Below the pieces are notes generated by a model. That model saw only the letters and a list, made by a program, of their open reading frames with translations, did no database searches and was not told the origin of the DNA. Below are positions 1 through 64,000 of a DNA stretch of 64,000 nt, piece by piece. The stretch covers positions 124,001-188,000 of the forward strand of contig JACDNV010000002.1 of the NCBI GenBank assembly GCA_017656425.1, written 5' to 3'. The first letter of the stretch is position 1, and each line of letters opens with the position of its first letter. The DNA comes from Candidatus Neomarinimicrobiota bacterium (lineage in GTDB: Bacteria > Fidelibacterota > UBA2242 > B5-G15). The position numbers and the translations under genes were made by a program.

Positions 1-1
1 G

Positions 2-403
2 ATAGGTTATCCAAGCGGCTTCAAATTAGTTACGAAAGGTATAATTGGTTCAATAAAAAGTGATAAAAGTGGTGAGATTATAGTAGATGCACCATTTAAT
101 CGTGGTGCAAGCGGCTCTATTGTACTTGCTATTAACAGCATAACCTCAGTGGTGGAAATTGTAGGGATTGCAAGATCATCAGCTGCAGATTTCCTTCAGT
201 ATCTTGCACCTGAAAGAGGTTCTGGGTTTGAGAGTGCTGAGAGCCTAACACCATATCGAGGTGAAATATATATATCGAGATATTCGTCAATAAAATATGG
301 TATTACTCAGGTTGTCCCTATAAATGCTATTAGGAATTATATTAGAAATAATCGATCTCTATTTAATAAATATCGAATTAATATAGATAATATTAAAATG
401 TAA
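2..403 (+). CDS. Trypsin-like serine protease, C-terminal part (5' end outside window)
   Basis: The reading frame is open from the window edge to the TAA at 401-403. It begins with IGYPSGFKLVTKGIIGS and continues to DAPFNRGASGSIV, which matches the last strands of HtrA/S1C trypsin-like proteases: the G-P-G loop, the VT-GI strand and the GxSG nucleophile loop. The catalytic Ser is in GASGS. The chain then runs about 85 residues and ends soon after YGITQVVPINAIRNYI, which resembles the end of the protease domain, so no PDZ domain follows. The His and Asp of the triad would lie upstream and cannot be seen. HtrA-type proteases usually degrade damaged exported proteins; that role is inferred here, as is export. 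The family assignment is fairly sure. Confidence 0.72.
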   Translation: MGYPSGFKLVTKGIIGSIKSDKSGEIIVDAPFNRGASGSIVLAINSITSVVEIVGIARSSAADFLQYLAPERGSGFESAESLTPYRGEIYISRYSSIKYGITQVVPINAIRNYIRNNRSLFNKYRINIDNIKM

Positions 404-490
404 ATAATATCGGATTGCATTTTGATGTAAAAGATAAATTCGTTATGTGGTAAATTTAGTGAATTCTATAAACTGTAAATGATATTTGTA

Positions 491-496
491 TATAAT
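491..496 (+). promoter_or_regulatory. Possible -10 box for the gap operon
   Basis: TATAAT lies 65 bases before the GAPDH start, in an AT-rich 157-base gap. No good -35 box is visible at 17 bases. Just downstream an A/T-only inverted repeat (ATAGTT/AACTAT, about 495-512) could be a weak terminator of the upstream protease or chance. Because the gap is so AT-rich, this match is weak evidence. Confidence 0.25.
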
Positions 497-548
497 AGTT
501 AAAAAAACTATATTTTGTGCTTTAATTGATAGTTTAAGATACAAATAG

Positions 549-1568
<1,020 letters not shown>

Positions 1569-1584
1569 TCGGACACTATCAATA

Positions 1585-3699
1585 TTGAAGACAATAAATT
1601 TTATATTTGGAGTACACAATCATCAGCCGGTAGGTAACTTCGAATATGTATTCGAGGATGCCTACCGGCAATGTTATCTTCCATTCATAGAAACTCTTGA
1701 GGAGTTTCCTGAAATACATATAAGTCTTCATTATAGTGGTTGTTTACTTGAATGGATTGAAGAACGGCATCCTGAATTCATAGATAAAATAGTTTCCGTT
1801 GTTTCAAGGGGTAATGTGGAGATATTATCGGGTGGCTTCTATGAGCCAATCCTCGCGATGATCCCTGAGAGTGATATAGTTGGTCAGATTTTAATGCTAA
1901 ATAAATATATCAAAAGTAGGTTTAAATATATACCTGAAGGGTTATGGCTTACCGAAAGAGTCTGGGAGCCTCATCTTGCAAAACCTATATCAGAATCCGG
2001 GATTAAATATATTGCAGTAGATGATTATCATTTTATAAGTAATGGGTATAACAAAGAGAAATTAACAGGTTATTTTCTTACCGAGCATCAGGGTAGAAAG
2101 CTGGGTATATTTCCAATTAGTCAGGATTTGAGGTATGCTATTCCTTTCAAAGAGCCTGAGTATACTATTGAATATCTGAGAAAATATGCTACAGAAGATG
2201 GAAATAATGCGATAGTAATGGCTGATGATGGAGAAAAGTTTGGAGTCTGGCCAGGTACTTATCAAACCTCTTATGAGGAGAAATGGTTAAGAAGATTTTT
2301 CCAAGCTATAATAGATAACACTGATTGGTTAAAAACTAAAACGTTCTCAGAATATTTTAATAATTATCCACCAAAGGGCAGAGTGTATTTACCAACAGCA
2401 TCATATTTTGAAATGAGTGAATGGTCACTGACATGGGAAGCCGGAGAAAAATTTGGGGATTTGATCGAAGAATTTAAAAATAATGGTCGCTTTGAAGAAT
2501 TAGTTCCATTTTTAAAGGGTGGTATGTGGAGAAATTTTCTTTCAAAATATGCTGAATCAAACTGGATGCAAAAGAAATTATTTTATTTATCGAATAATAT
2601 ACAGGAATGTATGAATAAAAAAAATTCTAAATATAGAGCCAGTAAGCTAAGAGAGGCAAGAAAGCACCTCTGGAGAGGAATGTGTAACTGTGCTTACTGG
2701 CATGGTATATTCGGAGGTTTATATTTACCCCATCTAAGAGATGCTATTTATAGAGAGTTACTAACATGTGAGAAACTGCTTGTCAATTTAGATCAGGATA
2801 ATGTTGGTAAATTTAAATCAATCGATATAGACTGTGATGGTTTTGATGAAATTTTATTTAATAATGGGAAATTATCCCTGGCTTTTTCACCTGCAAAGGG
2901 GGGAATAATTGAAGAGTTTTCTATTTTAGATAAAAAGATAAACCTCCTTAACACTATGTCAAGATATCGGGAAGCATACCATAGTAAATTGAGAAAAGCC
3001 AAGTTAGTAGAAGAGAGTGAAATTAAAGGAAGCATACATGATATGGTTGTGTCAAAAGAGAAGAACATTGATAAATATTTGTCTTATGATAAATACTTAC
3101 GTAAAATCTTAATAGACCATTTTATAAAACCAGATGTAAATATTGAGGATTTTACCAGGGGTAGTTATTACGAGGATAGTAGTTTTATAAATGGGAGATT
3201 CGATGCTGTTTGTAAGGGCTCAACTATTACGATGGTTTGCAATGGGTTGGTAAATAGGAAAAAATTCAGGATAAAAAAGATAATTACAATAGGTACTGAT
3301 AATATAAAGATATGTTATGATCTAAAAAATATAGATGATAGCGAAAACAGCTTTAAATTTGGACCTGAGTTTAATTTTGCTATGTCAAGAAAAACTGGCG
3401 ATGTGTATTACGTGACAAAAGACGGACAGGTAGATAAAGTAGGGTTGAATTTTCAAGGGATTAAAGAACAGCTTAGGAAAGTTTCAATCATTGATGAAGA
3501 GAGAAAGTTTTCTATACATTTGAGTGTGGAAAATTCCATGGAGTTCTGGATATTTCCTGTTGAAACCGTTTCAATTTCAGAATCGGGATTTGAAAGGATA
3601 TATCAAAGCTCTGCAGTTATTCCATGGATAGAAATGAATTTGGAACCTAATGAAAAAACAAGAATAATCTACGAACTCTCAATTTTTAACCTTCCTTAG
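1585..3699 (+). CDS. GH57 4-alpha-glucanotransferase / alpha-amylase
   Basis: A 704-residue glycoside hydrolase family 57 enzyme of the Thermococcus 4-alpha-glucanotransferase / Dictyoglomus AmyA type, acting on alpha-1,4-glucans by a retaining mechanism. The N-terminal GVHNHQPVGNF is the first conserved GH57 region. The nucleophile is Glu124 in GLWLTERVWEP, and the acid/base is Asp214 in MADDGEKFG. These fall almost exactly where they do in the T. litoralis enzyme (123 and 214). The C-terminal half (about 400-704) is the beta-rich DUF1925/DUF1926-type region. No signal peptide is seen, so it is probably cytosolic. The start is TTG (1585) with no clear ribosome binding site, 16 bases after gap, so translation is probably coupled. 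Whether it mainly transfers or hydrolyses cannot be told from sequence. Confidence 0.9.
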   Translation: MKTINFIFGVHNHQPVGNFEYVFEDAYRQCYLPFIETLEEFPEIHISLHYSGCLLEWIEERHPEFIDKIVSVVSRGNVEILSGGFYEPILAMIPESDIVGQILMLNKYIKSRFKYIPEGLWLTERVWEPHLAKPISESGIKYIAVDDYHFISNGYNKEKLTGYFLTEHQGRKLGIFPISQDLRYAIPFKEPEYTIEYLRKYATEDGNNAIVMADDGEKFGVWPGTYQTSYEEKWLRRFFQAIIDNTDWLKTKTFSEYFNNYPPKGRVYLPTASYFEMSEWSLTWEAGEKFGDLIEEFKNNGRFEELVPFLKGGMWRNFLSKYAESNWMQKKLFYLSNNIQECMNKKNSKYRASKLREARKHLWRGMCNCAYWHGIFGGLYLPHLRDAIYRELLTCEKLLVNLDQDNVGKFKSIDIDCDGFDEILFNNGKLSLAFSPAKGGIIEEFSILDKKINLLNTMSRYREAYHSKLRKAKLVEESEIKGSIHDMVVSKEKNIDKYLSYDKYLRKILIDHFIKPDVNIEDFTRGSYYEDSSFINGRFDAVCKGSTITMVCNGLVNRKKFRIKKIITIGTDNIKICYDLKNIDDSENSFKFGPEFNFAMSRKTGDVYYVTKDGQVDKVGLNFQGIKEQLRKVSIIDEERKFSIHLSVENSMEFWIFPVETVSISESGFERIYQSSAVIPWIEMNLEPNEKTRIIYELSIFNLP

Positions 3700-3757
3700 T
3701 TGATTTAGTAGAGTTAAATTATAGCAAAACGCTAATTTTTAAGTCGAGGGGATAGAG

Positions 3758-5464
3758 ATGAAGGGGTACTTAGCTTTTGTTTTACACAGTCATATACCAT
3801 ATGTGATAAATCACGGAGAATGGCCACATGGTACAGATTGGCTGTATGAAGCAACCTGCGAAACATACATTCCACTTTTAAATGAATTCAACAATCTAAT
3901 TTCAGAGGGGATTAAGCCTAATATCACTATAGGGATTACCCCAATACTTGCTGAACAGTTGGCTTCAGAGAAATTTAAAGGAGGTCTTGTAAGATATATT
4001 AAAAAAAGGATAGAAATCTCAGAGCAAAATAAGGAGGAATTCTCTCGGACAGGAAGAAAACTTATGGCTCAGATAGCTCAGATGTGGTATGATTTTTATA
4101 CAACAGAGCTTGAGGAGTTTGAACAGATTTATAAGAGGGACCTAATTTCTGCGTTTAGAAGCCTTCAGGATGAAGGATATATAGAAATTATTACTTGTAC
4201 TGCTACTCATGGCTATATTCCACTTTTAGGCGCTGAGGAAGCAGTCGATGCACAAATTAGAATAGGTGTTGAAACTTATAAAAAACATTTTGGGAAAGAT
4301 CCTATTGGTATATGGTTGCCGGAGTGTGCATATAGGCCAAGTTATCGTTGGAAGTCACCTATAAAAGGTTACGAAAAGGAATTTGATAGAAAAGGTGTAG
4401 AAGAATTTTTATATAAATACGGTATTAAGTATTTTATTGCTGACAAAGCTCTGATTATGGGGGGTGAGACTAAAGGTGTTTATATCGATAGATTTGAGGC
4501 ATTAAAGCATTTATGGAGTCAATTTAGATCACAATATCATGAAGTTGCTGAGGAAAGGACAATATTTGAGAACTATTTTGTTTCAAGTACTGGTACAGAA
4601 AGAGGTGTTGTTGTCTACGGAAGACACGAAGAGTCTAGCATGCAAGTATGGAGTGGAAAGTGGGGATATCCTGGCGATGGTCGATATCTAGAATTCCATA
4701 AGAAGCATTTTCCTGGTGGTCTGAGATACTGGAAAGTAACAAGTAATGAATCTGATCTTGCCGATAAGATGGAATATTATCCGCCTGATGTAGAAGACGC
4801 TCTTGAGAGTCATTCTGATCATTTTGTAAGTCTTGTAGAGAAATATCTAAGTGAATATAATACAAGCTCTGGGAGAACCGGCGTAATGGTATGCCCATTT
4901 GACGCAGAATTATTTGGTCATTGGTGGTTTGAAGGCATAAGATGGCTCGGTAAGGTATTAAAAAAGTTGAATAAGAAGAGAGATTATAAAGCTATTACAC
5001 TGGCAGAGCATTTAGAAAAAAATCCTCCTCAAAAAGTTGTTTCGTTACCAGAAGGGTCATGGGGTCAGGGGAGATTTCATTATATATGGCTTAATGAGTG
5101 GACGGAATGGACATGGAAAAAAATATATAAAGCTGAGGATTTGATTATTTCTCTGGCTGATGAGTTTAAAGGTACTAAAGATAAAACTCTTACAAGAATT
5201 TTAAACCAGATGACACGGGAACTATTGCTACTTGAGAGTTCAGACTGGCAGTTTTTAATTAGTACATGGAGTGCACGTGATTATGCTGAGAATCGAGTAG
5301 CGTACCATGCGGAGTGTATTAGGAGATTGAAAGGTATTCTTGATAATTATAGAAAGAATGGTAAGTTGTCAGAGCAGGAAGAAAGATATTTGAAGACGGT
5401 TGAGAAGAATGATTTTGTTTTTGAGAATATAGATTTTGAATATTGGTGTGGTTTGATTGAATGA
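3758..5464 (+). CDS. GH57 1,4-alpha-glucan branching enzyme
   Basis: A 568-residue GH57 protein of the DUF1957 / Thermus-Thermococcus branching-enzyme group, which makes alpha-1,6 branches in glycogen. It starts with GYLAFVLHSHIPYV, the HxH region. The nucleophile is Glu189 in GIWLPECAYRP, and the acid/base is Asp382 in CPFDAELFGHWW. The C-terminal helical part, with W-rich segments around residues 430-500, matches the branching-enzyme type rather than amylases. Its ATG at 3758 has a GAGGGGATAGAG ribosome binding site. The stop overlaps the glgA start by 4 bases (ATGA), so the two are translationally coupled, which supports a role in glycogen synthesis. Confidence 0.92.
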   Translation: MKGYLAFVLHSHIPYVINHGEWPHGTDWLYEATCETYIPLLNEFNNLISEGIKPNITIGITPILAEQLASEKFKGGLVRYIKKRIEISEQNKEEFSRTGRKLMAQIAQMWYDFYTTELEEFEQIYKRDLISAFRSLQDEGYIEIITCTATHGYIPLLGAEEAVDAQIRIGVETYKKHFGKDPIGIWLPECAYRPSYRWKSPIKGYEKEFDRKGVEEFLYKYGIKYFIADKALIMGGETKGVYIDRFEALKHLWSQFRSQYHEVAEERTIFENYFVSSTGTERGVVVYGRHEESSMQVWSGKWGYPGDGRYLEFHKKHFPGGLRYWKVTSNESDLADKMEYYPPDVEDALESHSDHFVSLVEKYLSEYNTSSGRTGVMVCPFDAELFGHWWFEGIRWLGKVLKKLNKKRDYKAITLAEHLEKNPPQKVVSLPEGSWGQGRFHYIWLNEWTEWTWKKIYKAEDLIISLADEFKGTKDKTLTRILNQMTRELLLLESSDWQFLISTWSARDYAENRVAYHAECIRRLKGILDNYRKNGKLSEQEERYLKTVEKNDFVFENIDFEYWCGLIE

Positions 5465-6909
5465 AAATTATTCATATTGCTGCAGAAGTTGCTCCCTTTT
5501 CTAAGGTTGGTGGGCTCGGAGATGTATTAGGATCATTACCAAAGGCACAGAATCGATTAGGAAATATAGTTTATATCATCACTCCATTATATGGTTTTAT
5601 ATTAAAAAACAAATATAAGCTTAATGATATAAATCTGGATTCATATGTCACGTTAGGAGATGAAAAATATACCTTTAAAGTTTTTGAATATAAATGTAAC
5701 GAAAAATATTTGATTTTTTTTATTTACAATGAGAACTTGCTTAATAGTGGTGGGGTTTATACAGAATTGGATGGATCTCCTCTTAAAAATTATACCCGCA
5801 GATTTGTATTTTTCCAAAAAGCAGCGATTGAATTTATAAATGGATATTTAAAGGATGTAGATATTATACATTGTCACGATAACCATGTCGCATTATTGCC
5901 TTTATATAAAAAACTAAAATGTGGTCATTTAAAAGCAAAAACTGTGTTTACAATTCATAATATAGGATATCAGGGAATAACGGATATTGGAAATAAAGAG
6001 ATATTCGATTTACCTGATGTATACTTTGAGGAAAATGGAGATTTATACTGGGGAGGTAAAATTAATCCGATGAAAACCGCAGTTATACATTCAGATTTGA
6101 TCACTACTGTAAGTCCAACTCATGCAAGAGAAATTATGTTAAGTGATGAGATCAGTAGCGGAATGAGAGAAATATTTGTTAAACATAAAAAAAATTTGTA
6201 TGGTGTGTTAAATGGTGTAGATTATGAGGAATGGAATCCTGCGAGAGATAATTTTATTTATTATAAGTATTCTATTAATGAGATAGGATTTAAAAATAAG
6301 AATAAAGAACAATTTTTGTCTGAGTTTGGGTTCGAAAAGGCTTTAATAAATAGACCTCTTTTTGGCATTGTATCTCGTCTTGTGTTGCAAAAGGGTATAG
6401 ATATTCTTATAAAAGCAATGCCAGTTGTTTTTGAATCTGGCTGTGGTATGGCGCTACTTGGTCAGGGTGATCAGAGTTATGAGGCTGAAATTAAGCTTTG
6501 CACTGAAAAGTATATGGGAAGGTTTTATTGCGAGTTCGGTTTTAATAATGAACTTGCACATAAAATTTATGCATCGTGTGATTATTTTTTGGTGCCATCC
6601 TTGTATGAACCATGTGGTATAACCCAGATGATAAGTATGAAGTATGGGACAATTCCAATAGTGAGAAAGACAGGTGGTCTGGCAGATACAGTATTGGATA
6701 TTAATAACAAAAATGGCACAGGGATTGTCTTTAGAGAATATACTGAGAAAGCGCTTATACAAGCGATTAAAAGGGCTATTGATCTTTATAAAAATAAAGA
6801 GTTGCTAATAGACGTTTCGAAAAGAGCTATGAGAAAAAATTTTTCCTGGGAAAGAGCTGCGAAAAGGTACATTGCTCTTTATTATAAGTGTCTCAGCGGA
6901 TATCATTAA
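5461..6909 (+). CDS. glgA: Glycogen synthase (ADP-glucose, GT5)
   Basis: Adds glucose from a nucleotide sugar to the non-reducing end of alpha-1,4-glucan. The 482 residues match the family. The N-terminal EVAPFSKVGGLGDVLGSLPKA carries the KVGGL donor-binding motif (Lys15). The C-terminal Rossmann domain has GIVSRLVLQKGID and SLYEPCGITQM with the conserved Glu. It overlaps the branching enzyme by 4 bases. No ADP-glucose pyrophosphorylase (glgC) or phosphorylase lies in the window, so the donor's source is unseen. Its 3' end overlaps the convergent tgt gene by 17 bases. Confidence 0.95.
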   Translation: MKIIHIAAEVAPFSKVGGLGDVLGSLPKAQNRLGNIVYIITPLYGFILKNKYKLNDINLDSYVTLGDEKYTFKVFEYKCNEKYLIFFIYNENLLNSGGVYTELDGSPLKNYTRRFVFFQKAAIEFINGYLKDVDIIHCHDNHVALLPLYKKLKCGHLKAKTVFTIHNIGYQGITDIGNKEIFDLPDVYFEENGDLYWGGKINPMKTAVIHSDLITTVSPTHAREIMLSDEISSGMREIFVKHKKNLYGVLNGVDYEEWNPARDNFIYYKYSINEIGFKNKNKEQFLSEFGFEKALINRPLFGIVSRLVLQKGIDILIKAMPVVFESGCGMALLGQGDQSYEAEIKLCTEKYMGRFYCEFGFNNELAHKIYASCDYFLVPSLYEPCGITQMISMKYGTIPIVRKTGGLADTVLDINNKNGTGIVFREYTEKALIQAIKRAIDLYKNKELLIDVSKRAMRKNFSWERAAKRYIALYYKCLSGYH

Positions 6910-8086
6910 TGTGTTTTTTCCTTCTCTCTTCCCTTCTTTTCTGATTTTCTAAATAGTGATCTTTTTCGACAGGATAATTTTTGAAGAAGTTTTTCTTCCA
7001 GCGATCAAATCTGTCTTCGAGTATTGCCTGCCTGGCTGATTTTGTCAGCTCAAGGAAATAATGTATATTGTGAATTGTGTTCAATCGTAGTCCAGTCATA
7101 TCTCCAATCATAAAAAGATGTCTCAAAAAAGCTTTAGAAAAATTTTTGCATGTATAGCATTTGCAATTGGGATCAGGAGGATTAAAGTCTTCTTTATATC
7201 GAGATTGCTTTAACACTACTCTACCGCTCTGTGTGTATAGTGTACCATTTCGAGCGTTTCTTGTTGGGAGTACACAATCAAAAATATCAATGCCCATATC
7301 AATCACTCTGACTATATCTTCTGGTTTACCAACTCCCATCAGGTATTTAGGTTTTGATTCAGGTAATAAAGGAGTGATTTTTTTGAGTAAATTAAACATG
7401 GTTTCCTTTGGTTCACCAACAGCAAGACCACCAATAGCGAAACCATCGAAGTCTATTTTAGTTAACTCTTCGATACTTCTCAGTCTTAAATCCTCATATA
7501 CACTTCCCTGAATTATACCAAAAATATATTGTTTATGATTATAAAGCGGTTCTGTTTTAATGAATTCCTCATAGGATCTTATTTCCCAGTTATAGGTTCT
7601 TTTCAGTGCTTTCTCTGCATACTCATAATCGCATGGATATGGTGTACACTCATCAAATGCCATTATAATGTCCGGACCAAGTTCCCTCTGAATTCTAATA
7701 GACTTTTCAGGACTAAAGATATGCTCTGATCCGTCTATATGTGAGCGAAATATAACCTCATTATCATTTATTTTGCTGAGATGCGATAGACTAAATACCT
7801 GGAAACCACCACTGTCTGTTAATATTGGTTTGTGCCAGGATATAAACCTATGCAATCCCTCTGCCTTTTTTATTATTTCAATGCCTGGCCTCAGGTATAG
7901 ATGATACGTATTCCCTAAAATGATTTGAGCATCTGCGTTTTCCAGCTCCACTGGCGTAAGTGTTTTTACCACACCATATGTACCAACTGGCATGAAGGTT
8001 GGAGTTTTTATTTCACCATGATCAGTAATTATTCTGCAGGCACGGGCTTTTGTATTTTTTGATTGTTTTTCTATAATGAATTCCAT
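6893..8086 (-). CDS. tgt: tRNA-guanine transglycosylase
   Basis: Exchanges G34 of GUN-anticodon tRNAs for preQ1 in queuosine synthesis. The 397-residue protein has the active-site Asp91 in LTDSGGFQVFSL and the nucleophile Asp270 in DIFDCVLPTRNARNG. The zinc site is Cys308, Cys310, Cys313 and His339 (CKCYTC and NTIHN). The ATG at 8086 shares one base with the radA stop (TAATG), so it is coupled to radA. It is convergent with glgA and their coding ends overlap by 17 bases. No other queuosine gene is in the window. Confidence 0.96.
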   Translation of the reverse strand: MEFIIEKQSKNTKARACRIITDHGEIKTPTFMPVGTYGVVKTLTPVELENADAQIILGNTYHLYLRPGIEIIKKAEGLHRFISWHKPILTDSGGFQVFSLSHLSKINDNEVIFRSHIDGSEHIFSPEKSIRIQRELGPDIIMAFDECTPYPCDYEYAEKALKRTYNWEIRSYEEFIKTEPLYNHKQYIFGIIQGSVYEDLRLRSIEELTKIDFDGFAIGGLAVGEPKETMFNLLKKITPLLPESKPKYLMGVGKPEDIVRVIDMGIDIFDCVLPTRNARNGTLYTQSGRVVLKQSRYKEDFNPPDPNCKCYTCKNFSKAFLRHLFMIGDMTGLRLNTIHNIHYFLELTKSARQAILEDRFDRWKKNFFKNYPVEKDHYLENQKRREERRKKHINDIR

Positions 8087-9435
8087 TAAGAAAATATATT
8101 TTGGATTAGTTCATTAATAGATTCAATTTTTATCAAAGTGATGTTTTTATCGGGTAATTTCAATTTTTTTGGTATATATATTCTTTTAAAACCGAGTCTG
8201 GCTGCTTCATTTATCCTCGTTTCCATATTTTTAACAGATCTTACTTCTCCTACAAGTCCTACTTCGCCAATGAAGACAGCTTCGGGATCAACCGGTTTAT
8301 CAAAGTAGCTTGATAGAATAGATGTCACAATTGCAAGATCACAAGCTGGGTCATCTATACGTAAACCACCGACGATATTGATGAATATATCTAATGCAGT
8401 AATTGGAATATTTGCCCTTTTTTCTATAACCGCGAGCAGCATGGTAAGTCTTCTGTAATCTACACCATTTGAATTTCTCTGGGGTGTTGGGTATATACTT
8501 TTCGCTATTAGTGCCTGTATTTCTATTAACAATGGGCGCATTCCTTCAATACTAACTGCAATTGTGGAGCCTGATGCATTTTTTCTTCTTTCGGAAATAA
8601 ATAAGAGCGATGGATCCTGAACCGGTATTAATCCGCCTTCCTTCATTTCAAATATACCAATTTCGCGGGTAGGTCCAAATCTATTTTTCAAACATCGGAT
8701 TATTCTAAAGAAATTGTTCTGATCACCCTCCATTAATATAACAGTATCCACAAGATGCTCCAATACTTTTGGACCGGCAATGATACCTTCTTTAGTTATG
8801 TGACCAATTAATATTGTCAAGAGTCCTTTTTCTTTTGTTACTTTTAATAATCGTGTTGTGCATTCTCTTGTCTGCAATACTCCCCCAGGTGAGCTCTCGA
8901 ATTCTTCAGAGTAAATAGTTTGGATGGAATCTATTATTACCATTTCCGGTTCTGTTAAATCAATTATATATAATATGTTATCAAGTAGATTTTCACCGGA
9001 TAAGTATAGGTTTTCATTTATGACATTTAGTCTTTCAGCCCTGATTTTTAACTGTTCTGGTGATTCTTCGCTTGAAATATATAATATTTTATAGGATTTA
9101 AGTGAGTCAGCAATCTGAAGGGCAAGGGTTGATTTACCTATACCTGGATTCCCTGAAAGAAGGGTTACAGATCCTTTCATAAAGCCACCGCCTATAACCC
9201 GGTCCAATTCGTTTATTCCGGTAGGTATATGTGATTGTTTGTCAGATGTAAGTTCGCTAATTTTATAATATTGGGGTGTTGACTTAAAAGATGTCCGAAT
9301 AGTTGATTTTGATGGTCCAACTTCCTCATTGACGGTATTCCAGGCTCCACACTCGGTGCATTTTCCAACCCACTTATGGAAAATTGCGCCACACTCAGAG
9401 CAGACAAATATTGTTTTTGATTTTTCTTTTTTCAT
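8086..9435 (-). CDS. radA: DNA repair protein RadA (Sms)
   Basis: A RecA-related ATPase that helps process branched recombination intermediates. The 449 residues hold, in order, a C4 zinc finger (Cys12, 15, 26, 29), a RecA-like ATPase core with Walker A GNPGIGKS at 95-102, the RadA-specific KNRFG motif, and the C-terminal Lon-protease-like domain. The Walker A has Asn where GDPGIGKS is usual. The start overlaps the EamA transporter stop by 4 bases, and the stop overlaps tgt by one base. The three genes form one tight operon. Confidence 0.96.
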   Translation of the reverse strand: MKKEKSKTIFVCSECGAIFHKWVGKCTECGAWNTVNEEVGPSKSTIRTSFKSTPQYYKISELTSDKQSHIPTGINELDRVIGGGFMKGSVTLLSGNPGIGKSTLALQIADSLKSYKILYISSEESPEQLKIRAERLNVINENLYLSGENLLDNILYIIDLTEPEMVIIDSIQTIYSEEFESSPGGVLQTRECTTRLLKVTKEKGLLTILIGHITKEGIIAGPKVLEHLVDTVILMEGDQNNFFRIIRCLKNRFGPTREIGIFEMKEGGLIPVQDPSLLFISERRKNASGSTIAVSIEGMRPLLIEIQALIAKSIYPTPQRNSNGVDYRRLTMLLAVIEKRANIPITALDIFINIVGGLRIDDPACDLAIVTSILSSYFDKPVDPEAVFIGEVGLVGEVRSVKNMETRINEAARLGFKRIYIPKKLKLPDKNITLIKIESINELIQNIFS

Positions 9436-10319
9436 TTTTTGTTTTGAATCAATATTAGTTTATATTTATCCCAATCATATAAGAATACACCCAAAAGGAT
9501 AATAATACCACCTAATATCTCTTTTACTGTAACACGCTCTTTGAGAAATGCCCAACCAACCATTGTTGCGAATATTGGTACTATGAGAGTTATAAAAGTA
9601 ACCTTAACTACATTTATTCTTTGTAGTAAGGTATAATAAATATAGAAGGCAATTGCTGAACCGAGAATTCCCAGATATATGATAGCTCCGAGATTTTTAA
9701 AATCCCAAACCATTTTGTCCCATTGATTTGATATAGTTGCCCCCATCAGGTGTATGAAGCCAGCAATTAACATTGCCATGCAGGTTAGTACAAGTGAATC
9801 ATAGTCATTGTGAATTTTTAAATAGACATTCGGCCAGGCAGAAGCAACTACACCGATAAGTATAATTAGGCTTCCAACAAGTAAATCTTTGCTGAAAATA
9901 AGAGATTGGTCTGATAATATAATGCTTGTACCTCCGATGGCAATAATAATAGATATAAATTTCCAGAAAGATAATTTGCCCCCTGGCAGTATGAAGTGAG
10001 AAAAAATACCGACGAAAAGGGGTAAGGTAGTCCATAATATTGAAGATAATCCACTTGGTATAAATTTGGTTCCATAATAGGTACAGTAGTAGCTAAAAGC
10101 CATTGTTATAAGACCAGAGACAAGGTATAGTTTAATTAATTGTGAATCGAATGGAATTTTTCGATTTTTTATTTTTATAATTACATATAAAAATAAGCCT
10201 GCGATTACAAACCTTAAACCCAGTCCCAGCATAATTGGAGTCTCTTCAACCCCAATCTTTATCATTGCCCATGTGGTGCTCCAGATGATGCATGTAATAA
10301 GAAATAGTAAAGTATTCAT
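9432..10319 (-). CDS. EamA/DMT-family transporter
   Basis: A 295-residue, very hydrophobic protein with about ten membrane segments arranged as two EamA repeats (about 1-135 and 150-285). It opens with LLFLITCIIWSTTWAMIKIG, typical of drug/metabolite transporters. The substrate cannot be predicted; family members export amino acids, nucleosides or other metabolites. The gene heads the radA-tgt operon and its stop overlaps radA by 4 bases (ATGA). Upstream 10320-10491 is AT-rich with no gene recognised. Confidence 0.88.
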   Translation of the reverse strand: MNTLLFLITCIIWSTTWAMIKIGVEETPIMLGLGLRFVIAGLFLYVIIKIKNRKIPFDSQLIKLYLVSGLITMAFSYYCTYYGTKFIPSGLSSILWTTLPLFVGIFSHFILPGGKLSFWKFISIIIAIGGTSIILSDQSLIFSKDLLVGSLIILIGVVASAWPNVYLKIHNDYDSLVLTCMAMLIAGFIHLMGATISNQWDKMVWDFKNLGAIIYLGILGSAIAFYIYYTLLQRINVVKVTFITLIVPIFATMVGWAFLKERVTVKEILGGIIILLGVFLYDWDKYKLILIQNKK

Positions 10320-10491
10320 AATTCAGTCGAGCAAATATTATTATAAAAAAATTATAAAAGCCACATTAAAAAATTAAAAAATATTTACTCTCCAACATTC
10401 TATTCAGTGTGATGGTAAATTGAGTACCATAATTAAGACATTTGATGAGAATGATAGATTATTTAAAATTTATAGGATGTGTCAGTTTAAT

Positions 10492-11856
10492 TTATAATTC
10501 ATATTCTTCTATACAGACTTTGTCTTTGTATCTGGACATAGCAGCATCAATTACTTTTTCCTTTTCATCGTATTCCTCTAATTTTTTCCATATTCTACCG
10601 AGCCATGCTTTTTCTCTTTCCGGTACCTTTAAATATCCTGATTCGATTGCTGTATTTAATAGTTCACATGCGGTTAGTCCTGCTAAATGTGTGCGTTTGA
10701 AATCATCCTTTTCTGAAATAATAGCTTTTGCGATTTCATAAGATGCTTCTGGTGAAATTATAAATGCGTGCGGGCTCAAATTTTCATCACTTTTAATGAA
10801 CAGGTTTTTTAAGGTTACTTCATGCCCCTCTTTTAAAGCTGCATTCATTAATCTACAGTCGTATATTAAAATTTCAGTAAAAACTTCCGGTGCAAATCCA
10901 GATAATAAACGAACATTTTGAACAGACTCATTGCTCCACAGATCACAAGTCGCAGCTGCAATATTTCCCATGTGACTGAAATGTGCACATGCAGAAGACT
11001 TTCCTTCCATTGATATAGGGAATCCAGTGATAGCCTTTATAACTGGTCCCTCATAAGCACAGTCTTTTGAAGGACCGATTGCACCCTCTTCATACGCTAT
11101 CAATGATCTGGGAGCTGTCATTGCTCTTATGACTGCTGCAAGCGTTACTGGTATAAAGCCTCTATCTGCAAGGACCATTGCTGTATTTGCGATGCCACAT
11201 GCGGTATCTCCAGCTGGTATTGAACCCTTATCTTTGGCTATTTTTACAATATTTTCCCAGAGAAAGTGCATATCTTTTGACGATAGTATACCTATACCGA
11301 ATAGCAGTCCTGGTATATCAGCTTCGATAATAGCTATATCTGTTACTTCCTTACCTCCTATGGATTCAATTGAGAGCATATGTGCTCCAGATTCAGCGTT
11401 TTTGATAAAGGAATCAAATAATGTTTTTACATAATTTTCAGTGCGGATTTTTGGAGGTCTTTCCTGATCTCTTATATCGCATACAGTTACTCTCAGGGCA
11501 GAGTTTAATCCCTTCTCACAATAGAATTTTTCCATTAAGTCCAGTGTTAGCTTTGTAACCTGAGCTCCCATTTCTACATTCATGGTTAACTGAGGTGGAT
11601 GTTCAAATTCCAGTACTATGCCTGGTGTCTGGAGTATGTGAGCACGACTTAGTATGTCGGAGACAATATCCTCATATTGTTTTAAAATTTCTTTGTTATT
11701 GTCGTTTTTCATCCCAATAGCTGGTAAGGTATAGTTGATTTCTGGGTATACAGCTCCATTACCTATTTCAATCCCAAAACCGCATTTTACAGGATGTAGT
11801 GATTTTCCGAATATCATTTCATCAGCTGATTTGTATGCGAGCTCTTTGAATTCCAT
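10492..11856 (-). CDS. mtaB: Methanol:corrinoid methyltransferase-like protein (MtaB family)
   Basis: A 454-residue protein resembling the methanogen methanol:5-hydroxybenzimidazolylcobamide methyltransferase MtaB end to end. Shared stretches include ADEMIFG near the start, LSIESIGGKEV, AGDTACGIANTAM, APRSLIAYEEGAIGP, KDCAYE and MEGKSSACAH. The zinc ligands known from M. barkeri MtaB (Glu164, Cys220, Cys269) correspond to Glu164, Cys220 and Cys266 here, so the active site looks intact. MtaB moves the methyl of methanol onto a corrinoid protein, MtaC. No mtaC, mtaA or other corrinoid gene is in the window and the gene stands alone, so partner and true substrate are unknown; another methyl donor is possible. 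A strong AAGGAGGT ribosome binding site precedes the ATG. Confidence 0.88.
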   Translation of the reverse strand: MEFKELAYKSADEMIFGKSLHPVKCGFGIEIGNGAVYPEINYTLPAIGMKNDNNKEILKQYEDIVSDILSRAHILQTPGIVLEFEHPPQLTMNVEMGAQVTKLTLDLMEKFYCEKGLNSALRVTVCDIRDQERPPKIRTENYVKTLFDSFIKNAESGAHMLSIESIGGKEVTDIAIIEADIPGLLFGIGILSSKDMHFLWENIVKIAKDKGSIPAGDTACGIANTAMVLADRGFIPVTLAAVIRAMTAPRSLIAYEEGAIGPSKDCAYEGPVIKAITGFPISMEGKSSACAHFSHMGNIAAATCDLWSNESVQNVRLLSGFAPEVFTEILIYDCRLMNAALKEGHEVTLKNLFIKSDENLSPHAFIISPEASYEIAKAIISEKDDFKRTHLAGLTACELLNTAIESGYLKVPEREKAWLGRIWKKLEEYDEKEKVIDAAMSRYKDKVCIEEYEL

Positions 11857-11966
11857 TTTAGAACCTCCTTGATTGTTCTACCTACTCTAACTGAATAGGT
11901 TGCACATACGTATTTATTGATCTATAACAAAACACAGTGGTAATTTAAAAACAATATGATATAATT

Positions 11967-11995
11967 AATATAATTTTTATATATAATATTGACAA
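11967..11995 (-). promoter_or_regulatory. Sigma-70-like promoter of mtaB
   Basis: On the minus strand TTGTCA (11995-11990) is followed after exactly 17 bases by TATATT (11972-11967). This would start transcription near 11960 and leave a leader of about 100 bases before the mtaB ATG at 11856. The spacing is ideal, but the region is AT-rich. Confidence 0.45.
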
Positions 11996-12071
11996 CCTGG
12001 ATAAAATTTAATTGATATTTTGAGTTTTTATATCAATTTTTAATTATAAGGAGAAGAATAGAATGGATATG

Positions 12072-12743
12072 TTATTTTATGTACCTTTTTATTACTTTTT
12101 GATCAAATGTTACTATCCTTTTATAAATACCAAGGAAATTTATTAGTAATTCTGTGTTTATCTCATCAGGTACCCATACCGAGTCAAGCTTTATGTAATA
12201 CATTTTCATTGTAAAATATTCTGTGAAAGTAAAAGGAATTGATGCGGTCATTTCGAGAGCCACAAGATCAGTATCTTTTTTCGATATCCATACATATCCA
12301 AAGCTCAAGTCTTTTGACCTCTTTATAGGGAAGTATTTAACAGTCATGCATTCATTACCATTTATTGTGGTATCTTTTTGGTAATAAAAATGGTAGTAAG
12401 GAATAGCATCCCAAGACAGGGGACTGAAAAGTGGTAGTATATCGTTCTCCTTATAACGTGGGAAATCGGTTGGGGATTTCCTCTTGTTTTCTGTATTAAG
12501 TCTTATCCCCTTTATTATTCTGCCCTTGTCAACGAAGTATCTGCTGTATACTCTCCTTACGGATTTTGTATCACCCTCAATTGTATGAAAGGTAATTGTA
12601 GCTGTTGCATCATATGAGAGGTTAACCTTTTCCTGATTTTTAACAAGCGTCTTAATAACCTGTAGAACAGATATAGTATCCAATTCTTCTGGATATATTG
12701 TAGGTATGTGTATTATTAATATTAGAATGAAAAGAATTTTCAC
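12072..12743 (-). CDS. Exported LolA-like protein of unknown function
   Basis: A 223-residue protein with an N-terminal signal peptide (about residues 1-18) followed by a beta-rich region. The pattern of an early amphipathic helix (VLQVIKTLVKNQEKV), then ATITFHTIEGDT and WISKKDTDLVALEM, resembles the LolA/LolB outer-membrane lipoprotein-sorting fold; this is a judgement by eye. It starts with GTG, overlapping the coaX stop by 4 bases (GTGA), so it is coupled to coaX. About 215 bases before the next gene downstream hold no clear terminator. Confidence 0.6.
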   Translation of the reverse strand: MKILFILILIIHIPTIYPEELDTISVLQVIKTLVKNQEKVNLSYDATATITFHTIEGDTKSVRRVYSRYFVDKGRIIKGIRLNTENKRKSPTDFPRYKENDILPLFSPLSWDAIPYYHFYYQKDTTINGNECMTVKYFPIKRSKDLSFGYVWISKKDTDLVALEMTASIPFTFTEYFTMKMYYIKLDSVWVPDEINTELLINFLGIYKRIVTFDQKVIKRYIK

Positions 12744-13507
12744 TTATTTAATTTGTATATTATGTTAAGCCCTTTTAGAGTGAGATCAGGATCAACGATT
12801 TGAATATATTTAGATTTATCTGATACTTCATCTGCAATTCCGCCCGTAGAGATTATATTGAAATTGTTTATTTTTAACTCTTCTTTAATTCTCTCTATGA
12901 TTCCATCTATCATAGTTATATGTCCATAAAGTATTCCAGACTGCATTGCGTGTGTGGTAGTATCACCTATTATTTTTTCAGGGAAGATATATTCAACTTT
13001 ATATAATCTTGCTGCTCTTCTTATAAGGTCATTTGCTGCTGTTTCAAGTCCAGGGCATATAACGCCGCCAATATAGTCTCCTTCTGGCGACAAAACATCA
13101 AAAGTTGTAGCTGTACCGAAGTCTACAATTATAAGTGGTGGTTTGTACAGGTGTTTTCCTGCAACAGCATTACATAATCTGTCTGCACCAATCTCTGATG
13201 GATTTTTATATAATATTTTCAATTCCAGATTTAATGTGTTTGTAACAATAACAGGTTCAATTTTTAAATACTTTTTTGACATGAGCTGAAAAATATGAGT
13301 TAGCTGTGGGACAACTGAGGATATAATTACGCCTTTTATTTCTCCGATCTTAATGTTTGAGTTATGGAATAATAATTTTACTGTGAGCCATGATTCATCT
13401 ATTGTTCTGGTGTGGGTACTGGCAATTCTCCAGCATTCAATTAATTTATCATTTTTGAATATTCCTAAAATTGTAGTTGTATTACCAATATCGATTGCCA
13501 GTAGCAT
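12740..13507 (-). CDS. coaX: Type III pantothenate kinase
   Basis: Phosphorylates pantothenate in the first step of coenzyme A synthesis. The protein begins MLLAIDIGNTTT, the ASKHA phosphate-1 motif, and carries GADRLCNAVAG and VDFGTATTFD as in CoaX. I chose the ATG at 13507 (255 residues) because AAGGAAA lies 6 bases before it; the frame is open further upstream to an ATG at 13564, but those 19 extra residues are not family-like and would overlap birA by 83 bases. With this start it overlaps birA by 26 bases. The pairing of birA and coaX is common in bacteria. Confidence 0.94.
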   Translation of the reverse strand: MLLAIDIGNTTTILGIFKNDKLIECWRIASTHTRTIDESWLTVKLLFHNSNIKIGEIKGVIISSVVPQLTHIFQLMSKKYLKIEPVIVTNTLNLELKILYKNPSEIGADRLCNAVAGKHLYKPPLIIVDFGTATTFDVLSPEGDYIGGVICPGLETAANDLIRRAARLYKVEYIFPEKIIGDTTTHAMQSGILYGHITMIDGIIERIKEELKINNFNIISTGGIADEVSDKSKYIQIVDPDLTLKGLNIIYKLNK

Positions 13508-14288
13508 ATATGCTTTCCTTATGAATAGTAACGTCACCAGAAATAAATCTTTTTTTCTCTCCATTATTAAATTTTAATACGATTGCTCCATCATTTTCTA
13601 TGTTTTCAAGAATTCCTGTTAGTGATTTGTGTCCATCATTAATTGATATGGTCTTTCCTAAATGGTCGCAGTATTTTTTCCATTCATCTATCGTATACTT
13701 TAAACCTGAATTAAATAACGATCTAAGTTGTCTGTCGAGCTCCTTTAAAACACCTTTTAATATTATGATTCTTTCATGAATTTTCTCTGTTTCAATTAAA
13801 ATTGATGTTCCAAATCTTCTGTTTCCAGTGAAAAAGTTTCTCGGTTGATTAATATTTATCCCAATTCCTATAACTACTTTATTCAAATTATTTCCGGTTG
13901 TCCTTGATTCGACAAGTATACCGCATACTTTTTTATCATTCAACAATACATCATTTGGCCATTTCAAAGAAATTTTCTGATTTTTAAGGACCTTAATTAG
14001 TCCCTTTGCTACGCCTACAGCAGATGCGAAAGTAAATCCCATAAGATTTATATTTACAGGATGTTTTAGTAATAGTATAGAAAAAAGTAATGATTCTTCA
14101 GGATTGGATTCCCATTTTCTGCCTCTTCTTCCCCTTCCGGATGTCTGGTAATCTGCAAGAACTACTGTTCCATTTTCAAGGTGATTATTATTTAATAAAT
14201 AAGTATTGGTTGAGTCTATTGTTTGAAAATGTATGATATATGGTTTTATTATTTTTGTTTTTAATTTTAGATTGAGATAATTGAACAT
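13482..14288 (-). CDS. birA: Biotin-[acetyl-CoA-carboxylase] ligase, no repressor domain
   Basis: Attaches biotin to carboxylase carrier domains through biotinyl-AMP. The 268-residue protein has TIDSTNTYL, the biotin-binding loop in SGRGRRGRKW, LKWPNDVLLNDKKVCGILVE, and the short C-terminal beta domain. It lacks the N-terminal helix-turn-helix of E. coli BirA, so it is a ligase only, not the biotin repressor. It sits 3 bases after the S46 peptidase and overlaps coaX. Confidence 0.94.
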   Translation of the reverse strand: MFNYLNLKLKTKIIKPYIIHFQTIDSTNTYLLNNNHLENGTVVLADYQTSGRGRRGRKWESNPEESLLFSILLLKHPVNINLMGFTFASAVGVAKGLIKVLKNQKISLKWPNDVLLNDKKVCGILVESRTTGNNLNKVVIGIGININQPRNFFTGNRRFGTSILIETEKIHERIIILKGVLKELDRQLRSLFNSGLKYTIDEWKKYCDHLGKTISINDGHKSLTGILENIENDGAIVLKFNNGEKKRFISGDVTIHKESIYATGNRYW

Positions 14289-14291
14289 TTA

Positions 14292-16451
14292 CTACTTTAT
14301 ATTTAATTCTTCCAGTATCCTGTTGGCAGAATCGTATTTCTCGAGAATATATAGTACATATCTTATATCGACAGCAATAGTTCTTGTAAGATTTAGATCA
14401 TATTGCCAATCGCTTATCATAGATTCATAGTTTCCATCAAAAGCTAACCCTACAAGCTCACCTTTTCCGTTTAAGACAGGGCTCCCAGAATTACCTCCGG
14501 TTATATCGGTGGTGGCAAGGAAATTTACGGGTATGTCATTAATATATTTATCCATATAGATACCATAATTTTTGTTTTCCCATAACTTAATTAACTTGTC
14601 AGGTGCATTAAATGGTTCTTCCCCTGTGTGTTTTTCTATGATACCGCTTAATGAGGTTATATAATCATAGAAAACGGCATCCCTTGGTTTGTATCCCTTG
14701 ATGTAACCATAAGTAAATCTTATGGTTCTATTGGCATCGGGATACATTTCATTACCCTTCCACTTTTTTAAAAGCTTGTAGTATTTCGGTCTTAACTCTG
14801 TTATCATTCCATTAAATCGATAGTTTTTATTTTCAATTCTATCGAATTCTTTGTTTAATTCTTTTGCAAATTCTATAAATGGGTCATTAAGGCTATCAAG
14901 CTGAGCCTTATTCATATTGAACATTTTTATCCACATTTCAGGATTAGTTATTTGTGTTTTTTTGAAAACATTGTCAATAAATTTTTTTATTTGTTCTTTT
15001 GCCTTGCTTTTATCTGTGTATAGTCTTTTTATAAACTGTGGTTGTTCATTCTCAGGTAGTTCGAGTAATCTTTCAAAGAAGTAACCAAGAAGCCTTTTAT
15101 CTGCAGGATAATAGTAATCCTTTGCTCCAATTTCAAATTCCCTTTTTATTCTTGGTATTCTAAAATCCATATATTGTGGTTTTCGTTCCCCCTCTGGTTT
15201 TTCTTTTTCAATGCTCCACTTCTGTATTGTGGTTGCATAGCGAACTGTGGGTATCATAATCATATACCGAATGAGGTTATCTCTTTTTGCCCCTTTTTTT
15301 AATTCAGCGTATAGCTTTTCAATTTGATCGAGAGGGTTACCATACTCTTTAATGATATCGGGATTTTTTTTAAGCCATAGTTTGAATTCTTCCTCCTGCG
15401 TTTTTTTTCTTTCCAGTAGTTTTGATTTTTTAAAGCCGTCAACCATTCCCTGATTGTTTTTCAACGCATTATTTAGCCCTCTTATTCTCGCTGACAGCTT
15501 TATTGCAACATCTTCACCTTTTTTACTTTCATCCTCTAAAATTTCTATAACATCTTTGAAAAGCCTGATCCTAAAAGGATAAGAGAAATTTTGGTTCCAG
15601 TCTACCGAATTAGATGTTCTATATCTCATTGTTGAACCAGGATATCCGAGAATAAATACGGCGTCGTTTTTCTTTATACCCTTCGAAGATACTATTAAAT
15701 ATTTTTCTGGTTTAAACGGAACGTTCTCCTTGGAGTATTCAGAAGGTTTTCCATCAGGTCCAACATATGCTCTCAAGAAAGAAAAATCGCCTGTATGTCT
15801 TGGCCACATCCAGTTGTCAATATCGCCACCGTAAACACCTATTGACGATGGAGGTGCATATACTAACCTGATATCTTTTATTTTTAAGTATCTGTATAAG
15901 TAGTATTCCATTCCGTCAAGAAAAGATATAACTTGCCCAATTATCCCTTCTTCTTCATTTTCCGAGGCTTTTTCTATTTCAGCAATCTTTTTTTCTATTG
16001 CTTTTGCTTTTTCCTCGGGGGTCATATCTTTCTCCCGAAGGGATTCTTCGAATTTTATTACAGATTTTACTGTATCAGTTATATTTTTAAAATCTATTGT
16101 AATATATGCTTCATATCCGGGAGCAGGTATTTCTTCTTCTAAGGATCTGGCATAAAAGCCATCCCTTAAGTAATTATTTTCTGGTGATGAGTTTTTCTGA
16201 ATTGCTTGATATGCTACATGATGATTTGTTAAAATCAACCCATCAGGCGAGACGAAAGAGCCTGTTCCACCACCAATTATTATTACTGCATCCGCCAAAC
16301 AAGGACCGGTTGGGCTAAAAATCTCATCAGGCTTTAATTTTATCCCCTTGATTTTTTTGGGAATATTATCAAGTGTAAACATCCCCTCTTCAGGATATAA
16401 GATTGTAAGTAATAAAATGAAAATTATAAAGATTGATAAGTATCGTTTCAT
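14292..16451 (-). CDS. S46 family dipeptidyl-peptidase (DPP7-like)
   Basis: A 719-residue exported serine exopeptidase that releases dipeptides from peptide N-termini. A signal peptide covers about residues 1-20. The catalytic His is in LTNHHVAYQ (77/78), the Asp in GGDIDNWMWPRHTGDF (about 212), and the Ser is Ser655 in GGNSGSPVL. The residue that separates DPP11 (Arg673) from DPP7 (Gly673) in Porphyromonas is Gly673 here (AFDGNY), so a preference for hydrophobic P1 residues is likely by analogy. The middle insertion is the helical lid typical of S46. The family is found chiefly in FCB and some proteobacterial lineages, and supports peptide use as nutrient. Confidence 0.93.
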   Translation of the reverse strand: MKRYLSIFIIFILLLTILYPEEGMFTLDNIPKKIKGIKLKPDEIFSPTGPCLADAVIIIGGGTGSFVSPDGLILTNHHVAYQAIQKNSSPENNYLRDGFYARSLEEEIPAPGYEAYITIDFKNITDTVKSVIKFEESLREKDMTPEEKAKAIEKKIAEIEKASENEEEGIIGQVISFLDGMEYYLYRYLKIKDIRLVYAPPSSIGVYGGDIDNWMWPRHTGDFSFLRAYVGPDGKPSEYSKENVPFKPEKYLIVSSKGIKKNDAVFILGYPGSTMRYRTSNSVDWNQNFSYPFRIRLFKDVIEILEDESKKGEDVAIKLSARIRGLNNALKNNQGMVDGFKKSKLLERKKTQEEEFKLWLKKNPDIIKEYGNPLDQIEKLYAELKKGAKRDNLIRYMIMIPTVRYATTIQKWSIEKEKPEGERKPQYMDFRIPRIKREFEIGAKDYYYPADKRLLGYFFERLLELPENEQPQFIKRLYTDKSKAKEQIKKFIDNVFKKTQITNPEMWIKMFNMNKAQLDSLNDPFIEFAKELNKEFDRIENKNYRFNGMITELRPKYYKLLKKWKGNEMYPDANRTIRFTYGYIKGYKPRDAVFYDYITSLSGIIEKHTGEEPFNAPDKLIKLWENKNYGIYMDKYINDIPVNFLATTDITGGNSGSPVLNGKGELVGLAFDGNYESMISDWQYDLNLTRTIAVDIRYVLYILEKYDSANRILEELNIK

Positions 16452-16472
16452 TTTATTATCCCTTTTGTTTTT

Positions 16473-17240
16473 CTAAAATCCTTTTATCTGTCTTATTTGT
16501 TGATATGCCTCATTAATTTGTTTGAATTTTTCCTCGGCTAACCTCTGGAACTCCTGTCCGAGATGTGATACTTTATCAGGATGGTATTTACTTGCCATTT
16601 CCCTGTATGCCTTTTTAATCGTTTCTATGTCATCTTCGGGGCATACCCCCAGTATTTCATATGCATAATTCCCCTGTTTTACAAACATCGACCGGATAGA
16701 ATTATAATCCTGGGCAGTTATTCCAAGTTCAAGAGCGATTTCCTCTAATGCTTTTAATTCTGATTGATGATATTCGCCGTCTGCTCCAGCTATTCCAAAT
16801 AGTACATGGAGTAGTTCAAGCCTTGAGTAATAATCCATATAATTTCTTATCTGTTTTGCAATTTCTTTTATATCGAAATTTTTGTTCAAAATTTCTCTAT
16901 ATAGATATAATAGATCCTGTGCGTTTTCAACTCCGAACTTTTCAATTAGAAATTTTTTCACATAGCGTACCTCGGAGGAAAGCGTTTTCTTATCTGCTTT
17001 TGTAATATATGCAAAAAGTGATAGCATAGCGATTGCGAAGTCCCCCGCTCTTGTGTCTCCAAACTTTTGAAATTGATTATCAGTAGAAACATCGTAATCG
17101 TAAGAATATTCTTTTGTTCTTGGTGAACTTGATGAGTCAAACATACTGCCAATATACGCGCCGATAAGAGCACCAAGAGGACCCAGAAGTGCCCATCCTA
17201 TTCCTCCGCCAATTATAGTTCCAAACCATTTTCTACTCAT
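16473..17240 (-). CDS. DjlA-like co-chaperone: TerB domain plus J domain
   Basis: A 255-residue protein. A glycine-rich hydrophobic N-terminus ([23 protein letters not shown]) probably inserts in the membrane. It is followed by a helical TerB domain (about 50-165, with [14 protein letters not shown]) and a C-terminal J domain with HPD at 220-222 that would stimulate DnaK. The order matches DjlA and related co-chaperones. It lies 21 bases upstream of the S46 peptidase on the same strand. Its clients are unknown. Confidence 0.88.
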
Positions 17241-17277
17241 AGTATAATAACCATATTTATATAATAAAAATAAGTTT

Positions 17278-18372
17278 TTATCTTATTGATAAACCAATGC
17301 CAAGGGTTAATATATCATAATAGCTCTTAGAATATTGAAGTGATAAATTGATTAACGCAAGCCTAAGATTTACACCTGCTATTATTCTTGATTTATTTTC
17401 CCCCTCTGATTTGAACTCAGTGTTACTTGAGGTATCACCCTCTCCACTGTAGCTGTATTTAACTTCATATGTTGATTTTTCCAGCCCGTAACCTGCGTAT
17501 ATGCCAAAACCAAACGTTATTAGATTTATATCTTTCCCTACTGCTAACCCATAATGGATGTGCTGCGATTTTAGAACATCTCCTATGTTAATATTTTGTA
17601 AAAAGCCTCCCGCTGTGATTCTTAATGGAAACATTGGAATAGGGATGAAAGGATCGAGACGTAGGCGCCCACCAAATCCTAATAGATTTACCTCTCCCAT
17701 ATCTTCTAATTCAAATTTCGGAAGTCCCCGGGCTATTACCTCCGCTTTTATCGGTGACATAGGAATTGCAATACCAACACTTATTTGTGCTATAGGAAGT
17801 AAAAAATACTTAAGGTCAAATCCAGGAGGTGAAGTGAGGTTTGGTATACTATTAACAATGCTATTCAGTTGATTTTGAGTGGTACTGGAGTTAGCTGTTT
17901 CCTGGTCCATACCTTGATCTATCAGCTGTAGCGTTAATAAAGATTTGATGCCATCAACATCATCTGTTTTATTAATTTCCGCCCACTTCTCGGAGCCAAA
18001 GACTGTTGGAGCTTCTCTATTTGGATATAGTATCTCGCTATCTATACTCAATGTGTATTCTCTACCACCAATCTGTTGAGTAGTTGTAAAATCGGGAGCC
18101 ACAAGTTTAAAAATTTTATCCTTATCCGGGATTGCCATTGCTGAGGTATTGATACTTATGTCGAAACCAAACAGCTTATGAGTACCTGCGGAATGATACC
18201 ATCCACTATTGATGGTACTACCAAATGCATTAAAAATAGGTTGTAGATATAATTTCGCATGGTCTTCTAGTAACTCACTTAATTTTTCTTCCAAACTTTG
18301 TGATAACAAGATACTACTATCAAAAGTTATAACTGTGATTGCTATTATCGTTATTAATAACCCTCTTACCAT
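17278..18372 (-). CDS. Exported outer-membrane-type protein (DUF6588-like)
   Basis: A 364-residue protein with a signal peptide (about 1-24) and many alternating beta segments. The start of the mature protein, with [34 protein letters not shown], resembles a family of FCB outer-membrane proteins that I know as DUF6588. The chain ends in [11 protein letters not shown], like a final barrel strand. A clear AGGAGGT ribosome binding site precedes the ATG. Function is unknown. It heads the minus-strand run that continues through the TerB-J protein. Confidence 0.7.
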
Positions 18373-18496
18373 TTCAACCTCCTAATTTTTTGTTATTCTA
18401 CTTTATTTCTTATTATGGAAAAAATCAATAAAAATGTTTACTATTAAATTGATATAGCTGATGTATTGATAAGAAATGATTAAACTTCAATTATAA

Positions 18497-19495
18497 ATGA
18501 GAAAAAAAGATACATTTAGGCATATAAAAGCTGCAATTATTTTTCTTACTGGAGTAATCGTATTTGGAACTATCGGTTACATTGTAATAGAGAAGTGGAA
18601 TTTTATAGATTCATTTTATATGACAATAATTTCAATTACAACAACTGGTTTTGAGGAGGTTCATCCTCTTAGTCATACAGGTAAAATATTCACTATTTTG
18701 ATAATAGTATTTGGGATATCTGCAATAGCATATACAGCAGGAAGAGCGACTCAATATTTTATTGAAGAATATTTTTTCAGGAGTAGAAGAATGATGGAAA
18801 AAATAAGAAAATTAAAAGATCATTATATAGTTTGTGGATTCGGAAGAATGGGTAAGCAAATTTGTAAAGAACTGAAAAATAATGGAGCATCTTTTGTTGT
18901 TATAGAGAGTAATCCGGAACAGCAAGAGACTCTCAAGGAGTCAGGGTATCTTTATATTGAAGGTGATGCTACAAATGATGAAACTTTGATTGAATCAGGT
19001 GTAAAAAGGGCAAAAGGGCTGGTTTCAGTAGTTGAAAAGGATGCAGACAATATTTTTGTAACTCTGACAGCCAGAGATTTGAACAGAAACCTTTTTATAG
19101 TAACTCGAGCAATAAATGAAGGGAGTGAAAGAAAGCTTATTAAAGCTGGAGCTAACAGGGTTATAAAACCCTATGAGCTTGGTGGACACAGAATGGTTCA
19201 GATGTTATTAAGACCTTATGTTGTGGATTTTATTGATATAGTTGGAAAAAGAGGTGTGTATAACCTTGCAATGGAGGAAATTCAGGTGGAAGATGGCTCA
19301 ATATTAGTCGGATCGAAAATTGCTGAAACACCTATTAGACGGGAGTTGAATATAATTGTAATAGCAATTTATACAAAAGAAGGAAAGTTTATTTATAATC
19401 CTGGTCCCAATGTGATTATCCAATCAAATGATACACTTATTGTTATAGGAGAGGAAAATAATATCAATAAGTTGAAAAATATTGCAAGGGGTTAA
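18497..19495 (+). CDS. RCK-domain cation channel with a non-standard selectivity filter
   Basis: A 332-residue protein with two membrane helices (about 12-32 and 62-85) and a pore loop, then a Rossmann RCK/TrkA-N domain (CGFGRMGKQI near residue 113, acidic strand end VIESNPE), then a TrkA-C domain from about 245. This is the MthK/Kch plan, gating K+ or Na+ flux in response to nucleotides or ions. The filter reads TTGFE (49-53) instead of TVGYG, and HPLS follows as in bacterial homologues. Selectivity is therefore uncertain. No ribosome binding site is visible before the ATG. It is divergent from the outer-membrane-type gene. Confidence 0.88.
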   Translation: MRKKDTFRHIKAAIIFLTGVIVFGTIGYIVIEKWNFIDSFYMTIISITTTGFEEVHPLSHTGKIFTILIIVFGISAIAYTAGRATQYFIEEYFFRSRRMMEKIRKLKDHYIVCGFGRMGKQICKELKNNGASFVVIESNPEQQETLKESGYLYIEGDATNDETLIESGVKRAKGLVSVVEKDADNIFVTLTARDLNRNLFIVTRAINEGSERKLIKAGANRVIKPYELGGHRMVQMLLRPYVVDFIDIVGKRGVYNLAMEEIQVEDGSILVGSKIAETPIRRELNIIVIAIYTKEGKFIYNPGPNVIIQSNDTLIVIGEENNINKLKNIARG

Positions 19496-19508
19496 TTTTA
19501 CTAAATAT

Positions 19509-21188
19509 TTACTTGTTTTTATATATGTCCCAGAGCAATCTAAGCCCGAGAATAAAAGCTAATATATAACCAACGATACCTATGATGGGATAACCAAATA
19601 ATTTATATCCAATTGGCAGTTGAATTATTATAGATGAACCGATTATTAGTGAGGCGATGATTAAAGATGAAGAAAGTCTACTCCCCGCTTTGTTTAATCC
19701 CTTAACAAGTCCGTCTAAGTTTCTGTGTTCGAAAATTATTGATAATTTACCTGTAGCCATCTTACTTAGAATGTCCCTTGTCTTCTCAGGTAAGTCTTCA
19801 ATAAGCAATACTACCTCATCGAGATTTGTAAACATATTTTGAATTTTTCTAATTGGACTGTATCTTTTTCGTATCAGTGTCTTTACATGAGGTTTAATTT
19901 CACTAATAATGTCTATTTCGGGGAAAAGCATTTCCCCAAATCCTTCTGCAGTAATAAGAGCTTTTAACATAAGTGAAAGTTTAGTGGGAAATTTTAGATG
20001 ATAATTATAGACAAGAGAATGAATTTCTCTTGACAACTCTTTAATACTTACAGTTGATAGATTGATATTTGTAAATTCATTTATCAATAGACTTATTGCA
20101 TATTTTATATCCTCAATATTAGTTGTAGAATCAATTATATTTAACAACTCCAGAGACCGCATAATTTTTCTTATGTCGTTTTTTATATAACCAATGAGTA
20201 AATCTGCAAGATAGCCCATTGTTTCTTGATCAATATATCCTATATTACCGAAATCAATCAGTGATATTACATTATTTTTAAGTATAATAATATTACCAGC
20301 GTGAGGGTCAGCATGAAAAAATCCAAAATCGAAGATTTGCATCATGCTTAACCTGATGGCATTTCTTGCTATAATTTCGGGATTAAGGCCATGTTTTATC
20401 AATTTTTCCCTATTTACATGTTTTATCCCATCTATGTATTCCATTACTATTATATTTTCGTTACTTAGTTCTTGAAAATAGGTTGGTATGTATATAGTAG
20501 GTTCATTTTTAAAATAATTTTTGAATTTCAATATGTTACGACCTTCATGGAGAAAGTTTAACTCATTGATAATCATCTTATTAAACTCTTTTACAACAAG
20601 AGTTGGATCTACAGCAAGTTGATCTTTGAGATATTTTTTAACTATCTTTGCAAGATCAGATAAAATCTCCATATCGGTTTGTATGATTTCTCTTATGTTC
20701 GGTCGTTGTATTTTTAAGACAACTTTTGTTCCATCTTTTAGTACTCCAGTGTGTACCTGGGCAATGGATGCAGAAGCAACTGGTTTTTCGTCTATCAATT
20801 TCAGTTTATTTTTTAATTCCTGATTTGATTTTTCTTCGATAATCTTTTTTATTTCTTCAAAAGGTAAAGGAGCTACATTATCTTGAAGTTTTTGTAATTC
20901 AATCAGATACTCTGGTGGTAATATATCAGGGCGCATGCTGAGCATTTGTCCAACTTTTATAAAAGTAGGACCTAATTCTTCGAAAACCATTCGGAGGCGT
21001 TCCGCTCTTGATTTTGTCTTTGCTTTTATGTGTCCTATGCGGGGAACAAACTTTTCCCCAAACCTCAGTATCAGGTCACTACTGATGACGTTGACTATAT
21101 CGGAAAAGCCATATTTCAGAAGTATTGTAATGATATGCCTATATCTTTTGATATGCTTCCAGGTTTTTGGTATAGATGTTAATTTCAT
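19509..21188 (-). CDS. AarF/UbiB/ABC1-family atypical kinase
   Basis: A 559-residue ABC1/UbiB-family protein. It has the family-defining KxGQ motif in FIKVGQMLSMRPDILP, the Ala-rich loop ASIAQVH, the ATP-site Lys in VVLKIQRP, HADPHAGNI, and the metal-binding LIDFGNIG. Two C-terminal membrane helices (about 505-555) anchor it. UbiB proteins support ubiquinone synthesis or isoprenoid lipid handling; in an anaerobe the substrate may be another lipid. The ATG directly follows the TAA of the phasin-like gene (TAAATG). No other quinone gene lies here. Confidence 0.93.
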   Translation of the reverse strand: MKLTSIPKTWKHIKRYRHIITILLKYGFSDIVNVISSDLILRFGEKFVPRIGHIKAKTKSRAERLRMVFEELGPTFIKVGQMLSMRPDILPPEYLIELQKLQDNVAPLPFEEIKKIIEEKSNQELKNKLKLIDEKPVASASIAQVHTGVLKDGTKVVLKIQRPNIREIIQTDMEILSDLAKIVKKYLKDQLAVDPTLVVKEFNKMIINELNFLHEGRNILKFKNYFKNEPTIYIPTYFQELSNENIIVMEYIDGIKHVNREKLIKHGLNPEIIARNAIRLSMMQIFDFGFFHADPHAGNIIILKNNVISLIDFGNIGYIDQETMGYLADLLIGYIKNDIRKIMRSLELLNIIDSTTNIEDIKYAISLLINEFTNINLSTVSIKELSREIHSLVYNYHLKFPTKLSLMLKALITAEGFGEMLFPEIDIISEIKPHVKTLIRKRYSPIRKIQNMFTNLDEVVLLIEDLPEKTRDILSKMATGKLSIIFEHRNLDGLVKGLNKAGSRLSSSLIIASLIIGSSIIIQLPIGYKLFGYPIIGIVGYILAFILGLRLLWDIYKNK

Positions 21189-21497
21189 TTATTCGGTAAT
21201 CTTATGTTCGGATTTACGGTGCATTTCTAACCGTTTTTTAACGATATTCTCGACGTCTTTTTTTGTAGGAATTTCCATTGATTTTAGAACTTTTTGAATT
21301 TCCTTTTTTATAAATTCCTGGGTTTCTTTTCTCTTTTCCTCAGCTGCTTTTAATATATTTTCAACAAATGATTTTTTTTCTTCCGCTTTAACCTGTCCTT
21401 TTTTAACCAGCTCGTCGACAAGCTCCTCCGCTTTTTCTTTAGTCAGTGTAATTGCCCCAAGTCCTGCGAGATAAAGTTTTTTTAGTGCTGAGATCAT
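21189..21497 (-). CDS. Phasin-like helical protein
   Basis: A 102-residue, strongly charged helical protein starting MISALKKLYLAGLGAITLTKEKAEELVDELVKKG. This resembles the phasin-like proteins described as polyhydroxyalkanoate-synthesis regulators, which often sit beside AarF genes. I chose the ATG at 21497 because AAGGAGGG lies 7 bases before it; an upstream ATG at 21524 is less likely. The C-terminal half is a probable coiled coil. No PHA synthase is in the window, so a PHA role is not supported; a membrane-associated partner of the kinase is an alternative. Confidence 0.75.
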   Translation of the reverse strand: MISALKKLYLAGLGAITLTKEKAEELVDELVKKGQVKAEEKKSFVENILKAAEEKRKETQEFIKKEIQKVLKSMEIPTKKDVENIVKKRLEMHRKSEHKITE

Positions 21498-21574
21498 GGT
21501 TTTACCCTCCTTTTTTATTAGCAAATTTAATTTATTCAGTATTTAATGATATTGCAAATTAATATGTGGGATTT

Positions 21575-22342
21575 TTAGTACTCTACACAGAGGGAATAGT
21601 AAATGTCATTAGTTTTATCATACCATCTCTCGATAACAACGCAGTTTCTAAGAATAGTATCAAAATCCTGTTTTATTATTTTTGATTCAATTAAAAATCC
21701 AAAAAATCTTTTTGTATGAATTGAATTTGCATTGAGTTCTTTTGCCTTTGCCAGATCAAAGTATGAAAAATCATCAGCATCCTGCCAGGCTCTTACCCAG
21801 GAGATGTAATTTGATACGATACCTATACCAATATTTTTATCTTTTTCTGTTTTTAGCTTTACCCAATCGGGTTTCTCTTCCCAATCATTTAGAATTCGCT
21901 TTGCAACATTCACATTGATATCAGATGGGCTTATTATTAAAACGAAATAACTTTTATCGGTGTATAGAGAATCAACGATTTTATAGTCTACATTCCAATT
22001 TAATTTGCTACTATCATATATAATAATAAATGATGGATGCGTTATGCGCATGCGACCATCACTTATCTCTTCCAATCTAAATTTTAACCGTATTGAATCT
22101 TGCTTATAAAGGTTTTTTAATGCATTTTCGAGAGCAGCAAGTTTACCAAGGTCTTTGTTGATGTATTTGCCTGCATATCCAACGGAGAACCTGTATCCAG
22201 AAGGTGGGGTTGGTAATTTTTTAAACCAAGATGGAAATACTTCCTGAGATAAAAGATACTTTGTGGTTAATAGAATAGAAAATATAATCAGGATAAAAAA
22301 GAGCCTGCTCAACCTGAGAGCAGGCTCTGCGTTTTTATTCAT
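21575..22342 (-). CDS. Exported protein with two LPP20-like modules
   Basis: About 255 residues from the ATG at 22342. A signal peptide is followed by a first LPP20-like module (PSWFKKLP...FSVGYAG..LAALENAL, about 35-130) and a second (PDWVKLKT..GIGIVSNYISW...AKAKELNAN, about 155-250). LPP20-like domains occur in exported lipoproteins of unknown function. The ATG overlaps the end of the upstream gene (ATGAATAA) and has no ribosome binding site, so re-initiation is likely. An intrinsic terminator lies over codons 5-16. An alternative TTG start at 22312 would give a compact signal peptide beginning MSRLFFILIIFS. No lipobox is visible. Confidence 0.68.
   Translation of the reverse strand: MNKNAEPALRLSRLFFILIIFSILLTTKYLLSQEVFPSWFKKLPTPPSGYRFSVGYAGKYINKDLGKLAALENALKNLYKQDSIRLKFRLEEISDGRMRITHPSFIIIYDSSKLNWNVDYKIVDSLYTDKSYFVLIISPSDINVNVAKRILNDWEEKPDWVKLKTEKDKNIGIGIVSNYISWVRAWQDADDFSYFDLAKAKELNANSIHTKRFFGFLIESKIIKQDFDTILRNCVVIERWYDKTNDIYYSLCVEY
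22295..22328 (-). terminator. Intrinsic terminator inside the 5' coding end of the next gene
   Basis: On the minus strand an 11-base perfect stem, AGAGCCTGCTC (22328-22318) and its complement GAGCAGGCTCT (22310-22300), encloses a 7-base loop and runs into six U (22300-22295). It begins 7 bases after the stop codon of the LPP20-like lipoprotein gene. It has the classic shape of a Rho-independent terminator, yet lies within the signal-peptide codons of the following gene. Confidence 0.88.
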
Positions 22343-22895
22343 TCCCGATTTTTTCAAGCTTCTGGATTTCCTTTTCCAGTTCCTCAAAGCTCATGCGAGC
22401 TTTTGCTTCATTATATAAGGCTTTGTTTCGTCTTGCCTGCTCTAGAGTTTCCTGTACTAGCGAACTGAGATTATATTCCGCTAATGAATAAATATGATAT
22501 AGATTACCTTCGGTAACTACATTTCTCTTCACAATCTTACATCCGTTAAGAACAACATTAGCTACCTGCTTGCTCACACTCTCTGTAAATTCTAGTGCCT
22601 CGGCATCATTTGCAAGTCCACTTTCTTGCATGAAATTTTTTAACATATTGGAGACTTTTACCTCTATTGTTCTTGCTATAGCATCTCTTGCCCTGGCATC
22701 CGCTGCTTCTTTTGCAAGAGCAAGGCTCTGTTTTACAGCATCTCCGGCTCCGTATATTGCATCTTCCGCCTGAGGTGGATTTATATACCACTCAGGTATT
22801 TTTTCAACATCGGCAACCGGTCTTCCTCCTCCACAGTTAAGGATAAATGCACAGGCAGCTAAAGTAATTGTTAACATAATGATTTTTTCACGCAT
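22335..22895 (-). CDS. LPP20-family lipoprotein
   Basis: A 186-residue probable lipoprotein: the signal peptide ends AFILNC, with the modified Cys at 20, followed by a Gly-rich linker. The LPP20 domain (about 30-150) opens with IPEWYINPPQAEDAIYGAGDA and has an Ala-rich helix (AKEAADARARDAIARTIEVKV). A charged C-terminal helix follows. LPP20 is an outer-membrane-associated lipoprotein family best known from Helicobacter, with unknown molecular function. A strong GAGGAGGAGA ribosome binding site precedes the ATG. It is the third of four neighbouring genes with related exported domains and is followed by a terminator. Confidence 0.85.
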   Translation of the reverse strand: MREKIIMLTITLAACAFILNCGGGRPVADVEKIPEWYINPPQAEDAIYGAGDAVKQSLALAKEAADARARDAIARTIEVKVSNMLKNFMQESGLANDAEALEFTESVSKQVANVVLNGCKIVKRNVVTEGNLYHIYSLAEYNLSSLVQETLEQARRNKALYNEAKARMSFEELEKEIQKLEKIGNE

Positions 22896-22912
22896 ATTTT
22901 CTCCTCCTCATT

Positions 22913-24259
22913 TTAAAAAACACTACTGATGAATTTTAGAAATTCTTTTGAGTTTATATTAACACTATTAATTGCATTAGTAATAGCCTGTATATGTGTC
23001 TTATCAACCCCGCTGGATTTTATAGTTAATGCTGAAATTTTGTTACCATTATTATCCAGCAGTTTCAAAATGATATTTATTTCTGTATAATAAAGTTTAT
23101 TTATTGGAGATGATATTTCTTTATCCTGAACCATATTCACTTCTCCCCTTATTTCATAAGTTGATGATTGAGAAATTTTAAGATTGTATTTTGATAACTC
23201 CCTTGCTATTAATGTTTCAATCAGTTTCGATGAACCTGATATTGTATCTATTATTTTAATCCTAAAGTTGATATCTGGTATCTTTATTTTATAGGTAAAA
23301 TCTGTCTGCACATTCTCTAAATATTCCATTGCAAAATCCGGTAATTTATCAACATCGATTAAGATTAGTATTTTCCCCGTAAGGTTGTCTTTATCTGTTG
23401 GAAATGGGGTAAAAATTGTTTTACCTATTCCATTATCGTTAGTTTTAATCCTGTCTATTATTTCACCTGTTGAATATTTCACAACAATTGGTATCCCTTT
23501 CAATCCTATCGAAGAGTTTTTAGCTTGATATTCCAGTTTGAATATTATCGGGTTTTCGACTGGTTTGCCAGGTACGTACTCACGATTTAAGTTAGAGATA
23601 AGTTTTATTTTTATGTTTGAAATAGAGTTTTTAATATCTGTGTCGATTTTTTCCAAAAAGTATTCATTAATCTGAGCTAAATTTGAGCCTGTCAGTGCTG
23701 AGTAAATTTCGTTTTTTGATAATAATTCGGGTATTAAGTCTGTTATTTTGTTGAATTCCTCAAAATAGACAAGCAGATTCCCTCTATTCAAGTTATTGTT
23801 GGCACTTGCTTTTAAATTTTCTATGTTCATGATGATATCTTTTATCTGGATTTTAAGAGTGGATAAATATTTTTCCCTGTTCAGGACAGCTAAGGCATAG
23901 TAATTCTTTTTAACTCTTTTAATTTCAGCAATTTTTACGTTAGGCATAGTCTGCTCTGCTTCGGTTTTTACATAGTTTAATATCTCAGATCTAGAAATAA
24001 TTGTTTTATCCTGTTGAATTTCTTCTTCGGTGGATTCTGTAACTGATTTTATTTTCACTATTATTTGTTTTACCAGATCAGCTCTGGCATTTTCTATGGC
24101 CTCTTCTTGAGTCTTACCAATACCGACACCAATTACATAGCTTGAGGAGGGATATTTTTTTGATTGATGTGTTTTTGCCCACTCCGGAATCCCGCTGAAC
24201 AAAAGTGTGTATATTAAAATAGTTGTTAAGATAATTTTACTTTTCACTATTTGCCTCAT
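22913..24259 (-). CDS. Exported protein with N-terminal LPP20-like domain
   Basis: A 448-residue protein with a signal peptide (about 1-22) and an LPP20-like domain right after it: GIPEWAKTHQ, SSSYVIGVGIGKTQEEAIENARADL. The middle part (about 225-330) looks like a beta-sandwich (KLEYQAKNSSIGLKGIPIVVKY, NGIGKTIFTP), an Ig-like or PEGA-like arrangement. The C-terminal part (about 335-445) resembles a lipoprotein-assembly fold. Function is unknown. Its ATG overlaps the upstream gene by 4 bases (ATGA) and it ends 17 bases before the LPP20 lipoprotein gene, so they are one operon. Confidence 0.75.
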   Translation of the reverse strand: MRQIVKSKIILTTILIYTLLFSGIPEWAKTHQSKKYPSSSYVIGVGIGKTQEEAIENARADLVKQIIVKIKSVTESTEEEIQQDKTIISRSEILNYVKTEAEQTMPNVKIAEIKRVKKNYYALAVLNREKYLSTLKIQIKDIIMNIENLKASANNNLNRGNLLVYFEEFNKITDLIPELLSKNEIYSALTGSNLAQINEYFLEKIDTDIKNSISNIKIKLISNLNREYVPGKPVENPIIFKLEYQAKNSSIGLKGIPIVVKYSTGEIIDRIKTNDNGIGKTIFTPFPTDKDNLTGKILILIDVDKLPDFAMEYLENVQTDFTYKIKIPDINFRIKIIDTISGSSKLIETLIARELSKYNLKISQSSTYEIRGEVNMVQDKEISSPINKLYYTEINIILKLLDNNGNKISALTIKSSGVDKTHIQAITNAINSVNINSKEFLKFISSVF

Positions 24260-25527
24260 TGCTTTTTAGACATTTTTAAATATATAAATTTCCTGTTAAG
24301 TATAATTTTCTTGAGTTCAAATTTATTATGGAATTTTTCCCTCAGGTATTGATAAATACTGAATGAATCATTAAATAATTCTGGCAATATCCATAGTGTA
24401 GTATCAAACATTTTATCTGATAAAATATTGACTTTTAATTTACCTTTTTCTTCTATCGCATTTTTTACATCAAAAAAGTACTGTTCAATCTCATTATCTA
24501 AAAAGCCAGTGTCTGCTGTTATAATGAGTTTATAGGGTATTCCAGAGGAGATATCTTTTTTCCAGTAGTTTACAATTCTATCAAGAACCTTTCCTATGGA
24601 GTTATTCATTGCTTCCTCAATCAGCGCCTCGTCGCTTGCTGGTCTTTCCTTACTGTAGCCTATCTCTGTACCAAGTAATCTTGCGGTTGTTGTTTCATAA
24701 GCACGACATCCAACTGTGTATTTTTTTACAGTGGTAGAGCCTATTTTTCTTACGGACTTATTGATGTTATAGGTGATATATATGTCGCTACCTATTGATA
24801 GTGCGAAAAGGTAGTTTACGTCAATTATACCTGATGCTGATAATCCGCTTATTAACTTGTCGTTAAGTTCCGAAACCTGTTCGGGAACTATCACCTCAAA
24901 TCCTCTAGCAGTTAGGAATTGCTCTATTGCTTCTGCTCCCTTTTTTATAAGGGGGTCTTTTTTTAGTAACTCAACTGCAGGTATGGAATCAGGTGATTCT
25001 GGAATTACCATAATCTGTGGTAATCCGACTTTCTCCACAATTTCCCTTTCCGATTGAATTATGTCTTTTTTCGTAAGGTAGTCTTTAAGAAGTCTTATAT
25101 TGACTTTAAAAGTCTTTGTTATTTTTAGTCGTTTGCCATTATCTATTTTTATTCTTTGCTCGTAATTACTTGATTCCCAGACGATAAATTGGTCAATATT
25201 ATCACTTCTGAAAAATTCCTCATGAATAGCTTCAAATTTCTTCCTTGATTCTTCAGTGTTAAGTATTGGATCACTTCCAGAATAAAGCAGGTACCAGATT
25301 GCAGCCCTTCTTGCATCAATATTTGCATTTTTATCGATATCTTTGGCTCTTGGTTTCCTGTGTTTATAGTCTATACCAATGCCTGTTGCTTTTATTATAA
25401 CCTCAGTTGGTGAAGTGTATTCTATAATTGAAGCATCATTGGATACAGGAAGATTGCTAACTCTTTTACTCGCAATTATCATAATTGGAATAGATAGGAT
25501 AAAAAATGCGAGGATTTTTTCTTTCAT
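24256..25527 (-). CDS. Exported protein with FlgT-like N-terminal region
   Basis: A 423-residue protein with an N-terminal signal peptide (about 1-19). Residues 40-150 (IIKATGIGID...NIDARRAAIWYLLYSG, ending KTFKVNIRLLKDYL) resemble the N-terminal domain of FlgT and related exported proteins, where an Ala/Arg-rich helix follows a short strand. Residues 170-320 look like the FlgT middle or DUF6175-type domain (PQIMVIPES, EAIEQFLTARGFEVI). No flagellar gene is present, so a flagellar role is not implied. It overlaps the next gene by 4 bases and follows the previous one by 10. The similarity is by eye and uncertain. Confidence 0.65.
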   Translation of the reverse strand: MKEKILAFFILSIPIMIIASKRVSNLPVSNDASIIEYTSPTEVIIKATGIGIDYKHRKPRAKDIDKNANIDARRAAIWYLLYSGSDPILNTEESRKKFEAIHEEFFRSDNIDQFIVWESSNYEQRIKIDNGKRLKITKTFKVNIRLLKDYLTKKDIIQSEREIVEKVGLPQIMVIPESPDSIPAVELLKKDPLIKKGAEAIEQFLTARGFEVIVPEQVSELNDKLISGLSASGIIDVNYLFALSIGSDIYITYNINKSVRKIGSTTVKKYTVGCRAYETTTARLLGTEIGYSKERPASDEALIEEAMNNSIGKVLDRIVNYWKKDISSGIPYKLIITADTGFLDNEIEQYFFDVKNAIEEKGKLKVNILSDKMFDTTLWILPELFNDSFSIYQYLREKFHNKFELKKIILNRKFIYLKMSKKQ

Positions 25528-25537
25528 GGCTTTTCCT

Positions 25538-27250
25538 TTAATATTTAGTATTTAAAATTGATTGGATTATAGCAAATGGGTTAAAAATTAACTGCGGTAC
25601 TGAAAAATGATAGTATATTCCGCATGATATACCTGCCGTGTATATTTTTGGGTAATCATACGTAAAGAAGTTCTCTACATCTTGTTCTTTCCCCTTGTAC
25701 TTTACCGACCACCAGTTAAGAGGTGGGAAGAGGTCTATTCCCAAAAAGAATCCTATATTGGAATTGATATTCATTGCATATTCGATAGCGGAATTGAGTC
25801 GAAATCCAATACTGTTGTTGTATATATATACATCATCTCCTTTGTAACTGTTGGTTATGTATACTCTCTGAAAAGAGGATAAAACTTCGAAATGTACAGC
25901 TAGAGAACCAATATAATATCTTTTGAGGTATCCAGTATGTATTTCGACAAGTCCGGCTGTTATTTTTTGCTCGGGCCAGTTCAGTATGACGGAATGTATA
26001 TCATCATAAAGTAGAGTTTTTACCGGAATCAAACCACCGCTGACTCCAGCTACTAAAAAACTTTGAAAAGAGTGAATATACGAGCTGATACTTAAGTTAA
26101 AGCTTATATCTGCTGCCATATATAAACCTTTGTAATCTCCAAAAATTAAAAGGAAGTCTTCAGTTAATACAGCTCCATGATTTATATTAATTGGCGTTAG
26201 TCTTGGTTTGACAGCTATATCAATCCCTATGTATGGGTACTCAACTGCAAGCATTCCCTTTGCCCAATCACCCTTTTTTATAGCAAGCGCTTTTGAAGGG
26301 ATACTGCTATTTGGAGAGGTTTTCATTATTCTAATAAAACCGGAATAACGAATATCAGTATTTCCTGCTTCGTCCTCAATCCATTCCCCGACAAGAAACG
26401 GATAATCTTCCTTTAGCCCGTCTCTTTTTGATAGAGGCAGGTAGACAAATCTTTTTTCAATCTCTGCTATAGGAATATTTAATTTGAAGCATTCCATATT
26501 TTTTGTTATTGATTGCAGATTTAGTGCGAAGCTGCTAACAGCTGTATTTAAAGCAAATTCATATGGAGAGTATTTTTTACCGAAAATATAGTATGTTTTA
26601 TCAAGGTTAGATATTCCAACTCCTTCTGAGCTAATCTTTTTTAGATACTTGATACTTGTATCGGGATAATATGAAATCTGGAACCAGTAAATGCCGCCTG
26701 AGATTTTAACCTTGACTTTGTTTTCTTCTGAATTTTTTACTACAGTAAATCTCCTGATATAGGGCAATGCAATATATGAAAGATTGTAGACTTTGATAAT
26801 CTCATCAGCTGATATTCCGATCTCTTTTGCCTTCAACACAATAAATGAATGTTTTTCTGTTTCGGATTCAAATTCTCTTGCTCTTATCTCCTTTTCGGCA
26901 TCCAGAATTTTAAAAATTTCTGGGACTAAATAGGTTTTTATATGGCTTTTAATAACTTCAATACTCGGGTTATTAATAGCACTGAGTTTCTCTGAAAATA
27001 CTGAGAAAATCTTGTCGGGCAATTTGTTTACAAAAAATCTTTTCATTTCAAGGGCATTTTTAACCTCCGTTATAATTAAGCTTTTTTCTTTTTCTTTGAT
27101 TTTTATTCTTTTTCCCTCAATCAGGATGTATGGAATTACTGTAATACCCTTCTTATCATAAACTGACCCGAGTAAATTCTGCGATATAACTATTAAGATG
27201 ATTACCTTTATTAAGCATATTTTTATATAATTTATCTCAATCATGACCAT
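25538..27250 (-). CDS. Exported protein, possible outer-membrane component
   Basis: A 570-residue protein not recognised. The N-terminus has a hydrophobic signal segment (about residues 9-28). Residues 30-290 are mixed helix and strand (SVYDKKGITVIPYILIEGKRI). The C-terminal half is rich in aromatic, alternating strands (YPYIGIDIAVKPRLTP, LNLSISSYIHSFQSFLV, GIYYHFSVPQLIFNPF) as in outer-membrane beta-barrels. No ribosome binding site is seen before the ATG at 27250 or the in-frame ATG at 27244. It heads the operon of four further exported proteins, so a shared envelope complex is plausible. Confidence 0.62.
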   Translation of the reverse strand: MVMIEINYIKICLIKVIILIVISQNLLGSVYDKKGITVIPYILIEGKRIKIKEKEKSLIITEVKNALEMKRFFVNKLPDKIFSVFSEKLSAINNPSIEVIKSHIKTYLVPEIFKILDAEKEIRAREFESETEKHSFIVLKAKEIGISADEIIKVYNLSYIALPYIRRFTVVKNSEENKVKVKISGGIYWFQISYYPDTSIKYLKKISSEGVGISNLDKTYYIFGKKYSPYEFALNTAVSSFALNLQSITKNMECFKLNIPIAEIEKRFVYLPLSKRDGLKEDYPFLVGEWIEDEAGNTDIRYSGFIRIMKTSPNSSIPSKALAIKKGDWAKGMLAVEYPYIGIDIAVKPRLTPININHGAVLTEDFLLIFGDYKGLYMAADISFNLSISSYIHSFQSFLVAGVSGGLIPVKTLLYDDIHSVILNWPEQKITAGLVEIHTGYLKRYYIGSLAVHFEVLSSFQRVYITNSYKGDDVYIYNNSIGFRLNSAIEYAMNINSNIGFFLGIDLFPPLNWWSVKYKGKEQDVENFFTYDYPKIYTAGISCGIYYHFSVPQLIFNPFAIIQSILNTKY

Positions 27251-27307
27251 ACATCAATCTTATTTGATCAATTTTATTAATTAATGTTGTCATTAACAAT
27301 CATATAT

Positions 27308-27336
27308 TTGACAAAATATATCTAAATTTGTAAGAT
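27308..27336 (+). promoter_or_regulatory. Sigma-70-like promoter of the lamin-tail protein gene
   Basis: TTGACA (27308-27313), a 17-base spacer, then TAAGAT (27331-27336). The transcript would begin about 17 bases before the ATG at 27360. It lies in the 109-base gap shared with the divergent exported-protein operon. Confidence 0.5.
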
Positions 27337-27359
27337 TCTTATGAGCCCGGAATGTTAGA

Positions 27360-30300
27360 ATGGCGAAAAGAATAAAACTCATAGTACTTTTTTTCATATT
27401 ATCTTTATCCAACCTAGGGAGCTATAGCCAAAATATTACTTTAAATGAAATAATGTTTGATCCGCCAAGTTTAGATTATTACGATGAGTATATTGAAGTT
27501 TTCAATTATGGAAGTGATACTGTTTCTCTGAAAGGATTTAAGTTATCAGTAAATGGCTATATAGACAGTTTGATTTCACCAGGAGAGTTCTATTTACTTT
27601 ATCCATATCATTATTGTCTTATTTTGGATAAGGGGTACGTAATAGATAGCCTTTCTAATAGATATAAAGATATTATACCTGATACTGCTCTAATTTTAAC
27701 TATTAATGATAATGCTTTTGGTAAAAATGGATTAAAGAATTCTGAAGGAAATCATATTTGTCTTATGGATAATCAAGGCGATACCGTATCATATATGGTC
27801 ACAAGCCCGGATCAGGAATCTGGCTACTCTGACGAGAAGATAAATCCTGCTAGTGATAATAGGCCAGAAAATTGGGGTAATTCTATTGTATTTAATGGCA
27901 CTCCTGGTTTTCAAAATTCAATAGTGATAAAGCATCGTGATTTGAGACTTGATTCTTTGATAGTAGCCTCGGGTAAGTTTCTGAAAAAGGGCGATTCGGT
28001 ATATGTTCAATATAAAATAGTAAATGCGGGAATAGATACAATTTATGAATATTATGTTAATATTGTCGTTAAAGATGCCTTATTTCATAATGAAATATAT
28101 CGGCAGCAAAAATTTTACTATCAAAAATTAGTTTGTGGTGAAAGCTTAATTGGCAGAGCAGCTTTTAAGGTTACTGAGAGTGGCAAGCTATTGGTAGAAG
28201 CGGTTTTAGTATGTCAGAACGATGAGAGTGAAGAAAATAATTTCTCATCTACAAATATATTTGTTAGTTATCCCCCCAAATGTCTAGTAATCAATGAGGT
28301 AATGTATTGTTCAGGAGAAGATATACAGGAATGGATAGAGATTTTCAACCGCTCTATATATTGTGTAAATCTTGAAAATTTTGGTATAAAAGATGCCTCA
28401 GGCGACTTTTGTCCTATCTCAGATTCTACATTGGTGGTAAATCCAGGGGATTATATTGTATTAACAAGTGATAGGGGAAAAATAATTCAGAGTTATGGAA
28501 AAGATGCGGGAAAAGTTTGGGAGATGGAGAGTTTCCCGATTCTCAATAATACTGGAGATTCTATCGTGATAATTGATTGTTCTGGTTTTATAATTGATTC
28601 ACTTTATTATACAAAGGACTTTGGTTACGAATCTGGAGTATCAATTGAAAGGAGGAATCCATATGGTTTTACAAATGATATGTCAAACTGGGGATTATCG
28701 ATTAGTCCAGCGGGGGCAACTCCTGGCATGCGTAATTCAATAATGAGAAAAGAGATAGACCTGGGGATTGATAGCCTGTACGTGTTGAACTCTGATGGTG
28801 CAATAGACGTTGGTGATTCATTTAAAATATGTCTGAAAGTAAAAAACTATGGGTTAAAAGAAGTTAATGAATTTGAAATATCAATTGATATGTACAGTTT
28901 GATATTTGGAAAATATTTCGACCAGGTAAAAACATATTCTGGAATAATCAAACCTGATAGTTCTATTTGTATAGATTTTATTGGTGGTTTGATACTCAGT
29001 GGAATAAATAGAGTGGCAGCGGAGTTATCGGTTAATGGAGATGAGAATGAGGGAAATAATTCAAGTGAAATTTTTGTATATCCACGGTATCTGAGACAAT
29101 CTATAGTAATCAATGAGATTATGTACGATCCCAATGAAGATGAACCAGAATGGATAGAAATTTATAACCGTTCTCAGGAGATAATTGACATTGCAAAATG
29201 GAGGATTAGAGATGGTGGTGGTAATTGGAGGGTCATTACAGATACAACTTTTATATTGAAACCCAATGAGTATATGATTTTAGCAGGAGAAGGAAATTTT
29301 ATTGGAAATTATCCGAATTTTTCAGGTAAAATTATATGTGTTAAGGATTTTCCGATTCTGAATAATACTTCGGATTCAGTATTTATTTGTGATGGTACGG
29401 GTAATGTTATAGATGGAGTTTATTATAAAAATCAATATGGTGGTGGGTATGGGATATCACTTGAAAGAAGGGACCCTAATGCAGATGGTCAGGTAGGTGA
29501 AAACTGGGGATCATGCCTGGATTTAAATGGTGCCACACCCGGTAGAGCGAATTCGATATTGAAATTTGAATATGATATCTCTATAAGCGATGCCCATTTT
29601 ATCGATACTATTGCATCTTTTGGGGAGGAAGTTAATTTTGTTGTTAAACTGAAAAATGTAGGCAGGAAGGAAACTGGATTTTCAAATATAGAAATAAGAT
29701 ATGATAGTAATTTTAATGGAAGTTTTTATGATGATGATATTGTGTGGCAACTAAAAAATATTCCTGGATTGCAACCAGATTCTTCTATAGAATTATCGGG
29801 AAAAGTCTTTATCACGGGAAAGGGGTATTGTCACTTTCAGGTAATTGTTAGTATGGTTAATGATAAAAATTTGGAAGATAATTACGCGTATATGAACGTT
29901 TATTCAAAGGTAAATAGTAGAGAGATTGTAATTAATGAATTTTTCCCATATCCTGAGGAGGATCAGTGCGAATATATTGAACTATACAATTTATCGGATT
30001 TCCCAATTAATCTTAATAAGATGGTTTTGTCAAGCAAGCTAAGGAGATCCGTTATTGAAAATCATTATAAATTGAATCCCGGTGAATGTATTGTTCTTTC
30101 TCAGGATAGCTCTATATTTGATGCATTTATTCCTGAGGAAGGCAGGATTATTATCCCGTCGTCATGGATTATCCTGAATAATTATGCGGGTGATATTAAA
30201 ATATCAGGTATGGATGGTGAGGTCATCGATTATCTGTCTTATAATAAAAATTGGGGAATTTTACCTGGTAAATCCATTGAGAAAAAGTTTCCCGCCTTAC

Positions 30301-31529
30301 CTTCACAGGATAGAGATTCCTGGAGTGTATGTACTGACCCGACCGGAGGTACTCCTGGATATCAGAATAGTATTACACCATACCAGTTTGATGTTTGTAT
30401 TGATTCACTGAAGATTTTAGCAAACAACAGTAACGGTCACGCTTTCTACTCTGTTAATTTGTGGATTAGAAACATCGGTCTTGAGACATGTAAGGGTATT
30501 GTTGCTTCTATTTTTAAAACTGGTATGAATGATTTTTTGCTTATAGAAGAAAAAAGCATAGAAAGTTTAAAGAATGAAGATACCTGTAGAGTTGAATTTT
30601 TAATCGATGAGTTAGAATCCGGGATAAATCGATTCATTGCCTCTGTTAGTTGTAGCGAAGATTTAAATGGTCGAAATGATACGATGTCATTTGTAATTAA
30701 TGTTCCTTATGATAGAAATAGTGTAATACTAACAGAGTTTTTGATAAAAAATGATGATTTAAGTTCTTTTTTTAATCCAGAATTTATTGAAATACACAAC
30801 ATGACAGAAAATGTAATTAATATTAATGGGTGGTCGATATCAGATGAGAATAAGGGGAAAAGATTCTTTATATATGAAGATAAATTTATTTATCCTGACA
30901 GCTTTTTTGTAATTTCGTTTGACTCAACAATATTTAACTTTGAATGGTTTAATTCCTCTCAAGTGTTAGTAATGAATGATTATCCAATCTATAATCGTGA
31001 TGAAGATGAGATAATACTCTACGATCCAGTTGGGAATGTAATAGATTCTTTGAGATATGATAAAAATTGGAATATGATTCCTGGTAAATCTCTGGAGAGG
31101 ATTTCATTTAATAATGCCAACACCCATTATAACTGGAAACCATCAAAAAGTGAATATGGATGCACGCCTGGGTTAAAGAATAGTATTTCGATGACTGTAA
31201 AGATGAAAGAGTTTGGGATTAAAATTTACCCCAATCCCATTACTCCGGATGGCGATGGTACGAATGATGAGGCAGGGATTTATTATAATATACCTTTTGA
31301 ATCTGCTATTGCCGACGTATATATTTACGATCTGTTCGGTAGGATGATTTCGAATGTTGCAAAGAATCAACTTGTGGAATCGACAGGAGTAATATTCTGG
31401 GACGGCTCTTCAATGTACAGCAAAAAGGTAAGGGTTGGAATATATGTTGTTAGATTTAACGCTAAGGATGTGAAAACAGGCCGAAAGGTGGGGTATATTT
31501 CCACTGTAGTTGTAGCAGGGAAATTGTAA
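27360..31529 (+). CDS. Large secreted protein with five lamin-tail domains
   Basis: A 1389-residue secreted protein. After a signal peptide (about 1-23) come five lamin-tail domains starting near residues 26, 308, 581, 855 and 1121. Each has an (I/L)xNE(I/V)M(F/Y) strand, an EWIEI(Y/F)NRS strand, and a LERRDP...W..ATPGxxNS end. Four CARDB-like beta domains sit between them (for example residues 194-303, RLDSLIVASG). From about 1284 the end (IKIYPNPITPDGDGTND, then YIYDLFGRMI and VGIYVVRF) is a FlgD-like/type IX-like C-terminal domain, which in FCB bacteria marks secretion and surface attachment. Lamin-tail domains in bacteria may bind nucleic acid or cell-wall ligands; the ligand here is unknown. 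Confidence 0.88.
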   Translation: MAKRIKLIVLFFILSLSNLGSYSQNITLNEIMFDPPSLDYYDEYIEVFNYGSDTVSLKGFKLSVNGYIDSLISPGEFYLLYPYHYCLILDKGYVIDSLSNRYKDIIPDTALILTINDNAFGKNGLKNSEGNHICLMDNQGDTVSYMVTSPDQESGYSDEKINPASDNRPENWGNSIVFNGTPGFQNSIVIKHRDLRLDSLIVASGKFLKKGDSVYVQYKIVNAGIDTIYEYYVNIVVKDALFHNEIYRQQKFYYQKLVCGESLIGRAAFKVTESGKLLVEAVLVCQNDESEENNFSSTNIFVSYPPKCLVINEVMYCSGEDIQEWIEIFNRSIYCVNLENFGIKDASGDFCPISDSTLVVNPGDYIVLTSDRGKIIQSYGKDAGKVWEMESFPILNNTGDSIVIIDCSGFIIDSLYYTKDFGYESGVSIERRNPYGFTNDMSNWGLSISPAGATPGMRNSIMRKEIDLGIDSLYVLNSDGAIDVGDSFKICLKVKNYGLKEVNEFEISIDMYSLIFGKYFDQVKTYSGIIKPDSSICIDFIGGLILSGINRVAAELSVNGDENEGNNSSEIFVYPRYLRQSIVINEIMYDPNEDEPEWIEIYNRSQEIIDIAKWRIRDGGGNWRVITDTTFILKPNEYMILAGEGNFIGNYPNFSGKIICVKDFPILNNTSDSVFICDGTGNVIDGVYYKNQYGGGYGISLERRDPNADGQVGENWGSCLDLNGATPGRANSILKFEYDISISDAHFIDTIASFGEEVNFVVKLKNVGRKETGFSNIEIRYDSNFNGSFYDDDIVWQLKNIPGLQPDSSIELSGKVFITGKGYCHFQVIVSMVNDKNLEDNYAYMNVYSKVNSREIVINEFFPYPEEDQCEYIELYNLSDFPINLNKMVLSSKLRRSVIENHYKLNPGECIVLSQDSSIFDAFIPEEGRIIIPSSWIILNNYAGDIKISGMDGEVIDYLSYNKNWGILPGKSIEKKFPALPSQDRDSWSVCTDPTGGTPGYQNSITPYQFDVCIDSLKILANNSNGHAFYSVNLWIRNIGLETCKGIVASIFKTGMNDFLLIEEKSIESLKNEDTCRVEFLIDELESGINRFIASVSCSEDLNGRNDTMSFVINVPYDRNSVILTEFLIKNDDLSSFFNPEFIEIHNMTENVININGWSISDENKGKRFFIYEDKFIYPDSFFVISFDSTIFNFEWFNSSQVLVMNDYPIYNRDEDEIILYDPVGNVIDSLRYDKNWNMIPGKSLERISFNNANTHYNWKPSKSEYGCTPGLKNSISMTVKMKEFGIKIYPNPITPDGDGTNDEAGIYYNIPFESAIADVYIYDLFGRMISNVAKNQLVESTGVIFWDGSSMYSKKVRVGIYVVRFNAKDVKTGRKVGYISTVVVAGKL

Positions 31530-31586
31530 AATTCATCATTTGCTACCATTTTAAATATTATTTTAAAAAGGTTGATCCTAAAAAGA

Positions 31587-32855
31587 TTATCCTAAGTATG
31601 GATTAAAGTAACCATATTTTATTGAAGGAATTTTCTTTTTTATTTCTGCCATTGCTCTTCTTATACCGATTCCTTCAATGTTGTCTATTTTAAGTTTATC
31701 AAAGTAATAATCCGGATCTATATTAAGGTTTCTCCACTGAATCATGTCGATTTTAAATTCTTTGATAAGCCTTATTGCTTCATCTACTTCATCCGGCTGG
31801 TCGGTAAAACCGGCAATAGTAAAGTAGTTGATAGAGACAAAACCTCCAAGCCTTTTCATTACCTCTATAGATTTTAAAATATCCTCAAAATTATAATCGA
31901 TTGGTTTAAAATATTTCATATAGTACTTTTCTCTTACAGAATTTAAGGATACACGCATACTATCAAGACCACTTTTTCTTAATTCCTTAACTGTCTCAGG
32001 TTTACTTGCATTTGTGTTAAGGTTTATAGTTCCCTTTTTTGTTTTTGCTCTAATTTTTTTGATTGATTCTGCTAATAGGTCTCCATTAAGAAGAGGTTCC
32101 CCCTCGCAACCTTGTCCAAAGCTTACGATTGGCAGGGGAGCTGTCTCGATATGGGGGACGACGATTTCCACTATCTCGTCGACAGTAGGTGTGAAGTTCA
32201 TCCTATTTTGTGTGCATGGAATACAGCTATCTGGTTGGAAGGAGATACATCCAATACATCTTGCGTTGCATTTACGTGATGTTGGAACAGGCATTTCCCA
32301 TCTATTAAGTAAATAGTTTTGTGCTGCAGGACAGTGATAGGTGAGTGCACAATTTTCAATAAGATGTCTTGCAAGTCGGTTATTTTTATATTCTTTCAAG
32401 AATTTTTTGGCATTCTTTTTTATCCAGCGGAGATTGAATTGGGATGGGTCCTGCCTTATATCATTATCGATTCTAATTGCAGGGATAAAGAATCTCCCTT
32501 CATACCACCCAATAGCGGAATATGCGAAAAGTGGAAGAACAGGAGCATTTTCAATATTTTCATAACAGGCTAAGTAGGTTATCGTATATGCTGGAGCAGG
32601 AAATGCAGCTACTGCCATTATATTTTCACCCTTTTCACTTTCGAGAATTACAACATCACCTGTCCTTTTATTGATTCCTATAGGTAGTCTACCTGGGAGT
32701 TCAAATATTTTACTACCATCGGGCAAAGGAATCCATTCATCTTCTGGTATATGTTTTATAAACCTTCCGGAGCTACCAGCAGGGTAAAATTCATTTATAT
32801 CAATAACATTTCCATTACCATCCGAAACGACTAGTGATGGTAAGACCTTTTCCAT
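31587..32855 (-). CDS. Radical SAM protein of unknown function
   Basis: A 422-residue protein with a radical SAM CxxxCxxC motif, Cys196-Cys200-Cys203 (RKCNARCIGCIS), in the centre. It is followed by a partial TIM barrel (VSFGQGCEGEPLL, INLNTNAS, MRVSLNS). Four other Cys (169, 175, 211, 214) could bind a second cluster or zinc. The first 165 residues are an unusual beta-rich N-terminal domain. The C-terminal barrel ends near NLNIDPDYYF. The substrate is unknown. It begins 20 bases after gltD but has no ribosome binding site, so a link to glutamate synthase is positional only. Confidence 0.85.
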   Translation of the reverse strand: MEKVLPSLVVSDGNGNVIDINEFYPAGSSGRFIKHIPEDEWIPLPDGSKIFELPGRLPIGINKRTGDVVILESEKGENIMAVAAFPAPAYTITYLACYENIENAPVLPLFAYSAIGWYEGRFFIPAIRIDNDIRQDPSQFNLRWIKKNAKKFLKEYKNNRLARHLIENCALTYHCPAAQNYLLNRWEMPVPTSRKCNARCIGCISFQPDSCIPCTQNRMNFTPTVDEIVEIVVPHIETAPLPIVSFGQGCEGEPLLNGDLLAESIKKIRAKTKKGTINLNTNASKPETVKELRKSGLDSMRVSLNSVREKYYMKYFKPIDYNFEDILKSIEVMKRLGGFVSINYFTIAGFTDQPDEVDEAIRLIKEFKIDMIQWRNLNIDPDYYFDKLKIDNIEGIGIRRAMAEIKKKIPSIKYGYFNPYLG

Positions 32856-32875
32856 AGTTGCAAATTTATGAAAAT

Positions 32876-34363
32876 TTATAATTCAAATGGAATTTTTGTG
32901 AAATAATCGGCAAGTGGATTTTGGAGTTTAGAGTTGCCGAAAATATATTTATCAACCTCGTGAGCTATTTTTCGACCTTCAGCGATTGCCCAGACTATTA
33001 GACTCTGTCCTCTAACCATATCACCGGCGGCAAATACTCCAGGTATACTTGTCATTCCATTATCGTCAGTTTTTACAGTGCCCCATTTCGTTAGCTCTAA
33101 TCTAAGCTCATCAATTATATTTTTTGTGGCAGGTCCCGTGAAGCCAAGTGCGAGTATAACCATGTCGGCAGGAAATTCCATCACGGAGTTTGGTACTTCC
33201 ACAAGGGCCAATTTACCTTTTTCTTGAACTGGTACAACACGGGTAGCTTCAAGTGCTATGACTTCTCCCTTACTGTTGCCAATGAATCTTTTTGTGTTTA
33301 TTCTAAAGAATTGGATTCCACCCTCTTCTATTGAAATGGGATGTGAAAGTGTCCTTACGTATAATGGCCATGGTTTCTCCTCGGGTCTTGTTTCTGGTGG
33401 AGGTGGAAATAGTTCAAATTGAATTACACTTTTAGCTCCTTGCCTTACAGCTGTACTTAAACAATCAGCTCCTGTGTCTCCACCCCCGATGATGATAATA
33501 TTCTTGTTTTTAGCTGATAGTGCATCGCTTTCTTTTATTTTCCCTGCTACAACCTGATTGGCATAACTCAGGTAGTCGGTGGCATAATAGATACCTTTCA
33601 GGTTTTTTCCTTGTATGTCCAAGTCTCTTGGTTTATTAGATCCACACGCAAGGATTACAGCATCAAATTTTTCCAGAATCTCATCGGGTTTAATATCACT
33701 TCCAATCTCAATACCACATTTGAATATTACTCCTTCTTCTTCCATTTGACTAATTCTTCTATCAAGAATATGTTTTTCAAGTTTGAAATCTGGAATCCCA
33801 TATCTTAAGAACCCACCTGGTTTGTCGGTTCTCTCAAAAATAGTTACGTCGTAACCAATTCTTCTAAGTTGTTGAGCAGCGGTAAGTCCAGCAGGTCCAG
33901 AACCTATTATTGCAATACTTTTTTCATTTTCTTTACAAGGTTTTTTAGGTTTTATATAACCTCTAGCCCATGCTTTTTCTACAACTGATAGCTCAATCTG
34001 TCTGATTGTCACTGATTCATTGTCAAGTCCCAGGACACATGATTTCTCGCATAGTGCAGGACATAAAAGCCCTGTAAATTCGGGAAAATTATTTGTCTGA
34101 TGTAGCAGATCGATAGCCTCTTTTATCTTCCCTTCTCTAAAAAACTGATTTATTTTTGGAGTGTGGTTTCCCAATGGACAGGCATAGTGGCAAAATGGGA
34201 CCCCACATGCCATGCATCTTTCGGACTGAAGCCTGACTTTTTCCTCAGGTAGGCGACGGTATATTTCCTTCCAGTCTTTGATCCTTTCCTGTACAGGTCT
34301 TAGTGGTAAATCCTCTCGTTTATACAATAAAAAACTAATTTTTTCTTCATTATCCTTAGGCAT
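32876..34363 (-). CDS. gltD: Glutamate synthase (NADPH) small subunit
   Basis: Oxidises NADPH and passes electrons to the large subunit for reduction of 2-oxoglutarate. The 495 residues have an N-terminal Fe-S region (CMACGVPFCHYACPLGNHTP, then CPALCEKSCVLG), an FAD Rossmann motif (AIIGSGPAGLTAAQQL) and an NADPH motif (IIIGGGDTGADCL). The C-terminus has the FAD-binding AAGDMVRGQSL. The gene overlaps the gltB end by 8 bases and is coupled to it. Confidence 0.96.
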   Translation of the reverse strand: MPKDNEEKISFLLYKREDLPLRPVQERIKDWKEIYRRLPEEKVRLQSERCMACGVPFCHYACPLGNHTPKINQFFREGKIKEAIDLLHQTNNFPEFTGLLCPALCEKSCVLGLDNESVTIRQIELSVVEKAWARGYIKPKKPCKENEKSIAIIGSGPAGLTAAQQLRRIGYDVTIFERTDKPGGFLRYGIPDFKLEKHILDRRISQMEEEGVIFKCGIEIGSDIKPDEILEKFDAVILACGSNKPRDLDIQGKNLKGIYYATDYLSYANQVVAGKIKESDALSAKNKNIIIIGGGDTGADCLSTAVRQGAKSVIQFELFPPPPETRPEEKPWPLYVRTLSHPISIEEGGIQFFRINTKRFIGNSKGEVIALEATRVVPVQEKGKLALVEVPNSVMEFPADMVILALGFTGPATKNIIDELRLELTKWGTVKTDDNGMTSIPGVFAAGDMVRGQSLIVWAIAEGRKIAHEVDKYIFGNSKLQNPLADYFTKIPFEL

Positions 34364-37300
34364 TAATAATCTCCTTCACATTTTTTAGATCAAACTCTGA
34401 CACTTGATCGGTTTCTTCTACTATCTTTTTATACTCAAATGGGATAACTCTAAGAAATTTCTCTTTTTCCTGAGGCCAATTTATTAATAGGTGGAGAGCA
34501 ACTGTACTCTTTGTGTATGCATAATGCTTTGTTAATAAATCTTTAATAATACTTTCGTCTTTTTTGTATTTTAATGGTTCAATTTCCACCATATCGAGGT
34601 TACATCTTTTTTTGAAGTCACCCATGAAATCCCATATATAGGCTATTCCACCGCTCATTCCTGCAGCGAAGTTTCTTCCAACTCTTCCTATCACAACGAC
34701 TATTCCGCCCGTCATATATTCGCATCCATGATCACCGACACCCTCCACAACCGCATAAACACCCGAATTTCTCACACAGAATCTTTCTCCAGCTCTGCCT
34801 CTAATAAAAGCTTTACCTGATGTAGCGCCATAAAAGGCAACATTGCCAATGATAAAGTTTTCTTCAGGCCTAAAGTCAGAGTTTTCCGGTGGATATACAA
34901 TTATTTTTCCACCTGATAAACCTTTGCCTATACAGTCATTTGCATCACCTTCAATGATAAAGGTTATACCTCTTGGAAGAAACGCACCAAAACTTTGCCC
35001 CGCTGAACCTGTAAATTTTACTTTTATAGTGTCATCAGGTAATCCTTCTCCTTTGTATAGCGAAACTATTTTTTGACCAAGCATTGCTCCAACAGATAAA
35101 TCGGTATTTCTTATTTTTTTCTCAATATATGTAGGTTTTCTTTCTTCAATAGCTTGTTTTGTTTCTTTTATCAGTATGTTATCGAGTGCTTTTTCAAGTT
35201 GGTGATCCTGATCGCTAATTTTTCTGACAGGATTGTTTTTGTACTTTTCGGGTATTGTGATAATTCTGTCAAGTCTTAAAAGGTTGGCTTTAGGATGGTT
35301 TTTTATTTCTCTTATTTTAAGCAAATCACTTCTTCCAACCATTTCATCAAAGGTTCTAAAGCCAAGCTTTGCCATGTATTCTCTTACCTCCTGAGCAACG
35401 AACCTCATGAAGTTGACAAGGTACTCAGCTTTGCCCTTATACCTTTTTCGGAGTTCTGGATGCTGAGTTGCTATCCCTACAGGACAGAGATTCAGATGAC
35501 ATTTTCTCATCATTACACATCCCAGTACTATTAGGGCTGCTGTACCGAAACCGAATTCTTCAGCTCCGAGTAGAGCTCCAATTACCACATCCCTACCAGT
35601 TTTAATTTGGCCATCCACCTGTAATACTACTTTGTCTCTAAGGTTATTAATAACCAGGGTCTGCTGTGTCTCTGCAAGCCCAAGTTCCCAGGGTATACCA
35701 GCGTATTTTATGGAAGTAATTGGACTTGCGCCTGTTCCGCCATCGTGCCCGCTGATAAGTATAACATCTGCCCTTGCTTTGGCAACACCGGCAGCAACTG
35801 TTCCTACTCCGGCTTCAGCTGCAAGTTTCACTGAAATTCTTGCATTAGGATTTGCGGATTTTAGATCATGTATTAATTGAGCAAGGTCCTCTATGGAATA
35901 TATGTCATGGTGTGGAGGAGGACTGATCAGTGTGACCCCTGGGGTTGTATAGCGTACCTTGGCTATCCATGGATATACTTTCTTACCTGGTAGTTCACCA
36001 CCTTCACCGGGTTTTGCTCCCTGAGCCATTTTAATTTGAATTTCATCGGCGTTGGCAAGATATTCAGCAGTTACACCGAAACGTCCTGAAGCGACCTGTT
36101 TTATCCTGCATCTGCGGTTTTTGCCATCTTCAAACAATTTGTATCTTTCAGGATCTTCGCCCCCTTCTCCCGTATTGCTCCATCCACCAATCATATTCAT
36201 TGCAATTGCCATCGTTTCGTGGGCTTCTTTGCTTATTGAACCAAAAGACATTGCCGATGTCCCGAATCTTTTCAATATGTTCTCGACTGGTTCGACTTCA
36301 TCAAGGGGTATAGGCTTGCACTTATCGTAATCAAAATCAAAAAGATTTCTTATCAATGGGTATTCAATATTTTCTTCATTTACAAATTTTGAAAATTGTT
36401 TGAATAAATTATAATCGCCTCTACGAGTCGATAGTTGTAGCCTAAAAATTGTTTCAGGATTCCAGACGTGATATTCGCCTGTTCTAAACCATTGAAATTG
36501 ACCACCTATAGGTAGAATGGAAATTCCCTCTCTCAGCTCATCATATGCTTCATTATGGAATTTTACAACGTCCTCATAGATTTCCTTGACGCCGATACCT
36601 CCGATTCTTGAGATTGTGTGTTTGAAGTACTTATTAATCAACTCATCACCCAATCCAATTGCCTCGAATATTTGAGCACCGTGATAGCTGGCAACAGTAC
36701 TAATACCCATTTTAGACATAACTTTTACAACACCCTTGATTGCCGCTTTTATGTAATTTCCAATTGCTTTTTCGAGTGTAAGCTCTGGTGATAATTCTTT
36801 CTTATTGTATAAATCTTCTATTGTTTTATATGCAATATACGGGCAGATTGCGCTTGCTCCATATCCTATTAGTAAAGAAAAGTGATGGACCTCTCGAGCA
36901 TCACCGGATTCGACAATTATAGCGACTTTTGTTCTTAATTTTTTTTCAACAAGGTTATTGTGCAATCCCGCACAAGCAAGAAGAGATGGAATTGGTGTGC
37001 GATCTTTATTTATACCTCTATCAGATAGAATTAAAAGATTTACTCCATTTTCGATATCCTTCCTCACTTCTTTGAATATTTCCTGTAATCTTTTTTCCAT
37101 TCCTTTATATCCAGATTTCTTTTCAAAAGTGATGGAATATACTTTCGATTTAAAATTTCGAGTCCCATTTAATGATTTTAATTCGTCAAGTTCCTCTATT
37201 TTAAGAATTGGTCTATCCAGTAAAATCTGTTTACAAGCTTTTTCATCAGGTTCAAGGATATTCGATTCTGGGCCTATAGTCATCTGAACAGTGGTAACCA

Positions 37301-38903
37301 TTTCTTCTCTTATAGGATCGAGTGGTGGGTTAGTTACCTGAGCAAACATCTGCTTGAAGTAGTTGTAAAGCAGTTGGGGTTTCCTTCTCAATACCGCTAA
37401 TGGAGTATCGTTTCCCATAGAACCAAGATTCCATATCCCTTTATCAACCATAGGTTTGATAATATAAGAGAGGTCTTCCTCTGTATATCCAAAAATTAAC
37501 TGTTTTTTTAGTAAATCTTTTTCTTCATCTATATCATCATGTGACTTTGAAGCTGGCAATTTACTTATATGGATCAAATTCTTTTTAACCCATTCGCCAT
37601 ATGGTTTCTCTTCTGCCAGTGATAGTTTCGTCTCTTCATCACCTATAATTCTTTCCTGTTCAAAGTCGATAAAGAACATTTTCCCCGGTTCGAGTTTACC
37701 TTTATATTTTATCTGCTCCGGGGGTAATTCTATAACTCCAGATTCTGAGGAAACGATAACGTAATTATCCTTTGTAATTATGTATCGCCCTGGTCTTAGA
37801 CCATTCCTGTCGAGATTTGCTCCAATTACTCGTCCATCAGTAAACGTTACAAAGGCGGGACCATCCCAAGGTTCCATTATACATGAGTGGAATCGATAGA
37901 AATTCTTTATTCTTTCATCAAGGAATGAATTATTTTCCCATGCTTCAGGAATTAACATTAACATCGCGTGTTGAGGAGACTTCCCAGTTCTAACCAGAAG
38001 TTCAAAAACCATATCCAGAATTGCTGAATCGCTATAACTTTCATAAATAATAGGTTTTAGGATTTCAATTTCTTCATCAGTAAAATATCTGGATTTCATT
38101 GTGTGTTCTCGGGCTCTCATCCAGTTTATATTGCCTCGTAGAGTGTTTATCTCGCCATTGTGGGAAAGCATTCTAAAGGGCTGAGATAGTTTCCAGCTTG
38201 GAAATGTATTTGTGCTAAACCGAGAATGAAACATGCAAAATCTACTCTCTATATTTTCGCTATTCAGGTCCTCATAAAACTTATCAATCTGGTACGCTAT
38301 TAGCATACCCTTATACACTATGGTTCGGTATGAGAGGCTAGCAACGTATGTTGAATTGTCTTTTAATCTATTAAGCTCCCTTTCGTATTTTTTTCTAATT
38401 AAATATAGTCTCCTTTCGAATTCTGCCTCGTCTTTTATATGTTCTGGTTTTTTTATGATTGCCTGTTCAATATGGGGGCAACTTTCTCTTGCTGTTTTCC
38501 CTAGGATTGATTTATTGATTATTACTTCTCTCCAATCAAGTATAATACAACTTTCTTCCTCAGCTATTTTTCTAAATAATTCTTTTGATATGTTTGCCTT
38601 TTCTTTACTTGTTGGCAAAAAAAACATACCTATAGCATAGTTCCCAATTGCTGGTAATTCAATGCCTTTCTCTGAAGCGTAAATCCTGAAAAAAGTATCT
38701 GGAATCTGGAAAAGTAGCCCAGCTCCGTCCCCGGTTCCTTCTTCATAACCGTATGCGCCTCTATGGTTTAAATTTTTTAAAGATGTTATTGCATCCCTTA
38801 TAACATGCTTTTTTCTATATCCATGAATATCGGCTATGAATCCTACGCCACACCCATCGTGTTCAAATAAACTGTTATATAGTCCAAACTTTTTTCCCAT
38901 CAT
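34356..38903 (-). CDS. gltB: Glutamate synthase (NADPH) large subunit
   Basis: Transfers the amide of glutamine to 2-oxoglutarate, making two glutamates. The 1515 residues match the family. The N-terminal nucleophile is Cys18 in EHDGCGVGF after a 17-residue propeptide, so the chain must be trimmed to be active. The order is amidotransferase (about 18-430), central domain, FMN-binding synthase barrel (about 820-1230; GGEGGEDPERY, KPGEGGELPG, GHDGGTGASP), the 3Fe-4S loop CVMMRKCHLNLCPVG, and the C-terminal beta-helix with many GG..IV repeats. A hairpin-forming repeat sits in its leader. Confidence 0.97.
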   Translation of the reverse strand: MMGKKFGLYNSLFEHDGCGVGFIADIHGYRKKHVIRDAITSLKNLNHRGAYGYEEGTGDGAGLLFQIPDTFFRIYASEKGIELPAIGNYAIGMFFLPTSKEKANISKELFRKIAEEESCIILDWREVIINKSILGKTARESCPHIEQAIIKKPEHIKDEAEFERRLYLIRKKYERELNRLKDNSTYVASLSYRTIVYKGMLIAYQIDKFYEDLNSENIESRFCMFHSRFSTNTFPSWKLSQPFRMLSHNGEINTLRGNINWMRAREHTMKSRYFTDEEIEILKPIIYESYSDSAILDMVFELLVRTGKSPQHAMLMLIPEAWENNSFLDERIKNFYRFHSCIMEPWDGPAFVTFTDGRVIGANLDRNGLRPGRYIITKDNYVIVSSESGVIELPPEQIKYKGKLEPGKMFFIDFEQERIIGDEETKLSLAEEKPYGEWVKKNLIHISKLPASKSHDDIDEEKDLLKKQLIFGYTEEDLSYIIKPMVDKGIWNLGSMGNDTPLAVLRRKPQLLYNYFKQMFAQVTNPPLDPIREEMVTTVQMTIGPESNILEPDEKACKQILLDRPILKIEELDELKSLNGTRNFKSKVYSITFEKKSGYKGMEKRLQEIFKEVRKDIENGVNLLILSDRGINKDRTPIPSLLACAGLHNNLVEKKLRTKVAIIVESGDAREVHHFSLLIGYGASAICPYIAYKTIEDLYNKKELSPELTLEKAIGNYIKAAIKGVVKVMSKMGISTVASYHGAQIFEAIGLGDELINKYFKHTISRIGGIGVKEIYEDVVKFHNEAYDELREGISILPIGGQFQWFRTGEYHVWNPETIFRLQLSTRRGDYNLFKQFSKFVNEENIEYPLIRNLFDFDYDKCKPIPLDEVEPVENILKRFGTSAMSFGSISKEAHETMAIAMNMIGGWSNTGEGGEDPERYKLFEDGKNRRCRIKQVASGRFGVTAEYLANADEIQIKMAQGAKPGEGGELPGKKVYPWIAKVRYTTPGVTLISPPPHHDIYSIEDLAQLIHDLKSANPNARISVKLAAEAGVGTVAAGVAKARADVILISGHDGGTGASPITSIKYAGIPWELGLAETQQTLVINNLRDKVVLQVDGQIKTGRDVVIGALLGAEEFGFGTAALIVLGCVMMRKCHLNLCPVGIATQHPELRKRYKGKAEYLVNFMRFVAQEVREYMAKLGFRTFDEMVGRSDLLKIREIKNHPKANLLRLDRIITIPEKYKNNPVRKISDQDHQLEKALDNILIKETKQAIEERKPTYIEKKIRNTDLSVGAMLGQKIVSLYKGEGLPDDTIKVKFTGSAGQSFGAFLPRGITFIIEGDANDCIGKGLSGGKIIVYPPENSDFRPEENFIIGNVAFYGATSGKAFIRGRAGERFCVRNSGVYAVVEGVGDHGCEYMTGGIVVVIGRVGRNFAAGMSGGIAYIWDFMGDFKKRCNLDMVEIEPLKYKKDESIIKDLLTKHYAYTKSTVALHLLINWPQEKEKFLRVIPFEYKKIVEETDQVSEFDLKNVKEIINA

Positions 38904-38937
38904 AACCTCTTATAAAAATTTACAATTAGCTTTCCCT

Positions 38938-38984
38938 CTGCCAGAGGTCTTATAAGTTTGTTAACTGTTTCAGGCCTCTGGCAG
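38938..38984 (-). promoter_or_regulatory. Hairpin in the gltB leader
   Basis: A perfect 10-base inverted repeat, CTGCCAGAGG (38938-38947) and CCTCTGGCAG (38975-38984), extends three more pairs inward (one a G-U) and encloses a 21-base loop. No U-run follows on either strand, so it is not a typical terminator. It lies 35-81 bases before the gltB ATG and would be near the 5' end of the mRNA. It could be an operator, an mRNA-stabilising hairpin or part of a regulatory leader. It matches no riboswitch I know. Confidence 0.6.
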
Positions 38985-39000
38985 GAAACTCTAAATTACT

Positions 39001-39029
39001 ATTATAATTGCTATAATTATGATTGATAA
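39001..39029 (-). promoter_or_regulatory. Possible promoter of gltBD
   Basis: On the minus strand TTATCA (39029-39024), a 17-base spacer and TATAAT (39006-39001) would start transcription near 38994, just ahead of the leader hairpin. The -35 match is 4 of 6. The stretch is very AT-rich, so chance is a real alternative. Confidence 0.35.
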
Positions 39030-39542
39030 AAGGAAAGAATATTCAGCTTGACAATAGATAGTATTTTTTATATTACAGTTATTTATATATTTCCGTGCTT
39101 TCTTTGAAATATTCATAATATAAATGTACTTACTAAAATCAACATAATTGCAAATGTCCAATAATTTTAATTAAAAAATCGTAATAGTCAAGGTTAGTTT
39201 TCAGAAATAGTGTCTGATTCAGGCGAATGGTATGCAATGTGGTGAGACATTTTACAATAATCTGTGCTGAAAAAGTCAAGTATTATATTGATCTTACTTA
39301 CTCCATTCTCTAAGGCTAGTTTACTACCTTTTCACTATGCAAATTTTAATTGTTTTACATAAATCTTATTAATTGTTAATATCTTACTACTACATTTTAT
39401 CATATCCATTAAAGCCTATTATGAAAGATATTTCTCTTTCAATTCTTTTCTATCAATCTCTCATCTGATATCCTCTAAATATTTCTTATACCCATCAATT
39501 CCATTAACTTTCTTAGCTGTATACATTATGGATCAATGGAAC
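39030..39542. other. Gene-free AT-rich stretch upstream of the corA remnant
   Basis: No open frame of note. A TTGACA (39048-39053) with poor -10 candidates could be the old corA promoter. The rest may be decayed corA sequence, but I could not align it by eye before the FIPLTF segment that starts near 39546. Confidence 0.5.
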
Positions 39543-39694
39543 AATTTTATACCCCTGACCTTCTATAAGGAATTTAGGGTATGAATTTTGAAATCCTCCC
39601 GGAGCTTAAATGGAAATTTGGTTGTCCGCTCATTTTAGGTATTATGGCTTGTGTGTGAATTGGAATGTTAGTATTTTTAAAGAGGAAGAAGTGA
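39543..39694 (+). pseudogene. corA magnesium-transporter remnant (C-terminal end)
   Basis: The last part of a CorA-type Mg2+/Co2+ transporter can be read with interruptions. Codons from 39543 give NFIPLTF, the end of TM1 in CorA. A frame slip follows, then G-I-(TAG at 39575)-G-M-N-F-E, where CorA has GIYGMNFE: the GMN signature is intact but the preceding Tyr codon is a stop. Next come ELKWKFGCPLILGIMACV, a TGA at 39656 and IGMLVFLKRKK, the TM2 and basic tail of CorA, ending at a TGA at 39692. At least one frameshift and two stops mean no product is made. Sequence before 39543 is too decayed to align. Confidence 0.82.
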
Positions 39695-39712
39695 TTGTAA
39701 AGGAAATAAAAT

Positions 39713-40582
39713 ATGAGAGGTAAATCCATTCAGCACATTATGGTATCATATCAGCGTAATGAAATCACGGAATATCATATCTATAAAAGAATAGCTAAAA
39801 GTAATAGATCTGTAGATAACCGAAAAATTCTATTACAGATTGCAGAATAGGAACGAAAACATTACGAGATATGGAAGGGTTTAACTGGTAAGAATATACC
39901 TCCTGATTGGATTAAAGTCTGGTTCTATGTTATGATGGCAAAAACTCTTGGTATTACTTTTTCTTTGAAACTTATGGAGAAGGGTGAGAAATCAGCCCAG
40001 GAAAATTACACCGACTTGAAAGATGAGGTTGAAAATATTGAAAGTGTAATAGAAGATGAAGTCAGGCACGAGGAAATGCTACTGGAACTCCTTGATGAGG
40101 AGCGACTTCGTTATGTGGGGTCAATTGTTCTGGGGTTAAACGATGCTCTTGTGGAGTTAACTGGGGGATTGGCTGGATTAACTTTAGCTTTAAGAAAACC
40201 ACCATTAATAGCATTATCAGGTATTATTATCGGTATAGCAGCAGCACTATCTATGGCGGCATCTGAGTATCTCTCTACAAAAGCTGAAAAGAGTGAAAAA
40301 CATCCTTTAAAATCATCCATATATACAGGGATTGCTTATATATTTACCGTGGTAGCCCTTGTGTTTCCATATTTAATTTTTCACAATCCTCTCATTTCCC
40401 TTGCATGTATGCTTATCATTGGAATTGTGATTATTGCAATTTTCAATTATTATATTTCCGTGGCAATGAATAAAAGTTTTAGTCGAGCATTTTTAGAGAT
40501 GCTGATACTAAGCTTAACCGTTGCAGCTATAAGTTTTGGTATTGGCTATTCTATGAGGATTCTCTTTGGTATAGATGTATAA
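39713..40582 (+). pseudogene. Ferritin-like / VIT1-CCC1 metal transporter, interrupted by one TAG
   Basis: From an ATG at 39713 one frame reads a ferritin-like domain (MVSYQRNEITEYHIYKRIAKS, then QIAE-stop-ERKHYEIWKGLTGK). It continues without any slip into DEVRHEEMLLELLDEE and a VIT1/CCC1 membrane domain (GLNDALVELTGGLAGLTLAL, AASEYLSTKAE, five helices). The only fault is TAG at 39848-39850, codon 46, next to the conserved iron-ligand Glu of ExxH. Intact relatives move Fe2+ or Mn2+, with the ferritin-like domain as sensor or gate. An internal ATG at 39932 could still give a 216-residue protein lacking most of the ferritin-like domain. A recent nonsense mutation or a sequence error is likely. 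Confidence 0.8.
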
Positions 40583-40585
40583 TTT

Positions 40586-42529
40586 TTACCAATTATCAGT
40601 TCTAAATGGTGATGCTGGTAACTCCTCTTTGTTATACAGATTTGCTCCCTCTGGATTATCTGCCCAGGCGTATCTTACAGCTACAGGTTTTTTAACCTTT
40701 TCACTCCAGACAACAACTTTATTCTTGCCTATAATTTCAGCCTTTGCGCCTACAAACTTTTTATCTTGCCCTGCAATTGAGAATCCTTGTAGCTCTGTTC
40801 CCTTGGCAACAAGTCCACTACCTGCATGTTCGAAATAAAGTATTATTTCACCCCCTTTTTTCTTCATTTTTTTATAGATAGGGCCTGAATAAACAATATC
40901 TTTCTCACCATAAGCGATTTTTCTCGCCCAGAGTGCAAGACGTTTGCCGACATCCTTTTTGTTCAAAGGATGAATATCATTCCATTCGCCAATGTCAATT
41001 GTAACTGCCATACCTGTATAGGGAAGTTTTAGCGCCATAAGTTGAGCTTCACGTAAGAGTGCCCACCAGCTTTCAGTTGGCTCAGATGAAGGTTGACCAT
41101 AATTGGGTAGTTGAACAAATAAAAATGGTAGCTTATTATTTCGCCAGTGTTTACGCCAGTCTTTTATCAGTGCAGGGAAAAGTTTTCTGTATTCAATTGC
41201 TCTTGAAATATTTGATTCTCCCTGATACCAGATTACGCCTTTAATCTTATACTTCAGAAGAGGTGCAATCATTGCGTTAAAAAGTCCCATTGGTTTCCAT
41301 TGGATAAATGTTTTTCCCTTCAGCGGTGGCATTTCAGCACCGACTTTATAAAGCCACTTGCCTTTTAAATCGATTGTGTCTCCTTTCACGATTAGCATAT
41401 ATGGTTTATCCGGTACAAAGCCACCTTTTCCTGCGTTATTTATTACTCGTATAACAATTTCGTTTTTGCCCTCTTTTAGTACTCCATCAGGAACTTTATA
41501 TCTTCTTGGAGGATACTGATATGAGACTGTTCCCACAAATATTCCATTTACAAAGACAGAATCTGCATCAATAATTCTACCTAACAACAACCTTGCAGGT
41601 TTTCCTGCTTTGTCGGATGAGATATTAAATGTTTTTCTAAACCATAGCACTCCGTTTAAATTTCCAGCACCCCGATCAGCCCAGTATCCGGGAAGATTAA
41701 AAGGTAACCAATCAGTTGTATCGATGTCCAATGAGTACCATGGTTTTTCAGAATTTTTATATCCAAGGTCTTTTTTGTGTAGCTCCCTGTACCAGCTGGA
41801 AATTCTTTGTCTGTCTTCTTTCTGTATTTTCTTTATTAAAGTGCTATCTCTGTACTTGTAAGCTTCTTGGAGATAATGAGGAAATTCTTTCAAAGCTTCC
41901 TCACTCATCCATGCTTCAGCTGGAGAGCCACCAAGTGATGCATTAATAAGACCAATAGGTATTTTATAAATTTCATAAAGTTCCTTTACGAAGAAGTAAG
42001 CAACTGCCGAGAATTTTAAAATTGTTTTGGGTGTAACAATTACCCACTTTCCGGAAGGTAGATCTTTTTGAGGAGCATTAAAATTGTAAACATCAGGAAC
42101 CTCAAATTGTCGGATATTCGGATTACTTGCGTTTGCTACTTCATCCTCATACAGCGGTTTTGCTCTCTGCATTGTTAATTCCATATTTGATTGACCTGAG
42201 CAAAGCCAGACATCACCGATAAAGATGTCCTTTATTGTAATTGTATTTTCTCCTTTTATTATCATCTTATAGGGACCACCTGCTTTTAATTTTGGTAGTT
42301 TTATATCCCAGTTACCCTTCTTATCCGATATAGTAGCGTAGGTTTTACCCATGAACTCAATTTCAACATGTTCCTTTGGGGATGCCCACCCCCAAATTGT
42401 AAGTTCTGTTTCCCTTTGCAGTACCATCCCGTCACTGATAAGCTTTGGTAGCTTTATTTTGGCAGCAACCGATACCGTTAACATGATTATAATGATAAAT
42501 AATAAGGAAGTCCTTGCGCTTTCTTTCAT
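40586..42529 (-). CDS. Secreted sialate O-acetylesterase-like carbohydrate esterase
   Basis: A 647-residue exported protein of the sialate 9-O-acetylesterase family, related to carbohydrate esterases. A signal peptide covers about 1-23. The SGNH-hydrolase motifs are split: VWLCSGQSNMEL has the nucleophile Ser (about residue 114), GVIWYQGESN the third block, and WNDIHPLNK the Asp/His. A galactose-binding-like jelly-roll (about 265-390, GVLWFRKTFNI) is inserted between them, as in this family. Substrates are probably acetylated sugars of glycans or plant polysaccharides. A GGAGG ribosome binding site precedes the ATG. It is convergent with the broken VIT1 gene, 3 bases away. Confidence 0.9.
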   Translation of the reverse strand: MKESARTSLLFIIIIMLTVSVAAKIKLPKLISDGMVLQRETELTIWGWASPKEHVEIEFMGKTYATISDKKGNWDIKLPKLKAGGPYKMIIKGENTITIKDIFIGDVWLCSGQSNMELTMQRAKPLYEDEVANASNPNIRQFEVPDVYNFNAPQKDLPSGKWVIVTPKTILKFSAVAYFFVKELYEIYKIPIGLINASLGGSPAEAWMSEEALKEFPHYLQEAYKYRDSTLIKKIQKEDRQRISSWYRELHKKDLGYKNSEKPWYSLDIDTTDWLPFNLPGYWADRGAGNLNGVLWFRKTFNISSDKAGKPARLLLGRIIDADSVFVNGIFVGTVSYQYPPRRYKVPDGVLKEGKNEIVIRVINNAGKGGFVPDKPYMLIVKGDTIDLKGKWLYKVGAEMPPLKGKTFIQWKPMGLFNAMIAPLLKYKIKGVIWYQGESNISRAIEYRKLFPALIKDWRKHWRNNKLPFLFVQLPNYGQPSSEPTESWWALLREAQLMALKLPYTGMAVTIDIGEWNDIHPLNKKDVGKRLALWARKIAYGEKDIVYSGPIYKKMKKKGGEIILYFEHAGSGLVAKGTELQGFSIAGQDKKFVGAKAEIIGKNKVVVWSEKVKKPVAVRYAWADNPEGANLYNKEELPASPFRTDNW

Positions 42530-43155
42530 TTTTAATCCTCCAGATTGAATAGCAAATTAAACAACTTTAAAAATATTCATATTGAAAGACAAAATCCAAG
42601 CAATTTATTAAAAGTATTTCTCAAACAGCTTTTAGTTATCCTTAATTATTCTAGTAATTGACTAGAATTTTTTTAATAAATTGATAATTAATACATTTGG
42701 TAGAGATATGGCTTATATCGAGATTTCTTTCCAGGACGATTCACAATCATATAAAGTGCTTAATCAGAGTACAAACTAATAGTTTTGAGCAGTATTAATT
42801 ATTCATTACCTTTAGAATATGGATTTGAAGCTACATTGTTTAAATTCACCTTGAGAATTACAAAAACAATTTTATCCCTCTTATAAATTATTTATATTGG
42901 AAAAAAATGATAATTGAAATAAAAGTAGGAGATATTTTTCAGGTATCTGCTAATGTCTTATCCTAAGGATTTATTCACTATTCATTTTAATAATATTAAC
43001 AGTAAATAGTGAAGTTAAAATAGCTTAAATGATATAATTTTGGTCTCGCATGAAAATAATATGGACTAAATGATAAAAAATAAAATTTATTGTAAAATTT
43101 ATTCATTATTTTTTAATTATGTTAAGTTAGATTAGTGTAAAACAGAAGGGTGATT
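42530..43155. other. 626-base gene-free AT-rich stretch
   Basis: Lies between divergently transcribed carbohydrate-active genes and must hold both promoters. I see no gene. It contains one terminator-like hairpin (42648-42674). A short frame from an ATG at 42711 runs only about 22 codons and resembles nothing. Confidence 0.6.
42648..42674 (+). terminator. Terminator-like hairpin with no gene upstream
   Basis: ATTCTAGT (42648-42655), a 5-base loop and ACTAGAAT (42661-42668) form a perfect 8-base stem followed by a run of T to 42674 on the plus strand. The nearest upstream plus-strand gene is the broken VIT1 gene, 2 kb away and separated by a minus-strand gene. It may end a short transcript or be a relic. 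Confidence 0.55.
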
Positions 43156-45117
43156 ATGAGATCGTCATTATTTAAAACAATTTTTGTGGAATTCTTAATG
43201 ATCACTTTTTTATTCTCACTCTTGCGGGGTCAGTTTAATCGTGGCGTAAATCTTACCATGTGGTTTCAAGCGGGAAGTCCCAGAGAAATTCAGTTTAATA
43301 AATTTACAAAGGAAGATATCGAGAATATTAAATCCCTTGATTGTGATGTAATAAGACTGCCTATTAATCTCCATGCAATGACAACTGGAGCTCCTGACTA
43401 TACTATTGACCCACTTTTCTGGTTTTTCTTAGATAGTGTTATTGTTTGGGCAGAGGAGCTTAATATTAATTTGATCCTTGATAATCACAGCTTTGATCCA
43501 TCGGAAAACACGTCAGTAAAAATTGGGGAGGTTTTAAAACCAGTTTGGAGACAGATAGCAGAGAGGTATAAGGACAGATCAGAACTGATCTATTACGAAA
43601 TTTTAAATGAGCCACATGGTATTGATAAGGATACATGGAATAATATTCAGGGTGAGGTTATTGAGGAGATAAGAAAAATTGATACCAGCCACACGATAGT
43701 GGTGACGGGTACTGATTGGGGAGGTATTGATGGATTAAAAAATGTGCAGATTTATGAAGATAAAAATTTAATCTATAGTTTTCATTTTTATGAGCCTTTT
43801 CTTTTTACCCATCAGGGAGCTAATTGGGTAGATCCATCTATGGATCAAATCGTGAGGATACCCTTTCCATATAACGCTGATGAAATGCCCAAATTGCCAT
43901 CAAAATATGAGGGTACTTGGATAGAAGAAAAATATAATTCATACCCCAGCCAGGGCAATGAAAACTGGATTAAAAATAGGCTAATGGAAGTTGTGAATTT
44001 TAGAGATTCAAAGAATATAAAGGTTTTTTGTGGCGAGTTCGGTGTTTATATGAAAAATAGTGAGAATGAAGACAGGGTAAAGTGGTATAAAGTGGTTAGA
44101 GAATTTTTTGAAGACCATAAAATTCCCTGGACAATGTGGGATTACAAAGGTGGGTTTGGATTATTTGAGAAGGGAAGTAATGAACTGTTCGAATATGATT
44201 TAAATGTGCCACTGCTTAAAGCACTCAAACTTAATGTACCTGAACAAAAAGAGTTTAAAATTGTGCCTGATAGTGTTGGTTTTAATATCTATGACGATTA
44301 TCCTGGCAAGATGATTGAAATGGCCGGCTGGAATGAAGGCTATCTTGACTTATATAACAGTGATGCTGCTATCGGAAATTTTTGCATTTACTGGACTAAT
44401 GCAAAACGATATAATTCTATTGCTTTTAATTTCTTGATTGATAAAGATTTAACGTATTTGTTAGAAAATAATTATTTCTTAGTAATGTATATTAAAGGTA
44501 ACAGTCCCAATACAGAAATTGATATAAGATTTGTAGATACTAAGGAAAGTGATGAGGATCATCCATGGAGAAAAAAGTACACTATTGATGATAATGTGGT
44601 TAGTTGGGATGGTACATGGCAAAATATAGCTATATCTCTGAGTGATTTTGTAGATGGTGGTTCATGGGATAATGGTAAGTGGTATGAACCTGTTCCTGGT
44701 GCTTTTGATTGGGGAAAAGTGGATTTGTTTGAAATAGTAGCTGAGCATCGCAATTTAGATGATGCTGAATTATGGTTTGATGGGATCGCGATTAAAAATG
44801 AGTTTTCAATTCGTGATGAACCTGCCAGCATACCAGAGAGAATTGTCCTGTATCAAAATTTCCCAAATCCTTTTAATGATAGAACCATCATTAAATTCTA
44901 CCTTCCTAAATATCTAAATGTCAATGTGGAGATATACGATCTGATGGGTAGGAAAATTGCCCAGATTTTTGAGGGATATTATGGTAAAGGATTATATGAG
45001 TTAAGCTGGGATGCGAAAAGTAGTGATGGTAAGGCGATATCAACTGGTTTTTATATTTGTCGAATAAAATGTGAAGATAAAATTTATGATTCGATAAATA
45101 TGATATATATGAAATAA
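43156..45117 (+). CDS. Secreted GH5 endoglucanase-type enzyme with CBM-like and sorting domains
   Basis: A 653-residue secreted glycoside hydrolase family 5 enzyme. I chose the ATG at 43156 (AGAAGGG 5 bases before it) over the GTG at 43150. A signal peptide covers about 1-25. The GH5 barrel (about 26-350) has the acid/base Glu152 in YEILNEPHG and the nucleophile Glu294 in CGEFGVY. Residues about 370-555 form a beta-sandwich that looks like a carbohydrate-binding module (FVDGGSWD...LWFDGI). The end (LYQNFPNPFNDRTIIKFYLP, IYDLMGRKI, STGFYICRI) is a type IX-like C-terminal domain. It probably cuts beta-glucan or mannan outside the cell or on its surface. Confidence 0.92.
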   Translation: MRSSLFKTIFVEFLMITFLFSLLRGQFNRGVNLTMWFQAGSPREIQFNKFTKEDIENIKSLDCDVIRLPINLHAMTTGAPDYTIDPLFWFFLDSVIVWAEELNINLILDNHSFDPSENTSVKIGEVLKPVWRQIAERYKDRSELIYYEILNEPHGIDKDTWNNIQGEVIEEIRKIDTSHTIVVTGTDWGGIDGLKNVQIYEDKNLIYSFHFYEPFLFTHQGANWVDPSMDQIVRIPFPYNADEMPKLPSKYEGTWIEEKYNSYPSQGNENWIKNRLMEVVNFRDSKNIKVFCGEFGVYMKNSENEDRVKWYKVVREFFEDHKIPWTMWDYKGGFGLFEKGSNELFEYDLNVPLLKALKLNVPEQKEFKIVPDSVGFNIYDDYPGKMIEMAGWNEGYLDLYNSDAAIGNFCIYWTNAKRYNSIAFNFLIDKDLTYLLENNYFLVMYIKGNSPNTEIDIRFVDTKESDEDHPWRKKYTIDDNVVSWDGTWQNIAISLSDFVDGGSWDNGKWYEPVPGAFDWGKVDLFEIVAEHRNLDDAELWFDGIAIKNEFSIRDEPASIPERIVLYQNFPNPFNDRTIIKFYLPKYLNVNVEIYDLMGRKIAQIFEGYYGKGLYELSWDAKSSDGKAISTGFYICRIKCEDKIYDSINMIYMK

Positions 45118-45242
45118 CAGTGCTTTTCGATAAAATTTCAAAAGTCTTATATTATTAAAGACAACAAGTTTACCGATTGTAATTTTTTACTAAATTGAGT
45201 AAAATTAGTGGTTTCTTAAGAAATGAGAAAGGGAGGTACAGA

Positions 45243-46424
45243 ATGAGAATAGGTATATTGACAGGTGGTGGTGATGTCCCGGGGTTGAACCCAGCGATTC
45301 GTGCGATTACATTAAGAGCTATTAGGGAAGGATATGAGGTTATTGGAATTAGAAGAGGTTGGGCTGGATTAGTTGAGATGGTCAGGGATAAGGATTATGA
45401 TAATTCAAATAATTTTCAGAGGCTGACGGAAGATGTTGTTAACAGAGTTGGTAGAACAGGTGGGACTTTCTTACACACATCGAGAACTAATCCCAGCAAG
45501 GTGCCCGCAGATGCAGTTCCTGAACATTTAAAAGATAGATTTAATGGAGAGGTTAATGACTTAACAGAAGAGGTATTGAAAAATCTCGAATGGCTGGGTC
45601 TGGACTATCTAATTCCAATTGGTGGCGATGATACACTGAGTTATGGTGTAAGATTGCATAAAGAGGGTTTTAAAGTTGTGGCTATGCCAAAGACAATGGA
45701 TAATGACGTCCCGGGTACTGATTATTGTATTGGTTTTAGCACATGTGTTACAAGAACACTTTCTCTAACTCATAGCTTGAGAACATCGGCAGGAAGCCAT
45801 GAAAGGATATTGGTAATAGAAGTATTCGGTAGGTATGCAGGATTTACTGCTTTATTACCTACTATGGCAGGTGCAGCGAACAGGTGTGTAATACCTGAGT
45901 ATAAGTTTAATATCGAGAAGTTGACGGAGCTTTTAATTGAGGATAGGTTAACCAATCCCAGCAGATATTCTGTAGTGCTGGTCTCTGAAGGTGCTATGTT
46001 CGAAGGTGGGGAGATGGTTTTTATGAGTGAAGAGGCTGATATGTTCGGACATAAAAAACTTGGTGGTATTGGTGATGTTATAGCTGATAGAATAAAGAAA
46101 TTGTCCGCTAGGTATAATAATGGGAAAAAGATAAATGTTATCAGTCAGAAACTGGGATATCTAGTTAGATGTGGAGATCCTGATGCCATAGATTCTATTG
46201 TACCGATGGCATATGGGAACATTGCATTTGACTTGATTACCAGAGGGGTTTCGGGTAGACTTGTAGGTGTAAGACAGGGTAAATATACTGACGTTCCGCT
46301 GGATATTGTTACAAGTAAAAAGAAAGCGGTTGATGTTGAAAAATATTATAATACCGAAAGGTTAAGACCTAAATATATCGGTTTTGAAGGTAATCCAATG
46401 TTGATAATATCTGATGAGGATTGA
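45243..46424 (+). CDS. pfk: 6-phosphofructokinase, probably pyrophosphate-dependent
   Basis: Phosphorylates fructose-6-phosphate in glycolysis. The frame opens at 45195, but I chose the ATG at 45243: it begins MRIGILTGGGDVPGLN, the family's first motif, and AGGGAGGT lies 6 bases before it. That gives 393 residues. The key positions that separate phosphoryl donors read GGDD (127-130; Asp130 where ATP enzymes have Gly) and PKTMDND (Lys150 where ATP enzymes have Gly). Both are the pyrophosphate-type residues, so PPi is the likely donor and the reaction may be reversible; this rests on known donor signatures, and exceptions exist. A terminator follows. Confidence 0.93.
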   Translation: MRIGILTGGGDVPGLNPAIRAITLRAIREGYEVIGIRRGWAGLVEMVRDKDYDNSNNFQRLTEDVVNRVGRTGGTFLHTSRTNPSKVPADAVPEHLKDRFNGEVNDLTEEVLKNLEWLGLDYLIPIGGDDTLSYGVRLHKEGFKVVAMPKTMDNDVPGTDYCIGFSTCVTRTLSLTHSLRTSAGSHERILVIEVFGRYAGFTALLPTMAGAANRCVIPEYKFNIEKLTELLIEDRLTNPSRYSVVLVSEGAMFEGGEMVFMSEEADMFGHKKLGGIGDVIADRIKKLSARYNNGKKINVISQKLGYLVRCGDPDAIDSIVPMAYGNIAFDLITRGVSGRLVGVRQGKYTDVPLDIVTSKKKAVDVEKYYNTERLRPKYIGFEGNPMLIISDED

Positions 46425-46471
46425 TATAATGGTTAAGATTATAATAAAAGTAAAAAATATAGTATGTTTAG

Positions 46472-50074
<3,603 letters not shown>

Positions 50075-50104
50075 GGTTAACAGTTATAAGAAAATAGTTA
50101 GAAG

Positions 50105-50141
50105 GAGGAGGGTGGATTTTTTATCCCCCTCCTTTTGTTTT
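50105..50141 (+). terminator. Intrinsic terminator after the pyruvate oxidoreductase gene
   Basis: GGAGGG-t-GGAT (50107-50117) pairs with ATCCCCCTCC (50123-50132) around a TTTTT loop with one bulged T, and is followed by TTTTGTTTT (50133-50141). It ends 4 bases before the ATG of the next gene. Confidence 0.85.
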
Positions 50142-50145
50142 ATAA

Positions 50146-50886
50146 ATGAATGGTAAAGTATATATAGGTACTTCCGGATGGTCATATAGACACTGGATAG
50201 GTAGGTTTTATCCCGTTGAAATAAAAACAAAAGAATGGTTGAATCATTACTCACGATTTTTTAATACAGTTGAAATAAACTCCTCATTTTACCATCTTAT
50301 ATCGGAGAAGACCTATGCTAAATGGTATGATACCGTTCCTGAGAAATTTCAGTTTGCAGTAAAAATGTCAAGATTCGTTACACATGTTAAAAGACTCGGC
50401 GATGTTTCCGAACCGTTAGATAACTTTTTAAAGGGAGTATTAAGACTTAAAGAAAAGCTTGGGATTATACTGGTGCAGCTTCCCCCTTCTATGAAATTTG
50501 ATGTTAAAAGGATAGAGAATTTTATACAAATTCTTTATGATAAAAAGGTGCTTCCAACAATACGTGTATCGTTCGAAGTTAGAAATCAAACATTTTTGTG
50601 TGATAGATTTTATGATATACTTAGAAAAAATAAAATTGCATTGTGTTTTAGTGATTGGCCTGGCGTGGAAGTTGATAATCCTGTTATAGCAGATTATATT
50701 TATATTAGACGGCACGGACCGAAAAGTTTATACGCTTCTAATTATACTGATGATGATTTAAAGAAAGACTTGGAAATGATGAGAGATGTGCTAAATAAAG
50801 GAATGGATTCATATATTTATTTTAATAATGATGCTTATGCCTTTGCTGTTGACTGTTGTTTCAGAATCAAGGAAATGTTGAAATAA
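50146..50886 (+). CDS. DUF72 family protein
   Basis: A 246-residue protein of the DUF72 (YecE) family, a TIM-barrel-like fold of unknown function. It begins with VYIGTSGWSYRHW, and has NTVEINSSFYHL and FQFAVKMSRFVTH, then SFEVRNQTFL, YIRRHGP and YIYFNNDAYAFAV, all family landmarks. The ATG at 50146 agrees with relatives, yet it has no ribosome binding site because a terminator ends 4 bases earlier. It may depend on read-through, or on an unseen promoter giving a leaderless mRNA. Confidence 0.9.
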   Translation: MNGKVYIGTSGWSYRHWIGRFYPVEIKTKEWLNHYSRFFNTVEINSSFYHLISEKTYAKWYDTVPEKFQFAVKMSRFVTHVKRLGDVSEPLDNFLKGVLRLKEKLGIILVQLPPSMKFDVKRIENFIQILYDKKVLPTIRVSFEVRNQTFLCDRFYDILRKNKIALCFSDWPGVEVDNPVIADYIYIRRHGPKSLYASNYTDDDLKKDLEMMRDVLNKGMDSYIYFNNDAYAFAVDCCFRIKEMLK

Positions 50887-51180
50887 ATCTGTCATTTATA
50901 TTACTTATATTACATGTAATATATTATTACAATATTATTGAGTAATCGTTTCTGTCCTTTTAAGCTAAAATTTTCAATAATTGATATTAGTTACTAAGTC
51001 AAGATAACAAGTTGAGATTAAGATGAAATTTTTATTGAATATAACATATCGTTTACAATGGTATTGATATACATTATTCTTCTGGCTGAAGAAGTAGGTA
51101 TACGTTCAAATCCATAATTACCTAAACTAACTGTTTCATTAATGCTATATGGAAATTTGAGATATTAGAGTAAATAAAAT
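50887..51180. other. Gene-free stretch holding an 18-base palindrome
   Basis: Between the DUF72 gene and the tRNA-Met terminator. The only structure I see is the perfect palindrome TATATTACATGTAATATA at 50906-50923. A short frame from about 51058 (MVLIYIILLAEEVGIRSNP, then TAA) is not recognisable. Confidence 0.45.
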
Positions 51181-51205
51181 AAAAGCCTCACTATTGAGGC
51201 TTTTT
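51181..51205 (-). terminator. Intrinsic terminator of tRNA-Met
   Basis: On the minus strand AAAAAGCCTCA, a 4-base loop and TGAGGCTTTT form a 10-base stem followed by a T-rich tail, directly after the tRNA 3' end. Confidence 0.88.
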
Positions 51206-51206
51206 G

Positions 51207-51280
51207 TAGCGGTGCAGGGACTCGAACCCCGGACACGCGGATTATGATTCCGCTGCTCTAACCAGCTGAGCTACACCGCC
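51207..51280 (-). tRNA. tRNA-Met (CAU), elongator type
   Basis: A 74-base cloverleaf: acceptor GGCGGTG/CACCGCT with a G-U closing pair, D-arm GCTC/GAGC, anticodon arm GCGGA-ATCATAA-TCCGC with anticodon CAU, variable GTGTC, T-arm CGGGG-TTCGAGT-CCCTG, discriminator A. CCA is not encoded. The D-arm and the CAUAA anticodon loop resemble elongator tRNA-Met; it lacks the unpaired first base of the initiator. An Ile2 identity cannot be fully excluded. Confidence 0.93.
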
Positions 51281-51455
51281 ATTGTAAATAAACACCGAAA
51301 TTTAATAATACTTTTTTTCTGAAACAATAGATTAGCTTTGAAATAGGTTTTAATTATTTTATGATTGATTTTTCAATAATTTCGTATGTCATTTTTTAAA
51401 TAAAGTTGTATTGTAACTATTTTTATTATGGGTTAAATTCAGATCGTTAATTAGA

Positions 51456-51530
51456 CGGGGTGTAGCGCAGCTTGGATAGCGCGCTTGGTTCGGGACCAAG
51501 AGGTCGCCGGTTCAAATCCGGCCACCCCGA
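51456..51530 (+). tRNA. tRNA-Pro (CGG)
   Basis: A 75-base cloverleaf: acceptor CGGGGTG/CACCCCG, D-arm GCGC/GCGC, anticodon arm CTTGG-TTCGGGA-CCAAG with anticodon CGG, variable AGGTC, T-arm GCCGG-TTCAAAT-CCGGC, discriminator A. CCA is not encoded. It reads CCG codons, which should be rare in this AT-rich genome. Confidence 0.96.
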
Positions 51531-51752
51531 CAGCAATTATTTATTAAGCATACTTATTAATATAAGATTTTTATGAATTTTTCGTCATGGAGAGTATTTC
51601 CTATTTCATCTGTTAAATCTATAACAGCAGAATGCATCGCTATATGTTACCCATATTTCCACAAAAAGCTATTTGTTAGATCCCGGATATAACTTTTAAT
51701 CTCTTATCTAGAGATTTTAATTGTAGAGTTAGCTTTTTTACTAATCGGCTGA

Positions 51753-51938
51753 CTAATAGAACCTTCTTACTTTTACAAGAGATCCGATAAAGAATAGTGT
51801 CATTCCCGGTAGTAGAAAGATAGCTCCATAAATTGTCTCACCAATTACCAAATAGCCTGACCCGATGAATATGAAAAATCCACCAAAAAGTAGAGAAAAT
51901 ATTTTAATGAATTTTCTTTGTACTCTAGTCAGACGCAT
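51753..51938 (-). CDS. Small two-helix membrane protein
   Basis: A 61-residue protein with a basic start (MRLTRVQRKFIKIF) and two membrane helices (about 12-30 and 35-53), ending in a basic tail KVRRFY. The topology follows the positive-inside rule with both ends in the cytoplasm. A weak GGAT lies before the ATG. It is not recognised. The sequence looks coding in character but stands alone, so it may be real or chance. Confidence 0.45.
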   Translation of the reverse strand: MRLTRVQRKFIKIFSLLFGGFFIFIGSGYLVIGETIYGAIFLLPGMTLFFIGSLVKVRRFY

Positions 51939-52036
51939 AGATCCATCAACTAGTGTATCCTTTAAAGATTATAATAATATTACCTCACTTTGTCAAGACA
52001 CATCCCGTCAGAATATTGATTATTTTTCATAAAAAT

Positions 52037-52050
52037 TTGATTTAAATCAC
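52037..52050. promoter_or_regulatory. FNR/CRP-like site upstream of the aminotransferase
   Basis: TTGAT-TTAA-ATCAC matches 9 of the 10 fixed bases of the FNR box TTGAT-N4-ATCAA. It lies about 140 bases before the aminotransferase ATG, in an AT-rich gap with candidate -10 boxes at 52063 and 52118. No regulator gene of this family is in the window. Confidence 0.3.
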
Positions 52051-52189
52051 GAATAAATAGGATAAAATTTCCCCATTTGCTAAGTTTTAATTTACAAGTC
52101 AAAAAATTACTCATTGATATAATAACAACATAAGTTTAATTTTATTAGAGATTTAGATTTACTGCTGAAAGAATTGTATAGGGGTAGAA

Positions 52190-53476
52190 ATGGAAAAAGA
52201 AGCGGAAATACTAAATTCAGTTTTAGAAGGTACAGTTGTTAATGATTTATTATCTGATATTGGACGGTCACTATTCTTTCCGAAAGGAATTGTATATCAA
52301 ACGGAACAGGCAAAGTTGCATGCAAACTTTTTAAATGCAACTGTTGGTATGGCTAAGGAAAATGGTAAACCTATTCACCTTAGATTAATAGACGAAATGA
52401 TAGGGGATATCAGTCCCGATGAGATATACTCCTATGCTCCCAGCGCTGGAGTTGAGGAGTTAAGAGAATTATGGCTGGAGCAATTGTTATTGAAAAATCC
52501 GCGATTAAAAAATGGTATAACGAGCAAACCGATGGTTACAGGTGGTGTAACAAATGGTTTATCCATTATTGCTGATTTGTTCACTGATAATGGGGATGCA
52601 CTGTTATTGCCTGAATTATACTGGGGTAATTATAAATTGATTTTTTCTATAAAAAATGGTTGTAGTATTCTGACCTATAACACATTTAATGATAAAGGCG
52701 AATATAACATAGATGGTCTTGATGAACTTATTAAAAAGTGTAATAAAGACAAATTGATGATTTTGTTTAATTTTCCTCATAATCCAACTGGCTATTCACC
52801 ATATTCTCATGAGATTAATGGATTTAAAGAGATTATTTTGAGACATGCTGATAGCGGTAAAAAAATTTTGCTGATTTTTGATGATTCATATTTTGGATTT
52901 TTTTATGAAGATGACGTTTATAAGCATTCACTTTTCAATGAATTTTTTGATATTCATGAAAATGTCCTTTCTATAAAGCTTGATGGAGCTACAAAAGAAG
53001 ATTTTGCATGGGGTTTCAGAATAGCTTTTATTACTTATGGTGGAAAAGGATTAAAGAAAGAGCATTATGAAGCACTGGAATTGAAAACAAAAGGAATGAT
53101 CAGAGCTACAATTTCAAATGCCAATAGGCTTGCACAAACTTTGTTAATTCGAGCATACGAGAATAACAACTATTTCGAAGAAAAAAGAGAAAAATTTGAG
53201 TTACTTAAGTCACGTTTTAATGAGGTTAAAAGGCAACTTGAAGGAAGGAACAGTAAATATTTAACACCGCTTCCCTTTAACTCTGGTTATTTTTTATGTT
53301 TTGAAGTGAGAGATTCAGCAGAACGATTGAGGGAATATTTACTAATGAAGAAAGGCATAGGTATGATTTCTATTGCTGACAGATATTTGCGTGTTTCCTA
53401 TGCGAGCGTTGATCTGGAAAATATTAAAGTTCTTATTGACGAAATATACAGAGCTTGTGAGGAGCTATTTTCCTAA
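52190..53476 (+). CDS. PLP-dependent aminotransferase, class I/II
   Basis: A 428-residue fold-type I aminotransferase. The PLP-binding features are NFPHNPTGYSP (NPTG 198-201), FDDSYFGFFYED (Asp231 and Tyr234), and Lys269 in KLDGATKEDFAWGFR, which forms the Schiff base; the Arg after WGF is the phosphate or carboxylate contact. The small domain is normal. It belongs to the broad aspartate/aromatic/MalY-like group, and the substrate cannot be told. A GGGGTAG ribosome binding site precedes the ATG. The next gene, an M14 peptidase, starts 40 bases on, so peptide-derived amino acid use is possible. Confidence 0.88.
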   Translation: MEKEAEILNSVLEGTVVNDLLSDIGRSLFFPKGIVYQTEQAKLHANFLNATVGMAKENGKPIHLRLIDEMIGDISPDEIYSYAPSAGVEELRELWLEQLLLKNPRLKNGITSKPMVTGGVTNGLSIIADLFTDNGDALLLPELYWGNYKLIFSIKNGCSILTYNTFNDKGEYNIDGLDELIKKCNKDKLMILFNFPHNPTGYSPYSHEINGFKEIILRHADSGKKILLIFDDSYFGFFYEDDVYKHSLFNEFFDIHENVLSIKLDGATKEDFAWGFRIAFITYGGKGLKKEHYEALELKTKGMIRATISNANRLAQTLLIRAYENNNYFEEKREKFELLKSRFNEVKRQLEGRNSKYLTPLPFNSGYFLCFEVRDSAERLREYLLMKKGIGMISIADRYLRVSYASVDLENIKVLIDEIYRACEELFS

Positions 53477-53516
53477 ATATTGAATTTTTTAAAAAATTTT
53501 CTCATTTTTGTTTTTG

Positions 53517-55310
53517 ATGTATAACAAAAAGCTAATACCAATTTTACTATTTATAATCTCCTATTTTTCAATTTTTTCTAATAGCTGTGAGAAGCTACAG
53601 AAACCTCTCAGGGAAAGGTGGAAAACTCCCTGTGAAATATCACAGTTCAAAGAGACACCGCGTTATGATGAGACAATACTATTCTGTAAGAGATTAGGCA
53701 GGGTGTCCAAATTTGTAAAGTACAGGAGCTTTGGAAAATCGTCTCAGGGCAGAGAGTTACCGCTTTTGATTGTAGATTTCGATAAGCGCTTTTCACCAAA
53801 TTTGCAGAAAAGAACGGGGAAACCAGTTATTCTTATTCAAGCTTGTATTCATGCAGGAGAACCTGATGGCAAAGACGCCGGTCTAATGTTTTTAAGAGAT
53901 GTCATTATATTTGGAAAGTATAAGGAACTGGTCAAAGACGTTACTTTATTATTCATACCAATTTTTAATGTAGATGGTCATGAACGATTTGGTAAGTATA
54001 ATCGTATAAATCAGAACGGACCAATTGAGACTGGCTGGCGAACTACCGCTCAGAATTTCAATCTCAATAGGGATTTTTTAAAAGCAGATGCTCCAGAAAT
54101 GAAAGCATGGCTGAAGCTATTTAGGGAATGGTTACCGGATTTTCTTGTTGACATACATGTAACAGATGGTGCTGATTATCAATATGTTGTTACTTATGGT
54201 TTAGAAATCAGGGATGTATTGGATGAACCTCTAAGAGTTTGGAGTAATAATATTTTTCTACCCCAATTTATATCGAAGATGCGAAAATCGGGTTATGAAA
54301 TTTTTCCATATATTCATCCAAGGAGATGGAATGATGTTGAAAGCGGTCTTATCATTGGTGTCCCATCACCAAGATATTCAAATGGATATGGGATAGTACA
54401 AAATAGAATTTTCTTACTTATTGAAAACCATATGCTTAAAGATTATAAGCAGAGAGTGTTAGCAACATACGAGACGATTAGGAATATTGTAGAAATTGTT
54501 AGTAGTGAGAGATATTCTTTAAAGGAATCCGTGTCACAATCTGATAAAATGACATCAAACATGGAAACAGGAAGTGCATTCTATCTTAATTATAGAGTCG
54601 ATTTTAGCGATTCGTCCAGAGTTAAGTTTCTGGGAAAAAAGTATCGGCATGAATATAGCGATATTTCTGGATCTGAATACATTATATGGGAGGATGAACC
54701 AGATACATTTGATGTTTTTCTTTTTAGTAAAATTTTTCCTGCTGATTCCGTTATGGTACCATATGCCTATATTATTCCACCGGAATGGAGTGATATAACA
54801 ACCATATTAATCCTCCATGGTGTTAATGTCAAGTATTTAAATAGAGATTTAAGGTTGCCTGTTCATACATATAAATTTTTTGATTTTTCATGGGATTCTG
54901 AATCCTACGAGGGGCATCATCGGGTTAAATTTTCTCTTATGGATACCGTTGTTGAGAGGACTTTTCCTAAAGGCAGCGTTCTAGTATTGATGAACCAGAG
55001 AGTGAATAAAGTTATATTGCACGCACTTGAACCGAAAGCACCAGATTCATTCTTGCGATGGGGATTTTTTAATGTAATTTTTGAAAGAAAAGAGTATGCA
55101 GAAATGTATGTGCTTGAAAAGCTGGCAAGGGAAATGATTACGTCAAATTCATCTATATATAATGAGTTCCTAAAAAGATTGAAAATTGATGCAGAATTTA
55201 GAGACAATCCTCGTGAAAGGCTTCATTTTTTCTATAAGAGGTCGCCTTATTGGGACAAAAATTATTGTATGTATCCAGTTGGTAGAGTATTTAAACCGTT
55301 TGGTTTATAA
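53517..55310 (+). CDS. Exported M14-family zinc carboxypeptidase
   Basis: A 597-residue metallopeptidase with an N-terminal signal segment (about 5-23) ending SNSC, perhaps a lipoprotein with Cys24. The first zinc ligands are His112 and Glu115 in IHAGEPDGKD, the third is His214 in DIHVTDGAD, and RTTAQNFNLNRDF lies between them. The catalytic Glu is probably in LLIENHML (about 300). It resembles the DUF2817/M14-like peptidases that trim C-terminal residues outside the cytoplasm. The C-terminal part (from about 340) is beta-rich. I chose the ATG at 53517; a TTG 9 bases earlier is possible, and neither has a good ribosome binding site. Confidence 0.87.
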   Translation: MYNKKLIPILLFIISYFSIFSNSCEKLQKPLRERWKTPCEISQFKETPRYDETILFCKRLGRVSKFVKYRSFGKSSQGRELPLLIVDFDKRFSPNLQKRTGKPVILIQACIHAGEPDGKDAGLMFLRDVIIFGKYKELVKDVTLLFIPIFNVDGHERFGKYNRINQNGPIETGWRTTAQNFNLNRDFLKADAPEMKAWLKLFREWLPDFLVDIHVTDGADYQYVVTYGLEIRDVLDEPLRVWSNNIFLPQFISKMRKSGYEIFPYIHPRRWNDVESGLIIGVPSPRYSNGYGIVQNRIFLLIENHMLKDYKQRVLATYETIRNIVEIVSSERYSLKESVSQSDKMTSNMETGSAFYLNYRVDFSDSSRVKFLGKKYRHEYSDISGSEYIIWEDEPDTFDVFLFSKIFPADSVMVPYAYIIPPEWSDITTILILHGVNVKYLNRDLRLPVHTYKFFDFSWDSESYEGHHRVKFSLMDTVVERTFPKGSVLVLMNQRVNKVILHALEPKAPDSFLRWGFFNVIFERKEYAEMYVLEKLAREMITSNSSIYNEFLKRLKIDAEFRDNPRERLHFFYKRSPYWDKNYCMYPVGRVFKPFGL

Positions 55311-55369
55311 TATGAATATAATCAAAATTAGTTTAGTAACTTTTAATTAGTTTTAAAGGGGAGGTTATC

Positions 55370-55942
55370 ATGAGGCTTGCTCAATATATTCAGATTTTTT
55401 TGATAGTAACGTTTTTTGTATTTAATACCTCCTGTGGCGAAGGTAAAAGAGATAAAAAAAGTGAAGGGAAGGAGGATGAAATGAGCTTTGTTTTGAAAAG
55501 TTCATCATTTAAAAATGGTGAGAGGATACCCGTCAAGCATACCTGCGAGGGGGAGGATATTTCTCCTCAGCTAACATGGGAAGGTGTTCCGCAAGGTACT
55601 AAAAGTTTTGCTTTAATTTGTGATGATCCTGATGCTCCTATGGGAACTTGGGTACACTGGGTGGTTTATAATATCCCGGATTCCGTTAATAGTCTTCCTG
55701 AAGGTGTAGAAAAGGCGGATACTGTTTTTGGATATATATATCAGGGTAGAAATAGCTTTGGTCGAATTGGATATGGTGGTCCTTGCCCTCCAAGAGGACC
55801 GGCCCACAGATATTTTTTCAAACTGTATGCTCTTGACTTTGTACCAGCATTGAAAGCCGGTGCTACCAAGGAGCAGGTCCTGAATGCCATAAGTGGGCAT
55901 ATATTGGGTACGGCTGAATTGATGGGTATCTATAGTCGTTAA
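55370..55942 (+). CDS. PEBP-family lipoprotein (YbhB/YbcL-like)
   Basis: A 190-residue phosphatidylethanolamine-binding-protein family member. A signal peptide ends in a probable lipoprotein Cys22 (FNTSCGE). A charged linker follows, then the PEBP fold: VKHTCEGEDISPQLTWEGVP, DDPDAPMGTWVHWVVYNIP and YGGPCPPRGPAHRYFFKLYALD are the ligand-site motifs. Bacterial members are of unknown function. A strong GGGGAGGT ribosome binding site precedes the ATG. Confidence 0.92.
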   Translation: MRLAQYIQIFLIVTFFVFNTSCGEGKRDKKSEGKEDEMSFVLKSSSFKNGERIPVKHTCEGEDISPQLTWEGVPQGTKSFALICDDPDAPMGTWVHWVVYNIPDSVNSLPEGVEKADTVFGYIYQGRNSFGRIGYGGPCPPRGPAHRYFFKLYALDFVPALKAGATKEQVLNAISGHILGTAELMGIYSR

Positions 55943-56040
55943 TAATTTTTTTCAAAGTAAATATTTTTATGTGCTATTATTTTTAAGTGAGGTATATTAC
56001 ACTTGCTAATTATGATTTTTTTGGGAAGTGGGTTAATTAA

Positions 56041-56955
56041 ATGTATAGAGTTAAAATAACAACGGTCATTATGGTTACTATATTTTTAATTAATTATTGT
56101 GGTGATAAAAATTTACAGGAATTTGATATAACAAAACTGGGCTGGTTTGATGATTTTGGATATAGTAGGGAGAATTTGTTTCCGCTATATATGAGCTCTG
56201 GCAGTAAATATCCTCAGGTTGAGATCAGTATAGGTGGAAGAAAAGTGAAGTTATTGATTGATTTTTTATTTAATGACATTATTATTAATGAGAGGCTGAT
56301 TAAGAGTAGTGAGTTTGAAGCTCAGAGAATTTACACAAAAATATTTTTATCAAAAGAGATGATGTTTGAAGAAGGTTATTTACATGATGTGGAAATTTTT
56401 GGGGTAAACTATCCATTGTTGTACATTCTTCTATTAAAAAAAAGTGATATGAAACTAAATTCAGATGGTATAATTGGAAAAAGATTTTTTACCGATAAAA
56501 TAGTAACTCTTGATTTTAAGAATGGTATTATAGGTATAAAAGATAATGTTAATGGTATGAATATTCAAACGTTGCAGGACTCCGGATACAGGATCGTTAG
56601 ATTTGTATTTGATAGGTCTGCACATACGGAATTGGTAAATGCACTAAAGATTAAGGGGAAAATTAGGGATAAAGAAATTTATTTGACCTTTAGCACTCTC
56701 TTTGATGAAAGTTTAATAAGTCCTGAGCTCGTAAATCTATTAACAGGCAGGATATACACAAAGTATAGGTTTGTTATTGACACTCTAACTATAGATGGAT
56801 TAATCCTTTCTAAAGAAGATTTAATCGTAAATGATAAGGTGATGGATTTGAGTTACACAACCGAAGATTTAATACACATTTGTCTTGGATGTGATGTATT
56901 AAAGGACAAAGTTGCTACAATTTCTCTTTCAGACTCTTTGTTAATTATAAAATAA
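56041..56955 (+). CDS. Probable lipoprotein with a degenerate retropepsin-like fold
   Basis: A 304-residue protein with a signal segment ending INYC (possible lipoprotein Cys20). The pattern of VEISIGGRKVKLLIDFLFNDIIINERL, then SDGIIGKRFFTDKIVTLDFKNGIIGI, resembles clan AA aspartic proteases (retropepsin-like). However, the catalytic D-T/S-G reads IDFL, so it is probably not a working peptidase. A second half (about 180-304) looks like a similar beta domain, with VIDTLTIDGL. Function is unknown. A GGGAAGTGGG stretch precedes the ATG. Confidence 0.6.
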   Translation: MYRVKITTVIMVTIFLINYCGDKNLQEFDITKLGWFDDFGYSRENLFPLYMSSGSKYPQVEISIGGRKVKLLIDFLFNDIIINERLIKSSEFEAQRIYTKIFLSKEMMFEEGYLHDVEIFGVNYPLLYILLLKKSDMKLNSDGIIGKRFFTDKIVTLDFKNGIIGIKDNVNGMNIQTLQDSGYRIVRFVFDRSAHTELVNALKIKGKIRDKEIYLTFSTLFDESLISPELVNLLTGRIYTKYRFVIDTLTIDGLILSKEDLIVNDKVMDLSYTTEDLIHICLGCDVLKDKVATISLSDSLLIIK

Positions 56956-56965
56956 TAACTTTATA

Positions 56966-57463
56966 TTAATCGCCTAAGTTTCCCAGTATGAAACCTAATA
57001 TAAGTGCTATAAAAATGAAAATAATCCATAACCATACAGGTATAGTTTGTTTTACGCTTATAGCTTTACTTTCAACATCTTCTGCCTTCATTGGTTTATC
57101 GAGCCACTCCTTGACAGCATTTAATATTTCCTCCATATCAAGTGGTTTCTGAAATGTTCTCCTCGCACCTAATTTCCTCCCTACTTCGAGCAATTTTTCA
57201 GTGGAACCTTCGTAAGTTGCTCCAGACATTGCAAATATAATTGTTTCAGGGAACTCTTTTTTTAATTCTTTGATTGTCTCAAAACCATCTTTTATGGGCA
57301 TAAGTATATCTATAATTACCAGCTTTGGTCTGTGCTTTCTTTGCTGAGTTATACATTCTCTTCCATCTGCGGCTTCAAATACGGTATAACCTTCATCTTC
57401 AAGAGTTTTTCGTAGGATTCTTCTTATGCCTGGCTCATCATCGACTATTAATATTTTTGACAT
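56966..57463 (-). CDS. Response regulator with a C-terminal membrane anchor
   Basis: A 165-residue protein: a receiver domain at 1-122 with the acidic pair in LIVDDEP, phosphoacceptor Asp52 in VIIDILMP, and Lys106 in TFQKPLD, followed by a 20-residue linker and one C-terminal membrane helix (about 142-161, VWLWIIFIFIALILGFILG). There is no DNA-binding or enzyme domain. Such a tail-anchored receiver is unusual; it could act as a phosphate sink or protein-binding switch at the membrane. It is divergent from a hybrid kinase 218 bases away, its likely partner. Confidence 0.88.
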   Translation of the reverse strand: MSKILIVDDEPGIRRILRKTLEDEGYTVFEAADGRECITQQRKHRPKLVIIDILMPIKDGFETIKELKKEFPETIIFAMSGATYEGSTEKLLEVGRKLGARRTFQKPLDMEEILNAVKEWLDKPMKAEDVESKAISVKQTIPVWLWIIFIFIALILGFILGNLGD

Positions 57464-57681
57464 TCTCTTTCTCCTACAATTTTCCCCTAGTAAGATATGA
57501 AAATTATACTAAAAAATAAATAGTATGGCATTTTTTATGCATATGTTAGTGTCTTATTAACATTTTTTAGAATCATAATAGGTTTTAATGTTTCATTATA
57601 TATCTAATCTGCCATATTATTAATTTATTTTAGGAAAGAAATTATTATATTAGGAATAGTTTTGAAAAGAAAGGAGGAGAA

Positions 57682-58893
57682 ATGGAAAAATCTGAAAAAA
57701 TAATTGATGATTCAGCAATAGTTGAGCAAAAGTATGAATCCATAGCAAGGCTAATTTCAGGTGTTGCCCATGATTTCAATAATATAATTTCAATTATTAT
57801 GGGCAATGCCCAGATGTGTTTGTACAAATTGGATAAAAAAGATGTGAATGCTCAAAGTTTAAGGGATTATTTAAATCCCATAATGAATGCTTGTGAGCGA
57901 GCATCCAAAATAATAAAGCAGTTGTTGGTCACAACAAAGAGGGATGAAGTTGAGTTTAAAATAGTTAATATGAATACACTTTTAAGAAATTTGATGAAAC
58001 TAATCAAAGAGTTAATTGGCGAAAATATTGAAATTGTAAGTCAATTTACAGATGAGACTTGGTATATTCTGGGTAATGAAGCCAATCTGGAGCAGGTATT
58101 TCTTAATCTTACAATTAATGCGAAGGACGCAATGCCAGATGGTGGAAAAATATTTATAAAGACGGAAAATGTTGAAATTGATGAAGATATTGCGGAAAAA
58201 ATAGGTGCAATTTATGCACCAAAGGTAGAACCGGGAAAGTATATTAAAATTACTTTTAAAGATACCGGTACTGGAATCCCAGAGGATATTATGGAGAAAA
58301 TATTTGAACCATATTTTTCCACTAAACCTAAGGGCATTGGCACAGGGTTAGGGCTTGCTGTCGTCCATGGTATCGTAGATAAGCACCATGGGTATATCAG
58401 TGTCGAAAGTGAAAAAGGCAAAGGAACGAGCTTTTATATATATTTCCCAGTGATTACTGATGTACGTGAGCAGAAGCTTATTAAAGACACAAAAGATTTT
58501 ATTGAACAATATCAAGGTAATGGAGAATTCATTCTTTATCTTGAGGATGAGGATGAATTAAGGAATATTGTATCTAAAATTTTATCAAGCAACGGTTATA
58601 GAGTAATTTCGTGTAAATACAGAAAAGATGCGGAGAAGATTGTAGGGGAACATGATGATAAAATTTCGCTTTTCTTCGCTGATATTGTGCTAATAGATGG
58701 TAGTGGTTTTGATATGGCTGAATGGTTGCGAAAAAACTATTCACGTATTAAAATTTTATTGACAAGTGGATATTCTGAGAGTATTATAAATCTGAAAAAG
58801 ATAATTGCAAGAAAGTTTAAGTTTATACCAAAGCCGTATTCGATTATTGAGCTTCTCAAGGAGATTAAAGAAACCATAGAAAAGAAAGATTGA
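57682..58893 (+). CDS. Soluble hybrid histidine kinase with receiver domain
   Basis: A 403-residue hybrid kinase. The HisKA dimerisation helix has the phospho-His30 in ISGVAHDFNN. The HATPase domain (about 95-256) has NAKDAMPDGG, DTGTGIP and GTGLGLAVVHGIV. A receiver (about 283-400) has acidic Glu288/Asp289, Asp334 in FFADIVLIDG and Lys in FIPKPYS. There is no sensor domain and no membrane helix; only about 15 residues precede the HisKA helix. The signal must come through another protein. The GGAGGAG ribosome binding site is strong. The AlkD-like gene overlaps its stop. Confidence 0.94.
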   Translation: MEKSEKIIDDSAIVEQKYESIARLISGVAHDFNNIISIIMGNAQMCLYKLDKKDVNAQSLRDYLNPIMNACERASKIIKQLLVTTKRDEVEFKIVNMNTLLRNLMKLIKELIGENIEIVSQFTDETWYILGNEANLEQVFLNLTINAKDAMPDGGKIFIKTENVEIDEDIAEKIGAIYAPKVEPGKYIKITFKDTGTGIPEDIMEKIFEPYFSTKPKGIGTGLGLAVVHGIVDKHHGYISVESEKGKGTSFYIYFPVITDVREQKLIKDTKDFIEQYQGNGEFILYLEDEDELRNIVSKILSSNGYRVISCKYRKDAEKIVGEHDDKISLFFADIVLIDGSGFDMAEWLRKNYSRIKILLTSGYSESIINLKKIIARKFKFIPKPYSIIELLKEIKETIEKKD

Positions 58894-59633
58894 ATAAAAA
58901 TTCAGAGAATTTTATAGAAGATTTAAAGAAGAAAATAATTTCAACATTAATACATAATTCAAGCGATAAAGAGAGGATAATTCAATCAAGATTCTTTAAA
59001 GCTGGTGATAATATCAAATTAATTGGTGTAAAAGGTCCTGTGATTGTTAAGGTATGCGGGAATGCCTTGGATAGTGTTTCATTATCAAAAAAGGATATAC
59101 TTTATTTATCTAAGGAGTTATTAAAGGAGAAGATTCATGAGTATAAGGTAGCTGGAATTTCTGTCCTCAAATTAAAAAGAGAATTGCTTGACTTAAATGA
59201 TATTGAATATATAAAAGAGCTGTTTTTAAAAAATTACTTCAATAACTGGGCTTTAATTGATACCATTTCTCTTGGAGTTATAGGATATTTAATTAGTAAA
59301 GAAAAAAGTTTGGTTGATAAGGTTACCAGCTGGAGGAAGTATGATAATATCTATATAAAAAGAGCATCGATTGTATCGTTGATAAAATTAATAAAATACG
59401 TTGAAGTTGATTATATTTTCAATCACTGCCAATATTTTTTCTCGATTCAACATGATTTGATAACAAAAGCAAACGGCTGGTTATTAAGGGAAGTTGGTAA
59501 GTTAGATATGCTGGCTTTAAAAAAATTTTTAATAAGCAATATACAATCGATCCCGCGTACAACATTGCGATATGCAATAGAAAAATTTCCAGAACAGGAA
59601 AGAAAGGATATTTTATCCATACCTTACAGGTGA
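58890..59633 (+). CDS. AlkD-like DNA alkylation repair protein
   Basis: A 247-residue all-helical protein resembling the AlkD HEAT-repeat DNA glycosylases, which remove alkylated bases: HEYKVAGISVLKLKRE, YFNNWALIDTISLGVIGYLI, RKYDNIYIKRASIVSLIKL and GWLLREVGK are landmarks of the family. It starts with TTG, overlapping the kinase stop by 4 bases, with a weak ribosome binding site. That close coupling to a hybrid kinase is unusual for a repair gene. Confidence 0.84.
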   Translation: MNKNSENFIEDLKKKIISTLIHNSSDKERIIQSRFFKAGDNIKLIGVKGPVIVKVCGNALDSVSLSKKDILYLSKELLKEKIHEYKVAGISVLKLKRELLDLNDIEYIKELFLKNYFNNWALIDTISLGVIGYLISKEKSLVDKVTSWRKYDNIYIKRASIVSLIKLIKYVEVDYIFNHCQYFFSIQHDLITKANGWLLREVGKLDMLALKKFLISNIQSIPRTTLRYAIEKFPEQERKDILSIPYR

Positions 59634-59693
59634 AAGTAATAGTAATTAAGATGTTGAAAAATTAAATTTACTGGTTTTTTCGAGGACTTTCCC

Positions 59694-60254
59694 ATGGATA
59701 TATATAATTGGATCATTATACCTTTTCTAATTTTTATGGCACGTATATGTGACGTTTCAATTGGTACAATGAGGATTATTTTTATCGCCAGAGGCAAGCG
59801 TTTATTTCCCCCTTTATTGGGATTTATAGAGGTGAGTATATGGCTTCTGGCAATCTCCCAAGTAATGCAGCATTTAAATAATATTGTCTGCTTCCTCGCA
59901 TATGGAGCAGGTTTTGCTACAGGAAATTTTGTAGGAATGATGATTGAAGAGAAACTGGCAGTTGGAATGCAGGCTATCAGTATGATTACCAATAAGACGG
60001 TTGATCTTGTTGCTATGGCATTGAGGGATGAAGGATATGGAGTTACAGTTACAAGGGCTTACGGGGCAAAAGGTGAAGTTAATGTATTACTTGTAATAGT
60101 ACCAAGGAGGGAAGTACAAAAGGTTATTAATATTGCAAGAAGTATTGAGCCGAATGTTTTTATCTCCGTTCAAGATATTAGGGAGGTGAGAGCAGGATTT
60201 TTTCCACAAAGAAGCAGACAAATGAGATGGCGAAAAGTGTTCAAAAAGAGGTAG
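59694..60254 (+). CDS. UPF0316 / DUF5698 membrane protein
   Basis: A 186-residue protein with an N-terminal membrane domain of three helices (about 6-90, MARICDVSIGTMRIIFIARGK, EVSIWLLAISQVM) and a C-terminal DUF2179 domain (about 105-170, GYGVTVTRAYGAKGEVNVLLVIVPRRE). This is the UPF0316 family, of unknown function. A GAGGA ribosome binding site precedes the ATG. The next gene begins directly after its TAG stop, so they are co-transcribed. Confidence 0.92.
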   Translation: MDIYNWIIIPFLIFMARICDVSIGTMRIIFIARGKRLFPPLLGFIEVSIWLLAISQVMQHLNNIVCFLAYGAGFATGNFVGMMIEEKLAVGMQAISMITNKTVDLVAMALRDEGYGVTVTRAYGAKGEVNVLLVIVPRREVQKVINIARSIEPNVFISVQDIREVRAGFFPQRSRQMRWRKVFKKR

Positions 60255-60794
60255 GTGGTGGAAAAAAAAGATAAAATCAGGCAGGTAATTCTGGCGTTTG
60301 GCATCGGTTTGATATTGATAGGTATTGATTTATTGATAAAGTTTATAGCGAACAGCGGTCTTGAATATAATATTTTAAAGGATACATTTTTACCTTTTTT
60401 AAAACTATATTTAACACATAATGAGGGTTATCATTATATATTTGGTCGGATACCAAACAATAGACTGTGGTCAATTGGAGGGCTGATTTTTATTACCATT
60501 ATTCTTGGTTTTATGGTCAGAAGTCTTATTAAAGACAATCTATCGAAATGGGATAGGATGTTTTATTTAACTCTTATCACCCTTGTTGTGGGTGCTACTG
60601 GGAATGTATGGGAGATAATTTTCACAGGTAAAGCAACGGATTATTTTATTTTTAAACCTTTTCCATGGCCAAGCAATTTATGCGATCAGTATATTAATGC
60701 AATACAGTTTATAATGCTACCTCTTTTCATAATCAGAACATTGGTACTGCAAAGGAGGAAACCTCCAAAATCTCCTATGAAAATAGAAAAATAA
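60255..60794 (+). CDS. Divergent LspA-like (signal peptidase II family) membrane protein
   Basis: A 179-residue protein with four membrane helices in the LspA pattern: IDLLIKF near residues 24-30 (family D...K), HNEGYHYIFG (family NxGxxFG), then GATGNVWEIIF and WPSNLCDQ. In true LspA the catalytic Asp pair lies in GNxxDR and FNxAD. Here the first is Glu120 (GNVWE), the Arg is absent, and the second is Asp144. The fold matches, but peptidase activity is doubtful. It starts GTG, directly after the TAG of the UPF0316 gene. It could be a lineage-specific lipoprotein peptidase or an inactive relative. Confidence 0.78.
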   Translation: MVEKKDKIRQVILAFGIGLILIGIDLLIKFIANSGLEYNILKDTFLPFLKLYLTHNEGYHYIFGRIPNNRLWSIGGLIFITIILGFMVRSLIKDNLSKWDRMFYLTLITLVVGATGNVWEIIFTGKATDYFIFKPFPWPSNLCDQYINAIQFIMLPLFIIRTLVLQRRKPPKSPMKIEK

Positions 60795-60834
60795 TTATTA
60801 TGTTAACCAAGTTTTTAAAATAAGAGGTATTATC

Positions 60835-61842
60835 ATGAGAAGGTTTAGCGTTTACTTAATTTTTTTATTATTAGTTATTTTTTCCTGTTCAAAAAAAGAG
60901 GTATTCAGATTGAGAAAAGGTACTCCAGCATATCAATTAGCTGATGAGCTGGCTAAAAAATTACCACTTGTAGATCCTGAGAAAGATAATATAGTTGCGG
61001 AAACTAAGGATTTTGCAGTATCTGCAGGAGAAGTAATCAACACGATATATCATACATATGGTAGAAATGCGTTTCAATTGATTCAATTTGATCAGGGAAG
61101 AATTCTGGATATAATGAAGGTCTATGCTGAGGCAACGGTAGAAAAGAAGTTATTACTCAGGGAAGCCGGTAGAAAGGGGATTTCTGTTGATTCTACGGAA
61201 GTAGATAGTATAATACAGATTCAATATAGCAGAGCGGGTGGAGAAGATGCTTTTTTAAATATTATTACAAATCAGGGATTTACTATTGATGAGGTTAAGT
61301 CTGATATCTCCGATAATTTAAAGATCAACAAACTGATTATGATGATAGTTGATACTATAAGTGTTTCAAATGAAGAATTGATTGAAGAATATGATAAAGA
61401 TAGGACTGCTACAGTAAGACACATTTTATTATCAACACAGGGTATGTCTGATTCTCAAAAGGTTGCTGTTTATAAAAAAATGGAAGAGATAAGAGAAAAG
61501 GCAGTCACGGGGGAGGATTTTGCTGAGCTTGCAAAGCAATATTCTGAGGATCCAGGGTCTAAGGACCGAGGAGGGCTTTATGAGAATTTTGAAAGGGGTA
61601 AAATGGTTAAGGAATTTGAAGACCAGGCCTTTAATACACCGATAGGCGAAATCAGTCCCATTTTTGAAACAAGATATGGATTTCATATTTTGAAGGTTAT
61701 TAATAGAAAAAAAGAATCCAAACCTTTTGATCAGGTAAAAGATGAACTAGAGAGTCAAATTCGAAATAGGAAAGAAAATGATGTAATTTCTAGTTACATT
61801 GAAAAATTGAAGAAGGAAGCTGGATTTAAACTCCTCATTTAA
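60835..61842 (+). CDS. Parvulin-type peptidyl-prolyl isomerase lipoprotein
   Basis: A 335-residue probable lipoprotein (signal ending VIFSC, Cys18) of the PrsA/SurA class. A helical N-terminal chaperone part (about 40-190) is followed by a parvulin domain (about 193-290: RHILL, FAELAKQYSEDPGSKDRGGLYENFERGKMV, FETRYGFHILKV) and a short C-terminal helix. It would help fold exported proteins. The AAGAGGT ribosome binding site is clear. Its stop overlaps the convergent argF end by 4 bases. Confidence 0.92.
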   Translation: MRRFSVYLIFLLLVIFSCSKKEVFRLRKGTPAYQLADELAKKLPLVDPEKDNIVAETKDFAVSAGEVINTIYHTYGRNAFQLIQFDQGRILDIMKVYAEATVEKKLLLREAGRKGISVDSTEVDSIIQIQYSRAGGEDAFLNIITNQGFTIDEVKSDISDNLKINKLIMMIVDTISVSNEELIEEYDKDRTATVRHILLSTQGMSDSQKVAVYKKMEEIREKAVTGEDFAELAKQYSEDPGSKDRGGLYENFERGKMVKEFEDQAFNTPIGEISPIFETRYGFHILKVINRKKESKPFDQVKDELESQIRNRKENDVISSYIEKLKKEAGFKLLI

Positions 61843-62759
61843 AATATATTGAATAGCTTTAAAATAATTGCCTTTTGAACATGCATTCTGTTTTCAGCCT
61901 CGTCATATACAACAGAGTGTGGACCATCTATTACATCGTCCGTGATTTCTTCACCACGATGTGCAGGTAAGCAGTGCATAACTATTACATCTTTTTTAGC
62001 ATTTTTGACTAAGCATTCATTAACCTGAAATCCTCTAAAATTTTTAATCTTTTCTTCTCTTAAGGATTCCTGCCCCATACTTACCCAGACATCGGTATAG
62101 ATTACATCTGCCTCTTTGACTCCAGTTAATGGATCATGTTCTATGTTTATTGTACTTATTCCTGATTTTATTGCATTATTTAAAATATTGTCTTCTGGCA
62201 GGCAATTTTTGGGAGTTACTATTGTGAGATCAAGTGGGATACGGGAGGCTATATTCACCCAGGAATTTGCAACATTATTGCTGCCATCCCCAACGAATGC
62301 AATTTTCAAGTTCTGGTATGTACCTTTATGTTCAAAAATAGTAAAAAGATCTGACATAACTTGGCAGGGGTGAGTAAGGTCAGTAAGACCGTTTATCACT
62401 GGAACAGATGCGTATTTTGCCAGTTCTTCGATATGCCTGTGTTCAAATAACCGTGCCATAATAATATCATTATATCTTGAAATTACTTTTGCAATATCCT
62501 TGATAGCTTCTCTTTTACCGATACCGATATCGGTGGGTGCAAGATAAAGTGCGTGACCTCCCAGTTGATACATACCCGTTTCAAAGGATATCCTTGTTCT
62601 TGCAGAAGGTTTTGCAAAGATCATCGCCATCGTTTTATTTTTTAGAGGTTTGTATTCTTTACCTTCTTTTTGATATTTTTTTAGCATTTCTGCCATTTTA
62701 AATGTTTCTGTTATCTCATCGGAGCTAAAATCAGTTATCATGAGAAAATCTCTTTTCAT
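61839..62759 (-). CDS. argF: Ornithine carbamoyltransferase
   Basis: Makes citrulline from ornithine and carbamoyl phosphate in arginine synthesis. The 306 residues match the family. The carbamoyl-phosphate motif is SARTRISFE (Ala where STRTR is usual), with LTHPCQ. The ornithine loop is DVWVSMGQE, and VMHCLPAHRGEE the C-terminal catalytic Cys loop. It follows hslU by 15 bases on the same strand, so the two are probably co-transcribed, an unusual pairing. No other arginine gene is in the window. Confidence 0.95.
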   Translation of the reverse strand: MKRDFLMITDFSSDEITETFKMAEMLKKYQKEGKEYKPLKNKTMAMIFAKPSARTRISFETGMYQLGGHALYLAPTDIGIGKREAIKDIAKVISRYNDIIMARLFEHRHIEELAKYASVPVINGLTDLTHPCQVMSDLFTIFEHKGTYQNLKIAFVGDGSNNVANSWVNIASRIPLDLTIVTPKNCLPEDNILNNAIKSGISTINIEHDPLTGVKEADVIYTDVWVSMGQESLREEKIKNFRGFQVNECLVKNAKKDVIVMHCLPAHRGEEITDDVIDGPHSVVYDEAENRMHVQKAIILKLFNIF

Positions 62760-62774
62760 TCATGGCTCCTTACT

Positions 62775-64000
62775 TTATAATATGTATTTACTCAGGTCTC
62801 TATCTTTAACCAGATCAGCTAATTTTTCTTTGACGAACTTTCTTGTTATTTTAATTTTTTTAATTTCGGAATTGGGGACTTCAAATAATATATCCTCTAA
62901 TAGCGTGGTTAAAATAGTATGCAGCCTTCTTGCTCCAATGTTTTCAAGTTTTTCGTTTACTTCACAGGCAAGCTCAGCAATTTCCTCTATGGCTCCATCA
63001 TCGAATTCTATCTGTACTCCTTCTGTTTCTAATAGTGCTTTATACTGTTTTATAAGTGCGTTTTTTGGGTTTTTTAAAATTTTAACAAATTCTTCTTTTC
63101 CAAGGTTGTCCATTTCAACTCTTATAGGAAATCTTCCCTGTAGCTCCGGAATTAAATCAGAAGGTTTGCTCATATGAAAGGCTCCGGCTGCAATGAATAG
63201 TATATGATCGGTTTTTACGGGACCGTATTTAGTCTGCACTGTACATCCTTCAATTATAGGTAGTATGTCACGTTGTACTCCTTCTCGTGATACATCAGGT
63301 CCGCTTCTACCTTCTCCTCCTCGTGCTGCTATTTTATCTATCTCATCGATGAATACTATTCCAGAATTTTCAACTCTTCTTATAGCTTCTTTTATAACAG
63401 CATCCATGTCAATTAATTTCTGGGCTTCTTCCTGTGCAAAGATTCTGCGCGCCTCTTCAACAGTGACTTTCTGAACCTTTTTTCTTTTTGGGAAGGCACT
63501 CTCAAGAAGTTCACTCAAGTTCAGTCCCATTTCTTCAATTCCTGCTGGTCCAAACACCTGCATAACAGGTACTGCCGTCTGCTGAGTTGTTATCTCAATA
63601 ACTCTTTGCTCAAGCTCACCATTATTTAACATCTCTTTTAGTTTTTCTCTGGTTTTACGATATTGTACGTCTTCGTCTATCTGGAAATCGGTTGTAGCTG
63701 TTTTTCTGCGAGGTAGGAGAATATCAAGAATTCTTTCGTTTGCCATTCTTTCAGCCTGTTCTCGAACTTCTTCCATTCTCTCAGCTTTTACCATATTTAC
63801 GGCTATATTGGTCAGGTCTCTTATTATCGATTCCACATCTCTTCCGACGTAGCCCACTTCTGTATATTTTGAAGCTTCCACTTTTATAAAAGGGGCATGA
63901 GCAAGGTTAGCAAGACGGCGTGCTATTTCTGTTTTCCCCACTCCTGTAGGACCAATTAGAATGATATTGTTTGGAAGTATGTCCTCTTTAATATCTCCTT
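62775..64000 (-). CDS. hslU: HslU, ATPase subunit of the HslVU protease (start outside window)
   Basis: The AAA+ unfoldase of the HslVU protease. The frame is open to the window edge and holds at least 408 residues to the stop at 62775. The Walker [19 protein letters not shown] lies near the edge, so only a short N-terminal piece is missing. Then come the pore-loop YVGRDVE, the long I-domain (helical, about 110-220), Walker B in [12 protein letters not shown], and the sensor-2 region with [16 protein letters not shown]. The C-terminus DRDLSKYIL is the tail that docks into HslV. hslV would be expected upstream, beyond the window. Confidence 0.95.

Follow-up and report, generated by a model that had tools for sequence, protein, structure and literature searches.

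Which role can a terminator-like hairpin play that lies directly behind one gene and, at the same time, within the reading frame of the next? This question is raised by a locus in a stretch of 64,000 nucleotides (the window) from a 2.8-Mb Neomarinimicrobiota MAG, here labelled G000. The first-pass annotation had described an intrinsic terminator behind a gene of the LPP20 lipoprotein family and a start codon of the downstream gene (DS) that overlaps the LPP20 stop codon, and it had proposed that both form a translation-coupled attenuation switch. The ATG and TTG start codons, the LPP20 stop codon, the stem, the loop and the U-tract discussed below are all located on the minus strand.

Gene order at the LPP20-DS junction

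The LPP20 gene (22335..22895, minus strand) encodes a lipoprotein of 186 aa that matches Pfam PF02169 (E 3.3e-8), and it is preceded by the strong Shine-Dalgarno sequence AGGAGG. It is followed by DS (21575..22342, minus strand), which specifies 255 aa when counted from the ATG, with a signal peptide encoded across the hairpin and a mature part that is distantly LPP20-like. Three further minus-strand genes, assigned to the cluster by synteny, lie upstream: a 448-aa gene with an N-terminal LPP20 domain (22913..24259; PF02169, E 2.3e-12), a 423-aa gene (24256..25527) and, as the first gene of the conserved cluster, a 570-aa gene (25538..27250), the latter two without Pfam match.

The locus was compared across 23 genomes, comprising G000, one relative from the same family (G001) and 21 other members of the order. 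A search of contigs with DS alone yielded no relative; the loci were found by a second contig search with an LPP20 alignment, and the closest named organisms were Candidatus Neomarinimicrobiota MAGs. The in-house gene caller chose start codons poorly and served for a first look only. LPP20 orthologues were present in 19 of the 23 genomes, with DS as the next gene in all 19. The order of the three genes upstream of LPP20 was identical across the order wherever the contig was long enough, with the exception of loci L062 and L077, in each of which one expected match is missing. The junction is embedded in a co-directional cluster of five genes that is syntenic across the order. An LPP20 relative with 47% identity was also detected on a contig labelled as a Deltaproteobacteria MAG (L078), reflecting either transfer or misbinning.

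The deduced DS protein of the window genome gave no Pfam match. Thirteen of 17 members of the DS family matched Pfam LPP20, and hhalign aligned DS with LPP20 at a probability of 90% over about 100 C-terminal residues. According to these profile comparisons, DS is probably a divergent LPP20-domain protein that Pfam misses in this genome, and the locus would therefore contain three consecutive LPP20-type genes (21575-22342, 22335-22895 and 22913-24259). Two conserved genes without Pfam match (24256-25527 and 25538-27250) precede the three LPP20-type genes across the order.

A terminator-like hairpin conserved behind LPP20

In the window genome, the LPP20 gene ends with ...GGGAATGAATAA, the stop codon TAA occupying positions 22337-22335. 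The hairpin (22300..22328) starts 6 nt after this stop codon and consists of an 11-bp stem with 7 G-C pairs, formed by the arms 22328-22318 and 22310-22300, and a loop of 7 nt (22317-22311). The U-tract of six U (22295..22300) doubles as the DS codons TTT TTT, and its outermost U is paired with the A at 22328. A fold of 61 nt reached -24.1 kcal/mol, compared with -12.7 +/- 2.8 kcal/mol for shuffled sequences (z -4.1; none of 200 shuffles was as stable), and inspection of the local minimum-energy fold revealed no competing structure. With a G+C-rich stem followed directly by six U, the element has the architecture of an intrinsic terminator, as the first-pass annotation had claimed.

Several other origins of the hairpin were ruled out. 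It is present as a single copy in the genome of 2.8 Mb as well as in the window, which excludes a dispersed palindrome or repeat element, and the z-score together with the conservation described below excludes a chance structure. A search of Rfam gave no family above the gathering score; the two Thr_leader matches scored 21-23 bits, the cut-off being 55, and are at chance level, and a known riboswitch or leader was rejected accordingly. Inspection of the DS frame at the hairpin by eye showed no run of regulatory codons.

The absence of the hairpin from related genomes had been named as an observation that would refute the proposed switch, and the comparison gave the opposite result. With a detector demanding a stem of 7 or more pairs, 4 or more of them G-C, and a minimum of 4 T within the next 10 positions, a hairpin with a T-tract was found behind LPP20 in 17 of the 19 genomes, starting 6-16 nt after the stop codon. 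The same detector applied to four other junctions of the cluster was positive in one of 63 cases (0/13, 0/15, 0/17 and 1/18), and the hairpin was absent from the 3' end of the 448-aa gene (22913..24259) in 17 of 17 loci. Of the two loci missed by the detector, that of G005 shows an imperfect stem with TTTT behind it, and in that of G016 only a longer stem further downstream was seen. The stem sequence varies among genera while pairing is retained, with 2-6 types of base pair at each of eight positions in 18 hairpins. In background samples, 304 kb of G000 (contig C2) contained 15 strong hairpin-plus-T sites, three of them within 60 nt behind the stop codon of a long ORF, and three such sites were located behind stop codons in 280 kb of G004. 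This scarcity suggests that most genes of the window genome end transcription otherwise.

The concentration of the hairpin at a single junction and the rarity of such sites elsewhere indicate that it is a constrained feature of the LPP20-DS junction. Since it is kept across the order, it matters more than could be told from the window. Its significance lies in a junction-specific terminator hairpin that has been maintained throughout an order of an uncultured phylum, in which the sampled genomes otherwise contain few such sites.

The tails of the hairpins are less uniform. The stems are more constant than the U-tracts, several members combine a long GC-rich stem with a U-poor tail, and an approximate terminator score is negative in G004, G006, G007 and G022, whose tails are U-poor. 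The greater constancy of the stems would fit a hairpin whose main task is to stabilise the 3' end of the LPP20 mRNA or to form a barrier to its processing, instead of terminating transcription. Most tails, however, are T-rich and abut the stem as in terminators, and the two roles are compatible; we regard stabilisation as the main function as quite improbable.

Position of the DS start relative to the hairpin

In the window genome, the candidate ATG of DS (22342-22340) overlaps the LPP20 stop codon in the sequence ATGAATAA (22335..22342, minus strand), and an open DS frame extends from 56 nt ahead of the end of the LPP20 stop codon across the whole hairpin. The overlapping start and the frame through the hairpin had both been noticed before; they are retained here with the correction that the overlap comprises 8 nt; counted from the last base of the stop codon, the ATG starts 7 bases upstream. 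Such an overlap of -8 nt falls within the range of -8 to +10 nt given for termination-reinitiation layouts (PMC10666635). The candidate starts comprise this ATG and a TTG (22310..22312), two bases of which lie in the loop and the G in the stem; two further TTGs upstream fall inside the LPP20 gene.

The arrangement in the relatives is different. In 11 of the 19 genomes the ATG of DS is located 7-14 nt after the end of the hairpin, which is regarded here as the normal start (the spacing value of 16 for G015 was counted from a shorter inner stem), and in another five the start lies 35-196 nt from the hairpin, with spacers of 140-196 nt in G016, G018 and G019. Only G000, G001 and G004 are devoid of a usable in-frame ATG, GTG or TTG between the hairpin and the hydrophobic core of the signal peptide. 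In these three genomes the first codon of the frame overlaps the LPP20 stop; it is an ATG in G000 and G001 (-8) and a TTG in G004 (-11). A frame that places ribosomes on the hairpin is accordingly confined to three of 19 genomes in two lineages and absent from most relatives that retain the hairpin. The cross-genome comparison that had been suggested thus supported the retention of pairing in varied stems, but ATGAATAA is shared with G001 only and most relatives start DS after the hairpin.

Judged from the sequence comparison, the ATG overlapping the LPP20 stop is most likely the DS start of the window genome. The identical 8-mer occurs in G001, which has neither a TTG at the loop position nor a usable start behind the hairpin, and the distance from M1 to the conserved W39 is 38 residues in both genomes, the DS proteins being only 55% identical. 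The residues PALR, encoded by the 5' arm and the loop, are common to both, and all three differing codons are synonymous, one of them with compensation in the stem; with two genomes the codon test of this frame is too weak, and the pattern is no more than suggestive. An open frame across the hairpin is weak evidence by itself, because the same is seen in G006, G008, G010 and G017, four of the 11 relatives in which the start is normal.

Translation of DS from the TTG at 22312 would mean that no frame runs through the 5' arm and that the hairpin merely hides the start codon. The resulting N-terminus MSRLFFIL resembles MSRLYSII of G006, the conserved W would be residue 29, near positions 26-28 in the f4 relatives with tight spacing, and in G003 a TTG is the only sensible start listed. 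We nevertheless consider this start unlikely for the window genome, as G001 has no start at that position and the overlapping ATG is its only sensible one; moreover, the TTG has no Shine-Dalgarno sequence upstream and overlaps the 11-bp stem.

Since DS starts after the hairpin in 11 relatives, the terminator predates its embedding in the DS frame. The family of G004 is a different one, and its other members show the normal arrangement, so the start was probably lost twice. The G004 loci L037 and L074 represent this second lineage, in which DS no longer has a start after the hairpin, with a TTG overlapping the LPP20 stop codon by 11 nt as the closest start in frame. In G005 (loci L042 and L026) the DS match is split over two frames, with two TGA and three TAA stops in the first part, which suggests a frameshift caused by mutation or assembly.

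Partial termination as the favoured function of the hairpin

From the conservation and position of the hairpin we infer that it probably acts as an intra-operon partial terminator, by which more LPP20 than DS would be made. The five genes would be expressed from a single transcript; the hairpin would end most transcripts behind LPP20, and a fraction would pass into DS, the last gene of the operon. All 15 LPP20 loci tested show a 6-nt Shine-Dalgarno match, and the DS start regions in the tight arrangements have matches of 0-4 nt. This asymmetry, with a strong Shine-Dalgarno sequence on LPP20 and mostly none on DS, would push in the same direction. Because the stem starts only 6-16 nt after the LPP20 stop, a ribosome finishing LPP20 could mask it, and the read-through fraction may depend on the distance between the polymerase and the ribosomes that follow it. 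The family of the window genome and, separately, one other genome would have lost the normal DS start that closely follows the hairpin, so that DS translation would begin at the LPP20 stop by termination-reinitiation, reading across the hairpin. Should termination take place within the DS frame, ribosomes that had re-initiated would run off a non-stop mRNA, a cost of the embedded form that speaks against this account. A tmRNA that could deal with such messages is present in the window genome, as in nearly all bacteria.

The U-poor tails and negative approximate scores in G004, G006, G007 and G022 speak against partial termination, as does the possibility of a complete terminator combined with a DS promoter inside LPP20, DS being 35-196 nt away from the hairpin in five genomes. 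In that case the hairpin would end the LPP20 operon, and DS would be an independent gene transcribed from a promoter located within LPP20 or the spacer. The strong stem and U6 of the window genome, the spacers of 140-196 nt in G016, G018 and G019 that could hold a promoter, and the general observation that terminators located behind stop codons are the commonest kind would all fit such an arrangement. In 14 genomes, however, DS starts at most 14 nt from the end of the hairpin or ahead of it, and the distance of 7-14 nt in 11 of them leaves little room there for a promoter. No sigma-70-like site was listed on the minus strand between 22300 and 22900, with the proviso that promoters of Neomarinimicrobiota may differ, and the Shine-Dalgarno matches of DS are poor. 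A complete terminator followed by an independent DS gene therefore appears rather doubtful.

In the attenuation switch proposed by the first-pass annotation, re-initiation at the overlap would cover the hairpin and let transcription pass, and transcription would end otherwise. Of this proposal, the terminator-like hairpin and the overlapping ATG as the likeliest start were upheld, but the view that the embedding is the point of the element found no support: as 11 of 19 relatives start DS after the hairpin, the conserved role of the terminator is independent of the overlap and of re-initiation. The -8 start and the open frame in G000 and G001, along with the similar -11 TTG overlap in G004, would suit the switch, and ribosomes are able to block the folding of a terminator (PMC4824070). 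On the other hand, the frame is open through the hairpin by chance in four of the 11 normal-start relatives, a sensed signal is not known, and the published E. coli data oppose the main step. In E. coli, a separate AUG situated 30 bp ahead of a terminator decreased termination by only about 10%, because the ribosome was still lagging behind the polymerase (PMC4824070). A translated stop codon located 5 bp upstream of the terminator, in contrast, reduced termination from about 90% to less than 10%, and removal of translation restored termination efficiency (PMC4824070). The re-initiation switch is accordingly possible in principle but, in our estimation, improbable.

Since the effect of the stop codon in E. 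coli was large and that of the start codon about 10% (PMC4824070), a translational gate, if there is any, would more likely be the terminating ribosome of LPP20 itself, which is common to all relatives with the hairpin; the distance from stop codon to stem is 6 nt here and similar in these relatives. It is also conceivable, though we give it little credence, that selection moved the DS start to the LPP20 stop in two lineages, so that translation of DS overrides an ancestral terminator lying within the codons of the DS signal peptide. We consider most probable a conserved intra-operon partial terminator of a known kind, whose embedding in the frame of the downstream gene, seen in two lineages, is uncommon.

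Comparison with known systems

A search of the literature on LPP20 loci with terminators yielded nothing relevant; the device itself is known from other systems, and its embedding in a downstream frame, seen here in two lineages, is uncommon. In operons of clostridial ABC importers, internal terminators behind the genes of substrate-binding proteins cause an excess of the upstream transcript, with measured efficiencies of 20.7-96.1% (PMC9045158). The LPP20-DS junction resembles these operons in the stem-loop after an upstream gene, there encoding a binding protein, in long GC-rich stems that often have U-poor tails, and in the expected outcome of an upstream protein in excess. It differs in protein family and phylum, the clostridial examples being from cellulolytic species, and in that partial termination, measured there, is predicted here. 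That study makes no mention of a reading frame that crosses the terminator, as the terms 'start codon' and 'ribosome' are absent from its text.

The attenuator of pyrBI (discussed in PMC4824070) likewise has a terminator that lies among the initial codons of a translated frame, and a close ribosome can suppress it. In contrast to the locus described here, which involves a full structural gene and in which no sensing element was found, pyrBI relies on a leader peptide gene, polymerase pause sites and the sensing of UTP. Overlaps of -8 nt are the third commonest in prokaryotes and represent a re-initiation layout (PMC10666635). The junction in G000 shares with such overlapping pairs the 8-nt overlap and a downstream gene without a clear Shine-Dalgarno sequence, but has in addition a terminator hairpin immediately behind the overlap.

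The spacing of stop codon and stem finds its closest counterpart in the tR2 reporter of E. coli, with 5-6 bp there and 6 nt here (PMC4824070). The reporter is synthetic, whereas the LPP20-DS junction is native and conserved over a bacterial order. With DS starts located behind the hairpin, far away from it or ahead of it, the junctions of this order provide a natural series for the interplay of ribosome and terminator.
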